A stretch of DNA of 64,000 nucleotides, from the NCBI GenBank assembly GCA_023205875.1, contig CP060767.1, positions 434,001 to 498,000 of the forward strand, given 5' to 3'. This document shows, piece by piece, positions 1 through 64,000 of the stretch. Each line of letters begins with the position of its first letter. Position 1 is the first letter of the stretch. This DNA is from Chloropicon primus (Eukaryota; Chlorophyta; Chloropicophyceae; Chloropicales; Chloropicaceae). Position numbers and translations under genes: made by a program. Under the pieces are notes generated by a model, which saw only the letters and a list, made by a program, of their open reading frames with translations, was not told where the DNA came from and did not search any database.

Positions 1-19
1 TTTGCCTCGGCTAAGTGTG

Positions 20-3000
20 ATGCTGAGGCAGGCAGGGACGCCATACGGGGGGATTCATGACGCGGGGGGGCTAACGATGGCGAGGGCTGGGGACCTTCAA
101 GAGAGAAGGAGGAGCGCGCTGGCTTCCTCGACGAGTTCGACGCACCCCGCCTTCGGGGAGAGGGGGCTGGGTGGGAAAGGGAAAGGGAAAGCCAAGGCAG
201 TCTCCGGACTATGCGCCGCAAACTTGACTCAGGGTACGTCTTCATCATCAGGGTCATCGTCGCTGGCCGCAAAATTTGCAAATATTGGCGCTCACAAGGA
301 ATACCAAAGGTTCGTCAGCCGAGTCAGAGACGTGATCGACGCGGACTTCTCGCTCGAGGAGCTCCTAGCGGAAGCAGAACAAGTCTCGCAGGTCCTAGGA
401 AGTCTAAGCGACAGCGAATTACGAGACAGGGCGAACTTGCAGTCAGGACACCGGCACAGGACCCTGGAGCAAAGGTACGGAGAGTTTAGTCCCGGCAAGT
501 TTTATGATTTGTGTGAGAGCTTCTCTCATCTTCGTTCCAGGCACAGCGAGGGAAGGAGCAAGGGACATGGAGATTCGATTGCCCAGGGGGAGCAAGGTGG
601 CCAAGAACGAAAAGAATTCGGAGCAGAAATTTTGGACTTCGTTTTCCCCAGCAAGACGTATGCGTGCGTGAAGGGCGGCAAGGTACTCGCCACCTCCGTT
701 GCCTCGAAGCATGCGGTCACGAAGCCTGCAGACGAGTTCAGCGACATGACCCAGCAGCTAAAAGGCCTATTCGCAAGCTCGTCGGTGGAAGAAGGAGAAG
801 ACCGCAGGGCCAAAACAGAGCAGAAGTGGCTGAAACCGGTACAGGTGGAGAAGAAAGAGGAGGGAGGCAAGAAACAAGGGCAGGGGGGGGATAATGATCC
901 AAGCATGGATGACTGCATCGCTACCCTGCTGTGGTTCACGGACTTGTGCGCAAAGAGAGACTACCATTCGATGCTCGTCAACATCTACAGCATTGTCGTT
1001 GGAGGCAATGATGCGGCCCGTGTCGCTGCAGAGCTCTTTGAGCTGCTTGGGGACACATCCATAGAAATTATTTCGGAGCTTTCGCAACGCTTGGAGGACC
1101 TCAGGAAAAAGCTGAAAGTGGTTCTCCTGCATGCATATAGGAGAGACCAGGAGAGCAAGAAGGAACCCCGCGGGGATCACAGGCCTGGGAGCAAGTTCAG
1201 CATTGTTTCAGAGAGGGAGCAGGAGATAAAGAAATCGGCGTTGAAGGCCTCAAAAAAGAAGTCGAGCAATATTCAGTTGTCCGCCTTACTCTCGTGGCTG
1301 CAAGGGGTTGGGATTGATGGGTTGATCCAGATTGTGACAAGCAGCGAGGAAGCACGCGAGGAAGACGTGAAAGATCCTAATGAGTTCGATCTGGATGATT
1401 ACGTTGGAAAGGGGAAAGTGACCCTGAGATCGGGACTTCCTCCGAATGCTGTTCGGAAAAAATTTAAGAACCACGAAGAGGTCTTCGTTCCCGCTCAAAA
1501 GAACGACCCTGGGGCAAACGAGCCTAGGGTTCAAATCAGCGAGCTCGAAAAGTGGGCCCAGCTGGCCTTCAAAGGGTACAAGGAGCTGAACAGAATCCAG
1601 AGCAAGATTTTCCACACGGCCTACTTTTCCAATGAGAATTTGCTGGTTTGTGCGCCAACGGGTGCGGGAAAGACCAACATCGCGATGATTTCGGTGCTGC
1701 ACGAGGTCAAGAAGCACATGACGGGTGGAATGCTCGATGATTCTGACTTCAAGATCGTCTACATCGCCCCTATGAAGGCTTTGGCGGCAGAGGTGACAGC
1801 AACATTTTCAAAGCGGTTAGAACCTCTTGGAATTAATGTGAAAGAATGCACGGGAGACATTCAGCTGAGCAAGAGAGAGATGTCCAACACTCAGATGATT
1901 GTGACCACTCCAGAAAAGTGGGATGTGATCACTAGAAAGGGCGGCGACGTCAGTGCGGCAGCGGAAGTCAGGCTACTCATACTTGACGAGGTTCACTTGC
2001 TGAATGATGAGAGGGGAGCAGTCATTGAAACCCTGGTGGCAAGAACACAGAGACAGGTGGAAGTGTCTCAGAGCATGATTCGGATTGTTGGCTTGTCGGC
2101 AACGCTGCCTAGCTACAAGGACGTTGCTTCCTTCTTGGGGGTTAACGTCGAAACTGGGCTGTTCTATTTTGACCACACATACAGGCCTGTCCCATTGGAC
2201 ACCTTCTTTTTTGGTGTGAACGAGAACAACTTTGCAAAGAGGGAACACATCATGAATGAAATCGCTTTTGAGAAAGCAATTAAGTCAGTACAGGAGGGCT
2301 ACCAGGTCATGGTCTTTGTTCACTCGAGGAAAAAGACGGCTATGGGAGGAAGGGCGTTTGTTGAGCTAGCAGCGAAGAGTGGCTACCTGGACATATTTGA
2401 CGCAGATCTCAACCAGAGTCAGCAGAAAGAGCTTCAAAAGAGTAAGAACAAGGAGCTCAATGAGCTGGTTCCGAAAGCTATTGCCACCCATCATGCTGGG
2501 ATGCTCAGATCCGACAGAAATCTCGCAGAGAAGCTCTTTCGGGAGGGGAAGATTAAAGTGTTGTTCTGCACTGCAACGCTTGCTTGGGGTGTCAACCTGC
2601 CTGTGCACACTGTGATCATCAAGGGAACCCAGGTTTATGACGCAAATAAGGGTGGGTTCAATAATATAGGCATACTTGACGTGCTCCAGATCTTCGGTCG
2701 AGCTGGAAGACCCCAGTACGACAGCAGTGGAGAGGCGATGATAATCACGACAGATGACCAGCTGCACCATTACATCGGAGCAGTCACAAACCAAGTGCCA
2801 ATTGAGAGCAAGTTCGTTTCGGCAATGGTTGACAACCTGAATGCGGAGATAGTACTTGGAACTGTGACAAATATGAGGGAGGCCTGCATTTGGCTGTCAT
2901 ACACGTACTTGTTCACCAGAATGAAGAAAAATCCTTTGGCCTATGGAATCACTTGGAACGCAGTGAACCACGATCCGTCACTGAGTCTGCCTCGCAGAGA

Positions 3001-6000
3001 AATTGTGACCAATGCTGCAAGAACCTTGCACGAATGTAAGATGACGGTGTTTGATCAGAAGAGTGGCAACTTCTACATCACAGAGCTCGGCAGGATAGCT
3101 TCTTTGTACTACCTAAAGCACTCGAGTGTCTCTCTGTACAACGAAAAGCTCCACCCGCATATGTCAGAGGCCGATGTGATCGAGATGATCTCCCAAAGTG
3201 CGGAGTTCGAGAATATCAGTGTCAGAGAAGACGAGGTAGACGAGTTGAGCGACCTCATGACAGATGGGTGCCCCATCGATGTACGTGGGGGGCCAGAGAA
3301 CGCCCATGGCAAGATCAACATCTTGTTGCAGTGCTATGTATCGAGGACAAGGTTTCGTAGCTTTGCCCTGACCATGGATGCAGCCTATGTTGCCGACAAT
3401 GCTCCCAGAATATGCAGGGCTCTTTTTGAGCTCTGCTTGAAGAGAGGGTGGTGCTCCATGTCGGAATTGCTCTTGAACATCTGCAAGGCTCTGGAGCACC
3501 GGTGCTGGTCCTACGAACACTCGTTGAGGCAATTTTCAGAAATTCTGAAACCTGAGATCTTGTACAAGCTAGAGAAGAAGAATTTGACAGTCGGCAGGCT
3601 TAGGGATATGTCTCCGCAAGAAATCGGGTCCTTCCTCAGGCATTCATCAGCAGGCCACGTAGTCAAAAAGGCGATTGAAATGATACCACAGCTCGAGCTT
3701 GGGGTCAAACTACACCCCATTACACGATCTGTTCTCCAAATTAGTCTGACAATCGTCCCGCTCTTTCGCTGGGACAGCAGGCTACACCATGGGACGTTGA
3801 AGTGGTGGGTTTGGGTGGAGGACCAGAGCAACGAACATATTTATCATAGTGAGGTGTGGATGATGACAAGGAAAATCTGCGAGGAAGGCTCTCACACGGT
3901 GTCGTTTACGATTCCTATTTTTGAGCCGCTCCCTCCGCAATACTATATTCGTGTGATATCAGACGAATGGATTGGCTCGGAGGCCTTCCTGGAAATGTCT
4001 TTCAGGAATTTAATCCTTCCCGAGAGGCACCCAGCGCATACCCAGCTTCTTGATCTCGATCCTCTGCCGCTTGGAGCCCTGCAGAAGCCGTCGTACGAAA
4101 GCCTGTACGAAACCAAATTCACTCACTTCAACCCAATACAAACCCAAGTTTTCCACACGCTTTACCACACGGACAAGAACGTCCTCTTGGGAGCGCCCAC
4201 TGGAAGTGGAAAGACGATCTGCTCTGAGCTTGCTATATTCAGGGCATTCAATGAGCACCCGGGGAAAAAAATCGTTTACATTGCCCCTCTGAAAGCCCTG
4301 GTAAAGGAGAGGGTGAAGGATTGGAGAAATGGATTGTGTAAGAAACTGGGCAAGAAGCTCGTGGAGCTGACTGGCGACTTCACGCCAGATTTGCAATCCT
4401 TGCTTGCAACTGATTTGATTGTTTCAACGCCCGAGAAGTGGGATGGAGTTTCGAGATCGTGGAGCAGCCGCGCTTACGTGAAGAGTGTCTGCTTGGTTGT
4501 GTTTGATGAGATCCATCTCCTTGGAGGGGACAGAGGCCCCATCATCGAAGTCATTGTCAGTAGAATGAGGTACATCGCTCAAGAGACTTTGCAGACGGTA
4601 AGACTGGTTGGACTTTCCACCGCTTTGGCAAACGCGAGGGACCTTGCAGACTGGATGGGAATTCCAAAAGATAACCAAGGCCATGGTGAGGGGCTGTTCA
4701 ACTTCCGCCCCTCAGTGAGGCCTGTTCCACTTGAGTGTCACATCCAAGGCTATTCGAGCAAGTTCTATTGCCCGAGAATGGCAACGATGAACAAGCCGGC
4801 GTACGCTGCCATCCAAACGCATTCCCTTGGCAAGCCTGTCCTTGTCTTTGTCTCTTCGAGGAGGCAGACAAGGATTACGGCGAATGACATCATTACCCAC
4901 GCAGTTGCGGACGAGAAGCCCAAGCAGATGCTGAATATGCAGGATTTTGAATTGGAGGATGTCTTAGAGGATATCCACGACAGCGCGTTACGACACACGC
5001 TGCAGTTCGGAATCGGGCTGCACCACGCTGGCTTGTCTCAGAGAGACAGGGAAATCGTTGAAGAGCTTTATGTCACCTGCAAAATTCAGGTGTTAGTCTG
5101 CACATCAACTCTAGCGTGGGGAATGAACTTCCCCACCCATCTTGTGATCATCAAGGGAACAGAGTATTTTGATGCAAAGGAGAAGAGATATGTGGACTTC
5201 CCTATCACGGACGTTCTCCAAATGATGGGAAGAGCGGGAAGGCCGCAGTTCGACAAGAGCGGAGTCGCTGTGATTATGGTTCATGAGCCCAAGAAATCCT
5301 TCTACAAGAAGTTTTTGTATGAGCCCTTCCCCGTCGAGTCCTCCCTCGCGGATGTTCTCCAAGATCATGTCAATGCGGAGATTGCCTCGGGAACTGTCTC
5401 GAACAAGCAGGATGTGATGGAGTACTTGACGTGGACTTATTTTTTCAGGCGGATCATGCAAAACCCTACTTACTATGGATTGGAAAGCATGGAGGAAGAG
5501 GACGTGACAGAATTCTTGTCTGACCTCATAGAAGATACCCTGGAGGATCTCGAGGACTCTGGATGCATTTCAATCTTAAACTGCGGAAATGAGACAGAAA
5601 TTGAGTCCCTTCTCTTGGGCAAGGTTTCTTCCTTTTACTACTTGAGCTACAAAACAGCAGCTCTATTTGGTGAGAAGATTCACGAGAAGATGTCTCTGCA
5701 GGAAACCTTTGAGGTTCTGTGTGCTGCTTGCGAGTACGACGAGATGCCAGTTCGGCACAATGAAGACCTCCTCAATGCTGAGCTAGCTGAACAGGTCATG
5801 GGAGCGGGAGGCTGGGAAGTCAACGTTGAAGATTCGGATGACCCCCATTTCAAGGTGAATGTGATGTTTCAGGCCTATTTCAGCAGGCTGCCTCTTCCTG
5901 TGAGTGATTACGCTTTGGATACAAAGAGTGCACTCGACCAAAGCATTAGAATCATACAGGCAATGATCGACGTAGCGACTGAAAAAGGATGGCTCACGCC

Positions 6001-6547
6001 AGTCCTAAACTGCATCTTGCTCCTTCAGATGCTCAGCCAGGGGGCATGGTACACCCAACCAGCGACAATGACGTTGCCCTTTGTCAGCAACAAGATGGCA
6101 AAGAAGTTGCCCACGTTGCCAAAGCTTGTGTGGTACTCCCGGGATTTCAAGAGGGCCCTTGGAACCATCAGAAAGTGTGGGCTCCCTGAGAAAAGGGCCG
6201 CTGCGGTGACAAAAATATGCTCCTCCCTGCCCTTGCTGGACGTGAAAATAAGTAAGAAAGATGGGAAATCAGGTTCCTTGGCCGTGGAGCTTTGCAAGGA
6301 CAACTTCAAGAAGGGCAGCAATGCATATGCACCACGATTTCCAAAAGTGAAGCAGGAAGGCTGGTATGTGGTTTTGGCGGCAGAAGAGACAAACAAGATA
6401 CACGAGCTAAAAAGAGTGTCCTTCCACAACAGAGGGCGGGTGATGGTCAATCTCAACAATTCTTCAGTCGATGGTACCGCCGGGAAAACGAAGCTACTGG
6501 TATGCTCTGACACATATCTTGGCTTAGATCAGGAGTTAAGTATTTAG
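20..6547 (+). CDS. ASCC3: ASCC3/Slh1-type tandem-cassette RNA helicase
   Basis: The protein is a Ski2-like superfamily 2 helicase with two DExH-Sec63 cassettes. ASCC3/Slh1 is the motor of the ASC-1 complex, which splits collided ribosomes; in animals it also unwinds alkylated DNA for repair. Counting residues from position 2, the frame shows Walker A APTGAGKT at about 551, DEVH at about 662, a second Walker A APTGSGKT at about 1398 and DEIH at about 1502. The first-cassette wording (PMKALAAE, RRLEPLGI-like, VTTPEKWDV) matches ASCC3 rather than the spliceosomal paralogue Brr2. Its ~2,175 residues fit the usual ~2,200. The frame is open to the window edge; in-frame ATGs lie at 20 and 77, so the true start is uncertain and could be upstream. 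No introns are needed. The stop lies 47 bp from the VPS36 stop. Confidence 0.93.
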   Translation: MLRQAGTPYGGIHDAGGLTMARAGDLQERRRSALASSTSSTHPAFGERGLGGKGKGKAKAVSGLCAANLTQGTSSSSGSSSLAAKFANIGAHKEYQRFVSRVRDVIDADFSLEELLAEAEQVSQVLGSLSDSELRDRANLQSGHRHRTLEQRYGEFSPGKFYDLCESFSHLRSRHSEGRSKGHGDSIAQGEQGGQERKEFGAEILDFVFPSKTYACVKGGKVLATSVASKHAVTKPADEFSDMTQQLKGLFASSSVEEGEDRRAKTEQKWLKPVQVEKKEEGGKKQGQGGDNDPSMDDCIATLLWFTDLCAKRDYHSMLVNIYSIVVGGNDAARVAAELFELLGDTSIEIISELSQRLEDLRKKLKVVLLHAYRRDQESKKEPRGDHRPGSKFSIVSEREQEIKKSALKASKKKSSNIQLSALLSWLQGVGIDGLIQIVTSSEEAREEDVKDPNEFDLDDYVGKGKVTLRSGLPPNAVRKKFKNHEEVFVPAQKNDPGANEPRVQISELEKWAQLAFKGYKELNRIQSKIFHTAYFSNENLLVCAPTGAGKTNIAMISVLHEVKKHMTGGMLDDSDFKIVYIAPMKALAAEVTATFSKRLEPLGINVKECTGDIQLSKREMSNTQMIVTTPEKWDVITRKGGDVSAAAEVRLLILDEVHLLNDERGAVIETLVARTQRQVEVSQSMIRIVGLSATLPSYKDVASFLGVNVETGLFYFDHTYRPVPLDTFFFGVNENNFAKREHIMNEIAFEKAIKSVQEGYQVMVFVHSRKKTAMGGRAFVELAAKSGYLDIFDADLNQSQQKELQKSKNKELNELVPKAIATHHAGMLRSDRNLAEKLFREGKIKVLFCTATLAWGVNLPVHTVIIKGTQVYDANKGGFNNIGILDVLQIFGRAGRPQYDSSGEAMIITTDDQLHHYIGAVTNQVPIESKFVSAMVDNLNAEIVLGTVTNMREACIWLSYTYLFTRMKKNPLAYGITWNAVNHDPSLSLPRREIVTNAARTLHECKMTVFDQKSGNFYITELGRIASLYYLKHSSVSLYNEKLHPHMSEADVIEMISQSAEFENISVREDEVDELSDLMTDGCPIDVRGGPENAHGKINILLQCYVSRTRFRSFALTMDAAYVADNAPRICRALFELCLKRGWCSMSELLLNICKALEHRCWSYEHSLRQFSEILKPEILYKLEKKNLTVGRLRDMSPQEIGSFLRHSSAGHVVKKAIEMIPQLELGVKLHPITRSVLQISLTIVPLFRWDSRLHHGTLKWWVWVEDQSNEHIYHSEVWMMTRKICEEGSHTVSFTIPIFEPLPPQYYIRVISDEWIGSEAFLEMSFRNLILPERHPAHTQLLDLDPLPLGALQKPSYESLYETKFTHFNPIQTQVFHTLYHTDKNVLLGAPTGSGKTICSELAIFRAFNEHPGKKIVYIAPLKALVKERVKDWRNGLCKKLGKKLVELTGDFTPDLQSLLATDLIVSTPEKWDGVSRSWSSRAYVKSVCLVVFDEIHLLGGDRGPIIEVIVSRMRYIAQETLQTVRLVGLSTALANARDLADWMGIPKDNQGHGEGLFNFRPSVRPVPLECHIQGYSSKFYCPRMATMNKPAYAAIQTHSLGKPVLVFVSSRRQTRITANDIITHAVADEKPKQMLNMQDFELEDVLEDIHDSALRHTLQFGIGLHHAGLSQRDREIVEELYVTCKIQVLVCTSTLAWGMNFPTHLVIIKGTEYFDAKEKRYVDFPITDVLQMMGRAGRPQFDKSGVAVIMVHEPKKSFYKKFLYEPFPVESSLADVLQDHVNAEIASGTVSNKQDVMEYLTWTYFFRRIMQNPTYYGLESMEEEDVTEFLSDLIEDTLEDLEDSGCISILNCGNETEIESLLLGKVSSFYYLSYKTAALFGEKIHEKMSLQETFEVLCAACEYDEMPVRHNEDLLNAELAEQVMGAGGWEVNVEDSDDPHFKVNVMFQAYFSRLPLPVSDYALDTKSALDQSIRIIQAMIDVATEKGWLTPVLNCILLLQMLSQGAWYTQPATMTLPFVSNKMAKKLPTLPKLVWYSRDFKRALGTIRKCGLPEKRAAAVTKICSSLPLLDVKISKKDGKSGSLAVELCKDNFKKGSNAYAPRFPKVKQEGWYVVLAAEETNKIHELKRVSFHNRGRVMVNLNNSSVDGTAGKTKLLVCSDTYLGLDQELSI

Positions 6548-6594
6548 TTCAATCATTTAAGCTAGACTTCTGGTCCGCTACGTCTTTCATATTT

Positions 6595-7899
6595 TCAAAG
6601 TTGTACCTCTTTGAAGAAATTGTCATAAAACCTGAGTCCATCTGGCCCATCGTCCCTGCACAGCATCTGGTTGCCCTCTGCCATGAAGAGATATTCCCTG
6701 GCCAAGATGAAAGGGATGTCTAAGCCAGCCGCCACATCATCAGGACCTATGCCAACAATATTCCCGCCAGGGCCCCTTGTCATGCCCTGCAACTTTTCGT
6801 ACAAAGCCTCGTCCGAGTGCTCTGAACTCTGAATGGCAAGAGTACCGCTTTCGAACTCCCGAAGATGCATGTTGATGCCCATCCTTGGAAAAAGGTTTGC
6901 AGCCTCGATCAAATCCTCTGGAGACACGAGCTCAATCCCCCGTGCTCTATTAAATATACAGTAAACATCGACAAGGGCTATCGCGCCATGAGATTTTTTC
7001 AGGGGTGCCGTAAGGAAGTCGGCAAGCTGCTGCGCCAGCTGCTGATGGAACATGCTACCAGCCGTGGATTTTGTTACTGGACTGGTGATTCCCAAGGAAA
7101 GGAGAAACTTTTCTATCCCTTTGTCCTCCTTGTCCGTATCATCTGCTTTCCGTGTGTTCTCTTGCAAAGCCTCCTTCAGCTTGCTTGAGAGGCCGACCAT
7201 CTCCCTGGCTTTATCCATGAGGGCAGATAAATCTTTGAATGCCACGTCGATACTTTTGTCTGCCTTCAAGTTGTCTTCTCTTTGCTTTCTCATGATTCCG
7301 CCGATCCCTGCAGCGCTGGCGCCTACCTGTGTGGTTGGGCCACCCCCTCTGCCCCTCACGCTCTCGTAGCTCTCGCCAACTGTCATCTCCTTCGTCATTT
7401 GTTCTTTCCTCCACTCTTCTCGCGCCAAAGCAAGTTTCAGATTCTTTTCAAAAGTATCATAGGAACCCGAGGCACCCCGGAACGCAAGCGAAAGAGTGTC
7501 CAGCTCCAAAAGAGCCTTTCCAGAACTTGCTGCCTTCGCTTCGGCAGCGCTTGCAACCTTTCCGGAATCAGACCTCCATACCTTGAGAAAGAACCTTGGA
7601 GTTTTCTTGAAGAAAGAGTTGACCCCCTTATAGTCCTTGAGTGCCGAAAGCGGCAGGCTGGAGTTCCTGGAGACCTCACCGCCTTCGCCGCCGCTTCCAG
7701 TCCCGCCCTCCGGCTTCAACCAGAGCAGTCTGTGCGATGTTACAGCAATGCTTCCATCCTTCCACTTCTCCTCCTTTCCTCCACTGTCACCAAACTCCAG
7801 GTCAGTCCGCTGTATCCAGCAAAGTTCTATCTCACTCTTCAGCAACCGAGGCCTGTTTGAGGTGCTCAGAACGAGCTCCTCGAGTACTAAGTTCGACAT
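6595..7899 (-). CDS. VPS36: VPS36, ESCRT-II subunit
   Basis: VPS36 is the ESCRT-II subunit that binds PtdIns3P and ubiquitin on endosomes through its N-terminal GLUE domain, and joins VPS22 and VPS25 through its EAP30 winged helices. I start at 7899 because the residues from there (MSNLVLEELVL) open directly into a GLUE/PH-like fold with the motif SHRLLWL. The frame continues upstream to 8025, but that stretch is arginine-rich and not domain-like. The middle is a coiled region containing a KDLSALMDKA-like segment typical of VPS36. The C-terminal ~200 residues are EAP30 (ITSPVTK near the start, GIPF-like DIPFILAREYLFMAE near the end). The predicted length is 434 residues against about 390 in animals, the extra sitting in the glycine/serine-rich GLUE insert. 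No introns are seen. Confidence 0.88.
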   Translation of the reverse strand: MSNLVLEELVLSTSNRPRLLKSEIELCWIQRTDLEFGDSGGKEEKWKDGSIAVTSHRLLWLKPEGGTGSGGEGGEVSRNSSLPLSALKDYKGVNSFFKKTPRFFLKVWRSDSGKVASAAEAKAASSGKALLELDTLSLAFRGASGSYDTFEKNLKLALAREEWRKEQMTKEMTVGESYESVRGRGGGPTTQVGASAAGIGGIMRKQREDNLKADKSIDVAFKDLSALMDKAREMVGLSSKLKEALQENTRKADDTDKEDKGIEKFLLSLGITSPVTKSTAGSMFHQQLAQQLADFLTAPLKKSHGAIALVDVYCIFNRARGIELVSPEDLIEAANLFPRMGINMHLREFESGTLAIQSSEHSDEALYEKLQGMTRGPGGNIVGIGPDDVAAGLDIPFILAREYLFMAEGNQMLCRDDGPDGLRFYDNFFKEVQL

Positions 7900-8497
7900 G
7901 GGATGCGAAACCACGCAACGAGGAAGAAAGACGATGGGCACCAAATGAAACCAAGTACCCTCACGAGGAACGAAAACAGACCTCGCTCGAGCTGGAGAAT
8001 GAAGAACGGAGAACACTTTCCACAAACCACTCTCCCACTCTCCCTTCCTTCTCTCGCTCGCTCGCTCGCACGTTTCTCCTCAAGGGATGCACTGCTTCTA
8101 TCCTGTCGGCACCTCAACCAGGTCTGCTCTTCGATCGTTGAGCGTTGTATTCATCCAAAGTATTGCCTTGAACTCCTCTTCTGCCTTGATGACTCACCGC
8201 TGACTCATCGATGACTTATCTAGCTGCCAGAGGAAGACAAGGAGTTCGCGTTTTAGTATCTAAAAAACTCTCCCGTGTTTCATTCTTTTCAAGTAAACAG
8301 TCAAACGAAAGATCTAGCAATAAGGAATTTATGAGTTCCCCTTTCACGCGCTCTTCGTTTCCTTGATGACCCCTATCTTCCTCGCTACCTCCCTGTTCCC
8401 TCGACAGAGACGACCCAACCCCACGAACCCCTTGATCTCTTGCTTCGGAGGATTTCAGCAACGCACGTCATAAACCAAATCAAAAACCGACAGAAAA
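7900..8497. other. Intergenic region without a recognised gene
   Basis: This is the 5' region of VPS36, lying between it and the repeat array. It holds CTCGCTCG-type simple repeats near 8050-8075 and no reading frame with protein-like composition. The promoter of VPS36 must lie here, but I cannot point to an element. Confidence 0.4.
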
Positions 8498-8876
8498 GTC
8501 GACTTTGCAGTCTGTCGTTGCGTCCATCCATGAAATGAGACACGCACCATCATTATAATATAATATGACAAAAATCCAAAGTCTCTCTCTTTGTCCCCAG
8601 CATCCTGCGCCACGCCCGTCGCTCGTTGGGGATTCCCTCTGACCGCGTCGACCAGCCAATCATGTCGACCCAGACGAACAGTCCATATTTCTTGGCTCGG
8701 GCTTCCTCACATCTCTTGCCTGTGCCACGAGATGCGATGCGAAGAAGAGATCAGGGTTCGCTTGGGTGACTGGGGATTGAGACGAGTGTTGAAGAAGAGG
8801 AAGAAGAAGCCATCAAGTGGTGGTGGTTTGACTTTATATTATAAATGGCACGAAAGCTGATCACGAAAGAATGAGC

Positions 8877-9506
8877 TTACTGCATGGCCTCAGCGGCGGC
8901 CTCCTTGACCTCCTCGGCGGCGGTTCCCCAGCCGATGGCGGACATCAACTGCCCAAGAGCCCACTTGGCCCAGCCCCATCCCTTCTTGGCGGCGTTGATG
9001 AGAGACTTGATCCACTTCTTGTTCAAGTTTCTGGACTCAACCTCCTCGACGGCCTCAAGTCCCAAGATGGCGGCGAAGGTCTCGTCGGTGACGGTCAACT
9101 CAACATCACCAGACTCGACGGAGACGATGGCACCGTCACCCATGATGGTGGTGGTTCTTCCCTCGGTAACGACGGCGTTGACACCCATGACAGCGGTCTT
9201 GTCGCCCAAGTTCAAGGAGACGTCCTTGCAGAGGAAGGATCCAGAGCAAGAGGCCAAGTTAGAGGTTGGGCTGACGGTGGTGGTCAAGACAGCCTGTCCG
9301 TTCTTGGTGGAGAGGGTTCCGTTGGAAACCTTAACCTCCTTGGAGACCTCGTTGGCGAGGATGGTGACTCCGAAGACGGCGGCCAAGCAGGCAACGGTCA
9401 AGACGGAACCGACGACGACGGCGGCCTTCATGCTCTTGACAGAGCCCTCGACGTTGGACAACTGTCCCTTGAGGCTGGACATGGTGGATCTTCTCTCGGA
9501 CTCCAT
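8877..9506 (-). CDS. Single-pass membrane protein, family A copy 1 (cationic tail)
   Basis: The 209-residue product belongs to no family I recognise. Residues 1-27 are a basic/polar cytosolic head (MESERRSTMSSLKG), about 28-51 a strong hydrophobic helix (AAVVVGSVLTVACLAAVF), and about 60-150 a threonine/valine-rich, probably beta-stranded domain with the N-glycosylation sequon NGT. The conserved motif EVESRNL follows. The last ~48 residues open with KKWIK and continue as a Trp- and Lys-rich amphipathic stretch (GWGWAKWALG) before an Ala/Glu-rich end. Absence of a signal peptide and the basic head suggest a type II protein with the tail luminal or outside. Lysine is nearly always AAG and codons mostly end in C, unlike neighbouring genes, which suggests strong expression. 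It is divergent from the copy-1 B gene. Confidence 0.85.
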   Translation of the reverse strand: MESERRSTMSSLKGQLSNVEGSVKSMKAAVVVGSVLTVACLAAVFGVTILANEVSKEVKVSNGTLSTKNGQAVLTTTVSPTSNLASCSGSFLCKDVSLNLGDKTAVMGVNAVVTEGRTTTIMGDGAIVSVESGDVELTVTDETFAAILGLEAVEEVESRNLNKKWIKSLINAAKKGWGWAKWALGQLMSAIGWGTAAEEVKEAAAEAMQ

Positions 9507-9980
9507 TATGATGTTTTGGGTAGGTTTGTTAAGTATTTGTTATTTCGTGTTTGTACGAGAACGTGTTCGTAAAAGTGAGACGATTGCAGGAGCAGGCCCG
9601 GTATATATATGTATCTGGACTGCGAGGGCCGGGGTCCTTTTTATTTCTGGGCAGTTTGATGTGATTTATGATGTTCATTTTTAAGGGGGTAATCGGTAGG
9701 TTGATGGAATATCTTGTTCATTTTTTTCTTTTTGTACGGAAACTGTACTACATTCGGTCGTGGATTTTGCGAGAAAAGGATGACATTTTGCGTCGTTTCG
9801 AGTTATACAATATCATCAGACTACCGATCCAGAAAATATTGAAATACCTCACATCAAACTGCCCAGAAGAATGAAAAGGAGCGTTTTCCAGGGATATATA
9901 CCGGGTCTGCTCCTGCAATCGTCTCACTTTACGAACACGTTCTCGTACAAACACGAAATAACAAATACTTAACAATCATA
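9507..9980. promoter_or_regulatory. Palindromic bidirectional promoter, unit 1
   Basis: The 474 bp between the two start codons form an imperfect inverted repeat. Next to both starts lie AAATAACAAATACTTAACAA-type leaders and CGAGAACGTGTTCGTA, then GTGAGACGATTGCAGGAGCA and a TATA-box-like GGTATATATA about 100 bp from the A start and about 80 bp from the B start. Farther in, both arms carry CTGGGCAGTTTGATGTGA-like sequence. The middle ~200 bp is AT-rich and not repeated. The symmetry predicts equal, strong transcription both ways. Confidence 0.75.
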
Positions 9981-10598
9981 ATGGAGTCCGAGAGAAGATC
10001 CACCATGTCCAGCCTCAAGGGACAGTTGTCCAACGTCGAGGGCTCTGTCAAGAGCATGAAGGCCGCCGTCGTCGTCGGTTCCGTCTTGACCGTTGCCTGC
10101 TTGGCCGCCGTCTTCGGAGTCACCATCCTCGCCAACGAGGTCTCCAAGGAGGTTAAGGTTTCCAACGGAACCCTCACCGCCAAGAACGGACAGGCTGTCT
10201 TGACCACCACCATCAGGCAGACCAACAAGGTGACTGACAACGCTGTCTTCACCACCCTCAACGCCGGCTCTATCACCGCCACCATGAAGATCAACGCCAA
10301 GGTCTACCAGGACGACGCCGTCACTCTCATCTGCGACGATGCCTTCGTTCTCTCCAGCGGAAAGAACACTGAGTTCCTCTTCAAGAAGGACTCCATCTTG
10401 GCCAGCGTTGTCGGTGCCGAGGAGGTTGAGTCCAGAAACCTTTCTGCTGCTCCTCTTGTCTGGGCCATCATCAGAGGTGTTGGCTGGGCTGCCAAAGCTT
10501 GCTGGAGGTCCACCGCGTGCAGAGGTGCCATCTACGAGGCCGCCAGACAGATGGGTGCCTGGGTTCTCGATCAGCTCCCCGATCCACCACAGATGTAA
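9981..10598 (+). CDS. Single-pass membrane protein, family B copy 1 (Cys-containing tail)
   Basis: The 205-residue product shares its first ~77 residues almost exactly with family A: the same basic head, membrane helix and NGT sequon. It then has a different luminal beta-rich domain of similar size, the same EVESRNL motif, and a tail unrelated to A. This tail (SAAPLVWAIIRGVGWAAKACW onward) carries two cysteines six residues apart, aromatic and arginine residues, and ends DPPQM. The likely topology is type II, with the tail outside or luminal. Codon use is as biased as in family A. It is transcribed divergently from A copy 1 and runs tail to tail with A copy 2. Function is unknown. Confidence 0.85.
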   Translation: MESERRSTMSSLKGQLSNVEGSVKSMKAAVVVGSVLTVACLAAVFGVTILANEVSKEVKVSNGTLTAKNGQAVLTTTIRQTNKVTDNAVFTTLNAGSITATMKINAKVYQDDAVTLICDDAFVLSSGKNTEFLFKKDSILASVVGAEEVESRNLSAAPLVWAIIRGVGWAAKACWRSTACRGAIYEAARQMGAWVLDQLPDPPQM

Positions 10599-10601
10599 AT
10601 T

Positions 10602-10978
10602 CGACTTTGCAGTCTGTCGTTGCGTCCATCCATGAAATGAGACACGCACCATCGTTATAATATAATATGACAAAAATCCAAAGTCTCTCTCTTTGTCCCC
10701 AGCATCCTGCGCCACGCCCGTCGCTCGTTGGGGATTCCCTCTGACCGCGTCGACCAGCCAATCATGTCGACCCAGACGAACAGTCCATATTTCTTGGCTC
10801 GGGCTTCCTCACATCTCTTGCCTGTGCCACGAGATGCGATGCGAAGAAGAGATCAGGGTTCGCTTGGGTGACTGGGGATTGAGACGAGTGTTGAAGAAGA
10901 GGAAGAAGAAGCCATCAAGTGGTGGTGGTTTGACTTTATATTATAAATGGCACGAAAGCTGATCACGAAAGAATGAGC
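10602..10978. other. Shared 3' flank between converging B and A genes, unit 2
   Basis: This 375-bp segment is present three times (8498, 10602, 12706) and separates the B stop from the next A stop. It contains TATAATATAATATG and a mirror-like TTATATTATAAATG at its two ends, which could serve as 3'-end signals for the two converging transcripts. No RNA gene is evident. Confidence 0.5.
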
Positions 10979-11608
10979 TTACTTGACGGCTTCAGCGGCG
11001 GCCTCCTTGACCTCCTCGGCGGCGGTTCCCCAGCCGATGGCGGACATCAACTGTCCAAGAGCCCACTTGGCCCAGCCGTATCCCTTCTTGGCGGCGTTGA
11101 TGAGAGACTTGATCCACTTCTTGTTCAAGTTTCTGGACTCAACCTCCTCGACGGCCTCAAGTCCCAAGATGGCGGCGAAGGTCTCGTCGGTGACGGTCAA
11201 CTCAACATCACCAGACTCGACGGAGACGATGGCACCGTCACCCATGATGGTGGTGGTTCTTCCCTCGGTAACGACGGCGTTGACACCCATGACGGCGGTC
11301 TTGTCGCCCAAGTTCAAGGAGACGTCCTTGCAGAGGAAGGATCCAGAGCAAGAGGCCAAGTTAGAGGTTGGGCTGACGGTGGTGGTCAAGACAGCCTGTC
11401 CGTTCTTGGTGGAGAGGGTTCCGTTGGAAACCTTAACCTCCTTGGAGACCTCGTTGGCGAGGATGGTGACTCCGAAGACGGCGGCCAAGCAGGCAACGGT
11501 CAAGACGGAACCGACGACGACGGCGGCCTTCATGCTCTTGACAGAGCCCTCGACGTTGGACAACTGTCCCTTGAGGCTGGACATGGTGGATCTTCTCTCG
11601 GACTCCAT
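10979..11608 (-). CDS. Single-pass membrane protein, family A copy 2
   Basis: This is a near-identical 209-residue copy of the minus-strand gene at 8877, with the same head, membrane helix, NGT sequon, EVESRNL motif and Lys/Trp-rich tail. Visible protein differences are confined to the tail: GYGW replaces GWGW and the end is AVK instead of AMQ. The luminal domain is unchanged, so the few changes gather after the EVESRNL motif. Whether that reflects selection or chance cannot be told from two copies. Confidence 0.85.
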   Translation of the reverse strand: MESERRSTMSSLKGQLSNVEGSVKSMKAAVVVGSVLTVACLAAVFGVTILANEVSKEVKVSNGTLSTKNGQAVLTTTVSPTSNLASCSGSFLCKDVSLNLGDKTAVMGVNAVVTEGRTTTIMGDGAIVSVESGDVELTVTDETFAAILGLEAVEEVESRNLNKKWIKSLINAAKKGYGWAKWALGQLMSAIGWGTAAEEVKEAAAEAVK

Positions 11609-12084
11609 TATGATGTTTTGGGTAGGTTTGTTAAGTATTTGTTATTTCGTGTTTGTACGAGAACGTGTTCGTAAAAGTGAGACGATTGCAGGAGCAGGCC
11701 CGGTATATATATGTATCTGGACTGCGAGGGCCGGGGTCCTTTTTATTTCTGGGCAGTTTGATGTGATTTATGATGTTCATTTTTAAGGGGGTAATCGGTA
11801 GGTTGATGGAATATCTTGTTCATTTTTTTCTTTTTGTACGGAAACTGTACTACATTCGGTCGTGGATTTTGCGAGAAAAGGATGACATTTTGCGTCGTTT
11901 CGAGTTATACAATATCATCAGACTACCGATCCAGAAAATATTGAAATACCTCACATCAAACTGCCCAGAAGAATGAAAAGGGAGCGTTTTCCAGGGATAT
12001 ATACCGGGTCTGCTCCTGCAATCGTCTCACTTTTACGAACACGTTCTCGTACAAACACGAAATAACAAATACTTAACAATCATC
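11609..12084. promoter_or_regulatory. Palindromic bidirectional promoter, unit 2
   Basis: It is the second copy of the bidirectional promoter, with the same two inward TATA-like boxes (GGTATATATA near 11702 and its counterpart near 11998) and the same leaders. It differs from copy 1 by single-base indels (GGGAGCG, CACTTTTACG) and a leader change just before the B start (ATCATCATGG for ATCATAATGG). Confidence 0.72.
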
Positions 12085-12702
12085 ATGGAGTCCGAGAGAA
12101 GATCCACCATGTCCAGCCTCAAGGGACAGTTGTCCAACGTCGAGGGCTCTGTCAAGAGCATGAAGGCCGCCGTCGTCGTCGGTTCCGTCTTGACCGTTGC
12201 CTGCTTGGCCGCCGTCTTCGGAGTCACCATCCTCGCCAACGAGGTCTCCAAGGAGGTTAAGGTTTCCAACGGAACCCTCACCGCCAAGAACGGACAGGCT
12301 GTCTTGACCACCACCATCAGGCAGACCAACAAGGTGACTGACAACGCTGTCTTCACCACCCTCAACGCCGGCTCTATCACCGCCACCATGAAGATCAACG
12401 CCAAGGTCTACCAGGACGACGCCGTCACTCTCATCTGCGACGATGCCTTCGTTCTCTCCAGCGGAAAGAACACTGAGTTCCTCTTCAAGAAGGACTCCAT
12501 CTTGGCCAGCGTTGTCGGTGCCGAGGAGGTTGAGTCCAGAAACCTTTCTGCTGCTCCTCTTGTCTGGGCCATCATCAGAGGTGTTGGCTGGGCTGCCAAA
12601 GCTTGCTGGAGGTCCACCGCGTGCAGAGGTGCCATCTACGAGGCCGCCAGACAGATGGGTGCCTGGGTTCTCGATCAGCTCCCCGATCCACCACAGATGT
12701 AA
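12085..12702 (+). CDS. Single-pass membrane protein, family B copy 2
   Basis: The 205-residue product appears identical to the B copy at 9981. The coding sequence is conserved base for base as far as I compared, more so than the A copies. It has the same type II membrane layout with the EVESRNL motif and two-cysteine tail. It is followed by the third copy of the 3' flank and then by the truncated third unit. Confidence 0.85.
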   Translation: MESERRSTMSSLKGQLSNVEGSVKSMKAAVVVGSVLTVACLAAVFGVTILANEVSKEVKVSNGTLTAKNGQAVLTTTIRQTNKVTDNAVFTTLNAGSITATMKINAKVYQDDAVTLICDDAFVLSSGKNTEFLFKKDSILASVVGAEEVESRNLSAAPLVWAIIRGVGWAAKACWRSTACRGAIYEAARQMGAWVLDQLPDPPQM

Positions 12703-12705
12703 ATT

Positions 12706-13100
12706 CGACTTTGCAGTCTGTCGTTGCGTCCATCCATGAAATGAGACACGCACCATCGTTATAATATAATATGACAAAAATCCAAAGTCTCTCTCTTTGT
12801 CCCCAGCATCCTGCGCCACGCCCGTCGCTCGTTGGGGATTCCCTCTGACCGCGTCGACCAGCCAATCATGTCGACCCAGACGAACAGTCCATATTTCTTG
12901 GCTCGGGCTTCCTCACATCTCTTGCCTGTGCCACGAGATGCGATGCGAAGAAGAGATCAGGGTTCGCTTGGGTGACTGGGGATTGAGACGAGTGTTGAAG
13001 AAGAGGAAGAAGAAGCCATCAAGTGGTGGTGGTTTGACTTTATATTATAAATGGCACGAAAGCTGATCACGAAAGAATGAGCTTACTTGACGGCTTCATC
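12706..13100 (-). pseudogene. Truncated third unit with remnant of a family A gene
   Basis: The 3' flank is complete. The minus-strand A gene survives only as its last codons, followed by a jump to a GGCGGCGGTTC / GATGGCGGAC piece of the same gene, and then unrelated sequence. This marks the right edge of the duplicated block and shows that at least one more unit once existed or began to form. Confidence 0.75.
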
Positions 13101-13517
13101 GGGCGGCGGTTCTGATGGCGGACCACGAGCTGCTGAAGAGCTCTTCTTAAACTCTAATTCTAGGTTTGAGATTGTCGCAAATGTTTACACCTGAAAGGAG
13201 GAAATTGGAGTTCGTTGAAAATGGGAACAGAGAAAGGGGAACGAAAGAAGCCTGAGGAGTCCGGCCTTTTTCCAAGCACACGCGTCTACGTCTGGCGGAG
13301 AAGGGAAGGCCTTGGCAGTAGTGAAACTAGGATCACTGCGGAACAACTGTGTTGTAGGTGTCTCATAGTTTCTTGTCGTTGAACGCACGCACCATGAAAA
13401 AGTTTTTTTGCGGGCGTGGGGTAGAACTTGTGTACACCTTTTGAATGCGAGGGGTGGTCCTTGCCACCACAAAGTAAGGCAAGCGCTTGTTACTGTAACG
13501 AGGAGTGGTCCTATAGA

Positions 13518-15374
13518 ATGTCGTTTTCAAGTGTGAAAGGGTTTTACGTGAGCAATGACCTTGACGTTGTTCTTGACAAGCATGCTGGGGAGGAAGAAGT
13601 TTGTAGGATTGAGACATGTATACTTATGCGGCCACTGGATTCGTCCTCGATAGCCAGGGAAGGAGTGGGTTCATTAGGTGCTCCAAAGCATGTTGTTCAG
13701 TTGAAGCAGCGTACTTACATTCATTTGATTCTCACAATGAGTGGTATAGTGATATCAAGAATGTACAGAGATAAGGCAAAGGAGGGAACAGACTCTATAG
13801 TGATCCCCTGGAGCATGGTGAGGCACATTGAAAGGCAAGCATTTTTGGCTTCGAGAACAGAGGCTTTCAGGCTCTTTGGTTGTCAGCCAAAGGGACGCGA
13901 GCAGTTGTACCTTTTGACGTTTTACGTCTTGAAGGAAAGAAAATCTGCCAAACCAAAAGACAAGCCCGCTACCGGTCTTTCGAAAAGTGGCAAAGTCTTT
14001 GGTTTGGGCAAAAACATGACAGGAGCTTGTTTCTCAAGGAGGCTCAGTGACAGAGTGGAACAAGAAGAGAGTCAGGAAACATGGGAACGCATTGAACTTT
14101 TGACAATAGAACCTGATTCTCATCTGTATACCACGTCATCCTTGATTTGGATAGAGAAGAAAATTGCAGATGATAGAAAGACTCTGGCATCACTCTCTCT
14201 GAAGAGTAAGGCCTCGACTCTCTGCAGCCACGAGGATAATGCAAAGTTCTACCACAATTTTATGACCTTGCTTGATTCGAAGCGCCTGGTGGACAAAGCA
14301 GATGCGCTAGCTCTCAAGGAGCTCGTCAAAGCATTGCACAGGTCAAGCGCGAGCGATGCGATGCACTTCAAACAGGTCTTGTACTCTTCAAGTAAGGCAT
14401 GGCCTGTCATTGTAGAGAGACTGACTACGTGGCTGAAGTTTCATCTTGACAACAAAGATCCTTCGGCAAGGGCGGAAAGGCTGACGGACATGGACATGAT
14501 GAGAGGTGAAGGCCTTGATCTTCAGGTTGGGACGCTGGAACAGCAAGTATGCGGGTGGAAGAGGACACCTCAGCAGACTGGAAATCGGCCTCGTGCTTCC
14601 TACAAAACGTATGGGGAGAAGTTCAGGACACTCAAACAGTGGCCTCTCGCCTTCACAAGCAAGGACCCTGCGCCCTATCACACACTCCGGCAGAAGAAAT
14701 GGTTCAAGCTTGCCAAAATGGCTGCAAGCAATCATGTCCTGTATAAGGTTAGATATCTGATTCACCTGATATACTATCTTGTGAAAGATTCTTCGCCGAT
14801 TCAGGAAAGGTTGTACTGGTTGCTTGAGCCAAACGAAGAGGAGGAGAGGGGCCACACGGGCGTGAATGGCGAAGGTAAGCAGAAGCGTCATTCCTGCTTC
14901 TTGAACTTGTTTGTGTTGTTGTGTAAATGTTTGAAGATCCAGGAAATCGGCGACCTGTCCAGCGAATTGGAGCATGAAGTTGTTAGCATCTTGTACTATG
15001 TCATGAAATTCTCTGAGGAGGCTGCAGAATCTGAGGACAGGGACCCCTTATCGTTTCTGTCCAAATGCTTGGGGATGATGCCTCGCCAAGACGTGGAGTA
15101 TCTTCTCGAGAAACTGCTGAAACCCAGCCAACTGATCACGAACAATCTGACCTATGAGCTCTACCAGTCATTCTACCTTGCGTCTCGAGTCATCAAGCTC
15201 AGACCAAGCTACGTCCGGTCATTTGGGCAGCAGTTCGAGGTGGACTGGAAGTACGAGCATCACAAGATGGAAGGAACGCTTGACAAAGTTGTGAGTGAAA
15301 GCTTTCTGAATCAAATTTACACCCTTGAGTACCATAAAATTTATGAACAGCTCTCAGGTGCGATTGCTGCTTAA
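13518..15374 (+). CDS. Unrecognised ~618-residue protein, possible PH-like N-terminus
   Basis: I do not recognise this family. I start at the ATG at 13518 (MSFSSVKG) because the 30 codons before it, from 13428, are poor protein-like sequence. Residues ~20-200 look like a PH-type beta domain: LKQRTYIHLILTMSGIVISRMY, an insert rich in Lys/Gly, then WERIELLTIEP. The rest (~210-615) is alpha-helical, with a basic middle (SYKTYGEKFRTLKQWPLAF) and leucine-rich helices (FLNLFVLLCKCLKI). No membrane segment or signal peptide is seen. It lies between the repeat array and AP2M1, both on the plus strand, with about 520 bp to the next start. Confidence 0.75.
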   Translation: MSFSSVKGFYVSNDLDVVLDKHAGEEEVCRIETCILMRPLDSSSIAREGVGSLGAPKHVVQLKQRTYIHLILTMSGIVISRMYRDKAKEGTDSIVIPWSMVRHIERQAFLASRTEAFRLFGCQPKGREQLYLLTFYVLKERKSAKPKDKPATGLSKSGKVFGLGKNMTGACFSRRLSDRVEQEESQETWERIELLTIEPDSHLYTTSSLIWIEKKIADDRKTLASLSLKSKASTLCSHEDNAKFYHNFMTLLDSKRLVDKADALALKELVKALHRSSASDAMHFKQVLYSSSKAWPVIVERLTTWLKFHLDNKDPSARAERLTDMDMMRGEGLDLQVGTLEQQVCGWKRTPQQTGNRPRASYKTYGEKFRTLKQWPLAFTSKDPAPYHTLRQKKWFKLAKMAASNHVLYKVRYLIHLIYYLVKDSSPIQERLYWLLEPNEEEERGHTGVNGEGKQKRHSCFLNLFVLLCKCLKIQEIGDLSSELEHEVVSILYYVMKFSEEAAESEDRDPLSFLSKCLGMMPRQDVEYLLEKLLKPSQLITNNLTYELYQSFYLASRVIKLRPSYVRSFGQQFEVDWKYEHHKMEGTLDKVVSESFLNQIYTLEYHKIYEQLSGAIAA

Positions 15375-15897
15375 GGGCCTTCTGTATTGTAGCATTTAAT
15401 CATTTGTAACCGTACAAGCCTATCAACTTGTATTTGTCACTTGAAAGGGGAACCCGTTGCTGTCTTTCCTTTCCAGCTTGAGGAAACGGATCCCTTTCGG
15501 ACAAGAAGAATTCTTTGTAGACCGCAGATTGCTTGGAAACTCCCAAGCTACAACCAATCAATCATTGCCCCCCCCCCCCGCGCACGCGTGCAAGTTCTCT
15601 CTCTCTCTCTCTGATCAGCATTCAATTCGACGCCGCGGATTTGGGTTTTCTAATTTTTTTCGAGATCAAAGGCGATCGCCCTCTAGTTCCGGAGGTTGAG
15701 GTAAGGTTGAGAACGATTGGACGCAAAGGACAAGTAGTGGCCGACACGAACCTATAGCAGATGAAAAAACAATCGTTTCAACTTTCATTCCACCCCAAAC
15801 TTGAGGACGATTCTAGCACGCTTCGCTGGTGAGGTAGTTTGGGAATTCACACCACAAGTGTTTGTTGTTTGCTCTTCTTTTGCATAGTGGGGCAGCC
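15375..15897. other. 5' region of AP2M1
   Basis: The stretch has a C10 run near 15571 followed by a CT dinucleotide tract near 15598-15614, and no gene. TTTTGCATAG just before the AP2M1 start resembles a splice acceptor, so a 5'-UTR intron is possible. Confidence 0.4.
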
Positions 15898-17763
15898 ATG
15901 GCAGCTCCAGCACTAGACGCGCTTTACTTTTTGGATGGGAGAGGGAACGTGATCATGTCGAGGACATATAGAGAAGGCATGGGGTACGTATCAAAACTCG
16001 CACACCACTATCTTGTTCTTTCCTTGTACTTTCTCGTCTGTCTCGGAAGTTATTTGTGGACAGACTCAAGGCTGGGGAGAACCTTGCCGCTTTCAGAGCT
16101 TTCTGGTATCCACGCTAGCCTCACACTATGGCGTAAGCTGCTGACTGGGTCATCTTTCCTCTTCTTCTAGTCGCGATATGGCGGAGGTTTTCAAAAAGTC
16201 CATTCTGGAGAACCCCCAGACAGAAGGCACAGCCCCTGTCAAGAACTTAGGGTACGTGATTGACCACCACCACTCTCTTCTAACCATGGGAGGCTCGCGT
16301 GGGTTCATGCTATTGTTCATGAGTGGCTTACGAAATACTTTTTCGCGATCTCCTCTTCTCTCTTGCAACCATGTTCTGTACCTTGACGAATTCACAGATC
16401 TTGCAACTTCTTGTATGTGAAAGTCACTAACGTGTACGTGCTAGCAGTGACCAATAAGAATGCCCATGCGGCTATGTGCCTCAACTTTATCTCAGATGTA
16501 AGTGAAAGAGGTTGAGGGTAGGGTATATACTCGCCGTGTGGCTTCCAGACACCCGCAACCACGTTGCCACAGACCTCCTCTAAGGACAAGTACGTGCGTA
16601 AGCTCTACTTCCCTCCGTCAAGTCATTTTGTGGACCCCTCTGAAGGCTGCTATGATACTGAAGCTGCGAACTGACATTGTGGTAAACATTCTTTGCTCGG
16701 AAAACCTTTGCAGATGATAAGATTGATGCGCGGGTATTTTGGAAACTTCAATGAGGATGCTATTAGAAACAACTTTGTGCTAGTGTATGAGCTCTTGGAC
16801 GAGATTATGGATTTTGGTTACCCTCAGATATTGAACGAACAGGTTCTCAAGACTTATATTACTCAGAAGGGGACCAAGGTGGATGCTGGGACAGCTGTTC
16901 CAACTTCTTCTTCGGTCAACATGATGCAAGTAACCGGAGCCGTGGCCCACAGGAGAGAGGGAATAAAGTACAAGAGGAATGAGGTCTACCTAGATGTGAT
17001 CGAGGATGTGAACGTGCTTATAGGCCAGCAAGGCTCGGTGCTTAAGGCTGATGTCCAGGGTGCAATCTTAGTCAAGTCTTTTCTTAGCGGGATGCCCAGC
17101 TTGAAGATTGGCCTGAACGAGGCTGCCGCCCTCCAGAATGACACAAACACTAGCGGTCAGCTCGGAGGAAGGAGAAAAATAGATCTGGATGACATTGTCT
17201 TTCATCAGTGCGTGAATTTGACCAAATTTAACTCTGAGAGAATGGTCACTTTCACGCCACCAGATGGTGAGTTCCAGCTCATGAAGTACAGAGCAAGTGA
17301 GAATCTCCACATTCCTTTCAAGGTCTTTCCCAACATCAAGGACGTGGGAAGGAGCAGGATAGAGGTGAGAGTAACAATCAAGAGCCTATATGCGTCAAAG
17401 CTGATGGCTATGAGGTGTCTGGTGAAGATTCCTGTTCCCAAATACACTGCAAAGGCAAGGTTTGACATGGCTGGCGGGAAATGCAAGTACGATGCCGCCA
17501 GCAACATGCTGATTTGGAAGCTAAAACGGTTCCCAGGAGGGCAGTCCTCCACACTCTTTGCGGACGTGGAGCTTGTGTCAACTTTGAAGGAAAGGAAGGC
17601 CTGGGTGCAGCCCCCGATACAGCTAGACTTCAATATTCCCATGTACACATCGAGCGGAATGCAGGTGCTATACCTCAAGGTTTGGGAGAAGAGTGGCTAT
17701 GAGACCACAAAGTGGGTAAGGAAGCTAACCAAGGCCGGAGACTTTTCAGTCAGATGCACATGA
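15898..17763 (+). CDS. AP2M1: AP-2 complex subunit mu (clathrin adaptor)
   Basis: The mu subunit of AP-2 binds YxxPhi cargo signals and PtdIns(4,5)P2 in clathrin endocytosis. I read four exons: 15898-15983, 16171-16251, 16398-16497 and 16714-17763. All have GT-AG ends (GTACGT twice, GTAAGT) and give one frame of 438 residues, close to the ~435 of animals. The joins restore an unbroken longin domain (residues ~1-140, SCNFLYVKVTN, NFVLVYELLDEIMDFGYPQ) and mu-homology domain (~165-438, PPDGEFQLMKYR, WKLKRFPGG, YLKVWEKSGY). HIPFKVFP and the CLVKIPVP wording favour mu2 over mu1. Its stop is 70 bp from that of lipoyl synthase, in convergent orientation. Confidence 0.9.
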
Positions 17764-17833
17764 ACAGCGGACGTGCATAGGGCAAACGCTACACAAGATA
17801 ATGTTATACCATAGATCCCAAAATACAAAAGGC

Positions 17834-19266
17834 TCAAAACATATCAGGATAGTCGAGCTGACCCGCCTCAAGGAGTTCTTGAACTTTTGATTGTGGCTCG
17901 GGCTCTCCACTCCCCCTGTGGCTCTCCAGAAACTTTTGGTAAGAAGTCCGGTCTCTCTTAATCATGTTTTCAATGAAGAATTCCCCAGCCTTGTAAGAAC
18001 TTCTTACCAACGGCCCCGCCGCCACAAATCTGAATCCTACAACCTCCTCACCATAACTTGCAAGCTGTTGGAACATCTCTGGTGTCCAAAATTCGACTAC
18101 AGATAAGTGCAGAGGCGTCGGCTGGAGATACTGCCCAAGCGTGAGGATGTCCACCCCTGCGTTCCTCAAATCATGCATGCACTCCTTGACTTCTTCCACG
18201 GTCTCACCCAAGCCAAGCATCAGCGATGACTTTGTGTACACTCCTTCCTCCTTGGCTGCGACCAATACATCGAGGGATTGCTCGTAGTTAGCCCTAGGAT
18301 CTCTTTTGACATGGAAGATAAAAGATAGTAGTAATGGCGGCAACAGCAGGAGTCAGTACTCTCAACAGTGATGCGCGGAGTCGTGTTCGATACCTACCTT
18401 ACTCTTGTTTGCAGTCTCCGCACTGTCTCTATGTTGTGAGCATACACGTCCAAACCTGATCGTGCAAGCTCTCTCACTGCATCCATATCCCCCTTGAAGT
18501 CTGGCGTTAGACACTCCACAAGCATGGAGGGCTTCAGCTGCTTTATACGCTGCACCGTCCGAGCAAAGTGACCTGATCCACCGTCTGGCAGGTCGTCTCG
18601 ATCAACGCTTGTCAGCACCACATATCCCACACCCCACTGTGCGATAGATCGCGCCGTGTCTTCCACTTCATCCTCGTTCAAAGGTGGCGGTGCTTGCGAG
18701 GTATTCACTGCACAGAACCTGCAACCTCGCGTACACGTGTCTCCCATCAGCATCACAGTCGCCGTTGCTATGTGGTCTTCACCCTCCTTCTCACTGCTCG
18801 ACCAGCACTCCCCGATGTTTGGACATTTCGCCTCCTCGCAAACCGTCGCAAGCTTCAACCCACCGAGCTCTTCCTTTAGCCTCTCATACTCTTCCCCTCC
18901 AGGTGCCTTCTGTCGAAGCCACGGTGGTTTCTTTCCACTTTTCTTCACCTCCTTGCCTCTCCAGGAAGACAGAGAGAGGGGGGAAGAAACCGATGATCCA
19001 TTGTTGGCAGCTTCGCCACGATCCCTCGCCGCTAGTTGTGCCAATACCTCGGCCTCTTCTCTGTTTATTCTCGCCACCTTCTCCTCGAGCGTTTCTTCAT
19101 TCTCACCCCTCGTGGAAAGACTTTCCGACGCTCTCCTTTGGGTCAAAAGTCTCGCGAAACGTCTTTCGATCACTTGTGACGACGTCTTCCACGCCTTTCT
19201 TGACTTCCCTCCTTCCCCCTTGCGTCCTCCTGAACCTCTCCAGCTCACTCCCCCTCTCGGCGCCAT
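17834..19266 (-). CDS. LIAS: Lipoyl synthase (radical SAM), organellar
   Basis: Lipoyl synthase inserts two sulfurs into protein-bound octanoyl groups to make the lipoyl cofactor of 2-oxoacid dehydrogenases and the glycine cleavage system. Exon 1 is 18398-19266 and exon 2 17834-18302; a 95-bp GT-AG intron between them restores [16 protein letters not shown]. The product is 445 residues. The auxiliary-cluster motif [12 protein letters not shown] and the radical-SAM motif CTRGCRFC are both intact, as is the C-terminal [14 protein letters not shown] with the conserved RSSY serine. The first ~110 residues are basic and Ser-rich, consistent with a mitochondrial (or plastid) targeting region. I chose the ATG at 19266. 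Confidence 0.93.
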
Positions 19267-19389
19267 GCCAGCCACGATTTTGCTTTCTCTCTCTCCACTC
19301 GGATCATAATCGGTGGGTCACGTTACATGACAATACGATTTCTCGGATCAAGATAAGGGATAAGGGTGGGTGTTTGTTGATCATGACCT

Positions 19390-19782
19390 AACTCAAAGGC
19401 CTTGTGGTGACGCACTGCCCCCTCAACGATGACGACTTGGTCTCCATACCTGTCGAAAAACTCCTTGACACTGCTGATCGAACGAGCAGGGACCCTCGTT
19501 ATAGGGACTATATTCGGATCCTTCGGCTGCTTGTCCTCAACGGGAGAGCCACCCCTGCCGCTGAGGACCCCACGCGTTGCTATGAGGCAGAACAAGCCCA
19601 GAAGAGCAATAACTTTTGCCTTGGGGCTAAAGCGAGGTCGACGTTTGGACTTGTGGTGATCCTGACTTGAAGAATAGGGGTAAGCCCTCCCGCCCCTTTG
19701 GGCGTGTCTCAACATCTTTCTCTAAGGCAAAGCAAGCTGCCCATACCCTACCGAGCGTCGTGGTGGTACGTTGTCCCCCTTC
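19390..19782 (-). pseudogene. Truncated inverted copy of the 2OG-oxygenase 5' end
   Basis: Read on the minus strand this is a ~97% copy of 20578-20970: about 67 bp of leader and the first ~108 codons (start at 19715) of the JmjC-like gene, including its N-terminal membrane helix (AKVIALLGLFCLIATRGV). Homology stops abruptly at GAGTTAG, after which unrelated sequence follows for 20 more codons to a stop at 19323. Here the frame runs through without the indel found in the 20645 gene. A short transmembrane peptide could be made, but it lacks the catalytic core. Confidence 0.8.
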
Positions 19783-19789
19783 TCATTTT

Positions 19790-20554
19790 TAACGTTTTGG
19801 TCGGTAACTTGAGTCGGTTTCCCCCCCTCTCTCTCACTGGAAACCGACTGAGTTTGTCTCGGGGGCTAAAGAAAATATAGTTACCGTCGTTTCATGGTCG
19901 GTAAATTGAGTCGGTTTCCCCCCCCCCTCTCTCTCACTGGAAACCGACTGAGTTTGTGTCGGGGGCCACAAGAAAATATAGTTACCGTCGTTTCATGGTC
20001 GGTAAATTGAGTCGGTTTCCCCCCCCCTTTCTCACTGGAAACCGACTGAGTTTGTGTCGGGGGCCACAAGAAAATATAGTTACCGTCGTTTCATGGTCGG
20101 TAAATTGAGTCGGTTTCCCCCCCTCTCTCACTGGAAACCGACTGAGTTTGTGTCGGGGGCCACAAGAAAATATAGTTACCGTCGTTTCATGGTCGGTAAA
20201 TTGAGTCGGTTTCCCCCCCTCTCTCTCACTGGAAACCGACTGAGTTTGTGTCGGGGGCCACAAGAAAATATAGTTACCGTCGTTTCATGGTCGGTAAATT
20301 GAGTCGGTTTCCCCCCCCCTCTCTCACTGGAAAGTTTCCAAGCCGACTGAGTCGGTTTACAGTTGTGTGACAGAGAGAACGAGAAAGAGCGAGCGAGCGG
20401 TGAAGGGGTGAAAGTACGGCTGTTTCCAGTATCCTCAAGCGATAGCCTTTACGGGAGGACGACAACAGGGGTTGAAATTCCAGCGTGAGCACCACTGGTA
20501 GACGAGTCTGCTCCTTCCCCGATATCATCTGGTGACAACGTCGTCTGGTAGGAA
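19790..20554. repeat. Left arm of inverted-repeat island, hairpin-unit tandem array
   Basis: The arm has six ~96-101 bp tandem units. Each runs ATATAGTTACCGTCGTTTCA, GGTCGGTAAATTGAGTCGG, a C-rich/CT-rich spacer, then GGAAACCGACTGAGTTTG and TCGGGGGCCACAAG. AGTCGGTTTCC and GGAAACCGACT in every unit are inverted repeats that would form an 11-bp stem around a pyrimidine loop. The first unit is diverged (GGTCGGTAACTTGAG) and the last has a short insertion. About 215 bp of unique leader-like sequence (20340-20554) follows. The arm recurs inverted at 23777-24277. Confidence 0.9.
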
Positions 20555-20644
20555 GGACACAGAGAGAGAAAAAGGACGAAGGGGGACAACGTACCACCAC
20601 GACGCTCGGTAGGGTATGGACAGCTTGCTTTGCCTTAGAGAAAG

Positions 20645-22116
20645 ATGTTGAGACACGCCCAAAGGGGCGGGAGGGCTTACCCCTATTCTTCAAGTCAGGA
20701 TCACCACAAGTCCAAACGTCGACCTCGCTGTAGCCCCAAGGCAAAAGTTATTGCTCTTCTGGGCTTGTTCTGCCTCATAGCAACGCGTGGGGTCTTCAGG
20801 GCAGGGGTGGCTCTCCCGTTGAGGACAAGCAGCCGAAGGATCCGAATATAGTCCCTATAACGAGGGTCCCTGCTCGTTCGATCAGCAGTGTCAAGGAGTT
20901 TTTCGACAGGTATGGAGACCAAGTCGTCATCGTTGAGGGGGAAGTGCGTCACCACAAGGCCTTTGAGTTAGGCTGGCAGGGGCTGAAAGACCTGTGCGGA
21001 GGAGGCACCCTGGAAACGGCCAAATACAGCAAGGACTCGAACGAGTGGGCAGGGCTAACGGACAGGAATGCCATGCTTCTCAAGGACTACGTTGACAACT
21101 ACATTCTGAACAGAAAGGAGGGCCACGAAATGAGATATGCTGCTGGTAATCTCGGGACTGGAAGTGTATGTCCACAACTCGATTCGCACGTGCTCGTTCC
21201 AAGGTATGTGTCTGGGGCCTTGTACGGTGCCGATGAATACAGTCATGGACCCGGGGGAGAGATCCAGCGTCCAGTTTTGGCTCAACCTGAGGTTTTCATC
21301 GGGCCAAAGGACTCCTTGACCGAGATGCACATGGACAACTTCTTGTCTCCTTTCTGGATGACTGTATATATCGGGAAGAAAATCTTCAGGGCCGTATCGT
21401 ATGAAGATTCGAGCATACACATGCCTTACTTTCGAAAGGATATAAGGTTTCAGAAGACCGTCAAGAACGAGAACAACGTGACTGAGGTGAAGCAGCTTGA
21501 GATATGGAACCCTGACTTAGAGACCTTTCCAGAGCTTGGAAAAGTGAAGCTCCTCGAAGGCCCAGTCAATGCAGGTGACTGGATTTACCTGCCGCCGGGC
21601 ACCTTGCACGGGGTCTACAACTCTGAATCTTCTTGGGCCGTGAGTCAAAACTCCTTGTATCCCGCGGTACGGGACAGATTCATGGACGTCTGTAGTACGT
21701 TGAATGCCATGGAGTGCGTACATTATATGAGAATTGTGTCTAGGAACCAAACGTTAGGAGAGTGCGTTGCTGGTGAAGAACATTCCAGAAGGACTTTTGT
21801 TGCCAAGGGTCAGAGAAGGGCAGACTTACAAAGGTGTTGGGATGAGAGCCCAATCGCGCAGGAAATACAGAAAGAGTTTGACGAGGGAAAAAGCAGGGAC
21901 AAGCCTATGCATGAAGTTGCAGGTTTCAAAGATTTTGAGTCGTGGTGCGAAGCAACTTGTAGAGTGAACCGAGCGTTTGACGCAAAGAGAAGGAAGATTT
22001 ACAATGAATTAGATGAGGAGCAAAAGAAAGTCGTGAGAGAGGAACTCCTATACTTCACAGAAGAGGAAGAGAAGCGTAAGGCAGACTTCTTGTGCAACTC
22101 TTGCACGAGTGCGTAA
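20645..22116 (+). CDS. JmjC/cupin_8-like Fe(II)/2OG oxygenase, type II membrane, apparent frameshift
   Basis: The protein looks like a JmjC-related (cupin_8) hydroxylase anchored in the secretory pathway. The N-terminus has a basic head and membrane helix (KVIALLGLFCLIATRG). The catalytic core shows the iron ligand pair HMD within TEMHMDNF, a downstream Lys-rich strand (IGKKIFRAVSYED) and the distal histidine in LPPGTLHGVYN. The C-terminus is charged and ends in a cysteine-containing SCTSA-type tail. The frame from the ATG at 20645 is lost near 20799, where AGGGCAGG replaces the AGCGGCAGG of the truncated copy at 19390-19782, a one-base deletion. Downstream the correct frame is open to 22116. 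Either the gene is freshly broken or the base is an assembly error. Substrate is unknown. Confidence 0.7.
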
Positions 22117-22461
22117 AATGATGGACTTTCTCTCCAGTCATTATTGTAATTTAGCTACGATTATCATCCATACAACCGTGCATCAAGTACGCTGAAGGCC
22201 ATGCCGTCGTTTTGGTCAGTACTAAGTCCGTTTTCCCCTCCCTCCCTCTCTTTCTCTCTCTGCTCTGGAACTTTCACAAATTTATTTCACTGAGTCTGTG
22301 CCTTGGGCCAAGTTAAAGTTGGCTTTCAGTTTTGCAGGCGTTGTCAGTGAGAGAGCAAACCGATTGTTGCTATGTTAGACTCCTGTGGACTAATGTGCTG
22401 ATGGAAAAATTGAATAACACATGTTGAGCTTTGAAAAAAATTTGTTTCTTTGTTATTCAAG
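22117..22461. repeat. Intergenic 3' region with a decayed copy of the hairpin unit
   Basis: Positions ~22203-22320 align with the ~100-bp array unit: GTCGTTTTGGTCAGTACTAAGTCCG, a CCCTCC/CTCTCT pyrimidine tract, then ACTGAGTCTGTGCCTTGGGCC and AAGTTAAAG. It lacks one hairpin arm and is much more diverged than the arrays. It lies between the converging stops of the two oxygenase genes. Confidence 0.55.
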
Positions 22462-22894
22462 TTAATGGTGAGCTGTTCGCCGAGGCTCAATGATTTTTGA
22501 CAAATCTTTTGCCGTCAGAGGGAATGCCTCTAAGCCGATTATGCCAGACATACCGCCATAGTCCAGAGTGCTGGATCCTTTCTTGCCGGAACCTATACAT
22601 GATATATCGTGCAATTCCCCCTCTAGATCCTTTTCCTTTATGTTTGCGCTCTTTGTTATGAAGTCGGGGTTCACGGAGTATGTGGGCCCCAACAATAATC
22701 CGTTTTCCCGAAAGCCTCCCTCTCTTTCTGCCGTTTGGAAAGATATGATGAGCATCATTCTTGCCGACGTTCTTGGATTTTTGCCAGCGCCGTGGCGTGT
22801 TGCTGCATTGTATATGAACCCATCTCCCAAGTTTAACGAGGGGGTGCACCTCTTGTACTGTTTTTGCAAAACATCTACAAATGGGTCAGTGTCG

Positions 22895-22929
<35 letters not shown>

Positions 22930-23755
22930 GTAATCATCATCATCTCTCGATTGGAAGAGACGGTGACTATCTGGATAAATGAATGTGATCCCATTTTCTT
23001 CTCTAGTAGGCTGTAAAGCAACAAACAAGGAGTAAATCTTCGGCACCCTCATATCCTCGTAGTGCGTTGCATTAAGAATAGTCCATTTGTCGCCACTGCC
23101 ACTTTCAAAATTCCTTTCTAGTTTTCCTCTTGCTCTATCCTTCGTAAGCCCGCAACAGATTGAACAAGCGTCAGCATGCGTGTTCTGAACAGTAGCATTG
23201 CAAGTCTGCAAGACGGACAACTCGACCAGCTTGGCTTTTTCACCCAGTATCCTCTCAAAGATGGGCCTCACTCTAGTCACAATCTTGTTCAAGGCTTTCA
23301 AGACCGGGCCCTGCTCCCGAGGGTCCAGAGGAAAGTCGTACCTTCCTTCGGGGTCTCTCAGATCTTTGGCGTAATACTTGTTCCCAGCAGTTCTCGGAGA
23401 CAATTCCTGGACCAAGTACTCTCTCAGCGTCAGGGCTTCCTTGGTATGTCAAGATTTCTTTCATGTACAAAGCCCCATGGTCGAAGAGCGCTCGGCTTGC
23501 TCGAACGTCGTTCTGCCTCCAGTCCTCCACCGAGTAGTCTCTCCAGCAGTCTTCCTCGTAAAATCTGTCGTAGTACCCTTCGTCCAGACTGTAGTCACAC
23601 CTTTGATGAGGTTTCACTGTCGAGGTTTGCTTGCCCTTTTTATTCCTCGTCGGCGATACTGTGACGAGCAGGAGGAGCACACATGTGCCCACAATGACAC
23701 GCAGGACATTTGAAGACGGAGACTGTGACCTCTTCCAGGCTGCTCCCCCCTTCAT
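22462..23755 (-). pseudogene. PhyH-like Fe(II)/2OG oxygenase, frameshifted paralogue
   Basis: It is a paralogue of the intact gene at 58033. The N-terminus (start 23755) has a membrane helix (VIVGTCVLLLLVTV), then the conserved RCDYSLDEGYYDRFYEEDCW region. The core has the iron motif THADAC and the distal RHGAGKNPRTSARMM (His and 2OG-binding Arg). Compared with 58033, an extra A in CATACCAAGGAAGC near 23450 shifts the frame just after KEILTYQ, and the rest continues in another frame from about 23440 down to 22462. A run of aspartates (GAC repeat near 22890-22925) is inserted in a loop where the paralogue has DFNDDHGDDD. It may be a recent pseudogene or a sequence error; the long open frames on both sides of the shift argue for a young change. 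Confidence 0.7.
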
Positions 23756-23776
23756 ATGTTTTGCTCCCTCCTTCCT

Positions 23777-24277
23777 TCCTACCAGACGACGTTGTCACCA
23801 GATGATATCGGGGAAGGAGCAGACTCGTCTACCAGTGGTGCTCACGCTGGAATTTCAACCCCTGTTGGCTTCCTCCCGTAAAGGCTATCGCTTGAGGATA
23901 CTGGAAACAGCCGTACTTTCACCCCTTCACCGCTCGCTCGCTCTTTCTCGTTCTCTCTGTCACACAACTGTAAACCGACTCAGTCGGCTTGGAAACTTTC
24001 CAGTGAGAGAGGGGGGGGGAAACCGACTCAATTTACCGACCATGAAACGACGGTAACTATATTTTCTTGTGGCCCCCGACACAAACTCAGTCGGTTTCCA
24101 GTGAGAGAGAGGGGGGGAAACCGACTCAATTTACCGACCATGAAACGACGGTAACTATATTTTCTTGTGGCCCCCGACACAAACTCAGTCGGTTTCCAGT
24201 GAGAGAGGGGGGGAAACCGACTCAATTTACCGACCATGAAACGACGGTAACTATATTTTCTTGTGGCCCCCGACAGA
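23777..24277. repeat. Right arm of inverted-repeat island
   Basis: It is the inverted copy of 20340-20554 plus three ~100-bp hairpin units. Homology with the left arm starts at the CTTCCTACCAGACGACGTTG end, about 20 bp upstream of the PhyH-like start, and stops at GGCCCCCGACA. The two arms therefore face the two convergent oxygenase genes symmetrically, as if both used the same upstream region. Confidence 0.88.
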
Positions 24278-24280
24278 AGT

Positions 24281-24310
24281 TGAATTATCAGGCACGTGCC
24301 TGATAATTCA
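24281..24310. promoter_or_regulatory. 30-bp perfect palindrome centred on CACGTG
   Basis: TGAATTATCAGGCAC is followed directly by its exact reverse complement, ending at 24310. The centre is CACGTG, the G-box/E-box core bound by bHLH and bZIP factors in many eukaryotes. It starts four bases after the right arm ends and lies 130 bp upstream of the amine oxidase ATG. It could be an operator-like site or the junction of an inverted rearrangement. Confidence 0.6.
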
Positions 24311-24439
24311 GGGGAATATAACCGCTGTTTAGGTCGTGGGCCGCTTTTCGGTTACGGGGGGCTTTACGGTAAACACCGGGAGGCGCTCGCCGTCCGTCGC
24401 CGGTCCGTCGCCGTTGAACTCCCTTCAGCTCGCTTCAGG

Positions 24440-25897
24440 ATGAACTCCTCCTCCTCCTCCTACAAGGTCATCGTCGTCGGGGCGGGCCTGGCGGGGCTTT
24501 CGTGCGCCTCCAAGCTCCTCGACTCCCTCGCCCCGTCGGACGTGGTCATCGTGGAGGCCCTGGACCGTGCCGGCGGGCGGACGCTCACCTCGTGCCTGCC
24601 AGAAGACGAGCCCGTCGACGTGGGCGCCTGCTGGGTGTGCCCCAGGCAGAAGAACGTGCACCGCCTGTTGCGAGAGCACGGGCTGGACGTCATCGAACAG
24701 CAGACCTCGGGAATTCGCGTCGGAGTGCGAAGCGCGGGCGGGCTCACCGGATGGCTGAGCCGCGCGTTCGGGAGGGAGACCACCACCACCACCACGACGT
24801 TGTTCACGACGCTTCGGGGGCTGCCCGCTTGGGACTTGATCCAGTACGCGCTTCTGACGCGCCGCGTCAACCGCATGGCGAGGGCGATCCCGATCGGGCG
24901 GCCGTGGGACGCCAAAGGCGCCGAGAGGCTGGACTCCTCGTCCGTGATGGCGTGGCTCAAGGAGGAGGGAGCTCCGAACAACTCGACCGCGAGAGGGCTG
25001 ATGGCCGCCACCGTGCAGAGCGTGTTCTGCGCCGACGCCTCCCAGATCTCCATGCTTCTCTTCCTGACCGTCGTCGCAGAGGAGGGCGGCGTGGAGGTCC
25101 TTCTGGAGGAGGCCCAAACGCAGCGCGTCGCCCAGGGCAACGGGACGCTGTCGCGCAGGCTCGCGGCGTCCCTGGTGGAGAGGGGCGTCGAGATCAGGCT
25201 GGGGGCCGAGGTGGTGGAGTGCTCCCACTCGGCGACGGACGGGGCGACCGTCGCGACGAGGGACGGAGCGAGGTTCAGGGGGCGGCGGGTCGTGCTCGCC
25301 GTGCCGCCCCCCGCCCTCGCGGGTCTCTCGCTCGAGCCCAAGCTCGCCGGACCCCTCGGCGCCGAGGTGGCCGCGCAGAGGATGGGCAAGGTCATCAAGG
25401 TGGTCGTCGAGTTCGCCGCGCGTTGGTGGGAGGGCGCGCACTGCGCCATGGTGGACCCCGAGATCCTGACGACCACCCTCGCCTTCGACGTGTCTCCCCT
25501 CCAGGGCCCCCCGCGCCACGTCCTGGCCATCTTCTTCTTCGGCGCCAAGGCCGAGCACTGGAGCGCGACGAAGACTCCGGAGGAGAGAAGGGAGGAGGCG
25601 GTGCGCTGCGCCCGGCTTATGTTTGGCGAGGCGGCCGACCAGGCGCCTTGCGAGGTCGTGGCCTCCGTGGAGGGCGACTGGCCCGCCGTCCCGTTCATCC
25701 GCGGGGGGTACATGTCCTATCCCGTCCTATCCTCCATCACACAGACCAAGTCGTACAGCTCCTCCGTTCCGCAATCTTGCTTGCACTTTGCCAGCACCGA
25801 GAACGCCTCGGCGTGGAGGGGCTACATGGACGGGGCCATCCAGTCAGGCGAGAGGGCGGCCGCGGAGGTCGCCGAGGCGCTCCAAACCACCACGTGA
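24440..25897 (+). CDS. Flavin monoamine-oxidase-like protein, GC-rich
   Basis: The 485-residue product is an FAD-dependent amine oxidase of the MAO/polyamine-oxidase fold. The N-terminus has the dinucleotide motif VIVVGAGLAGLSCASKL, then VVIVEALDRAGGR, and the C-terminus has the FAD-closing ASTENASAWRGYMDGAIQSGERAA. RVVLAVPPPALAG in the middle is typical of the family. I chose the ATG at 24440 (MNSSSSSYK), just before the FAD motif; the frame extends upstream into the palindrome without domain content. The substrate cannot be inferred. The gene has no introns and its GC content (roughly two-thirds by eye, with runs above 70%) is far above the ~50% of its neighbours, which suggests transfer or a different mutational history. 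No targeting signal is obvious. Confidence 0.85.
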   Translation: MNSSSSSYKVIVVGAGLAGLSCASKLLDSLAPSDVVIVEALDRAGGRTLTSCLPEDEPVDVGACWVCPRQKNVHRLLREHGLDVIEQQTSGIRVGVRSAGGLTGWLSRAFGRETTTTTTTLFTTLRGLPAWDLIQYALLTRRVNRMARAIPIGRPWDAKGAERLDSSSVMAWLKEEGAPNNSTARGLMAATVQSVFCADASQISMLLFLTVVAEEGGVEVLLEEAQTQRVAQGNGTLSRRLAASLVERGVEIRLGAEVVECSHSATDGATVATRDGARFRGRRVVLAVPPPALAGLSLEPKLAGPLGAEVAAQRMGKVIKVVVEFAARWWEGAHCAMVDPEILTTTLAFDVSPLQGPPRHVLAIFFFGAKAEHWSATKTPEERREEAVRCARLMFGEAADQAPCEVVASVEGDWPAVPFIRGGYMSYPVLSSITQTKSYSSSVPQSCLHFASTENASAWRGYMDGAIQSGERAAAEVAEALQTTT

Positions 25898-25972
25898 TGA
25901 GGAGAAAGGCATTTTTTTCATTTGTGTTGCGCTTGTAATCGAACGGCAGTTAAAGAGAGAGAAAAAGAAGAG

Positions 25973-26319
25973 ATGGCAGTTTGGACCGCCATTGCGCACC
26001 CGAGCCCACGCACGCCGTTGGCCTGGGGACCACCCACCTTTCTTGCATCCATCCATCCATCCTCCAACACTCATGATCATGATCATGATCATGATCGATC
26101 GATCGCCCCCCCTGCTAGTGATGTGATCGATCGCGGAGGGGGGAAAAGACATGGCAGTTTGGACCGCCATTGCGCACCCGAGCCCACGCACGCCGTTGGC
26201 CTGGGGACCACCCACCTTTCTTGCATCCATCCATCCATCCTCCAACACTCATGATCATGATCATGATCGATCGATCGCCCCCCCTGCTAGTGATGTGATC
26301 GATCGCGGAGGGGGGATGC
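25973..26319. repeat. 178-bp tandem duplication with GATC-rich core
   Basis: Two direct copies begin at ATGGCAGTTTGGACCGCC (25973 and 26151). Each contains CATCCATCCATCC, a (TGATCA)n/(GATCGATC) block, and GTGATCGATCGCGGAGGGGG. The first copy has one more ATGATC unit. The rest of the interval between the amine oxidase and AQR (25898-26628) shows no gene. The promoter and leader of AQR should lie in 26320-26628. Confidence 0.9.
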
Positions 26320-26628
26320 CCTTGCGTTTGCGGAGGCCGAGCCGATCGGATCGATTCGACAAACCGAGGACGAGCCGAGCGTCTGTGGGATCGGATTGGA
26401 TCGGGTTGTGGAGGACGAGCACGAGAGAAGGAGGACAGGAAGCATCCCTCTGTCTCTTTCTCTTTCGATTGACTTGAGAAGAGACAGAGCAGAGCAAAGT
26501 AGAGTTTGGATCCTCCTGGGATCCTGGACCAAGTACTCTCCTTTTCTTTTCCCTTCTCGTGCGTGGCTTTGTGTGTTTAGCGAACAGAACAAGCAAGAGG
26601 ATTCTGCTGGGGGTCGACGAGTCATACA

Positions 26629-29600
26629 ATGAGTCATTCGCGTGAGTTGAGTCGCATCAAGGCGTGGCTGAGAGGCATCTCACTAGAGGAGGGGGAGGAA
26701 CTCGACGAGGAGGAGGCACGAAAGGCGGTGCACTTTGCCTACGTGAACGTGAACCATCAAGGGGGTGTCAGCGGAGAAGGTGGAGGGGCTACAATTACGA
26801 GAGGGTTAGAGGAGCACAACTTTGTGGAGAAAGTTTTGGTTCCTTTGCTGCCATCGGTTATGGGTTCGACTCTTGGTGCTGGCAAGAAACGGAAGAGGGG
26901 GGAGGACGAGCGAAAGGAGTTCCTTGTCGTGTGCATGGCTATGGTGGTGGAGAAGGACAGGCAAGGGTTGCCACAGTGGGATGCACTTGCTTCGGGCGAG
27001 AGATTGAGCAGAGAAGAATTCGATTTGTTCCTTCGATCTTGCGGGGCATTGATTTCGAGGCCACAGGGTTTAGAGGCGGCGGAGACGCGGGTCTGGCTCG
27101 CGTTTTTCACGGTCACCTTCAGGTCTCTGGAGAACCCGTGGGTTCGCAACACCGTGCTCAAGCTTGTTTCTCTTCAGCTTTGGTGCTTTCTTGCTGATAA
27201 CAAGCGAGAAGAAGAGTTTGCTGCAATCCCAAAGCTGAGAAAATACTGGAACAAAGTGATGAAAAAGGAGAAGAAGGAAGAAGAAGCGTTGGGAAGTTCG
27301 TATGTTCCCCTCTTGAACAAGCTGGAGGCCAAGTTCTTTCCGAGTTTGTACGGAGTCTGCATGGGAAAAATCGATGAGCTCGGCGCTGGTGCCACGAACG
27401 GCACTAGTGAAAGAGAGGTCGCGATCGAGAACTCTGAGCTCTTTCTGCAGCTGGTGACTGAGCTTTTGAGCCAGCTTCCAACGCGCAGGTTTGTGAAGAC
27501 ATATTTGATCAACCAAGGCTTTCTGGTCAGGTGCAGGCGGACCTTGGGTGACTTTTCCCCACATCGTCACCATGATCTCAGTCTGCTGTCCAGACTGATA
27601 GAATGGATCGAAGAGTTGATGCACTTCGAGGTGAACGACCAGGATGGCACACCAATATCTGATGAGGATATGCTTGAGCTCCACTACGAAAGAGTCCAGA
27701 AACTCCAGAGAATGGTCTTCAAGATCTTTACAAAGCTGAAAAAGTTTCCCCTCGTCAATTGCAGCAAGGCCTGTGAGGAAGAATTCATAAAGCATGAAAT
27801 CGTCTCGAGGCTTTGTGACGAAGAGCTGCGCGCATTTGTTACTGAAGAGAGCAGGATCTTGGACCCGAGAAGCCCCCTTGCAAAGGAGAGAGAGGCTCTC
27901 GTTGATGTGCTGGTGCAAGCACTGAGAAAGCCGAAACCCAGGATGAAGTTTCTCGAGATGCTCCCTCTTTATCCGACAGAAGCAGTTCTGTTCGACACCG
28001 CTGGATCCATCGTACCAGACAGCCAAGGCAAAAACAATTCATCGTCTTCGTACAAACCCAGTGATGTGACGGGTTTGCCGCGACTGAACCTTCAGTTTCT
28101 AACATTTAGAGACTACTTGGTGAGGAATTTTCGATTGCTTCAGCTGGAGGCTGCCTATGAGATCAGGGAGGACATCAAAGAAGTTATTCCAAGGATGGGA
28201 GCCTACCTGAACGACGATGATGAATTGGCGTTCTCTGGTTGGGCTAGGATGGCGTCCCCTGTGCGATCTTTCCGCGTGGTGGACGTGGGGCAGCCGAATT
28301 TAGGGGAAGAAAAGCCGAGCCACGTTCGCGCGGAAATCGAGATCGACTTGAGTGGCTACAAGAGGCGTGATATCAAGAACGAGTGGGATGCCATCAAGAA
28401 GCATGATGTGCTTTTTCTTATTGCTGTGGACCCATATCCAGAGGAGGAGCCGCGGGGTGCAGGGAAAGGGGGGGAGGGCAACCAAGAGGACTTTCGGGCT
28501 GCGAGCAATGGGGTAAAGCACGTGAGAGGTTGTGAGGTGATTGGCATCAGGGACGAGAAAGGCGAGTCCCTGTGCCACTTTGGCTTTCACGAGGTGTACC
28601 ATCCTCCCTCTGGAAGTAAAAGAACGCTAATAGTGTCCTTGGATTCGATTCAGTACCATCAGGATGTGGTGGCAAAGAGGGACAAGAGCGTCTACAACTC
28701 CTTCGGCCTTCTAGTCCGGAGAGGAGCGCGGGAGAGCAACTTCAAAGCCGTGTTGGAGTGCATCAGAGACCTGGCAAAAGAGGACACGATGCTTCCAAAT
28801 TGGCTCCACGATGTCTTTCTTGGGTATGGCGACCCAGCTTCCTCCCACTGCACCAGCATGCCTGAAGATCAAATCATGGAGATAGACTTCAGAGACACCT
28901 TTCTTGATGCAGATCACCTCGTGAGATCCTTTCCTGGTTGGAAGATTCGCTTTACCGGCGGGAAGGAATCTCTTCGCAACAGCAGATGTTGCTTCAGGGT
29001 GAAGTTCCGTGAGGCCTTGTCGAGAAGCGGGCAGGAAGGAAGGGCTTCACAGATCATGAAAATCTCTGCGGGCTCCATGCTCGTGGAGCCCTATGACCGC
29101 AGAAACGCAACAACGGAAAATGCCGTGGAATTTACAGCTGTGCAAGCGACCGCAATCCTCTCGGGGTTGCAGAGGGGGCTCACGATGATTGTGGGACCTC
29201 CAGGAACAGGGAAGACCGACGTGGCGGTTCAAATCCTCGAGCTTCTGTATCATAATTACTCAGGAGAGCGGATACTCTTGTTGACCCACTCGAACCAAGC
29301 ACTTAATGACTTGTTCATGAAGATCATGAAGAGAGATGTACCGGCTCGTTACCTCCTGAGATTGGGGATGGGAGAGCAAGAGTTGGAGACTGATATGGAG
29401 TTCAGCAGACTTGGCAGGGTCAATGCCATGCTAGAAAGAAGATTGAGGCTCTTGTCCGAGGTTGCCCGACTGTCAAGCTCCATGGGCGTGACCGGAGACT
29501 ACGCCAGCACCTGTGAGAATTGCTCTCACTTTTGGCTCCTTCATGTTTTGTCAAAGTGGGAGCAGTATGAGGACAGATGCAAGAAGGACAAATCTCCCTC

Positions 29601-30843
29601 AGCGATAACCGAGGGATTTCCCTTCAAACCGTACTTTGAGGGTGAATCCAAGAGCCTGTTCCCCGCGGAATCGTCGGCGGAAGAAAACATGGCGATAGCG
29701 CGGAGCTGCTTCATGAAATTGAAGGAACTGTTCGCAGGGATAGAAGAATGCAGACCCTTTGAGCTGCTGCACAGTCAAACGGATCGATTGAATTACTTGA
29801 TGACAAAGCAAGCGAAGATAGTGGCGATGACTTGCACGTATGCTGCAATGAAGAGGAGCGACTTCGTGAAGCTGGCTCTTGAATTTGATAGCGTCGTGAT
29901 GGAGGAATCCGCTCAAGTCCTGGATATTGAAACCATTATTCCATTGCGACTTCAGAGGGATGTGGACGGCATGTCTCGCCTGAAAAGGTGCATACTCGTT
30001 GGAGATCACAACCAGCTGCCTCCTGTGGTGAAAAACAAGTCATTGAGTCGATCGAGCAACCTCGAGCAGAGTCTCTTTACCAGGTTGATCAGGCTTGGGG
30101 CCCCTTACATTGAGCTGAACGCTCAGGGTCGCTCAAGGCCATCCATCGCTGAGCTTTACAATTGGAGATACGAAAGTTTGGGGGATCTGAAAGTTGTAGG
30201 CGAGGGGGAATATCTTTTTGCGAACCCTGGCTTTGCGTTTGACTATCAATTCATTAACGTGAATGACTACAATGGTCAGGGAGAATACATTCCGGCCCCC
30301 CATTACGTCCAGAACTTGGGCGAGGCTGAATATGCTGTTACCCTTTATCAGCACATGAGGCTGCTCGGCTACCCGGCAGATAAGATTACCATTTTGACCA
30401 CATACAACGGCCAGAAAGCCTTGATCAAAGATGTTGTTCAGAGGAGGTGCTCCCATTACCTGTTCGGGAGTCCAGCAAAGGTTGAGACGGTGGACAGGTT
30501 TCAGGGTCAGCAGAATGACTATGTCATTCTGTCGCTGGTGAGGACGAGAAGCGTTGGCCATATCAGAGATGTCAGACGTCTCGTGGTAGCGATGTCCAGA
30601 GCTCGTCTTGGCTTGTTCGTATTGGGAAGGGAATCCTTGTTTTCTGGCTGCCTAGAGCTCAAGCCAACATTCAAAAAGCTTCTTGAACGTCCAACAGAGT
30701 TGCAAATCGTGCCGGGAGAAGGATACGCGTCGAAGCCGAAGGTGTCTGATGAGCGCAAGCCCGTGCCTATTAGCATGGAAAACCTGACAAGGCAAGTTGT
30801 GGAGGATGTCCAGAAACGAGAGAAGCAAAATTATAAGGGTTGA
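26629..30843 (+). CDS. AQR: Aquarius, intron-binding spliceosomal SF1 helicase
   Basis: Aquarius (IBP160) is an SF1 RNA helicase that binds the intron upstream of the branch point and joins the spliceosome with the SYF1 complex. The 1,404-residue product has an alpha-helical N-terminal half (armadillo-like in the family) and a C-terminal helicase. It shows Walker A VGPPGTGKTDVAVQI at about 855-868, THSNQALNDLFMKIM, motif II MEESAQ at about 1091, GDHNQLPPVVKN, TTYNGQK, and TVDRFQGQQND through RRLVVAMSRARLGL. It is about 80 residues shorter than the human protein at the N-terminus, so an upstream exon or a shorter form is possible. The gene needs no introns itself. Its stop is 43 bp from the converging secreted-protein gene. 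Confidence 0.93.
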   Translation: MSHSRELSRIKAWLRGISLEEGEELDEEEARKAVHFAYVNVNHQGGVSGEGGGATITRGLEEHNFVEKVLVPLLPSVMGSTLGAGKKRKRGEDERKEFLVVCMAMVVEKDRQGLPQWDALASGERLSREEFDLFLRSCGALISRPQGLEAAETRVWLAFFTVTFRSLENPWVRNTVLKLVSLQLWCFLADNKREEEFAAIPKLRKYWNKVMKKEKKEEEALGSSYVPLLNKLEAKFFPSLYGVCMGKIDELGAGATNGTSEREVAIENSELFLQLVTELLSQLPTRRFVKTYLINQGFLVRCRRTLGDFSPHRHHDLSLLSRLIEWIEELMHFEVNDQDGTPISDEDMLELHYERVQKLQRMVFKIFTKLKKFPLVNCSKACEEEFIKHEIVSRLCDEELRAFVTEESRILDPRSPLAKEREALVDVLVQALRKPKPRMKFLEMLPLYPTEAVLFDTAGSIVPDSQGKNNSSSSYKPSDVTGLPRLNLQFLTFRDYLVRNFRLLQLEAAYEIREDIKEVIPRMGAYLNDDDELAFSGWARMASPVRSFRVVDVGQPNLGEEKPSHVRAEIEIDLSGYKRRDIKNEWDAIKKHDVLFLIAVDPYPEEEPRGAGKGGEGNQEDFRAASNGVKHVRGCEVIGIRDEKGESLCHFGFHEVYHPPSGSKRTLIVSLDSIQYHQDVVAKRDKSVYNSFGLLVRRGARESNFKAVLECIRDLAKEDTMLPNWLHDVFLGYGDPASSHCTSMPEDQIMEIDFRDTFLDADHLVRSFPGWKIRFTGGKESLRNSRCCFRVKFREALSRSGQEGRASQIMKISAGSMLVEPYDRRNATTENAVEFTAVQATAILSGLQRGLTMIVGPPGTGKTDVAVQILELLYHNYSGERILLLTHSNQALNDLFMKIMKRDVPARYLLRLGMGEQELETDMEFSRLGRVNAMLERRLRLLSEVARLSSSMGVTGDYASTCENCSHFWLLHVLSKWEQYEDRCKKDKSPSAITEGFPFKPYFEGESKSLFPAESSAEENMAIARSCFMKLKELFAGIEECRPFELLHSQTDRLNYLMTKQAKIVAMTCTYAAMKRSDFVKLALEFDSVVMEESAQVLDIETIIPLRLQRDVDGMSRLKRCILVGDHNQLPPVVKNKSLSRSSNLEQSLFTRLIRLGAPYIELNAQGRSRPSIAELYNWRYESLGDLKVVGEGEYLFANPGFAFDYQFINVNDYNGQGEYIPAPHYVQNLGEAEYAVTLYQHMRLLGYPADKITILTTYNGQKALIKDVVQRRCSHYLFGSPAKVETVDRFQGQQNDYVILSLVRTRSVGHIRDVRRLVVAMSRARLGLFVLGRESLFSGCLELKPTFKKLLERPTELQIVPGEGYASKPKVSDERKPVPISMENLTRQVVEDVQKREKQNYKG

Positions 30844-30886
30844 AACTATTTGTTGTAAGATTGTTTGTTTCATGCATTGCTTTTGC

Positions 30887-33001
30887 TTATTCCAGGTGTT
30901 TGACCACTGCATCCCGACACCCGAAGTAGCGAATGGGTTGATGACCCTTGTAATACTCGCTAGCCAAGAATATGCCATCTCCTTCACTGGTGTATGTAAC
31001 AGCCTCTGTCTGCCAAAAGGCGTCATCATATTTGCTCGTGACCGAAAGCAATTTCGCGGGTCCAATGTGTCGCAAATCAAATGGAACACTGAGGGGGTAC
31101 TCCCAGATCCCACTGTATGTGCAGGCGACGAGGGCCCTGCCGCTGGGATGCATGTCCATGCCAGTAATAGCCCTGAGCTTGTTCCAGTTCATGCCTCCTT
31201 CTTCGTATTTCTCTTTCGCCCAATCAGGCAAGGCGGGATCGAAAGCTTCGGGACGGAGGAAGGACGTGACCTGTTGGACCCTAGGATTGTTTATCGTGTT
31301 CACAAGCTGCATCTGAATCACAAGTCCAGGGTTGTCGTACACAGCATCCTTCCCCCTCTTTGTGACCTCCCTCAGAATGTTGTGTTTGTCTTTCGCTACA
31401 AGTTCCACTGGGCTCGAGCCGGCGGGCGTTTCCCACATCGTGACGGGACCGTCTCCGTTGTGATTGACAGTCTTCTCGACAAGCCAAAATTTAGTGGCGT
31501 CAGGGGAGACCATGAGAGACTCCACGTCTATCCAAGGCCTCCTGCCCTTGTCGCTGGGGTAGAACCCCTTGGGAAACTGGTAAGGAAAAGTCCAAATGTC
31601 GTAGTCTTCCACCGCGCCATACTTCTCTAGCTTGGGCTCACGGAGAACGTGCACGTAGAAGATGTCCCTGTCCCGCCTCACGTTGCCGCTATCCGCGATC
31701 CAGAGACAGTGGTCTCCGCTTTTGTCGGGACAAAGCGCCACTGCAATATCTTCCCAATCCGTCTCCCCATACTTTTTTGTGTTGACGTAGAGCTTCGAGA
31801 CCACTTCGCCTGTGTGGGCGATGACACCGTACAGGAAGGGCTCCGTGTCTCGGTCTTGGTGTGTCCAGATGATACCCTTGTACCTCCTTGAGGCTGCAAA
31901 GCCACTGGGTTCTTTTAGCCCCGAATCTGAGATGTGTGACACCCCCACTGGGCTGCTGTAAGACGCGCACAATTTTTTGGACGTGAACTCCTCCAAAGCA
32001 TGCTCGGCGATGCTCGGCAGCTTGTCTTCCATGTCGCCCTCGCCAGTTCGAGCGAACTCGAAGCCTCCAGGTGCATGCTCCGCCGGCAGCCAGGTGCGTA
32101 CGGCCTTCTCGCTGGGCTTGCTGTACACCTCCGCCTCGCCGGACGTCCCCTCTTTTTGGTCCGCCTCCGAGTGGGACTTGGGTCCCAAAGCGATGCCATC
32201 GATCCTGAGCTGAAAGCCCTCTCCACCAGCATCCTTGAGCACTATTTTGTTCCACCTGTCCATCTTGGAGGCTTCGAGCAGGCCCTCCAGCTCGACCTTC
32301 ACTCTGACCCAGTTACCGTCGTCAACCAACCGCCCCTGCTGCTGCGAGAACGGAACCAGGCTTGAGAGCAAAAACTCTTTGCTCGCTCTCTTGGATCGGG
32401 AGTCCTCCAAATAAAGCTTGACGGCATTCAGTGCCTGCGGCCTCGCATACTTTCCCATGGTTTTCACAAACGCTCCCGAAACTCTTGGAATGACTCTGCC
32501 ATCTGTCAGATAGAGCCACTTGTCCACGCCGCCGCGAGTGGACCTGACGGCGACATCGCTTCTCTCTGGTGCGCTTCCCAAGGGACCCTGAATTCGGAAG
32601 GTAAGTTCCTGGGACTCTGGATCCGATCCTTCGACGTAATCTGGGTCTTCTGACCCCGCCCCGCCCTCGCCTGCAAGCATTCGGGCCAACGCCAGCGCGC
32701 CCCAGGGGGCAATGTCCGCATCAATGGCTGTCACTCTCCCCTCGAATCCCGGAGTGCTACGAAAGTCAACGGACGTCGCACCCCAGCTGTGGTCCCACCA
32801 CCCCTCCCCGAGCTTGCCGTCGGAGTACACCGAGGTAACGCCCTCTTCTCCCCTGTCCCCTGCAGACAAGCTCGCCGTCGCCGTGAGCAGGAACACTATC
32901 GCGATCACCGTCGTGCTGGGCATGGTGCGCAAAGAAGAAGAAAAGGAAGAGGAAGAGGAACTTCGATGGTGGCGACGACGCATGCTGTGCGGGGATCCCA
33001 T
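30887..33001 (-). CDS. Secreted protein: carbohydrate-binding-like domain plus beta-rich domain
   Basis: The product is 704 residues from the ATG at 33001, or 678 from the ATG at 32923, which I favour because it opens directly into a signal peptide (MPSTTVIAIVFLLTATASLSAG). Residues ~55-270 resemble the galactose-binding-like jelly-roll modules of secreted enzymes: VYSDGKLGEGWWDHSWGA, an inner strand repeat and a closing FQLRIDGIALG. Residues ~340-700 are beta-rich with blade-like phrases (FLYGVIAHTGEVVSKLYV, CLWIADSGNVRRDRD, LMVSPDATKFWLVEK, GMDMHPSGRALVACTYSGIWEY), suggesting a propeller similar to secreted esterase or phytase-like folds. Catalytic residues are not identifiable. The product probably acts outside the cell or in the endomembrane lumen. 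Confidence 0.75.
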   Translation of the reverse strand: MGSPHSMRRRHHRSSSSSSFSSSLRTMPSTTVIAIVFLLTATASLSAGDRGEEGVTSVYSDGKLGEGWWDHSWGATSVDFRSTPGFEGRVTAIDADIAPWGALALARMLAGEGGAGSEDPDYVEGSDPESQELTFRIQGPLGSAPERSDVAVRSTRGGVDKWLYLTDGRVIPRVSGAFVKTMGKYARPQALNAVKLYLEDSRSKRASKEFLLSSLVPFSQQQGRLVDDGNWVRVKVELEGLLEASKMDRWNKIVLKDAGGEGFQLRIDGIALGPKSHSEADQKEGTSGEAEVYSKPSEKAVRTWLPAEHAPGGFEFARTGEGDMEDKLPSIAEHALEEFTSKKLCASYSSPVGVSHISDSGLKEPSGFAASRRYKGIIWTHQDRDTEPFLYGVIAHTGEVVSKLYVNTKKYGETDWEDIAVALCPDKSGDHCLWIADSGNVRRDRDIFYVHVLREPKLEKYGAVEDYDIWTFPYQFPKGFYPSDKGRRPWIDVESLMVSPDATKFWLVEKTVNHNGDGPVTMWETPAGSSPVELVAKDKHNILREVTKRGKDAVYDNPGLVIQMQLVNTINNPRVQQVTSFLRPEAFDPALPDWAKEKYEEGGMNWNKLRAITGMDMHPSGRALVACTYSGIWEYPLSVPFDLRHIGPAKLLSVTSKYDDAFWQTEAVTYTSEGDGIFLASEYYKGHQPIRYFGCRDAVVKHLE

Positions 33002-33837
33002 CTCTCGACCGACCTCAAGTCAAAATGAGTCAAAATGATCCAAACCGAAACCGAAACGGAACCGGAATGAGGCTCGTCAATGCCTAGCCTACTGATGACT
33101 CTCTCGTCCCTCTCTCGTCCCTCAGAAACCTTCCCGCGGAAAGTGGAAGTGGATTCAGATTCCTGGCCAGGCAACACAAACGAAGAGTCCTGTCATGTCG
33201 TCGTAACGCCCCAGAGTCCGTTACGCTCCGCATTGCAATCGGCCGCCATCTCCATGACAGAAACCTTTTTTCTGGGCGGTTTTTCTAGGAAGAAAAACTA
33301 AAAAAACGAGATCTGCAAGTTTTAGGGTTTTAGGGTTTTAGGGTTTTAGGGGAGAGACATTTCCACCTGGAGGGTCCAACGACGCTTCACTAAATCCGTA
33401 CTAAAATCTGTCGATCCAATGTCGATCCAATATTTCCAAAACTAGATTCTAAATTCACAGAGGGAGATGTGTACTCTCCGACAAGTTCACATTTGAATTT
33501 CTCGCCCTCTCGTGTTCTCGGCCACGAATGAGGAAATGGATAAGGAAAGCGACGCGGCGAGGAGAGGTGAGTCCTTGGTACGAAGAGGACGAAGCCAGGC
33601 GACCCAAGGGGTGAGTTTCCGACCCGGAGTGTGGACCAGCGTGTTCTCCATGCCTTGGCCTTTCGTTTGACCCCTTACTCGAAAGAGATGGCGCATCCAT
33701 GGGCTTGGTGAAGCCAAGAGGAAGTGAACTAAAACAAGGGAAGCCTTTTTCTTTTCTTTTCATGCCTATTTCTTCAGTCAGTCAAGTGAGAGAGGTTGGC
33801 TCAGCGTAACGTTTGAACGTTTGAGAGAGAGAGAGAG
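33002..33837. other. Intergenic region with a telomere-like tract
   Basis: The region separates two divergent genes (secreted protein and bL27). At 33319-33352 TTTTAGGG is repeated four times. No gene is evident. An ~11-bp GA tract directly precedes the bL27 ATG. Confidence 0.6.
33319..33352 (+). repeat. Interstitial (TTTTAGGG)4 telomere-like repeat
   Basis: There are four consecutive TTTTAGGG octamers ending in an extra G. TTTTAGGG is the telomere repeat of Chlamydomonas, and TTTAGGG that of plants and many algae. Here it is far from any chromosome end visible in the window. Confidence 0.85.
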
Positions 33838-34296
33838 ATGTTGTCGACGAAGAGCTTGAGATGCGGCGGCGGACAAAAAGCCAGTCGCGGAAGTCTGGTG
33901 ATTCAGTGCGCACATAAGAAGGGTTCGGGGAGTACGAAGAACGGCAGGGACTCGAACAGCAAACGACTTGGCGTGAAGGTTTATGGAGGGCAGGTGGTTA
34001 CTCCTGGTGGAATTATCGTGAGGCAGCGTGGGACGAACTTTTACCCGGGAGACAACGTTGGCATGGGGAACGACTATACTTTGTATTCGAAGGTTGAGGG
34101 AGTGGTCGAGTTCGAGTACAAGGCCAAGAGGGGAAGGAAGTATGTGGTGGTGAAAGAACTTGCGGACTTGGAGGGAAAGACGCCGACTGCCTTGGCGCAG
34201 GAGGCCGAGTCGAGTGGAAAGACCCTCACGAGACGCGAGAAGAACCTCTTGAAGTACGCAGAGCTCGGGAGACCGGGTTCCAGGACCTACGAGTAA
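33838..34296 (+). CDS. Organellar ribosomal protein bL27
   Basis: bL27 sits next to the peptidyl-transferase centre of bacterial-type ribosomes. The 152-residue product has the hallmark [27 protein letters not shown] from about residue 25, then [28 protein letters not shown]. The 24-residue N-terminal extension is short, basic and Ser-rich, suiting mitochondrial import better than a bipartite plastid signal. The C-terminus adds ~60 charged residues beyond bacterial L27, as mitochondrial forms often do. The wording is close to both plastid and mitochondrial homologues, so the compartment is open. No introns are seen. The stop is 108 bp from the converging patatin gene. Confidence 0.88.
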
Positions 34297-34404
34297 TAGA
34301 AGCGAGCGAACACGCACGCGTCGTGCTTGCATCTTTTGTAACAAAAACAATCAGGCAGTATGATGATCTCTTCTTCCCAGAAACAAAAACTTAGACAAAA
34401 AAAT

Positions 34405-37400
34405 TCAAAACGTGACGTGAAAGTTATGCCAAGCAGCTGCTGCGTGGTTCTCGCGCAGCCAATTCCACGCCAGCCTTGGATCCCGGGTCTCCAGAATTTT
34501 ACTATAGAACGAGTTGGCCAATTTCTTGGTGACCCGTGCCAAGTCCTGTGCATCTCCCGCGACTTGCGTGACGTGCCGCAGCTTCGGGCCAATCACCGCA
34601 GCTGCTCCAGACTTCAACAGGTAGGACCTCAGGGGCATTGGTATAGGGTAAGAGCAAACAATGGCCTTTCCAGAGACTTGGCGAGAACTCATGGAGAAGA
34701 CATCCTGAGGCTTGCGGCACTCAAAGGTGCAGACTGTGGTCGTTGCTGGAGTACCCTGTAACGATAATGACAAGGAAGACTTGGATATCGTTTGCGACTC
34801 GCAGTGGACGAGCACTCGGTTCGTCATGCAAATGACCTTGCTTCCAATGGAATGGAAGAAAGCCCCAAAGGTCTTTGGCTCAGGCTCGTGGCTCGGAATG
34901 CCCTGGCCCTCCCTCATTCGAGCGCAATGAGCAACCATTTCTTGGAGAAGATTCTTGGCCTCGGCTGTGCTCTCAACGACGCTAAAGGTTTCTTCTTCGG
35001 ACCACCTGGCCACAAATCCCTCATCTAGCGCAATGCAATCCAAGTGAATCAAGAAGGCGTTGCCCAAGGTCTTCGCCATTTTATCGCTCTCCATAGCCAA
35101 GCAATACTCAGAGGAGAGGACCTTAAGCTCGCACGCTTCGTTTTGCCAACAAGCTTCGTACACACAGCGGCTGCTCAGAGCCTGAACCTCGTGTTGACTC
35201 GTGAAATCCTGGATGCAAACAGCCCCATTCCTCGCAACGGCGGGAGGCGCCTGTGGTGCAGCAGATTTGGTGAGAAAACCGTCTTGCGAGGGCTCCTTCA
35301 TGGTATGGACACCCATGGCATCCACGGCATTCGATACGTGGTTCCTTCCGATGTTTGAATCACCCCCGCGAATGGAGACCTCAGTCTCAGAGAGTTCTGT
35401 ACCCCTAACCAACGCCTCGCACATTTCGTCAAAGCGATCGTCATTACTTTGGATGTACTCGGTGTAGGCTTCTTTCAGCAGGGCAAGCTTGGTTTCGTTC
35501 ACCTCATCAAGCAGGAGGTCGCACCTTTCATCCTCTGGCTGAAATCTGTAGTACTTGCAACTGATGTGGTTCGTAGGATTCTTCAGGTAAGCGGCGATCC
35601 CCTCCATTGTCGAGTGGTCTCTGTCAACACTGGTTGCAGACTCCATTACTGCCAGCATTGTCTCCATCACAGTCTTCTGTTTCGGCGGCATGAGCTCATG
35701 CTTTGGTACCCCGTTCCCCAAGCTCACCACAACCTCCACCCTCTGATCAGGCCAGATGCAACTCGCTTCTTGGAAGCCAATGACAACAGGGTTGTTGCTG
35801 CACAGGGCTCCGTCCTGCAGCAAGAGCTCCTGATTGTGTACGTAGCCCTCCACGTACAAGGGAGCTGCCGTGCTTGCCCTAAGGCTCTGCCACATTGAAA
35901 ATGACGATGTCCCCTCGAGCCCCTGCCCTCCTACCCGGCTCATACGTTCCTTGTAATGCCCATCCCTGTTGGGGGGGGAACTCGTACGTCCGAAGAATGT
36001 ATCCGCAAGGCCTTCAGAGAGAAATAATGTTAGACAGAAGGTTGACGCGGCATGGACAACGTTTCGTCGATGAAGAAGGAGAGTGGGATTTTCTCACCTG
36101 GCAACGTTTGTGAGGGATGCAACGCAAGCGACTCTCGGCCTTCCGAGGGGCGCTAGATTGATCATGGACCTCGAGAACGCACAAAACCTTTCATCGTCGA
36201 CCACGTCTGGTATCTTCGCCCACCTCTTGTAGAAATCTTCCAGCAACTCGTGGTTGTACATGCAGCCCTTAAAGAGTGCCCGAATATTTTGAGTTCCAGC
36301 AATGTAAAGACTGCTCATCTCCGCCACCCAGCCACTGTCGCTGTTCTTGCCTTGCGAGTTCTTGAACACCGTAGTCAGAGTATCGTAGGCCTCCTCGACC
36401 TCTTCGACTCTCATGGCGAGTGCACCTAACCCCATGGCTATGATGCTCCCTGTGCTTGTGCCCACGATCAGATCAAACAAATCACAGATCAGCTTTCCAG
36501 TCTTTCTCTCCATCACTCGGCACATCTCGAGGGCACAACGCCCTTTGGAGCCCCCGCCATCGATCGATAGGATTCTAATACCCCTCCTCTTGCCTGCGAC
36601 AGAATGGAGAATGTCGTCCAACTTCTGGTTTAATCCAAGAATTGCCATCACCCTTAATGCACACCTCACACAAATGCCTGCACTGTCGGAGATTTCCCTT
36701 GACCTTAAGAGGCGCTTCTCCCTCTCCGCCTCCTTCCTTGGGCTCCCGTTCGAACTTTTCTTACCAAGAAGCACCTCAATGCCACGCTCCTTTGCAATGA
36801 ACTTGTTCCCCAAGGAGATCACCATCTCAATGGCATTCAATAAAGCGTCGTTTCCCGCCATCTTCTCCCGGTTTTCCACGCTCAGGGCCAGGTTCCCCAT
36901 GCACTCGAGGGCCTTGCCGCAAATATCCAGGCCGAACAGATTTTCTTTGAACTCAGACTCTGATTTTGGTGCAGACAAGTGAGACACCTTCCGTTCTCGA
37001 GTCATCCATTTCATAGCCTGCTTGCAAGTGATGTTGGCAAGCAAGGTCAATATTGTGTCTGAGAAAATGTGACGAGAAAACTGGTCGGACGTGAATGTGA
37101 TGTGAGACAGCAGCTTTATCCCAGCCTCCTGGTCGATGACTTTCTCTGACCCCAAGAGAGTCGAAACGCATTGCTGCATGTTGTTTTCCAAAAGTCGATC
37201 CATGATGTCGCACTTGCTGAAAGCACTGATCAGGCACTGGCTCGACCTTTTCACTACGTCGACGTCATTGCTTAGGGTCAGAAGCACGAGCTGCTGCAGC
37301 ACGCCCCTCTCCTGGGACGCTACATACTCACAGGCCTCTTTGTCCTCAAACGCCTGTAGAATCGCGGACAGCACAAGAGGATGGGCTTCACTCCTTCCCA

Positions 37401-38526
37401 CGAAGAGGTCAAAGAATGGGATCCATTTGTTTGACAACATTGCCTTCTTCAGCGGTGTCAAAAAGCTAGTAGTCTCGCTGAAGATCGTGGCCACACCCTC
37501 GTACTTGAGTTGGTGAGAATCCAAACAGTCTTCACCGCCACCTGGATGTTCCTCCGCGACGTTTCCCCTGATCACCAAGTTCGCGATGCTCAACTCCTGG
37601 AGCGTCGTGTTGCCTACCAGTGGTGGCAGGTACAGCAGCGAGTTACCTTTCAGAAGGAGCCTCTTCAGCCGAATGAGCTTATTGAAGGGGCAAATAATGG
37701 TAGTAAGTCTGTTGTCCTCCAAGTTCAGAGTCTCGAGCATCATCAGGGTGGACAGGGAAGCTGGCAGCGCCGTCAAAGCGTTGTGGCTTGCTATCAAGAC
37801 CTCCAGTTTTATCAGCTTTCTGACGACCTTGTTTGGCAACTCCACCAGCTTGTTTTGGCTCAGGTTCAGGGACCTAAGCTGCTGACCGAGCTCTCCCAGG
37901 GACTCGGGGAACACCCCAATGCCGCAGCAGCTGCAGTCAAGTTGGGTTAGCCCTGCAAAGGAAAAGTTGTCGATCCACTTGAAGAAACTCAGCTGGGCTC
38001 CCTCCTGCACTCGTATCCTCTGAATGTCCGCAATCTCGCTGTCGCCCAACACCAAGTGCAGGCTAAGGGCTTCGGATCCCGTGCCAAGGGAGTGAAAGGT
38101 CACTGTGTCAAGCTTCGGTTCTCTTGTGGTGGTTTCCAAGGACACCCTCACCGCTTTCTCCTCGCCCCGCTCACTACATGACTCCTGCAGCACGTCTATC
38201 CCCACTGCGACATGCTCAAAGGTGTGCAGAGACTTGCCTAGATCGATGGCAAGCAGCTTCTGCTTCCTGGCCTCCTCGACATGATCGCTGACACACCACT
38301 TGAGCTCGATATCAAGGGTGTCCTCTCCATCCCGGTGGAGACAACGCAAGTCGTGCCGCTCCGCGGATATGTACGACAAGCTCGCCTTGACCAGACTCTT
38401 CTGCTCGGATCCGAGGAATATTTCACTTGCTCGGCGAAGCATTGTGGCACTTGGAGGCCAGGCACCAACAACGAGACTGGAGAGGTCCCAGAAATCTACA
38501 TCCAAACCAACAGCCAAGAGCTTCAC
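34405..38526 (-). CDS. LRR-ARM-patatin phospholipase (plant pPLA-I-like)
   Basis: Patatin-like lipases hydrolyse acyl groups from membrane lipids with a Ser-Asp dyad. This ~1,345-residue protein has leucine-rich repeats at ~200-310 (LRSLNLSQNKLVELP, LETLNLEDNRLTT), an armadillo-like helical region at ~350-620, and a patatin domain: SIDGGGSKG (Asp 656), nucleophile GTSTGS (Ser 691) and the dyad aspartate in LLLQDGALCSNNP. This order is that of plant pPLA-I (At1g61850 type). Exon 1 is 36098-38526 and exon 2 34405-36011, with an 86-bp GT-AG intron. Exon 2 needs a one-base correction in a run of eight G at 35971-35978 to join RTYEFPP to NRDGHYKERMS; as given, the frame breaks there. The 5' start is uncertain. 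Confidence 0.85.
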
Positions 38527-38929
38527 AAGGCTGTGTCCAAAGTATATCCAAGCTCGAAGGCCTTGGCCCTTTCCAGGAGCGAAACACGCGGTCCTTCGCC
38601 CCAGAGGAGAACCACAAAAAGCAACCGGTGAGCACCTCGCCGGCTTCTCGGCAACTTTGCCAGGTCACCAAGGTACCTCCTTGGTTTGTGTGACCTCCTC
38701 TTGACTTTTGTCCTTTTTGCGAACCTCACCGCTTCGTCATTTCTCTCAAGTGAGGACTCAAACGAAAGAGGAAGGGGAAGGGGAAGAAAGATTCTATCTT
38801 TTATTGATGTGCACAGAAAATTGCTTTCCTCTCCTCTCCTCTCCTCTCCTCTCCTCTCTCTCTCCTTCCTTCTGTCTCCTTCTCTTCTGTCTCTTCGGCT
38901 TTCATCAACCACCGATGAGACAGAGAGAC

Positions 38930-39640
38930 AGAGAGAAGGAAGGTTTTGCTCGTGACAATGGAACGGAGAGGGGGGAATTAGGCTTGGCCATCGGGTAAGT
39001 CTTGCTCCTCCTCCCCCTTGATCGCATGAATGAATGCTCTTCTGCTTCCCTGCCCTTGTCTCCTGGTACTTTGGCTTGGAGACAGAGAGAGAGAGAGACA
39101 GAGAGACAGAGAGACAGAGAGAGGAAGGTTTTGCTCGTGACAATGGAACGGAGAGGGGGGAATTAGGCTTGGCCATCGGGTAAGTCTTGCTCCTCCTCCC
39201 CCTTGATCGCATGAATGAATGCTCTTCTGCTTCCCTGCCCTTGTCTCCTGGTACTTTGGCTTGGAGACAGAGAGAGAGAGACAGAGAGACAGAGAGACAG
39301 AGAGAGGAAGGTTTTGCTCGTGACAATGGAACGGAGAGGGGGGAATTAGGCTTGGCCATCGGGTAAGTCTTGCTCCTCCTCCCCCTTGATCGCATGAATG
39401 AATGCTCTTCTGCTTCCCTGCCCTTGTCTCCTGGTACTTTGGCTTGGAGACAGAGAGACAGAGAGACAGAGAGACAGAGAGACAGAGAGAGGAAGGTTTT
39501 GCTCGTGACAATGGAACGGAGAGGGGGGAATTAGGCTTGGCCATCGGGTAAGTCTTGCTCCTCCTCCCCCTTGATCGCATGAATGAATGCTCTTCTGCTT
39601 CCCTGCCCTTCTCTCCTGGTTTTGGCTTAGAGACAGAGAG
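38930..39640. repeat. Four-copy ~184-bp minisatellite upstream of AOX
   Basis: Units repeat at 183-185 bp, with marker ATGs at 38958, 39143, 39326 and 39511. Each unit runs GGAAGGTTTTGCTCGTGACA, a seven-codon mini-frame (ATG GAA CGG AGA GGG GGG AAT TAG), CTTGGCCATCGG, a strong splice-donor match GTAAGT, pyrimidine-rich sequence, and a (GACAGA)n tract of variable length. The last unit ends CTTAG where the others have CTTGG. The array fills most of the shared 5' region between the divergent patatin and AOX genes. Open frames seen through it on the minus strand are repeat-driven and not credited as genes. Confidence 0.9.
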
Positions 39641-39709
39641 AGAGAGGAAAGATTTGGGCTGGAGCGGTGACGTAACGGGCGGAGCGTTAGGGTTTGAGGG
39701 AGAGAGAGG

Positions 39710-40705
39710 ATGATGAGAGGTGGGCTAAGAGTGGCGAGGTTGTTGGGTGTGGAGGTGGCGCCATGGACGGGTCTCGGGTGGAAGGCCACCCCTCTGAAAA
39801 GCGACGCCCGGTTTTATGCCGCGTACAAGGCGAAGGAGATGACCAAAGAGAACAGGAGGTACCACTGGATCGAGCCTGAAGCGGAGAGGTTGATTGCGAG
39901 GGCGTACGCGAGGCACAAGACGCTGGTCGAGAGAGACGTGGCGATGCCGAACGGGTGGCGATCGTTCCCGCCCTCGATATCGCTGAAGGATTTGGAGAGC
40001 GAGGCGATCGCGAAGGAGTACCACTACGAGCCGAGGACGCTGGGGGACCGGATCGCCAAGAAGCTCGTGGATGGGGGGGAGAAGCTGATGGAGCTCTTCT
40101 TCCGCGAGAAGTACGACCACCACGCTGTGACTCTGGAGACCGTTGCAGCGGTGCCCGGAGTCGTGGGCGCTGCGCACAGGCACCTCAGGTCGCTGCGCTG
40201 CATGAAGCGCGACCACGGTTGGATCAATCCCCTCCAGGAGGAAGCAGAGAACGAGAGGATGCACCTCTTGATCTGGATGCAGCACACAAAACCCACGAGC
40301 TTTGAGAGGGCCTTTGTGATGTGCGCTCAAGGGGTTTACGTTGCGGCCTACAGCGTTCTGATGTTTTTGTCTCCCCGCACCGCTCACCGCACAGTTGGTT
40401 ACCTGGAAGAGGCGGCGCACAGAGCCTACACCGAGTATCTCGAGGCGGTGGACGAGGGGGCCATCCCAAATGTCCCTGCGGGAGACATCGCGAAGGCCTA
40501 CTATCGCTTGCCAGATGATGCCACCCTCCGAGACGTGATCTTACACGTGAGGGCGGACGAGTGCATGCACCGGGACTTCAACCACCACTTGGGCGATTTG
40601 TACGACAGCAATGAGCAGGACGAGTTCCCTGTAAAGATGGACGAGAATGCAAGCAAGGACGCCACCACCAACTCCAGACCTTCCTTAGAGAGAGACACGG
40701 CATAA
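39710..40705 (+). CDS. AOX: Mitochondrial alternative oxidase
   Basis: Alternative oxidase is the diiron ubiquinol oxidase of the inner mitochondrial membrane that bypasses complexes III and IV. The 331-residue product has all expected ligands: Glu143 in LETVAAVPG, Glu182 and His185 in ENERMHL, Glu233 in LEEAAH, and Glu284 and His287 in ADECMH. Spacings are close to those of the trypanosome enzyme (39, 51 and 51 residues between the glutamates). The first ~45 residues (MMRGGLRVARLLGVEVAPW) are basic with no early acidic residue, as in a mitochondrial presequence. I see no plant-type regulatory cysteine before the core. The gene has no coding introns; the repeat upstream may contribute a spliced leader. 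Confidence 0.95.
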   Translation: MMRGGLRVARLLGVEVAPWTGLGWKATPLKSDARFYAAYKAKEMTKENRRYHWIEPEAERLIARAYARHKTLVERDVAMPNGWRSFPPSISLKDLESEAIAKEYHYEPRTLGDRIAKKLVDGGEKLMELFFREKYDHHAVTLETVAAVPGVVGAAHRHLRSLRCMKRDHGWINPLQEEAENERMHLLIWMQHTKPTSFERAFVMCAQGVYVAAYSVLMFLSPRTAHRTVGYLEEAAHRAYTEYLEAVDEGAIPNVPAGDIAKAYYRLPDDATLRDVILHVRADECMHRDFNHHLGDLYDSNEQDEFPVKMDENASKDATTNSRPSLERDTA

Positions 40706-41313
40706 GTCGACAGAGCACTTTGGTTGGTGCCGTGAACATTCATTTCATTTCATTCCTTTGAGCGACTTTCAGGGCTCCTCACGCACTTGCGCTACCAGGC
40801 AGGATCTCAGTCCCTGGCTGCGTTTCGATTCACAACACAACACGGGGTCCTTCGCCACTCGTCCACCACCGACGACACTCCCTCTCTCTCTCTCTCTCTC
40901 TCTCGCGACCTTCACCCCCTTCACCCCCATCATCACTCCTCTTAATCACTGTCAAGTGAAAGAAAGAGCAATGCTCTGTTAGAAAGAAAGAGCACGACAC
41001 GATGCTTCTAACCCACCGCTTCCGCTACTCCTCTTGTCCCTCGGGCATCGCTCCTCGGCATCGGCATGGCCATCATCATCTCATCCACCCTTCCCCTCGC
41101 CCGGGCCCTTTTTCCCTCCAAAAGATTTGCTTTTTGCTCTCGGCGAGCGAGCGAAGGGGAAGCGAGGTGAGTCTAGGGCAAAGACGGACACTGTAAGGTG
41201 GCGTCGTGCGACGGAGGTGGTGACAGGCGGAAGCGTTACGCCTTCCTCTTTCGTTAGACACCTCTCGCGAAACGAGTGGAGGTCTCACGAACATGTTCTG
41301 ACACTGCATTGTT
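40706..41313. other. Intergenic/5' region of the TLC gene
   Basis: The region holds a CT dinucleotide tract near 40881-40905 and no confirmed gene in its first half. From 41034 one frame runs to 41534 with acidic, GC3-rich coding-like sequence at its end (see the TLC entry), so exon sequence of that gene may begin within this stretch. Confidence 0.4.
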
Positions 41314-42555
41314 ATGCCAAAAGTGGGTTGTTTGGTTTGGAGAGCCATGAGAGTGGAGTGCATGACGAGGACGAGGACGACGAGGGGGAGGAGCGGACCG
41401 AGGGCGAGGACATCGTCGTGGTCAGCGGCGAGGACATCGAGGAGTGCGACGCATCTGCCGAGGTGCGAAGGAGGAGGGAACGGAGGGAGGAACGGGAACC
41501 AAGGGAAGAGGTTTGTTGGGGATCACGGGGATGATGATGATCGTGCCGGGCGTCACGAAGAGTTTCGTGGATTAGTGTATGGCCTCGGTGCTCTCGGAGT
41601 ATCAGCGGTTTTGACTTCCTCTTCCACTTCGGGTGCGAGGGATGTGGCTCTGGCTGCGGACGTGCCCGAAGCAAGTGACCTAGCTGTGTGGCTGAGCCAG
41701 ATCACCGCGGCCATCAAGGGAAGAGGGAAGCAACCAGAGGTGGCGATGAAAGCGACGCCGGACAGGGCGACCAAGCTCCTTATCGGGAAGGGGTCATCTT
41801 GCGCCGGCGTTGCCTTCATGTGGAAAACTCTGCTTTGCTGGTGCACGGAAGACGTTGAACTGGCGAGCACGGCCACAGACCTGGGTTTCCTTTCCTTTTT
41901 GGGCTGCTTCGCGCTTCACGCCATCAAGGATGAATTCAGTAACTGCAGAACCTTCTTGCTCCAAGCCTGCCTCTCTCACATCTTTCTCGAAACTGTTTTC
42001 GATATGGGGGTGCTGAAGATGCTGGAGCCGGAGGCCAAGCGGAGAATATCGTGGGACATGGTGATACACCACATCGGGTCTTTGGCAACTGGGATATATT
42101 GCACCCGCGTGGGAGGTGGGAAGTTCTCCACAGGCGACTTTCTGAAGCAGGGTGCGAGGCTTGCTTGCACGGAGATCACGACCGGCTTTCCTGTCGCATT
42201 CAAAGCTGCCATCAAGAACAAGAGGTTCAGGGGGAAGAGGAGAACGTTCTTTGCCGCCGCGATGCCGATCGCGTTTGTCTGGAGAAGCCTTCACACCCTC
42301 GATGTCATGAGGTCGTTCTTGCGAACGGTCGAGGAGTGCGGTGGCAGGAAGGCCATCCCAAGCAAGTGGCTGGGAGCAAGTTGCTTTGGTTCGGTTGTGG
42401 GTTGCAACATGTATTGGACGATTCGGATCCTTAGCGGCGTGGTGAGGACGCTTGCAGGCAAAGGAAAGTTGGGGAAGGGCAAGGGGAAGAAGGAAAAGGA
42501 GGAGGACGAGAAGAAAGGCAAAAGCGAAGGAAAGAATGACGCCCGCAGTGAGTAG
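41314..42555 (+). CDS. TLC-domain multi-pass membrane protein
   Basis: The TLC (TRAM-LAG1-CLN8) fold occurs in ceramide synthases and lipid-sensing membrane proteins of the ER. From about 41576 the frame encodes a hydrophobic core with the paired-histidine motif VIHHIGSLATG, an EITTGFPVAFKAA segment like the family's E-x-T/S-T-P-F, and several membrane helices, then a Lys/Glu-rich cytosolic tail. The 5' end is unresolved. In this frame the first ~85 codons are unconvincing, whereas another frame (41034-41534) encodes an acidic stretch DEDEDDEGEE and DIVVVSGEDIEE with coding-like third positions. Either a short intron near 41515-41575 (weak donor GTTGGG) or an indel joins them. Without the LAG1 motif details I would not call it a ceramide synthase. 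Confidence 0.7.
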   Translation: MPKVGCLVWRAMRVECMTRTRTTRGRSGPRARTSSWSAARTSRSATHLPRCEGGGNGGRNGNQGKRFVGDHGDDDDRAGRHEEFRGLVYGLGALGVSAVLTSSSTSGARDVALAADVPEASDLAVWLSQITAAIKGRGKQPEVAMKATPDRATKLLIGKGSSCAGVAFMWKTLLCWCTEDVELASTATDLGFLSFLGCFALHAIKDEFSNCRTFLLQACLSHIFLETVFDMGVLKMLEPEAKRRISWDMVIHHIGSLATGIYCTRVGGGKFSTGDFLKQGARLACTEITTGFPVAFKAAIKNKRFRGKRRTFFAAAMPIAFVWRSLHTLDVMRSFLRTVEECGGRKAIPSKWLGASCFGSVVGCNMYWTIRILSGVVRTLAGKGKLGKGKGKKEKEEDEKKGKSEGKNDARSE

Positions 42556-42669
42556 TAAAAATGTTAATAATTCTGAAAAACAAAAAGTGCTAGTACTACA
42601 AAGACGAACGATTATTTCTTGCTCCACACAGAGTGTGAGCGGCAGCCCTCTTCTGGTGCGTGCTGGGGG

Positions 42670-44323
42670 TCACAATTCACTTTCCGGGGAGTGAAGAATC
42701 TTGCCGCTCGTGAAGAGGAGCTTCCCCCTGCTGAAATGAAAGCGGGGGCCGTTGGTGTACAAAACGTGGCTAATGACGCAAATCATGAGCATGTAAAGGC
42801 ACGTGGTTGCCACGGCGAGCGCAGGTTTCACCTCCAGAGTATTGCCCATGGAATTGACAAGTCCCACCAGCAAGTTTGCCACAATGAAGGTAACGAACGC
42901 GAATTTGTTGACGGCCCTGAACAGGTGCAGCTTCTGGTATTGATCGAGCACCAGCCTGGCTAGGTAGCACGTGCAAAGCCAGGTGAGGTTATTCGCTAGA
43001 ACCCAAAAAATGTACGCCGCGTTCACAGACCGTCTCGAAACTCTCTCCAACGAGGCATCCAGAAACCAGCCAAGGCCCCAGCACACGGCAGTGAATGCGA
43101 TTGTGCAGTACACGTGCGTGTAGACCGTACTCCTCTTCTGGTCCTGTGTGGTACGTCGAAGCTCCGTAAGGGTGCGCATTTTTGAGAAGCAGGCAAAAAA
43201 TCTTGCCAAACAGTGCAGACTCGCGTAGCCAACAAGGCTGATGATCCCTTCCTTGTTCAGGGAGAAGAGATTGCCCCAGTCTCTGTCGTGCGTGTTAACG
43301 TAAGCGTTCACTCCAAAGGCGACAAGGGCAGTTTGGTAGGAAACCGCGATGGTGATGCCAAGGAGTCCACATGCTTTGGTTGGAATCGCCAGGGCGAATA
43401 GCTTGACGACCGCCAGCGTCAGGAAAAAGTTCCAATGCACTCCATACTCCCCCACATGCTCGTGATAGGAGATCGCCTTCACTGCAATGATTCTTAGCAT
43501 GCCAACTGCTGCCAACTGGAGTGAATTCCAAAGCCCCTGCTTCTTGCCATCGCCTAGGAGGCCTCTGCCCTTGCTTGGCGTGTCCGCCCTCGTAAAGAGG
43601 GCGTCAGAAACGATGAAGGACCCAACCCCAACGTCCATGAGGCCAGTGCCGTAGTGCTCCGCCTTTGCAAACCGCCTCGGAAAGATCTGCGAAGCACGAT
43701 GATTCCCACCAGTCAGTCAGGCACTCCGCGAACACACTCGTAGACGACGACGAGGGCGACGGGCGGGCTGACGAGCTTACCTTGAAGTCCACAGCCAGAA
43801 TGCTTATGAAAGTATACAGGCAGAGAATGGACCGATACTCTGTAAGGGAATCCCATACAAACGAACTGGATTGGATCACGTCGACAGGCGCCTTTCTCGG
43901 CGGAGGAGAAGAAAAACTGCCCGGACTTCCATTGCCATAACGTTTCTCCTTGGCGTGTCCGAGCACCTGCTGAGTCTGCTTCGTTCTCACAACACCGACG
44001 CAAGCAAGAATCAAAAGCATGACGCACATCTCGCCACTGTGGTCAGAGAGCATAGTCAGCCCCAGAACTCCCGGCACGACGACGGCGGCGAAGTCCACCA
44101 GCAGGGCTCTCCAAGTCTTCTCCTCCTCCCGCAGCGCAAGAGGTGACTTGCTCGGGTACGGGAAGCACCCCGACACACTCTTCCGTAAGATGAACGCACA
44201 TGGTATAATCAAAGTCACCACCAGTACTTCCTTGAACGTTGTCCCCTCCAGGTTGCTCACGAAGTTCTCCTTCAAGGCCTTCACGTCCCCCAGTTTCTCT
44301 AACCGTACGAACCAACCCATCAT
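42670..44323 (-). CDS. PIGW: PIGW/Gwt1, GPI inositol acyltransferase
   Basis: PIG-W acylates the inositol of GlcN-PI during GPI-anchor synthesis in the ER. Exon 1 is 43781-44323 and exon 2 42670-43686. The 94-bp GT-AG intron joins ISILAVDFK to IFPRRFAKAEHYGTGLMDVGVGSF, the family's signature block. The product has 519 residues, close to the ~500 of animals and yeast, with about a dozen hydrophobic helices. It has EYGVHWNFFLTLA, another conserved loop, and an NNLTWLCTCYLAR segment near the C-terminus. The stop is 114 bp from the TLC gene stop. Confidence 0.92.
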
Positions 44324-45482
44324 TCATTCCATCCATTCATTCCATCCATCCATTCATTCATAAGCAAGCGAGCAAGCGGATCCACAACAAAACAACCGTC
44401 CCTCCTCTTCAAAACACAAACGCACACACACCCTGTGATGAGTCAAGATGAGTCACGAACAAGAGGAAGGTGGAGTCATGAACATGAACATGAACATGAA
44501 CAAACAGTCAGTTTGTGTTCAGTTTTGGTTTAGGGTTTTGTTTGACCTCCGACGAATGGTGTTTTTCTTGGTTCACGTTCCAATCGGTCGGATCCGTCGG
44601 ACGCGAAGAGGATGAGGATGAGGATGAACCTTCCGCTTCTTCCACGAATGGTCACGGCTCGTCCGTTGCTTCACTCACCTCAACTACCTCAAATGCCTCA
44701 CCCCGTCACCGTACGCTGTCCTTGGACAAAGGAAAGGCTCGTTCGAAAGAGGAAGAGGAAGACGATCGCAAGTGATCGATCGCGAGTCGCGAGTCGCGAT
44801 GATCGCGCCCTCTTGCCTCTCCACTCCACCGCCGCTACCTCCTCGATCGCGGCGCCCCGTTCGCGTTCTGATCGCTTGATGATCAATCGTAGTTTTTGGC
44901 GGGGAACGAGGAGAATGGCGATCGCGATCGATCGCGCTTTGATCGTTATGTTATCGTCTCGTGGGTGGCGCAAGGTGGAGTTGGGGTGGAGGAGAGGGTG
45001 ACAAGTCGAAAGGATACATCGCGAGCTTTCGTTTGATACCTCGCTTGCCCTGTGATTCGTTTGGAGGAAGGAGCTTGGAAGCGGAGAAGAAGGATTCCAT
45101 CGTCGTCGTCCGAAGGAGAGAGAGGCAGTAGCGAGGACGAGGGAGAGGGAGAGAGGGGGGGGGAGGAGAAAGCAGCGGGAGGACGGGATACGTGTCGTCG
45201 CGATCTTTCGATTGAGTGGTCGCTTGACTCGTTTGGCGTCCGAAGCGAGTGATGGAAGAGCAAAGTCGGGATTGCGAGGACAGTGACGTGACCATCAGCG
45301 GGAGGAGGGGAGAGGACAGCGGTGCGGTGGGGTGACCAACGCGTGGTGTCAAACGAAACGGAGCGCCGTCTCCAGGGCTTTCGGTTGGTGTCAAACTCGC
45401 TTGACTTGGCTCGTGCTGGAGTCCGCTTTGTTTGCTGAGGAGGGAGAGCGAGGGAAAGGAAAGGAAAGGGCGAGGCGTGAAG
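44324..45482. other. Intergenic region with unassigned coding-like patches
   Basis: It contains CATCCATTC repeats next to the PIGW start, an (ATGAAC)4 run near 44478, GATCGATCGCG-rich sequence, and a patch at ~44585-44775 whose plus frame reads REEDEDEDEPSASS followed by a Ser/Thr-rich stretch and ends in EEEEDDRK. That patch, or another Arg/Ser/Glu-rich frame at 45052-45252, could be an upstream exon of the gene at 45483. I cannot join either by convincing splice sites. Confidence 0.35.
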
Positions 45483-46189
45483 ATGAAGACGTTACCGAAG
45501 AGAGCGAATCGGGGGAAGGGTCCAGAGAGGCTGTCGACGGACGCGGCGTGGTCCATGGTGATGGAGAAGATGGTGCTGAACAGGAACAAGAGGAAGAGTA
45601 GGATTGAGAAGGGGCAACCGTCAAGGCGATACAGGAAGTTAGCTTCGATAGCGCTTCTGATACGGTGAGTCTTTTTGTGGTTTTGAAACGTCTTGGTGGC
45701 CGGGTCTAACTCTTTGCTTGGTTCTGGTTTTGAAGGCGAGGTGGGAACAGCAGGGTGCTGGGGGACATCAAGTTGACTCCCGTGGACCTGAACCCAGGGG
45801 AGAGAAAAGCTCAAATCATCCGAGACCGGACGTACCTCCTTCTGCCCTTCGCGGGCGACAAAGGGGCAAAATTGGGTCAGCGAGACGCTGTAGGTGCAGC
45901 AGTCATCGCAAGTGCGAAGGCGAGAAAGAGGAGCGTGGGTCAGTCGCCTCAACTCTCAAAAAGGGTTGAGGGAGCCGTTTTCTCTCTCCTCAACAGGAGA
46001 CGCAGTGTTATGTCCGAGGAGTCACTTCAGGAGTCGTCTTCAGTATCGGTGGTGGAGATCCTGTCCAGCGATGAGGAGGCGGAGGAGGTACAGAGCGAGA
46101 AAGTCTGGTGTGACCTCGACAGCATCAAACCTGCAGACCTTCGAAAGATGGTCGACGAGGATAATAATAATGTACCGATGAAAATGTAG
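45483..46189 (+). CDS. Small basic protein with SUMO-interaction-like motif
   Basis: Exon 1 is 45483-45664 and exon 2 45736-46189. The 71-bp intron (GTGAGT ... TTTTGAAG) restores LLIRRGGNSRVLGDIKLTP and gives 211 residues. The N-terminal half is strongly basic (MKTLPKRANRGKG, NRNKRKSRIEK), as in nucleic-acid-binding or nucleolar proteins. The C-terminal half carries VSVVEILSSDEEAEE, a hydrophobic core followed by serines and acidic residues that matches the SUMO-interaction motif pattern. No enzyme domain is recognised. The location is probably nuclear, by inference only. An upstream start is possible. Confidence 0.6.
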
Positions 46190-46644
46190 ACTAGAGCGTT
46201 GTCTCGCACGTCATGTGGAAGAGGGACGGAGAAGAGAATATGGGTGTGTCGGGGCGCGATGATTCACTCCTTGTATACGTGGTTTCGTTTTAAGTAGAGG
46301 AAAAGCGTACATCATCTAAGAGCAAGATAAAATTATTTTCTGCACCAGCCTCGTGTAAGATACAAGTTTCTTCTCCGCTTGGCAGGGTGAAAAGAACAAA
46401 AGTTTCCTCCCACGTTCAAGGAAGAAAGGGAGCTTCCTGCCGCCGCCATGCTCCTCCACATGTTATCAACCCCTCCTCGTCTGCATTTCTGTGAAGAAAA
46501 ATAGACTGAAACCAAAACTAAAACCAGGCGGCGGTGTGCACACGCGCCCCCAAAGACTCGGAGGATATGACAATATAGAGGAGGTCTAAGCGGCGCGAGA
46601 GAGACTTCTGAGTGCAAGTACCCATCTCCTCCTCACAGCCGGAA
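46190..46644. other. 3' region between converging genes
   Basis: It is untranslated and 3'-flanking sequence of the basic-protein gene and the HCN-like channel gene. I see no gene or repeat in it. Confidence 0.5.
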
Positions 46645-48417
46645 TCAGTGGAGCTCGTTGTCCGTCTTCTCGCACTCCGTCTCCGTCATGTCTTGATCGC
46701 CATCTCCAATGTCCTTCACTTCTACGTTGATTCCGCTGGAATGGACCTTTCTCGCTTCAGCGATCTGCCTCATGACCGCAAGCAGCTCGGGGTAAACCTC
46801 GACGATGTCCTGGAAATCTATCTTGTCGAGGGTGTAGAGCTTCGTCCACGTAGTGCACTTTGCAGTTCCCGTTCTCGTCTTGATCTCGTCGAAGATCATT
46901 GGGAACTCGCCAAAGTAACTGCCGTCGGACAAAGTTGTGATGAGGTTGCTCTCCTTGCTCAGGATCTGCACCTCGCCCTTCAAGATGAAGTACATCTCCT
47001 CCGCCATCTGGCCCGCGATGTAGACCACCTCGTTGGCCAAGCAGCTCATCGGCTTCAGGTTCGAAACCACCGTTCTCACAATCGCTGGATGGCAAAGCTT
47101 GAAAATAGGCACCCTGTTGAGCAAGTACTCGGATCGGAACATCTTAATGTCGCCAGAGAGACCCCTGGGAAGCTGCGAAAGCAGCTCATTCTCTTCGAAC
47201 ACCTTCCTGGTGTGCCACCTGTGTTCGAAGTACTTGAAGACTCTGTCTCTAATCTCCTTTGGAAGTTGTCTGTACTGCGAGTACTGCCTCCAGATGTCGA
47301 TCTTCTCCTTGAAAGCAGCACCGGAATGATCCATGGACAAAACGATGGAAGCAATGATACCGACGAGGACCACATAGAACGAGGCCCCCACAACCATCGA
47401 GAGAATAGTGATGAAGACCTCGGCGTCTGTGAAAGGAGCAGTGGATTCACCGTGAGACCCGTAACCAATGCAAAGCATATGCGAAAGGGCGTTGAAGACA
47501 GCAACAGTGTATTTTGTTGATGGCTTGGCAAACTCCAGATCATTCCTCGTCACCCAGGACTCCTCTGGGAACTCCTCGATCCTTGCGGCGAGATACTGTA
47601 CACACGCGTTCGTGTGGGCGAACAGCAGAATGACGCCCACTAGCTTTCCCACCCGGAGAACGTTTGCGTCCACCTTAATCTGATCCTCCCACTTTGAGAT
47701 GTATGAGACCAGCCTTGGCAGCCTAAACATGTTTCTAAAGATGGACTCTAAGCGAAAGACCAAACTCGTTTGCCCGTACCTCAAGCTCCTATTCAGGAAC
47801 ATCAACATATCTATCGGTGTGCTGCTGTACAGGTCAACGATAAACCTCTTTCTCAAATAATGCCTCCTCACTTGCTGAACTCTCATCTCAATCATTCCAC
47901 CGTCATTGTACCCCGTGTGAAAGTTCATGACCAGGTCTATAATGCAAACCAGGTTGATCACCTTGTCCAGGACGTACAGTCCATCCACCTGTCCAGACCG
48001 AAAGGCGCAGTACAGAGGCCAGTAAGCGAGCGAGAACAACACCGTAACAATAAAGAGGCCATCCCACTTTGCTCTAGCCCCGCCCTTTGGCTGAAAAGCA
48101 ACTTGCGCCACGTCCGAGTGTTTTCCATCGTCATCCAGGTTATAACTCGTCCCGAAAATTAGGGACAACACGTCCCTCTTCTTGCCGTCCAGCTGCAGGG
48201 CACCGAGTTTCGCTTGCTCTTCCAACTTGCTTGGACTGGACGAGAAGCTTATCCTTTCATTGTCCACGAGGGCCGACCCCTCGTCCCCGGAGTCTTTCGT
48301 GTCCTTCACAGAAGGCGCAGCCCTTTCCTCAATCTCTCCACTGATGCTAAAGGTCTTGATGGAAGAAGACCGACCAGGCCCCTCGTCCTCCTTTTTGTTC
48401 TGTGTCAAGTGAGCCAT
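46645..48417 (-). CDS. HCN/CNG-like cation channel with cyclic-nucleotide-binding domain
   Basis: The 590-residue product has a Ser/acid-rich N-terminus (~1-110), six membrane segments (~115-385), a C-linker and a C-terminal cyclic-nucleotide-binding domain (~440-555). The selectivity filter at Cys316 reads CIGYG, the HCN-channel wording, which suggests K+/Na+ permeability rather than strict K+ selectivity. S4 is short, with spaced arginines (VFRLESIFRNMFRLPRLVS), fewer than in animal HCN channels. The phosphate-binding cassette reads SYFGEFPMIFDEIKTRTGTAK, keeping the Gly-Glu pair and an arginine, so nucleotide binding is plausible. It probably sits in the plasma or ciliary membrane. No introns are seen. 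Confidence 0.85.
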   Translation of the reverse strand: MAHLTQNKKEDEGPGRSSSIKTFSISGEIEERAAPSVKDTKDSGDEGSALVDNERISFSSSPSKLEEQAKLGALQLDGKKRDVLSLIFGTSYNLDDDGKHSDVAQVAFQPKGGARAKWDGLFIVTVLFSLAYWPLYCAFRSGQVDGLYVLDKVINLVCIIDLVMNFHTGYNDGGMIEMRVQQVRRHYLRKRFIVDLYSSTPIDMLMFLNRSLRYGQTSLVFRLESIFRNMFRLPRLVSYISKWEDQIKVDANVLRVGKLVGVILLFAHTNACVQYLAARIEEFPEESWVTRNDLEFAKPSTKYTVAVFNALSHMLCIGYGSHGESTAPFTDAEVFITILSMVVGASFYVVLVGIIASIVLSMDHSGAAFKEKIDIWRQYSQYRQLPKEIRDRVFKYFEHRWHTRKVFEENELLSQLPRGLSGDIKMFRSEYLLNRVPIFKLCHPAIVRTVVSNLKPMSCLANEVVYIAGQMAEEMYFILKGEVQILSKESNLITTLSDGSYFGEFPMIFDEIKTRTGTAKCTTWTKLYTLDKIDFQDIVEVYPELLAVMRQIAEARKVHSSGINVEVKDIGDGDQDMTETECEKTDNELH

Positions 48418-49922
48418 CTTCCCCTATGACTATATAAGTATTCCCCACGGTCTCAAACCACAAGACAGCCCCTTCTAGCTTCTATTCTCAGAGTAGTATC
48501 TTCAGCACTTGATTCCGTCCGTGCTTGAGCATGTCTTTGCTCCACAACCTAGAAGCTCTTCAACTTCTGTCCTCCTCTCTCTTCTCCTCCACTTCTTGTT
48601 TCCCCAATGCCCCGACAAAAAAGCCAAAGGTCTCCTGGGCAGGCAGCAAAGTCCACGTCCGCTCGGTTCACACACGCTGCGCCGCTCCTTGGGTTGAGAA
48701 TTCTGCAGGTGTTGACTCAAGCTCTTTGGGTTTTTTCCCGTCACTTGAACCTCAAACGTTTTTTTCTTCTTGTCAAACTCAACCTCAAACCACAACAAGA
48801 AGATGGGTCTTGCCTCGAGACAACTCACAGTCTCTCGAGAGTTTGACTTGCAGTGGATAGACGCGCACAGACCAAAGTGTTTGGCCTTTCCCACGCACGA
48901 ACACGCACGAGCAAAGTGTGTGAAGCCTTCCAAAGTCGGCGGGTCTAGAGCAAGAGAAAGAGAGAAAGAGAGAAAGAGAGAAAGACAAGTCCAAGGTCTT
49001 GGCGTCAACCCTTTGGCCCGTCCCCTTGGTGCTCCTCCAGTTCCACGGTGTGAGATTCTCACACTTTTCTCGAACAACCCACGGACACCTTCGCTTTCGA
49101 GTGGAGGACTAATACCATAACCAACTTCCAGGTGTTCGACTGCGAAGAGGAAGAGGAAGAGATAGAGAAAGGAAGAAAAGAGCCACGCGACCTCGCCAAC
49201 GAGCTTCACAACCACCTTACTGAAGAGGGCGAGGGAATCTTCCACGAGCAAAGAGGAACGAGGAACGAGGAACGAGGAAGACCCTAGGAGAGAAGGAAAG
49301 GAAAAAGAAAACAAGGAAGAAAGAGGAGAGGAACACACGCCTCGTTCTTGTTGGAGTAGAGATTCCATACGATTGGAATACGATCCGATTGTGCGCTCGC
49401 AACGGCTCGATTCACTGGACGAACGCCATCGCCATCGCCATCCATCCCCTCCTCCGTACTCCTGTCTTGTTACGACACAACAACCAAGGAGGAAAAGAAA
49501 AAGAGAAAAGAAAACAAGGAAGAGAAAAGAAAGAGGAACACACGCCTCGTTCTCGTTCTCGTTCTCGTTCTCTTCTCTTCTCGTTCGCTCGCGCGCTCCT
49601 CGAACTCTACACCTGTCGAAATTTCCGCTTTTCTCTTGAGGGGAACGGCCAAGCCAGAGCGTAGGCCAAACCCAAGGCGCACTTGGTGTATCGGAGTCAC
49701 AACCGGCCACAAGCACCCGCCCACGCATACGCATACACCTCCGTGCCTCACTCACTCACTCACTCTCACACACACACACACACTCCTCTTGCGTGCCTGT
49801 GTTGAGAAGAGACGACGCAGGGAACTGAGGAGTATTAGTGGTGGTGTTGACTTGAGAGAAAGGTGTCAAGTGGTTTGCTTGGCTGTCCTGGTGGCTGTGG
49901 GTGACTGCTTGTGTCCAAGGAG
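48418..49922. other. 1.5-kb intergenic region, purine/pyrimidine-rich
   Basis: The divergent 5' flanks of the channel and the CFAP92-like gene. It contains GAAAGA and GGAACGA repeats, a duplicated purine-rich block (about 49245-49350 and 49480-49580), CTCACTCACTCA and CA tracts near 49745-49785. A 417-codon minus-strand frame (48502-49755) is low-complexity throughout (Asn-Glu and Phe-Leu-Ser runs) and I do not accept it as a gene. Confidence 0.5.
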
Positions 49923-52900
49923 ATGGCAGAGGACGGGGAAGAGAATGTGGCAGGTGGACCGGAGGGGGAAGACCCTCCTGTTGCTGCTGAGGAAGTCGCC
50001 CCAGTGCTGGAGCAGAGCGTCAGGCTACGGTAAGTGCTTTGTCAACAACGCAAGAAGTCCTCACAGAACGAATGGAAAGAGACGAGGAAGAGAGAGAGAG
50101 AGAGAGAGAGAATTCTTTGTCTTTGTCAGATGATCTCTGACCAATTGCCACCACAACTTCGCAGCATAACGTTCCGGTGCGAGAGAGAGGTCGCCCTGCC
50201 AAAGCAAGAGGAAGGGGACGCCAGCAAGACAGAGTCGCCGGGCGAGGAAGGGGAAGAGGAGAAGCCGGAAGGGGAGAACGCCGAGGCGGATCCCGAACCC
50301 AGCGTCTCGAGCATCGCCGTGAAGTGCTCTGTGCCTCTGCCTGGATCATCCGAGAAGAGTTTCAACGTCACCTTTGACGGCGACGAGGACAGGTCCTCCA
50401 AAGTTGCAGAGGAGTGCTTCGACTTCACCTCGAGTGAAGACTTCGTTCGCTTCTTCGTTTCCAAGGGTCACACGGCGAAGATGTCAATGTCCTTTGATTG
50501 TGGCGGAAGGGCGGTATCCCAGGACGAATCGTTGGACCTGAGCGGCTTCCTGGTGGGCGACAAGGTCAAGAAGTTCGTGATCGCTGGACCCAAGCCACTG
50601 AAGAAGGCGTTGGTGCAGTTTCACATGGAAAAGTTGGCGGAGGTTGCTGACCAGGGAGGGGAGGAGGAGAAGAGCGAAGGGGAGGAGCAAGAGGCGGCCT
50701 CCAAGTACGTCCCTTGCGGAATGCTGACGCCGGATTTGGTCGACCTCCTGAACCCCTTTGTTTTCAAGATATCCCAGCTCGAGAGTTTGCCCGACAGGCC
50801 GGCCACGAGGCAGCAGCTCGACGAGCTCTGCGAGCCGGTTAGCATCCGTTACACCTTCTTCGACACTCGTAGGCCCGATGACGTGAATGCTTCCGTGGAG
50901 GAGAAGACTGGGACGCCGCTTGGTTACGGCAAGGAGGTTTGGTACAAGGGCCTGGAAGCCGGTGAGTGGAGTGCCAACGATGTGAAGACGATGAGCTACA
51001 GGGACGTGAGTGTCAGCGGCACGCGAGTGTACTTTCTTGGGGATTGTGACGAGGACGAAGTGTTCAAGCATTTTTTCTACGACAAGATCCCCGTGGAAGT
51101 CCACGACAGGCTTCCGACGCCGGAGGACATCAAGGTCGTGAGGACAGCGAGTCAGGAGGAGGGCGAGGAGGTGGGGTCGCCAGAGGCCGAGGCCGGTGTC
51201 GAGGCTGGGGAGGAAGCCAAGTCCAAGGGGGAGGGGAATGAGGACTACAAGACCTACGTCTGTGGTTTGGCGCACATCAGCCTGAGGGAGTTCTGCATGG
51301 GGTACACATCGTACGAAAACAGCGTGAACATCTTTCCTTACACTTCAATCAGGGGAGGCGCGGATTTGGATTGGAAGACGAGGCCGGGCCGCTACGTGGA
51401 GAGCGGTGCCCAGGTTTCCTACGTTTGCAGGCTCGCAAAGTCCCTCAAGGACGCGGGAAGGCACAGGTACTTCCAAAGGGCCGTCTTCCTTCTGGACTAC
51501 AACGACAACCTCCTCCTTCGATCGGTTTTGGACCTTGTGACGGCCGTGAACCAGGAGGCCCTGAGACTTAGAGGAAGCAAGGCCCTGATTTTGCAGACTT
51601 TGGCCACCTACAAGTTCGAGGAAGAGCAAGCCAAGAGCACAAGTCTCGACGTCCTCACCGGGTTTCAGATCATAGACGACAGGATGAGGCTGATTGTGAT
51701 AGAGGGCTTGAAGAACGGAGCGATGGCTCACGTGAGAGACCTCGTGGAGGCTACCACGAGTAGCACTTCCTACCTCGAGGGGCAGAAAGAAAAGCAGAAG
51801 AAGGACTTGCAGTTCACCATCAAGGACTTCGAGAAGGGGGGCGTGAGGAAGCACTTGCTGTACAACCCGGCGCTCTGCTACTCGAAGAGACTCTACACGT
51901 CTCTGGGGGCACAGATTCACCCGATCAAGCTTTCGGCTCCTCTTGCACATATCATGGCAAACTGTCATACTCACTCGGGCAGGAAAGTGAGGGAGCAGTG
52001 CAGGGAGGGCCTCATCAGGCTGAACAACCTCTGCAGGATCACTTGGTTGAGGCAAGCGGACAGAATGCAACTGCTTCCGACAAGTGAGATGCTGAACTTC
52101 ATCGACAAGAAGTTTGGCGGGGAGCTCACGAAAAAGGATGAGGAGGGCGTCCTGCAGAGTGTGGAGGGAAGCCAGCCAAGCATGGCCGAGAACAGCAGCG
52201 ATCTCTCCCTGACGAACTTCTTGAGCGCGAGGAAGATGCAGTTCGAGCAAGAATCGAGCAAGAGTCCTAAATCGAGCGGAGCAAAGCAGGACTTAGGCGG
52301 CAAGTCCACTCGTTATTCGTACTCGAAGCCGATCCTCGACTTCAACAACAAGGAGTTCGAGGAAGAAAGGAAGAGGAGGGAAGAGAAGAGGAAGGAGAGG
52401 AACTTCTTGGACGAATACATCAAGCAGCTGCCCGAGATCGAAAAGATGGCTCAGAGCATCAGGGACGAGTGGTTCGCTTGGAACCCCCAGAGGCTCAAAA
52501 CGCTCCAAACGCCCCTGCACGCCATCAGAACGATGAGAGCCTTCGATACCTCTCCGAAGAAGTTGTTCGGGTCCGCCTCAGAGAAGAAGAAGGTGGACGA
52601 GAAGAAGGTGGATCATAGGCCAGAGTTCATTTTCCCGGCGCCAAAGAACCCATGGGAGTATAACGCTCACCCCAAACGGCCCACCAAGGCCAGGATCGAA
52701 GAGCTCCAGCAGCCCTGGATCGAGAACGAGTTTTACGGGTCCCTCGTGAGGTACGACGACGAGAGCGACATTGTGCCATTCAAGACTATCATGCCCGCGC
52801 CCGCGATATTGGAAAAGAATCCGGACTTCTTCACCAGCGTTCACCTCTGCGGAGAGGGTCTGATCAAGGAGCAGGAGGAGGCCAAGCAGCAAGAGATCAA

Positions 52901-53210
52901 GAAATGGGAATCGAAGGTTGTGGTGGATGATCCACACTTTTACTCGATCATCAAGTCGAGGAAGCAGGTGAGCCAAACGGACAGGAACGAGATCACGCTG
53001 AAGGGGACCCCCATGAAGAAGGGCTTCAAGATTTCCCATGCCAAGCCTCTGCCGACGTCCATGCACATCAACGAGCCCTACGAGGAAGGGGACGACCAGT
53101 TCCTGTTCAGAAAGGTGGACCCCACCAAGTTCAAAGGCAGCAAGGACTTTGCGAGGTACATCATGCGTCACCCCACTATGATCTCCAAGCCACCTGCAAA
53201 AAAAGGGTGA
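49923..53210 (+). CDS. CFAP92/KIAA1257-like probable ciliary protein
   Basis: Exon 1 is 49923-50029 (MAEDGEENVAGG) and exon 2 50165-53210; the 135-bp intron joins SVRL to RITFRCER and gives 1,050 residues. The layout resembles the CFAP92/KIAA1257 (DUF4550-containing) group of axonemal proteins: an N-terminal beta domain, a C2-like segment LNPFVFKISQLESLPDRPAT with CEPVSIRYTFFDTR, then RAVFLLDYNDNLLLRSVLDLV, LTGFQIIDDRMRLIVIEGLK and KRLYTSLGAQIHPIKLSAP. Acidic linkers separate the blocks. The last ~300 residues are charged and Pro-rich (NPWEYNAHPKRPTKARIEE, HPTMISKPPAKKG). I base the family call on remembered motif wording, so it is moderate. If right, the organism has motile cilia. It is convergent with the S1 gene. 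Confidence 0.65.
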
Positions 53211-53310
53211 AATCATCCTAAACGTTATTGTAAAACACGAGTGAGTTGAGAATCACAACCAAAGATTGAGATTGTTTACGAGAGTTAGAGGGCCTTCTGC
53301 CACGATTCGC

Positions 53311-54802
53311 TCACTTGTCATCGGCCAGCAGGTCCTCGAGTCCCCACAGCGGATCTGGCGATCCCCTCTTCTTCGCGAAGTCATCGTGGTTTGGGTCGAA
53401 GATTTCCATGTCCTTTATGTTGTCAAACTGCTCCTTCCTTGACAGTTCATACTCATCGGCCATGCCATCCAGCTCCGCGAGAAATGCCTCGCTCACTTTC
53501 CTGCCAGTCACCCGAGCCATCTCCTCCCACAAGGACCTCTGCCTCGGGTCGTGCAGGGTGACAGGGGCCTTGGAGTCCCCCTGAGATGCTTCAAGGGGTT
53601 TCGCCAGAACAGAGGCTTCCAGGTGAGGCTCAAGGAGCTCGACTTCCACGGGGAACCTGTACACGTGGCGACCGGATCCCCCGTACCTCTGCAGTCTCAG
53701 GGCGTGAACCTTGACAGTCACTTCCTTGTCTTGTCCGAAAATCTCATCGAATTTGTCCACCCCAAGAGACTCCAGACACTTTGAGTCGAGGCCCCTTGAG
53801 TCCTGGTGATGATACATGGGGATAAGGCCGGCAATGTTCGCTCCCAGGTCCACCAAGACCCCTTGCTGCACGTGCGCCCCCATCACCTTTCCAGTGATCT
53901 CCTGGCCCAACGTCAAGGTTTGCTCGGCACCAGGAGCATCGCGTATCGTGGGGCAAAAGGGAGTGAAGACATCGTTCAAGCTTGTCTCAAAATCGTATTC
54001 CTCTGGTCTGTAGTCCTGGACCTTGTCGCATTCTATCTTCAAAGGAAAGCCGGTATCCGGCATATCTGAGTTGCGAAACCAGAACTCGATCTCAACACAA
54101 ACAAGTACAGATGGATCGCACGCGACGTCAGCCCAACACAGCCGAAAGCAAAGGAAACACACACAAGCACACACACACACACACACACACACAAGCCTGG
54201 CTTACCTCCCTCTCGTCAGTCACGCCCGAGTTCAGCAGCTGCTCCGCCTCTTCCACCCGATGGGTCACGTCCCCCTCGTACGGCGGGAGCGTGTCGTACT
54301 CCACGTACGCTCTCTCTCCCACATCCTCTGGAAATATCTGCCTCTGCAGCCTCGTTCCGTAGAACGACTCCGGGAACACCGCTTCCCTCAGCTTGTCTTC
54401 GACCACCCGAGGATCCCTCTCCCTGTACTTCTCCCACTCGCTCCCCCCAATGTAATCGCTCACTCTCTCGGCCTTCCTGTCCCTGTTCAGCAAAGGGGTA
54501 TCCTCCGAACCCACAGCGTCAAACTCCTCGGCGGCGGTACTCTCCTCCTCCCTCTCCTCACCCAAACCTCGACATCGCAATGCAGCAGAAGGCCGACACC
54601 TTCCCCACCGCATTCCCATTCCCATTCCCATTCTCATCACCTTGACCTTGACCTTGACCTTGACCTTCCATCCTCGCTGCTGCACCTCACACCTTGCCAC
54701 CTTGCAGGTTGTTGTTGAGGAAGCAGATGCAGGAACACAGCAAAGCGTTCCCCTTCTCCTCCGCACAACGAACTCCCGACGACGATGAACGAATCCCTCC
54801 AT
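53311..54802 (-). CDS. S1 RNA-binding-domain protein
   Basis: Exon 1 is 54206-54802 and exon 2 53311-54090. The 115-bp intron, which contains a (CA)n tract, joins GVTDERE to IEFWFRNSDMPDTG; the product is 458 residues. The S1 OB-fold is clear at about 250-320 (ITGKVMGAHVQQGVLVDLGANIAGLIPM). The N-terminus is unusual: a basic head, then KVKVKVKVKV and MGMGMGM runs produced by hexamer repeats in the DNA (GTCAAG and ATGGGA), then an acidic linker. A basic N-terminus would suit organelle import, but no clear signal is present and the start at 54802 is a guess. The C-terminus is helical and charged, ending LLADDK. Confidence 0.7.
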
Positions 54803-55528
54803 CACGACACCGAACAAAACAAAACCGAAACCAAAACCGAAACCGAAACCGACAAAGACGGAGCAAGGGTTGGGGATGGGGATGCTATGCTGCTGCTGAC
54901 CTGCGTCGTCTGGTTTCGTTCTCGTCCAGTCCACCGCGCGGGGCGGTGACGGGGGAAAAGAAAACAAGAAAAACAAGAAGAAGAAAAGCGGCAAGTGTTG
55001 GGCCGAATCCCTCGACGTAGACGACCGGGTGACACGCGCGCGCCTTCGGTCTCGGTCTTCCTTCGTCTCAGTTGGCGACGCGATCCTTATCCAAAAAAAA
55101 AAAAAAAAAAGTGAAAAAAGGGGGGAACGAGGACGAGGACGAGGACGAGGACGATGGAGGGCAGCTATCCATTGAAAGCCCCAGTGGGATGCAGATGACC
55201 ATGACCATGCCATAGCCATCACTTTTGTCGTCGTCCACTTGTCTTACATGAGGGTGGCGACCTCTTTGGATCGGCATCAGCGAGGGAGGGCGACGAACGA
55301 CGACGGTGTCTCGGAAGGAAGGCGTCGGCTGGTTTGTCCTTGTTCGGTGTCCCCCCCCACACACACACACCACACACACACACATCTGTCAAGGAGCACA
55401 GCAGTTGCTTGTCCTTGTTGTCTTGTTTGAGAAGAAAAAAAGTAATCTTACAGTTATAAAAGTCCCCTTCCCAAAGTTCTAGCAGGCAACGACGAGCCCG
55501 CGGTTCCTTCATGCTATGGCTCTCCCTC
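54803..55528. other. Intergenic region with homopolymer and CA tracts
   Basis: It contains (AAACCG)n repeats near 54815-54855, an 18-A run near 55093-55110, (GGACGA)n near 55125-55155 and a (CA)n tract near 55360-55385. I see no gene. It holds the 5' flank of the S1 gene and the 3' flank of the type II membrane protein. Confidence 0.5.
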
Positions 55529-57271
55529 TCACGCAATGAGCTCATCCAGGTCTATCTTCTCCAGGTAGTTCCTGTCCACAATGAAGGAGGCGTTCAAGTC
55601 CTTGGACAAGAACTTCTTAATCAACTTGTTCGACAGCTTCAAGTGCTCCCCGTCCTCGATGAAGTAATCCGTCCTGTTCTTGACGTCCTGGGGCACGTAC
55701 GTCCAAGGCATCCTGACCTGGTTCCTACTGTTGGTCTCGAAGTTGCCGTAAATCTCCATCGTGGGCCCGAGCTCAGGGCCGTGCGACTTGTAAGGAAGGA
55801 ACAGAATGTTGTGCTGCATCATGGTGAAGAAGTCTGACTGGTCGTGCGTCCAGTTGAAGTGCGGATCGAGACCGTTAAGCGCTACGACCGTGTACCTCTC
55901 TCCCTTCTTGAAGGACCACGGCTTGCAATGCACCTCGCCCGCCCTGTCGTAGTAACTCGCCTTCCAGTCCTGCTGCCAGGCACTCGGGTACTTTGAGGAA
56001 GAGTCCGACCCCTCCACGAACTCCAACACCTTCTCGTCCTCGTTGTGCATCAACCAGCACCTCATGGACTCCTTTCCCTTCAGGCCGATCTTGTCGCTCA
56101 GCGCCTGGATGGGGTCCTCCGGCGTCCACACCTTGTCGAACATATCCAGAGGACCGTTCTTGGTCACGTTGTTGTCGTCCACCGGCTTGAGCAGGTCCGA
56201 GGTCAACCCAAGGTCCTCGGGACTCGAGGCAAAGGCCCAGAAGGCCGTGAAGTAGCTCCTGTGCGCGTGAAACCAAGGCATCTGGTCCTCGGGGGAGATG
56301 ATGATCTCCCCGTTCGCTGGCCACACCCCCGTGTTCCACCTCAGGCTCTGCCTCTTCGTCACGATGTTCGCCGCGAACGAGTGCTTCGCTCCAGCCATGT
56401 GCAACGCCAACGAGGATATCGGCCGCGTGTCCTCTATCGAGGTCCACTCGATCCCGACTTCCCCGTAAAAGATCATCGGGTTCGGCGTGGTCGTCTCATC
56501 GTTCCTCCTGACGTCGTTGAAGTTGGCGTTAATGGTCAAGTAGTCCCGTACGTCCGTGTCATTCACGAAAGGTATCCCGTGCCCCTTTGGATAAGAGATC
56601 AAGTAGCAGCTGTTTCCTCCGAGGTTGCTGGTGCAGACAGCATCACCGTGAGCCTCGAAGGCGTGGACCACGCCGGAAAGTCCCAACATATTGTGGTGCG
56701 TGTGTACCGGTGGGAAACCAGCAACCTCTCCATTCGGATACACGGGAGCGGCCATCTTTCCTGTGATGTACTTGGCCTTCTTCGGTGGAGGAAGGTCACC
56801 TATCAACACCTCGTGCTTGTCATACCCCCCCACACCAATCATCGGCCCGAACCTATACACGAGCCACCCACTCTGCCCGTCCTCTGCGTCCACCTCACAG
56901 GCTTGAAGACCGATTTCCTTGGGCTGGGACTCCTCCGGATCCGTCTCGAACTGGCTCCATGTGTACGTGTATGACATGAGTGGCAAGGTGACCGAGTACC
57001 ACTTGCCCTGGTCATCGCACTGAGAGTTTCTGTTTCTCGTGTACTCCTCCAGCTTGCGCTCCCTTGCCTTCCTTATGGTCACCATGGAGGACCGAGTCGA
57101 GCTCACCTGGAGGGAGTCAAGCCCCAAAGTGTTCTTCACATCGTTCTTGAAGACTTCACTCAAGCTCTGCGAGATGAATACAAAGCTCGCGAGCACGAGT
57201 GCGCTGCAGAGGACCAGGAACAACCTCGGCTTCCTCGAACCCAAAAGTCCTTCCCTCATATCCTTGGCCAA
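55529..57271 (-). CDS. Type II membrane protein of unknown family, His-rich luminal motif
   Basis: The 580-residue product has a short basic head, a membrane helix at about 15-36 (RLFLVLCSALVLASFVFI) and a large luminal part. Sequons NVT, NWT, NRT and NAS suggest N-glycosylation in the ER/Golgi. The luminal part is beta-rich with PPVHTHHNMLGLSG and other spaced histidines (FHAHRSYF), reminiscent of metal-binding sites in cupin or copper-monooxygenase folds, but I cannot place it in a family. Paired cysteines are scattered. No introns are needed. It is divergent from the PhyH-like gene at 58033 across ~760 bp. Confidence 0.75.
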   Translation of the reverse strand: MAKDMREGLLGSRKPRLFLVLCSALVLASFVFISQSLSEVFKNDVKNTLGLDSLQVSSTRSSMVTIRKARERKLEEYTRNRNSQCDDQGKWYSVTLPLMSYTYTWSQFETDPEESQPKEIGLQACEVDAEDGQSGWLVYRFGPMIGVGGYDKHEVLIGDLPPPKKAKYITGKMAAPVYPNGEVAGFPPVHTHHNMLGLSGVVHAFEAHGDAVCTSNLGGNSCYLISYPKGHGIPFVNDTDVRDYLTINANFNDVRRNDETTTPNPMIFYGEVGIEWTSIEDTRPISSLALHMAGAKHSFAANIVTKRQSLRWNTGVWPANGEIIISPEDQMPWFHAHRSYFTAFWAFASSPEDLGLTSDLLKPVDDNNVTKNGPLDMFDKVWTPEDPIQALSDKIGLKGKESMRCWLMHNEDEKVLEFVEGSDSSSKYPSAWQQDWKASYYDRAGEVHCKPWSFKKGERYTVVALNGLDPHFNWTHDQSDFFTMMQHNILFLPYKSHGPELGPTMEIYGNFETNSRNQVRMPWTYVPQDVKNRTDYFIEDGEHLKLSNKLIKKFLSKDLNASFIVDRNYLEKIDLDELIA

Positions 57272-57923
57272 CCAACACTAGAGCAGCAACCTCACAAGAG
57301 CCACAACAACAAACATAAAGGCACAACCTGACTCTAGGTAAAGGTGACAGACAGAGAGCAGACACAAGACAAGGCAAGGCAAGGCAAGAGTCTCCCTCCC
57401 TCACACTCCTACACTCGCACACTCCTGACTCCCTCCCTCTTTCCTGGGACAGAGGACTCCCTGTGCCTTGTTGTTCCCTTGGACACAAAGGCACAGGAGG
57501 TGTCTTCTTCGCTTGGAGGAGGACAACAAACAGAGAACGGCAGCGACAGCGGCAGCAGACTAGAGCACAAGAGCCTCCCTCCCTCACACTCCTTCACTCG
57601 CACACTCCTGACTCCCTTGGCTCATGCCTCGGACTCCCTTGCCGTGTTGTTCCCTGAGAAGGAGAAGAAGAAGAAGCCAAAAGATAAGCAGAGCCAAGAG
57701 ACACAAAGGATAAAAGCTTCAAGAGACCGAAAGAAAAGAAAGAGACAGAAAGAGATCCTCTCTTTCTCTTTCTCTTTCTCTTTCTCTTTCTCCCACAGAG
57801 GACAACTTTTTGCCGAAGGGTATGATTATTTCATTAATCGGTCCTAAGCTAAACGAAAGAAACGAAACCAGGGCCCAAGGCTTGACTCCTCTCGAGAGGT
57901 CGAGGGGGGTCGGAACCCTTCGC

Positions 57924-57966
<43 letters not shown>

Positions 57967-58032
57967 TTCTCTCTTTCTCTCTTCTGGCGGTTACCCAGTG
58001 TTGGGTAATGACCGAGCAGCAGAGCAGAGAGT
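57272..58032. other. Divergent promoter region with an internal direct repeat
   Basis: A ~60-bp block (CTCCCTCCCTCACACTCC ... CTCGCACACTCCTGACTCCC) occurs twice, near 57392 and 57573. Further on lie (TTTCTC)n near 57758-57790 and CT/CA tracts before the 58033 start. I see no gene. Confidence 0.6.
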
Positions 58033-59361
58033 ATGGGGAAGAAGCACAAGTCAGCGCTGCCTTGGAGCGTTGTCGCCATATCCGTGCTGCTTGTCCTGGT
58101 GACGATCTGGCAGACCACGAGTCTTTTCAGTTCCCAGCAGAAGGCGAGCGAGAGACCCCCAGTACCACCACCGGTATCCACTGCAAACTTCCCAGGAGTA
58201 CCACAGAGGTGTGACTACAACCTGGACGAAGGGTACTACTTAAAGTTCTACGAGGACAAGTGCTGGAGAGACTACTCGGTGGAGGACTGGAAGGAGAACC
58301 CTGCAAGAGCAAGCCGAGCGGTCTTCGACCATGGGGCTTTGTACATGAAAGAAATCTTGACATACCAGGAAGCCCTGACGCTGAGAGAGTACTTGGTCCA
58401 GGAATTGTCTCCGAGAACTCTTGCTGGGAACAAGTATTACACCAAAGATCTGAGAGACCCCGAAGGAAGGTACGACTTTCCTCTGGACCCTCTGGAGCAG
58501 GGTCCGGTGTTGGAAGCCTTGAACAAGGTTGTGGATAGAGTGGGGCCCATCTTTGAGAGGATACTGGGTGAAAAAGCTGAGCTGGTCGAGTTGTCCGTCT
58601 TGCAGACTTGCAATGCCACTGCTCAGAACACGCATAGTGACACGTGCACCATCTGCTGCGATGCTCAGGACACCTATCGGGACAGAATGGGAGAAATAGA
58701 TAGGACTTTCGAAGCCGGTGGCCAAACCATGGCGGTTTTGAACGCAGGGCACTACGAGAATGTGAATGTGCCCAAGAGTTACTCTCTGTTTCTTCCCATG
58801 CAGCCTACTGGGGTAAAGAATGGCGTCACGAACACTTACCCGGGGTCTCATCGGTTGCTGCCATGGAAAACGGTAGAAGACTTCAACGACGATCACGGTG
58901 ACGACGACTTTCTGGAGCACTACGAGAGGTGCAACCCCTCGTTGAACATGGGGGATGGATTCATCTACAACTCAAGAACCCTTCACGCCGCTGGCAGGAA
59001 TCCAACCCCCTCGGCAAGAATGATGTTCATGCTCTCTTTTCAAGCGGTTGATGACTACGGGGAGAACGGATTGTTGTTTGGTTCCTCATACTCCCTTCAA
59101 AAGAAATGGCAGACGCTCCTTCCCGTGGTGCTCAAGCGCTTGAAAGCGAAACATTATGACATATCATGCTATCGAGACGATGTGCAAGCCAGGAGTGCTG
59201 CTTACATGAAGACCTTGAAGAACGAGGAGAGGAACGAGCTCATGCGTCGACGAGGGAAGGACAAGGAGGCTATTGTTCTGTCAGTTGTGAAGGGAAAGTT
59301 GAAATTGAAAGATTTTCCACTGTCCGTGGCAAAATTAAGAAAGATAGCACAGATTACTTGA
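58033..59361 (+). CDS. PhyH-like Fe(II)/2OG oxygenase, type II membrane protein (intact paralogue)
   Basis: The 442-residue product has a basic head (MGKKHKSALPW), a membrane helix at about 11-31 (VVAISVLLVLVTIW) and a luminal phytanoyl-CoA-dioxygenase-type core. It shows the iron motif THSDTC, the distal histidine in TLHAAGRNP, and Arg in SARMMFMLSFQ for 2-oxoglutarate. Cysteine-rich phrases (RCDYNLDEGYY, DKCWRDYS, CTICC) suggest disulfides. It is the uninterrupted relative of 22462-23755, with long stretches of near identity (DHGALYMKEILTYQ, KDLRDPEGRYDFPLDP). It lacks the hairpin array of the island and the poly-Asp insert. A role in hydroxylating a secreted protein or lipid is inferred. 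The stop is 182 bp from the converging GT29 gene. Confidence 0.85.
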   Translation: MGKKHKSALPWSVVAISVLLVLVTIWQTTSLFSSQQKASERPPVPPPVSTANFPGVPQRCDYNLDEGYYLKFYEDKCWRDYSVEDWKENPARASRAVFDHGALYMKEILTYQEALTLREYLVQELSPRTLAGNKYYTKDLRDPEGRYDFPLDPLEQGPVLEALNKVVDRVGPIFERILGEKAELVELSVLQTCNATAQNTHSDTCTICCDAQDTYRDRMGEIDRTFEAGGQTMAVLNAGHYENVNVPKSYSLFLPMQPTGVKNGVTNTYPGSHRLLPWKTVEDFNDDHGDDDFLEHYERCNPSLNMGDGFIYNSRTLHAAGRNPTPSARMMFMLSFQAVDDYGENGLLFGSSYSLQKKWQTLLPVVLKRLKAKHYDISCYRDDVQARSAAYMKTLKNEERNELMRRRGKDKEAIVLSVVKGKLKLKDFPLSVAKLRKIAQIT

Positions 59362-59408
59362 AACACTTAACAACACTTGTATACTCCTATATTCATATGC
59401 ATAACGCA

Positions 59409-59409
59409 T

Positions 59410-59447
<38 letters not shown>
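59409..59447. repeat. (CT)n microsatellite
   Basis: A nearly pure CT dinucleotide run of about 39 bp lies between the converging stops of the PhyH-like and GT29 genes. Confidence 0.9.
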
Positions 59448-59448
<1 letters not shown>

Positions 59449-59543
59449 GCCTGGACCAAAGGCCTTGGGGATTTTCGTTCGATCCCGAACCAAAACCAAC
59501 ATAGTTGCATAATGAACGCGGGCTCTTTAATTGGAGAGCCTCT

Positions 59544-61400
59544 CTAGGCAGAATCACCTTCATCTACGATCTGTTCCTCTTCGATGGCGTCACTACTGTC
59601 GCTGCTTCCGATCACATCCGTATCATTATCTGTGCTCGTGCTCTCATCCACTTCCACTTCCTCTTCTTCCTCCCCATCCAAAACCTCCTCATCAAGAGCA
59701 TTTCCGCCATCACTTCCCTCGTCCTCGTCCCCGCCATCATCATCGTCGTCGTTTTTTTTGCCGTCATCATCATCCGTACTCTCCTGTTGACCATTCCTTG
59801 CCACCTCCAAAGGGGGGACCTGACTCTCCCAAGCGCCGTGACTCTCCTTCAAGTCCTCGGAAACCATGTGGTTAACATACTCTTCACCCGTTACGACCTT
59901 CCCCATGGGCCACTGGGCCTCTTCCCTCCAAGCAAGCCACTGCTGATCTTTGTACGCAACATCGTTGATCGATTGCAGGAGCTCCTCGAAGCGAACAGTC
60001 TCTCTCGTGTCCCTGCCGTACTGGTTCGTGTTGGGCTCCACTTTGTCATAGTAGTGGTAAGGTATCTTTTGATGCCTCCAGTCTTTCTGGTACCCAAAGA
60101 GCGTGATTTGCGTGCAGATGAGGTGGGCCAGGGCAATCCCATAAAAACCGTTAGAAGGCGCCCCATCGTTGTGCAAGTTCAGCACGTAGTACTGGAAGAA
60201 CGGGTCGATGACCTTCAAGTTCGGCAACACGTCCCTGAGCGACGCCCGTTCCGATATCTTGAACAATTGCTTGAAGTTCTTCGAGTTGGTGATGTGCTGA
60301 AGGACCGTCTCATTCGTGTGCTTCTCGTGAAAGAAGAAGTGCTCCGAATTCGTCACCCGAAACGAAGTTCTGCTCCCAACATGCTTCTCGAACCCCACAG
60401 TGGGCCCCCCGTTGAACCGAATCACCGTGTCGTGGGCGTCGATGTACTTGCCATACTCCTTGAGCAGAGTCCCGCCCCCGTTGCCTACGACTGCGCACGT
60501 TCCAAACTTGTTTTTCGATCTTCGAAGTCTTTCCTTGATGAAGTCTGTGGCCGGGAAGACCTTGAGCGCCTTGTTGTTCACCTGGCCGACCACTTGCCAC
60601 TTTATGTGCTTGCAGATATTGTTTCCCCTCATGTGGAGCGGCCAGTACTTTGGCACTTTGAAGTTCGACCTGCAGCAAGGTGTATCAGGAAATCGCATCG
60701 CTGGTCAGCAAAAGGAGCGCGTCAAGAAGAATCAGGTGCAGGCCTTGATTCACGCACGCTCTCACATACCTGTAACGGTGTTCATCCTTGGCAGAAACGA
60801 AGCTGTCGTTGAACGGACGAGCCACTCTCTCCTCCAAGGAGGTTACCGAGCACTTCTCCTCATACGGGTCTTTTATGGCAAAGGTTGGATTGCTGCTTCT
60901 GTGGTGTTCAAGATCTTTCGCGGTCCCTGGGTGCAGCCCACTCACTTTCTTCGTGCTCGTGGACGAGGAAGACGCGCTGCTCGAGGACGCCGGCCCCCCC
61001 ACCGGTGCAGAGACGCTCTGCACATCAGCCACCTTCTTCTTCTTGTGCTCCTCCTTCAGTTTCTTGACCTTCGTGTTAAGCTCCTTGTACGTGAACTCCC
61101 CATTGACCGAGATCTTCTGCTCTTGAAGCTTCTCCTTGCCCCAGAACCGCTCGTCCACATGAAAGTGCTGTCCACTCGTGTTAAGGTTGTGTGCATGGTT
61201 CACCAGAGTATCGTGGGCAAAAAATATGCCGACGGTCACCAGAGTCACTGAAGAAATGCAAGAGCAAAGCAGACCATCAGTCTCTCGCACACCACCTTGG
61301 GACTTGGAGACCCCACTTTCTTTCTGTGGTCCCTACACTTACCTAACAAGTAAATGATCAAGCGGCGAGGTGCCAAATCAGAAGAGTCGAACCGGACCAT
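59544..61400 (-). CDS. GT29 sialyltransferase-like glycosyltransferase
   Basis: Three exons (61343-61400, 60770-61247, 59544-60669) with GT-AG introns of 95 and 100 bp give 553 residues. The first join is telling: it completes the membrane anchor RLIIYLLVTLVTVGIFFAH of a type II Golgi enzyme. A Lys/Ser-rich stem follows, then sialyl motif L (CAVVGNGGGTLLKEYG, about 237-285), motif S (PSNGFYGIALAHLICTQITLFGY, about 345-370) and a VS-like HYYDKVEPN near 382. The last ~90 residues are an Asp/Glu/Ser-rich tail not usual for the family. GT29 enzymes use CMP-sialic acid or, in plants and algae, CMP-Kdo or related donors; the donor here is unknown. Confidence 0.88.
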
Positions 61401-62099
61401 ACTGTCTTGCCTGTCTAACTCAAGCCGTTGCCCCTTCGACTTCGCGCTAACCCTAGCTTGTTCTTCTTAGACTCTGTTCCATCATCCAAAGTTCCCACCT
61501 TTGCGGCTCCCAACACACTCCCCCTACCTCTCCCTGACCCCCCTAGAAGGAGAAGGTGTCCACCAAGCAAACCTAAACCTAAACCTAAACCGCCGCGATG
61601 ATCAAGGGCCACGACGGATGAAGAGGCACAACCTCCACCCAAATGCAGCAAAGTCCTCTCCCTCCCTCCCCCCCTCTCTCTCTCCCTCTCTCTCTCTCTC
61701 TCTCCCTGTGTCTGTGTGTGTCTCGATGTCACCTTGGTTTTTGCCTTCCCTCCACTCATCACTCACCCAAGAGACGAGGGAGACGAGTCAAGTTTCATGA
61801 TGGGGGTGATGGTGGGAAAGGACCAAAGGCAAAGGGGTGGAGGAAAGGAACCACACCGTTGCCGCCTTTTCATGTGTCCGAGACAATCTTACAATCATAA
61901 CGAAAGGATTCGTCATGAATAATTCCTGACTGGGGGAAGCCGACGGATGAATGGTGGTGGGCAGGGAGTGGGCCAAGGCAAAGGGGTGAACGCCTTACAC
62001 GCTTATAGCAATATACGATACAATAATGATGTACATTGCAAGAACAATAAATGTAATTATGTACAAGTTTAAGTTGTGGTAACGAGATTCCTCTCCTCT
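61401..62099. other. Intergenic region with short repeats
   Basis: It contains three CCTAAA hexamers near 61573-61592 (close to the complement of the TTTAGGG telomere motif, one G short) and a CT-rich tract near 61660-61705. No gene is seen. It holds the 5' flank of GT29 and the 3' flank of the receptor-like gene. Confidence 0.5.
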
Positions 62100-64000
62100 C
62101 TAGAGGTATCTTGACAGCTCTTCATCGAAGCTGTCCCTTCGGATGAAGACTTTGGTTGGAAGGTCCCCTCCCTCCTTCCCTTTCGTATCCTCCTCCTCGT
62201 CCTCCTCCTCGGAAAGTTCAGCAAGTGCCTTGGCAACGGAATCCTCGATCTTGCTGTAAGAGCGCGAGTCCAGTGCCTCCTTTGCGACTTCGGAACTCGT
62301 TCTCGGCAGGGCAGGAGGGTCCTCAATGTCGACTTCTGCGATAGCCTTGTCGACCGAAATTTGTAACGCCTTGGCCGTGTTCGCCCTCGCCATCAAGGCC
62401 TCCTCGGCCGCTTCGCTATTCGTCCTGGTGAACACGGGGTTTCCGATGTCCTCGTTCACTTTCCCGAGCGCGGCGACACTCTGCTGTGCCCTGTGCGCGT
62501 GCGCTCTGTATGTTCTCGCCCTGATTTCATCGTCCGCAACTTCGCTGTTGGTTCTCGTGAATACCGGATTGTCGACGTCAACCAGCTCCTTCTTGCCGTC
62601 CTCGTTTCTGACAGCAACGACGCTGCTTCGCTCTTCTTTCTCCACCTCTTCCAAAGCGCGGCTCACAGAAGCTTCAACGGCATGGAGGGATTGATCTCTC
62701 CTCCACTTTCTCTCTGTCTCTTCCCTTTCCCTCTTCTCCTTTTCCCTCTCCAGGTCCTCGAACGCCGTAGCGACACTAGCTTTGGGGCCACCGGATCCAA
62801 GCGTGCCAAGGGATACCAACTGACTGAACCTCTTGCTGTCCCTCGTCTGCCTAACCGCAGGCTTTTTCGTGACCACGACGTCCGGAAGTTCGCCCCGCTC
62901 CCTCTCCACCGGCTTGGTGATCACCTCGGGAAGTGGGCTGGGCGGTTGATCCTGCTGTGGCTTCTCGTCCGAGGAGCTCGGTCCGGGCAGAGGGTTGGTG
63001 GTGTAATCGTACAAGTCCATGTCCGAGGATTCAACGGCAACGACCACGAGAGGATTGTCGACCCTCAGGCTGCTCAAGTCATCGTAACGGATCAATCCAT
63101 CCTCTTGGGATTCATTCTCGGCCTTCATCATCTCTAGTTTCACGTCACCCATATCCACGTGCGCTGCGGACTGCTCGAAGAGGTCCTTGTTTCTGAACGA
63201 AAAGAGCTTCCCGAAACCTTGCTTCCTGACCGTGCCGATTCTTTTCGGCTTCAGTGTCATTTTGTCCTGCAGGGGTCCCTGAACCGTCCTCGCCCTTCTC
63301 TCCTTCACTATCCTGGCGACGTAGAGAGACCCGACGCCGCAAAAGAGCAGGCCCGTGAAGACGCAAGCGTAAATCAGCCAATCCGGGATGCCCTTCGAGT
63401 CAGATGCAAGAATAGACGTGCCTTCCTGCTTCTCTCCGATAATAATGTTACTCGTTCCTCCGCTCTGGCTTTCCTCTTCTTCGTCGTCGACGGCGCCCGT
63501 GGAGGTGGCGAGGGCCATGTAAGTTGCCTCTGGGTATGCCTCTTCCAAAGACTTCTGGAGCATGCCGCTAGCTGCAGCCTCCTCTAACTTTTGGCTGATC
63601 TCCTGGGTCACTTGCTTTTGAAGCGCTTCCATGTTCTCCAGCACAGAATTTGCGGTCGTCGAATCCTGAGGCGGGGGTGGAGGCGGCGGTGGCGGTGGCG
63701 ACGCGTCGCCCCCAGCATCCTCGTCCGTCAACGAATCGCCAGCTCGAGAATCCTCTGGATCCACGAAGCCACTCTCGTCGATCGTGTTCTCTGGGATGTC
63801 GTCGTAAAGACCCGATTCTTCCAGCGTTTTGGGGTCCTGCAAGATGATCATGTCGATGATAACGCTGCCTGGGATGACGGAAACTATTTTAATCCTCGAG
63901 GGATCGATATCCAGCAAGCTCGCCATGTTCTCGATGTACCTCTCCTCGTAAAAGTCCGCAAAGTTCATGTCCAATTTCGCGGAAACCTGCACGACCGCTT
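62100..64000 (-). CDS. C-terminal part of a receptor-like membrane protein with repeated NPVF/RTNSE tail
   Basis: The gene is cut by the window end; its frame is open to 64000. Visible from the N-terminal side: a short luminal/extracellular module (NFADFYEERYIENMASLLDI, then PSRIKIVSVIPGSVIIDMII) of the SEA-like type found as repeats in large algal and protist surface proteins, an acidic/Pro-rich linker, and one membrane helix (LIYACVFTGLLFCGVGSLYV, near 63310-63375). A ~420-residue cytosolic tail follows. The tail ends in three ~40-residue repeats with NPVFTRTNSEVAD, NPVFTRTNSEAAE and DPPALPRTSSEVAK. NPxF-type motifs can bind PTB domains or clathrin adaptors, and R-T-x-S sites suit basophilic kinases. 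The function of the whole protein cannot be judged from this end. Confidence 0.75.
   Translation of the reverse strand, partial: AVVQVSAKLDMNFADFYEERYIENMASLLDIDPSRIKIVSVIPGSVIIDMIILQDPKTLEESGLYDDIPENTIDESGFVDPEDSRAGDSLTDEDAGGDASPPPPPPPPPPQDSTTANSVLENMEALQKQVTQEISQKLEEAAASGMLQKSLEEAYPEATYMALATSTGAVDDEEEESQSGGTSNIIIGEKQEGTSILASDSKGIPDWLIYACVFTGLLFCGVGSLYVARIVKERRARTVQGPLQDKMTLKPKRIGTVRKQGFGKLFSFRNKDLFEQSAAHVDMGDVKLEMMKAENESQEDGLIRYDDLSSLRVDNPLVVVAVESSDMDLYDYTTNPLPGPSSSDEKPQQDQPPSPLPEVITKPVERERGELPDVVVTKKPAVRQTRDSKRFSQLVSLGTLGSGGPKASVATAFEDLEREKEKREREETERKWRRDQSLHAVEASVSRALEEVEKEERSSVVAVRNEDGKKELVDVDNPVFTRTNSEVADDEIRARTYRAHAHRAQQSVAALGKVNEDIGNPVFTRTNSEAAEEALMARANTAKALQISVDKAIAEVDIEDPPALPRTSSEVAKEALDSRSYSKIEDSVAKALAELSEEEDEEEDTKGKEGGDLPTKVFIRRDSFDEELSRYL

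Follow-up and report, generated by a model that had tools for sequence, protein, structure and literature searches.

A conserved anchor and luminal domain with rapidly changing C-terminal tails: a gene family of Chloropicon primus tentatively read as precursors of effector peptides

We describe a gene family of the marine green picoalga Chloropicon primus RCC138, of which at least 18 genes, of eight types and in five clusters, were found by searching its own genome, and in which most comparisons show the C-terminal tails diverging much more rapidly than the head, the middle domain or the flanks. The best explanation, which we put forward tentatively, is that the proteins are membrane-anchored precursors of hypervariable effector peptides. 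The peptides are probably antimicrobial or antagonistic and the precursors are probably cut after the motif E-x-R, where it is noted that the cleavage, the release and the activity are what we infer.

In the window, i.e., the whole stretch of 64,000 nucleotides that was analysed, the family is present as four uninterrupted ORFs arranged as two head-to-head pairs, A1/B1 and A2/B2, both of which sit within a tandem repeat of ~2.1 kb (Table 1). This bears out the sequence-only reading, which had described two A and two B genes lying head-to-head and sharing ~77 N-terminal residues almost exactly: residues 1-65 of A and B are identical, and 75 of the 77 residues agree over residues 1-77. The head with its membrane helix and NGT sequon, noted there for the four genes, is present in all 18. 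The family is, however, larger than had been described, with at least 18 genes rather than four, and other tails on the same head, for which a profile check had been suggested, do exist, eight types being found in the own genome. Beyond the 18 genes no paralogs were found in that genome except short fragments.

Table 1. Positions of the family genes and associated elements in the window (tails include the stop codon)
Feature	Position	Strand	Remarks and basis
Gene A1	8877..9506	(-)	209 aa; ORF and family match
A1 head	9276-9506	(-)	family alignment
A1 middle domain	9030-9275	(-)	family alignment
A1 tail	8877-9029	(-)	family alignment
VESR motif A1	9030..9041	(-)	homologous region ends here; candidate cleavage site; alignment
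Gene B1	9981..10598	(+)	205 aa; ORF and family match
B1 head	9981-10211	(+)	family alignment
B1 middle domain	10212-10436	(+)	family alignment
B1 tail	10437-10598	(+)	family alignment
VESR motif B1	10425..10436	(+)	alignment
Gene A2	10979..11608	(-)	209 aa; tandem copy of A1; ORF
A2 tail	10979-11131	(-)	7 nt differ from A1 tail; 1 nt in remaining gene
VESR motif A2	11132..11143	(-)	alignment
Gene B2	12085..12702	(+)	205 aa; tandem copy of B1; ORF
B2 tail	12541-12702	(+)	B1/B2 coding sequence identical, 0 differing codons
VESR motif B2	12529..12540	(+)	alignment
A1/B1 divergent promoter with 5′ leaders	9507..9980	.	inverted repeats; 69% self-match in inverted orientation
Divergent promoter between A2 and B2	11609..12084	.	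near-identical to 9507-9980
3′ block, first copy	8495..8881	.	comprises the B and A 3′ flanks, including ATAATAT-type elements; repeat analysis
3′ block, further copies	10597-10986; 12701-13090	.	third copy without A gene after it

The head starts with an N-terminus of 27 residues with net charge +2, which is followed by a hydrophobic helix at about residues 29-47. Based on the positive-inside rule, applied to charge and hydropathy only, the head is predicted to be a type II anchor, with the N-terminus inside and the C-terminus lumenal or outside. The DNA common to the family runs from ~70 nt of the 5′ leader through to near codon 77, only 0-2 synonymous changes occur in codons 1-63 among eight representatives, and a synonymous marker at codon 31 is common to A and B and absent in the other clusters. 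Judged by sequence comparison, the heads are homogenised at the DNA level, and the near-identity of head and leader is maintained through recombination and purifying selection. In the promoter region between A1 and B1 a TATA-like element lies ~80-105 nt upstream of each ATG, and the conserved leader, for which the leaders of all 18 genes were compared, reads CTCACTTT(T)ACGAACACGTTCTCGTACAAACACG. The sharing noted earlier extends into the leader; the promoters farther upstream are not common to C14 and the other clusters. The 3′ block is present as three copies, and two fragments of it occur at other sites of this chromosome. As had been claimed, the codon bias is extreme: the effective codon number is 24.8-34.4 in the family, as compared with 40-57 in nine other genes of the window. 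The light-harvesting reference of this codon analysis used 8 of 12 loci, the four lacking the motif being dropped, and some are counted twice, since L028 and L029 are one gene and L021 and L023 have one start. Such a bias would imply high output.

Between the NGT sequon and the invariant E-x-R lies a conserved middle domain of ~75-85 residues. It had been thought that this luminal domain is swapped, differing completely between the genes. This is evidently inconsistent with the homology of the middle domain across all eight types (leave-one-type-out HMM, E 1e-14 to 3e-29), i.e., one homologous domain is present in 8 of 8 types. The domain is predicted to be beta-rich, with the structure model, which is poor (pLDDT 42, pTM 0.26), giving consecutive short strands at low confidence. 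It has a single Cys in 16 of the 18 genes, while both A genes have two Cys that are placed differently, and one Asp is invariant in the 16 aligned members. The E-x-R is present in 18/18 genes in the form [VML]-E-x-R-[SNH]; the motif EVESRNL, which had been noted in both A and B, is indeed there but is limited to them. E-x-R is dibasic in the K-R members only and is monobasic in many members. Four alignments were used, with no. 1 comprising 16 of the 18 members (all but B2 and C13_1), nos. 2 and 3 comprising 15 (all but A2, B2 and C13_1), and no. 4 comprising 13 (all but A2, B2, C3_1, C13_1 and C13_2).

Behind E-x-R the homology breaks off, with the tails of six of the eight types failing to outscore the top one among up to 500 shuffles, and for these types the earlier statement that the C-terminal tails differ is confirmed. 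The tails are 42-64 residues long in the 17 intact genes and have a composition of their own. In the eight representatives, W makes up 28 of 419 tail residues versus 0 of 1216 in head and middle domain. The tail Cys number 0, 2 or 4, always even, in the 17 intact genes, and the reading frame and the even Cys count are kept in 17 of 18. Over the eight types the charge of the tail is anticorrelated with that of the pro-region (r -0.77, exact one-sided p 0.013), C13_1 being excluded from the composition and charge analysis. Tail amphipathicity is mild overall (combined p 0.004) and weak in single tails, with p < 0.05 in one of eight types by the mean moment and in two by the maximum. Some tails are net-negative or neutral (C1_1, -7; two delta tails, 0 and -2), unlike typical cationic antimicrobial peptides. 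It is also seen that the beta and epsilon types have tail halves partly in common.

In most comparisons the change is concentrated in the tails. The tandem units in the window differ by 11 substitutions, 7 of which fall inside the A tail, although this makes up 153 of the 2102 nt (p 2.7e-6), and none in B, and the A1/A2 flanks do not differ at all (3′ 0/250, 5′ 0/150). Between the duplicated clusters, 7 of 10 comparisons of same-type tails lie 2- to 19-fold above the non-coding divergence, where stretches in which the DNA alignment pairs different types were dropped from the non-coding comparison (C1_2 on L010, C3_3 on L011). For example, the C1/C3 tails differ at 22/129, 24/147 and 14/174 nt versus 40/1607 and 19/614 in non-coding DNA. 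The other three are not clearly above it, namely C1_3/C13_2 (3/132) and C1_4/C13_1 (2/146), with non-coding 24/1628, and C3_4/C13_3 (5/143), with non-coding 46/1870. The nonsynonymous density is larger in the tail than in the middle domain in 9 of 11 pairs (p < 0.05; Fisher tests on fractional counts cut to whole numbers, with C13_1 and the B pair left out), the excess being absent in C3_4/C13_3 (p 0.56) and C1_3/C13_2 (p 0.67). The epsilon tails have 14, 11 and 12 nonsynonymous differences and 0 synonymous ones, with several two-base changes within one codon. In some tails synonymous change is raised as well (C1_4/C3_1, 4.8/30.8 sites; C1_2/C3_4, 12.2/27.2; C1_2/C13_3, 9.3/25.0), and therefore the tail excess may in part reflect sequence that is older, escaped conversion or was exchanged, and not selection.

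That no described family has this layout agrees with our searches, as no whole-protein match was found in Pfam or among PDB sequences. Pfam up to E 10 gave weak matches only, the best being BapA_N (E 0.003 in 3/13 middle domains and 0.0077 in 3/15 whole proteins), and PDB sequences gave two chance-level matches for a single protein (E 0.077 and 7.7) and none for the profiles. No relatives were found in the collections searched, which contain no eukaryotic proteomes. A viral or a bacterial origin is not supported, as there was no relative on IMG/VR contigs, with either one protein or an alignment as query, and none in GTDB genomes, although both scans may miss distant kin because they were seeded by few short peptide patterns. 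In the section on genome and gene families of the 2019 genome paper (PMC6731263) the family is not listed with the largest, and the part of the literature covered by a search on Chloropicon or Chloropicophyceae with peptides gave nothing relevant.

In the explanation that we favour, the helix would insert the protein into a secretory membrane and the acidic middle domain, as a pro-piece or an intramolecular chaperone, would hold the amphipathic tail inert. A protease would then cut E-x-R behind its Arg and set free a disulfide-stabilised peptide, which would act on bacterial, competitor, grazer or viral membranes, with counter-adaptation of the targets driving tail change. The idea of a delivery module, with a constant anchor and variable cargo, is in this way retained, being consistent with the eight tail types, the break at E-x-R, the tails' own composition and their fast change, except that the luminal domain belongs to the constant part. 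As for the cargo, an effector or recognition peptide is more likely than a structural protein, which had also been considered, because the tails show a nonsynonymous excess.

By analogy, the family would work like the BRICHOS or the frog antimicrobial-peptide precursors, while being a member of neither. In passages on polychaete BRICHOS-related precursors (PMC10745061), a short N-terminal piece, a membrane helix (in 5 of 13 Heteromastus precursors), a folded luminal domain of ~100 residues and a basic site precede a C-terminal peptide that varies in length and fold and in the presence of Cys. The likeness extends to the type II membrane proprotein with a C-terminal region, as far as the predicted topology of the Chloropicon family goes (helix ~29-47, positive N-side). 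By contrast, the site there is Lys/Arg-Arg (PMC10745061), rather than E-x-R. BRICHOS, described in part of another paper as reported from 11 metazoan phyla and as recognised by two conserved Cys and one Asp (PMC10182729), gave no Pfam match up to E 10 in 15 of the 18 members or in 13 middle domains, and the conserved Cys pair is missing here although an invariant Asp is present in the 16 aligned members; membership is thus rejected. The frog temporin/brevinin precursors, in the passages concerned (PMC7106915), likewise have a conserved N-terminus, an acidic pro-piece whose charge is negatively related to that of the peptide, and a hypervariable C-terminal peptide under positive selection. They differ in that a cleavable signal peptide together with an acidic pro-piece (PMC7106915) takes the place of what in the Chloropicon proteins is predicted to be a type II anchor, with a domain that is conserved. 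No sequence homology to the frog-type or another known precursor family was found in Pfam or PDB sequences.

It is possible, if on the unlikely side, that the proteins are uncleaved type II surface proteins, whose variable C-terminal tip touches outside partners, be it to avoid viruses or grazers, in mating or self-recognition, or in adhesion, with E-x-R marking no more than where the luminal domain ends structurally. The anatomy and the tail evolution would then be equally as seen, an abundant coat protein would fit the high codon bias, and the E-x-R of many members is monobasic. Possible sexual reproduction, which the C. primus genome paper raises in part of its text (PMC6731263), also counts for this proposal. 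Moreover, no ORF combining S8 with a P domain, as in a kexin-type protease, was found in the genome, though introns could hide a split gene; the P domain is matched by a single ORF, on C13, and among the S8 matches listed none lies on C13 and ten lie at other places. With K-R in part of the members and no S8-plus-P ORF, classical kexin/furin processing is not supported. What suits a detachable unit better is the ending of the homology at one motif and the separate composition of the tails, which in the representatives contain every W and in the intact genes have an even Cys count, and the charge balance between pro-region and tail suits a masked peptide.

We consider it improbable that no functional selection is involved, with conversion homogenising heads, leaders and flanks but sparing or exchanging tails, or with a local mutational process. 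The strong homogenisation of the heads, the raised synonymous change in the three pairs given above and the partly common beta/epsilon tail halves would be consistent with this, but the epsilon tails, with several two-base codon changes and nonsynonymous differences only, would not, nor would the motif in every gene and the frame and even tail Cys in all but one. Furthermore, the first 250 nt of the 3′ flank barely differ in C14_1/C14_3 (0/250), C1_4/C3_1 (2/234) and C1_3/C3_2 (6/249), and therefore conversion would need to halt near the motif and again at the stop codon; this argument is limited by C1_5/C3_3, C1_5/C13_4, C1_2/C3_4 and C1_2/C13_3, where the 3′ flanks are wholly unlike. Adenine-targeted hypermutation, as of a diversity-generating retroelement target, is rejected, as the listed tail pairs show changes at all four bases. 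Finally, we regard as very improbable a reading in which the middle domain would be an LptA/LptC-type beta-jellyroll that binds lipids or peptides, and the proteins membrane-tethered carriers of amphipathic ligands with regulatory tails; it would leave the tail evolution unexplained. LptC likewise carries one N-terminal helix, and the low-confidence model shows consecutive short strands. A short middle-domain stretch scores above shuffled controls: against a profile of 81 LptA sequences (close relatives of E. coli LptA, 80% or more) it scores 26.2 versus 18.4 for the best of 120 column shuffles (the 37 columns concerned are 46% identical, at a probability of 21%), and against a single LptA 22.2 versus 18.8 in 150 shuffles, where LptA was chosen by eye and the scores are uncorrected for that choice. 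By contrast, LptC shows no signal, with a score of 15.2 as compared with 10.4-15.4 for four other E. coli proteins, LptD_N is absent from the genome in a Pfam search at E 10, PDB sequences have no match at E 10, no Pfam or PDB sequence match to LptA/LptC is significant, and the cellular setting is different.

A codon-biased, recombining family whose tails mostly outpace the nearby non-coding DNA bears the mark of molecular conflict, and the effector-peptide reading offers eight types of defined 42-64-residue peptides that are open to synthesis and assay. In its widest form, which we regard as rather doubtful, picoplanktonic green algae would possess a multi-gene arsenal of diversifying W-rich peptides, with a constant, conversion-homogenised anchor, a chaperone domain of a new or LptA-like fold and a non-kexin cut at E-x-R. 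If this is true, a unicellular relative of plants would have a hypervariable ribosomal defence system that is convergent with the metazoan BRICHOS peptides. The family would also represent an independent origin of the plan of a constant precursor with a hypervariable peptide, with a folded domain where animals have BRICHOS.

The four genes of the window belong to a family of at least 18 genes in the assembly (17,584,162 bases in 20 contigs, with contig C1 having 1,855,637 bases), as searched with the A protein, the B protein and two queries without residues 1–58; beyond these the same searches gave no further relative in the genome except short fragments. Counted as open reading frames, there are 4 genes on C14 (the contig of the window, which spans C14:434001–498000), 5 on C1, 4 on C3, 4 on C13 and 1 on C16, and on the basis of the middle domain (residue 78 to the E-x-R motif) and the tail (the residues after the motif) they are sorted into eight types, with the Greek names introduced here. 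An ORF search confirmed that the four frames of the window are uninterrupted and lie where the sequence-only reading had placed them, forming two head-to-head pairs within a tandem repeat with a unit of 2102–2104 bases. Between A and B, residues 1–65 are identical, as are 75 of the 77 residues of the head (residues 1–77). The clusters on C1, C3 and C13 are segmental duplicates, each of which also has a methyltransferase gene, where a scan of the C1 protein only gave weak PRMT-type matches. At five of six contig ends fetched, 10–67 copies of CCTAAA or TTTAGG are present, with none at one end of C1. Two fragments of the B tail end and the 3' block lie on the cluster's own chromosome, one about 28 kb ahead of the cluster and the other about 66 kb beyond it, as if short pieces had been copied into distant breaks.

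Family genes by type and other features (Cn_m, family gene m of the cluster on contig Cn; L, extracted genome stretch)
Feature	Location	Strand	Remark
Type A	C14		window genes A1, A2
Type B	C14		window genes B1, B2
Type alpha	C1		C1_1
Type beta	C1, C3, C13		C1_2, C3_4, C13_3
Type gamma	C1, C3, C13		C1_3, C3_2, C13_2
Type delta	C1, C3, C13		C1_4, C3_1, C13_1
Type epsilon	C1, C3, C13		C1_5, C3_3, C13_4
Type zeta	C16		C16_1
3' block, third copy	window 12701–13090		without a gene behind it
B tail end and 3' block, fragment	L014:3014–3248 (C14:415014–415248)		97% identity
B tail end and 3' block, fragment	C14:513452–513592		99% identity
Piece of head coding sequence	L013:2595–2661 (C2:229595–229661)		unrelated site on chromosome 2; 69 columns, 94% identity
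Gene C13_1	L011:2140–2661		frame disturbed just past the motif, in the first tail codons
P_proprotein (P-domain-like) stretch	C13:403753–404115 (L033)		part of a 450-residue ORF whose start is signal-like
PhyH-type dioxygenase-like gene	window 22462–23415	-	related to the gene at 58033–59361, 35 kb between
Flavin amine oxidase gene	window 24296–25897	+	65% G+C stretch, neighbours 48–53%
Leucine-rich-repeat and patatin-like phospholipase gene	window 34405–38526	-	patatin domain over two reading frames, probably through an intron
Repeat of unit MRSRGRRSKTYPMAKPNSPLSVPLS...	window 38523–39580	-	within open frames; resembles a minisatellite more than a gene
PhyH-type dioxygenase-like gene	window 58033–59361	+	
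Sialyltransferase (GT29) gene	window 59544–60698	-	of a large family in Chloropicon primus, 59 members according to PMC6731263

The head has a net charge of +2 over residues 1–27, followed by a hydrophobic stretch that peaks at residues 29–47 (Kyte–Doolittle mean 2.48). Based on the positive-inside rule, an established rule of membrane topology, it is predicted to act as a signal anchor that places the C-terminus in the lumen. All 18 genes have the sequon NGT at residue 62 and the motif [VML]E[KSTAL]R with S, N or H as the next residue; the E and R of the motif are invariant columns in an alignment of 16 members. By contrast to what had been read from the sequence, namely that the domain between the head and the motif differs completely, the middle region of every type is recognised by an HMM built from the other types (E from 1e-14 to 3e-29, 40–87 bits, against 8–13 bits for the highest-scoring among up to 500 shuffles). 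With scores so far above the shuffles, the middle domain is one family, though diverged. In 16 of the 18 genes it has a single Cys; the A genes have two each, at different positions.

The DNA shared family-wide starts about 70 nt 5' of the ATG and stops near codon 77. Codons 1–63 of eight representatives have 0–2 synonymous and 0–3 other changes, and only three synonymous positions vary in codons 1–65 of the 18 genes; in the aligned middle region, different codons are used at 3–12 of 22–48 identical residues. Moreover, one synonymous variant at codon 31 is present in all four C14 genes and in no other family gene, yet in the middle domain A matches B (31 of 82 residues identical) no better than it matches the remaining types (25–34), which points to conversion of the heads within the C14 cluster.

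The tails, for the most part, show the opposite behaviour. Over 2.1 kb, 11 substitutions and 2 indels separate the tandem units of the window; 7 of the 11 substitutions lie in the 153-nt A tail and none in the B tail (p 2.7e-6 under uniform spread). Between C1 and C3, the tails differ at 22/129 nt (gamma), 24/147 (delta) and 14/174 (epsilon), while the middles differ at 5/204, 0/225 and 5/219, the non-coding DNA at 40/1607 and 19/614, and the methyltransferase gene at 19/1155. Between C1 and C13, the tail values are 37/129 (beta), 3/132 (gamma), 2/146 (delta) and 11/174 (epsilon), with non-coding values of 24/1628 and 20/617; between C3 and C13 they are 26/146 (delta), 20/129 (gamma) and 5/143 (beta), with 46/1870 for non-coding DNA. 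Thus, in seven of ten same-type comparisons, but not in the other three, tail divergence exceeds that of non-coding DNA by 2- to 19-fold. Nonsynonymous change is denser in the tail than in the middle (p<0.05) in 9 of 11 within-type pairs, which are non-independent, and in the epsilon pairs all tail differences (14, 11 and 12) are nonsynonymous, with no synonymous one. Since synonymous change is lowered by the strong codon bias, the argument is built on how the tails compare with middles and with non-coding DNA, not on dN/dS alone; and since synonymous tail change is also raised in C1_2/C3_4, C1_2/C13_3 and C1_4/C3_1, older sequence, unconverted or exchanged, contributes as well.

In leave-one-type-out HMM tests, the tails of six of the eight types score no better than their own best shuffle, while the epsilon tail is recognised (52.9 bits against 5.9) and the beta tail narrowly so (10.2 against 7.5), through a C-terminal half that the two have in common. 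With one representative per type, W makes up 28 of 419 tail residues and 0 of 1216 in head and middle. All 17 intact genes have 0, 2 or 4 Cys in the tail, while C13_1 has one; with its frame disturbed past an intact head and middle, this copy has lost its tail. The tails span net charges of -7 to +8, and tail charge is negatively correlated with the charge of the stretch between residue 53 and the motif (r -0.77 across the eight types, one-sided p 0.013 by an exact test), a relation looked for here after the same one was known from frog precursors (PMC7106915). The tails do show helical amphipathicity, if only weakly (combined p 0.004), with p<0.05 for single types in one of eight by the mean moment and two of eight by the maximum.

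The extreme codon bias noticed earlier is borne out by effective codon numbers of 24.8–34.4 in the family versus 40–57 in nine other window genes; eight light-harvesting segments, some overlapping, that were kept from 12 loci after four were dropped, give 25.9–45.7. Codon adaptation to this light-harvesting set is 0.56–0.74 for whole family genes and 0.46–0.71 past codon 77, with 0.25–0.52 for window genes and 0.54–0.87 for the set itself. Each of the 18 family genes has, as judged by eye, a TATA-like element and a leader that is conserved.

Pfam gave no family at a convincing score for the proteins or the middle domains; a weak match to the BapA prefix-like domain is seen in 3 of 13 aligned middle domains (best E 0.003). 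Neither PDB sequences, searched with the family profiles, nor viral contigs nor prokaryotic genomes yielded a relative; these being, with Pfam, the collections searched, relatives may be present in other algae. The closest analogue in layout is BRICHOS, but membership is rejected, as the BRICHOS model gives no match and the Cys pair is absent. The AlphaFold model is poor (pLDDT 42), and its order of elements (helix 25–45, strands within 58–139, helix 141–147, tail helices) is a hint only. The middle domain has a weak profile resemblance to LptA, above shuffling controls and with no support in database-wide tests, which we take as a lead and no more. The family is absent from the genome and gene-family section of the 2019 genome paper (PMC6731263), and no description of it was found among the papers listed for Chloropicon or Chloropicophyceae and peptides. 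Contig C13, which carries the P-domain-like ORF, has no S8 protease match among the matches listed.

We tentatively propose, at somewhat short of even confidence, that the proteins are membrane-anchored precursors of hypervariable effector peptides, cut after the E-x-R motif. The sequences themselves show a head that stays constant, a domain that is conserved, homology that breaks off at E-x-R, tails with a composition of their own and, in most tails, fast change. The topology, the cleavage, the release and an antagonistic action of the tails are inferred. The main alternative, in which the tail would remain attached and serve as a variable surface tip, we consider less likely. Whether as precursors of effector peptides or as surface tips, both are models of conflict or recognition.
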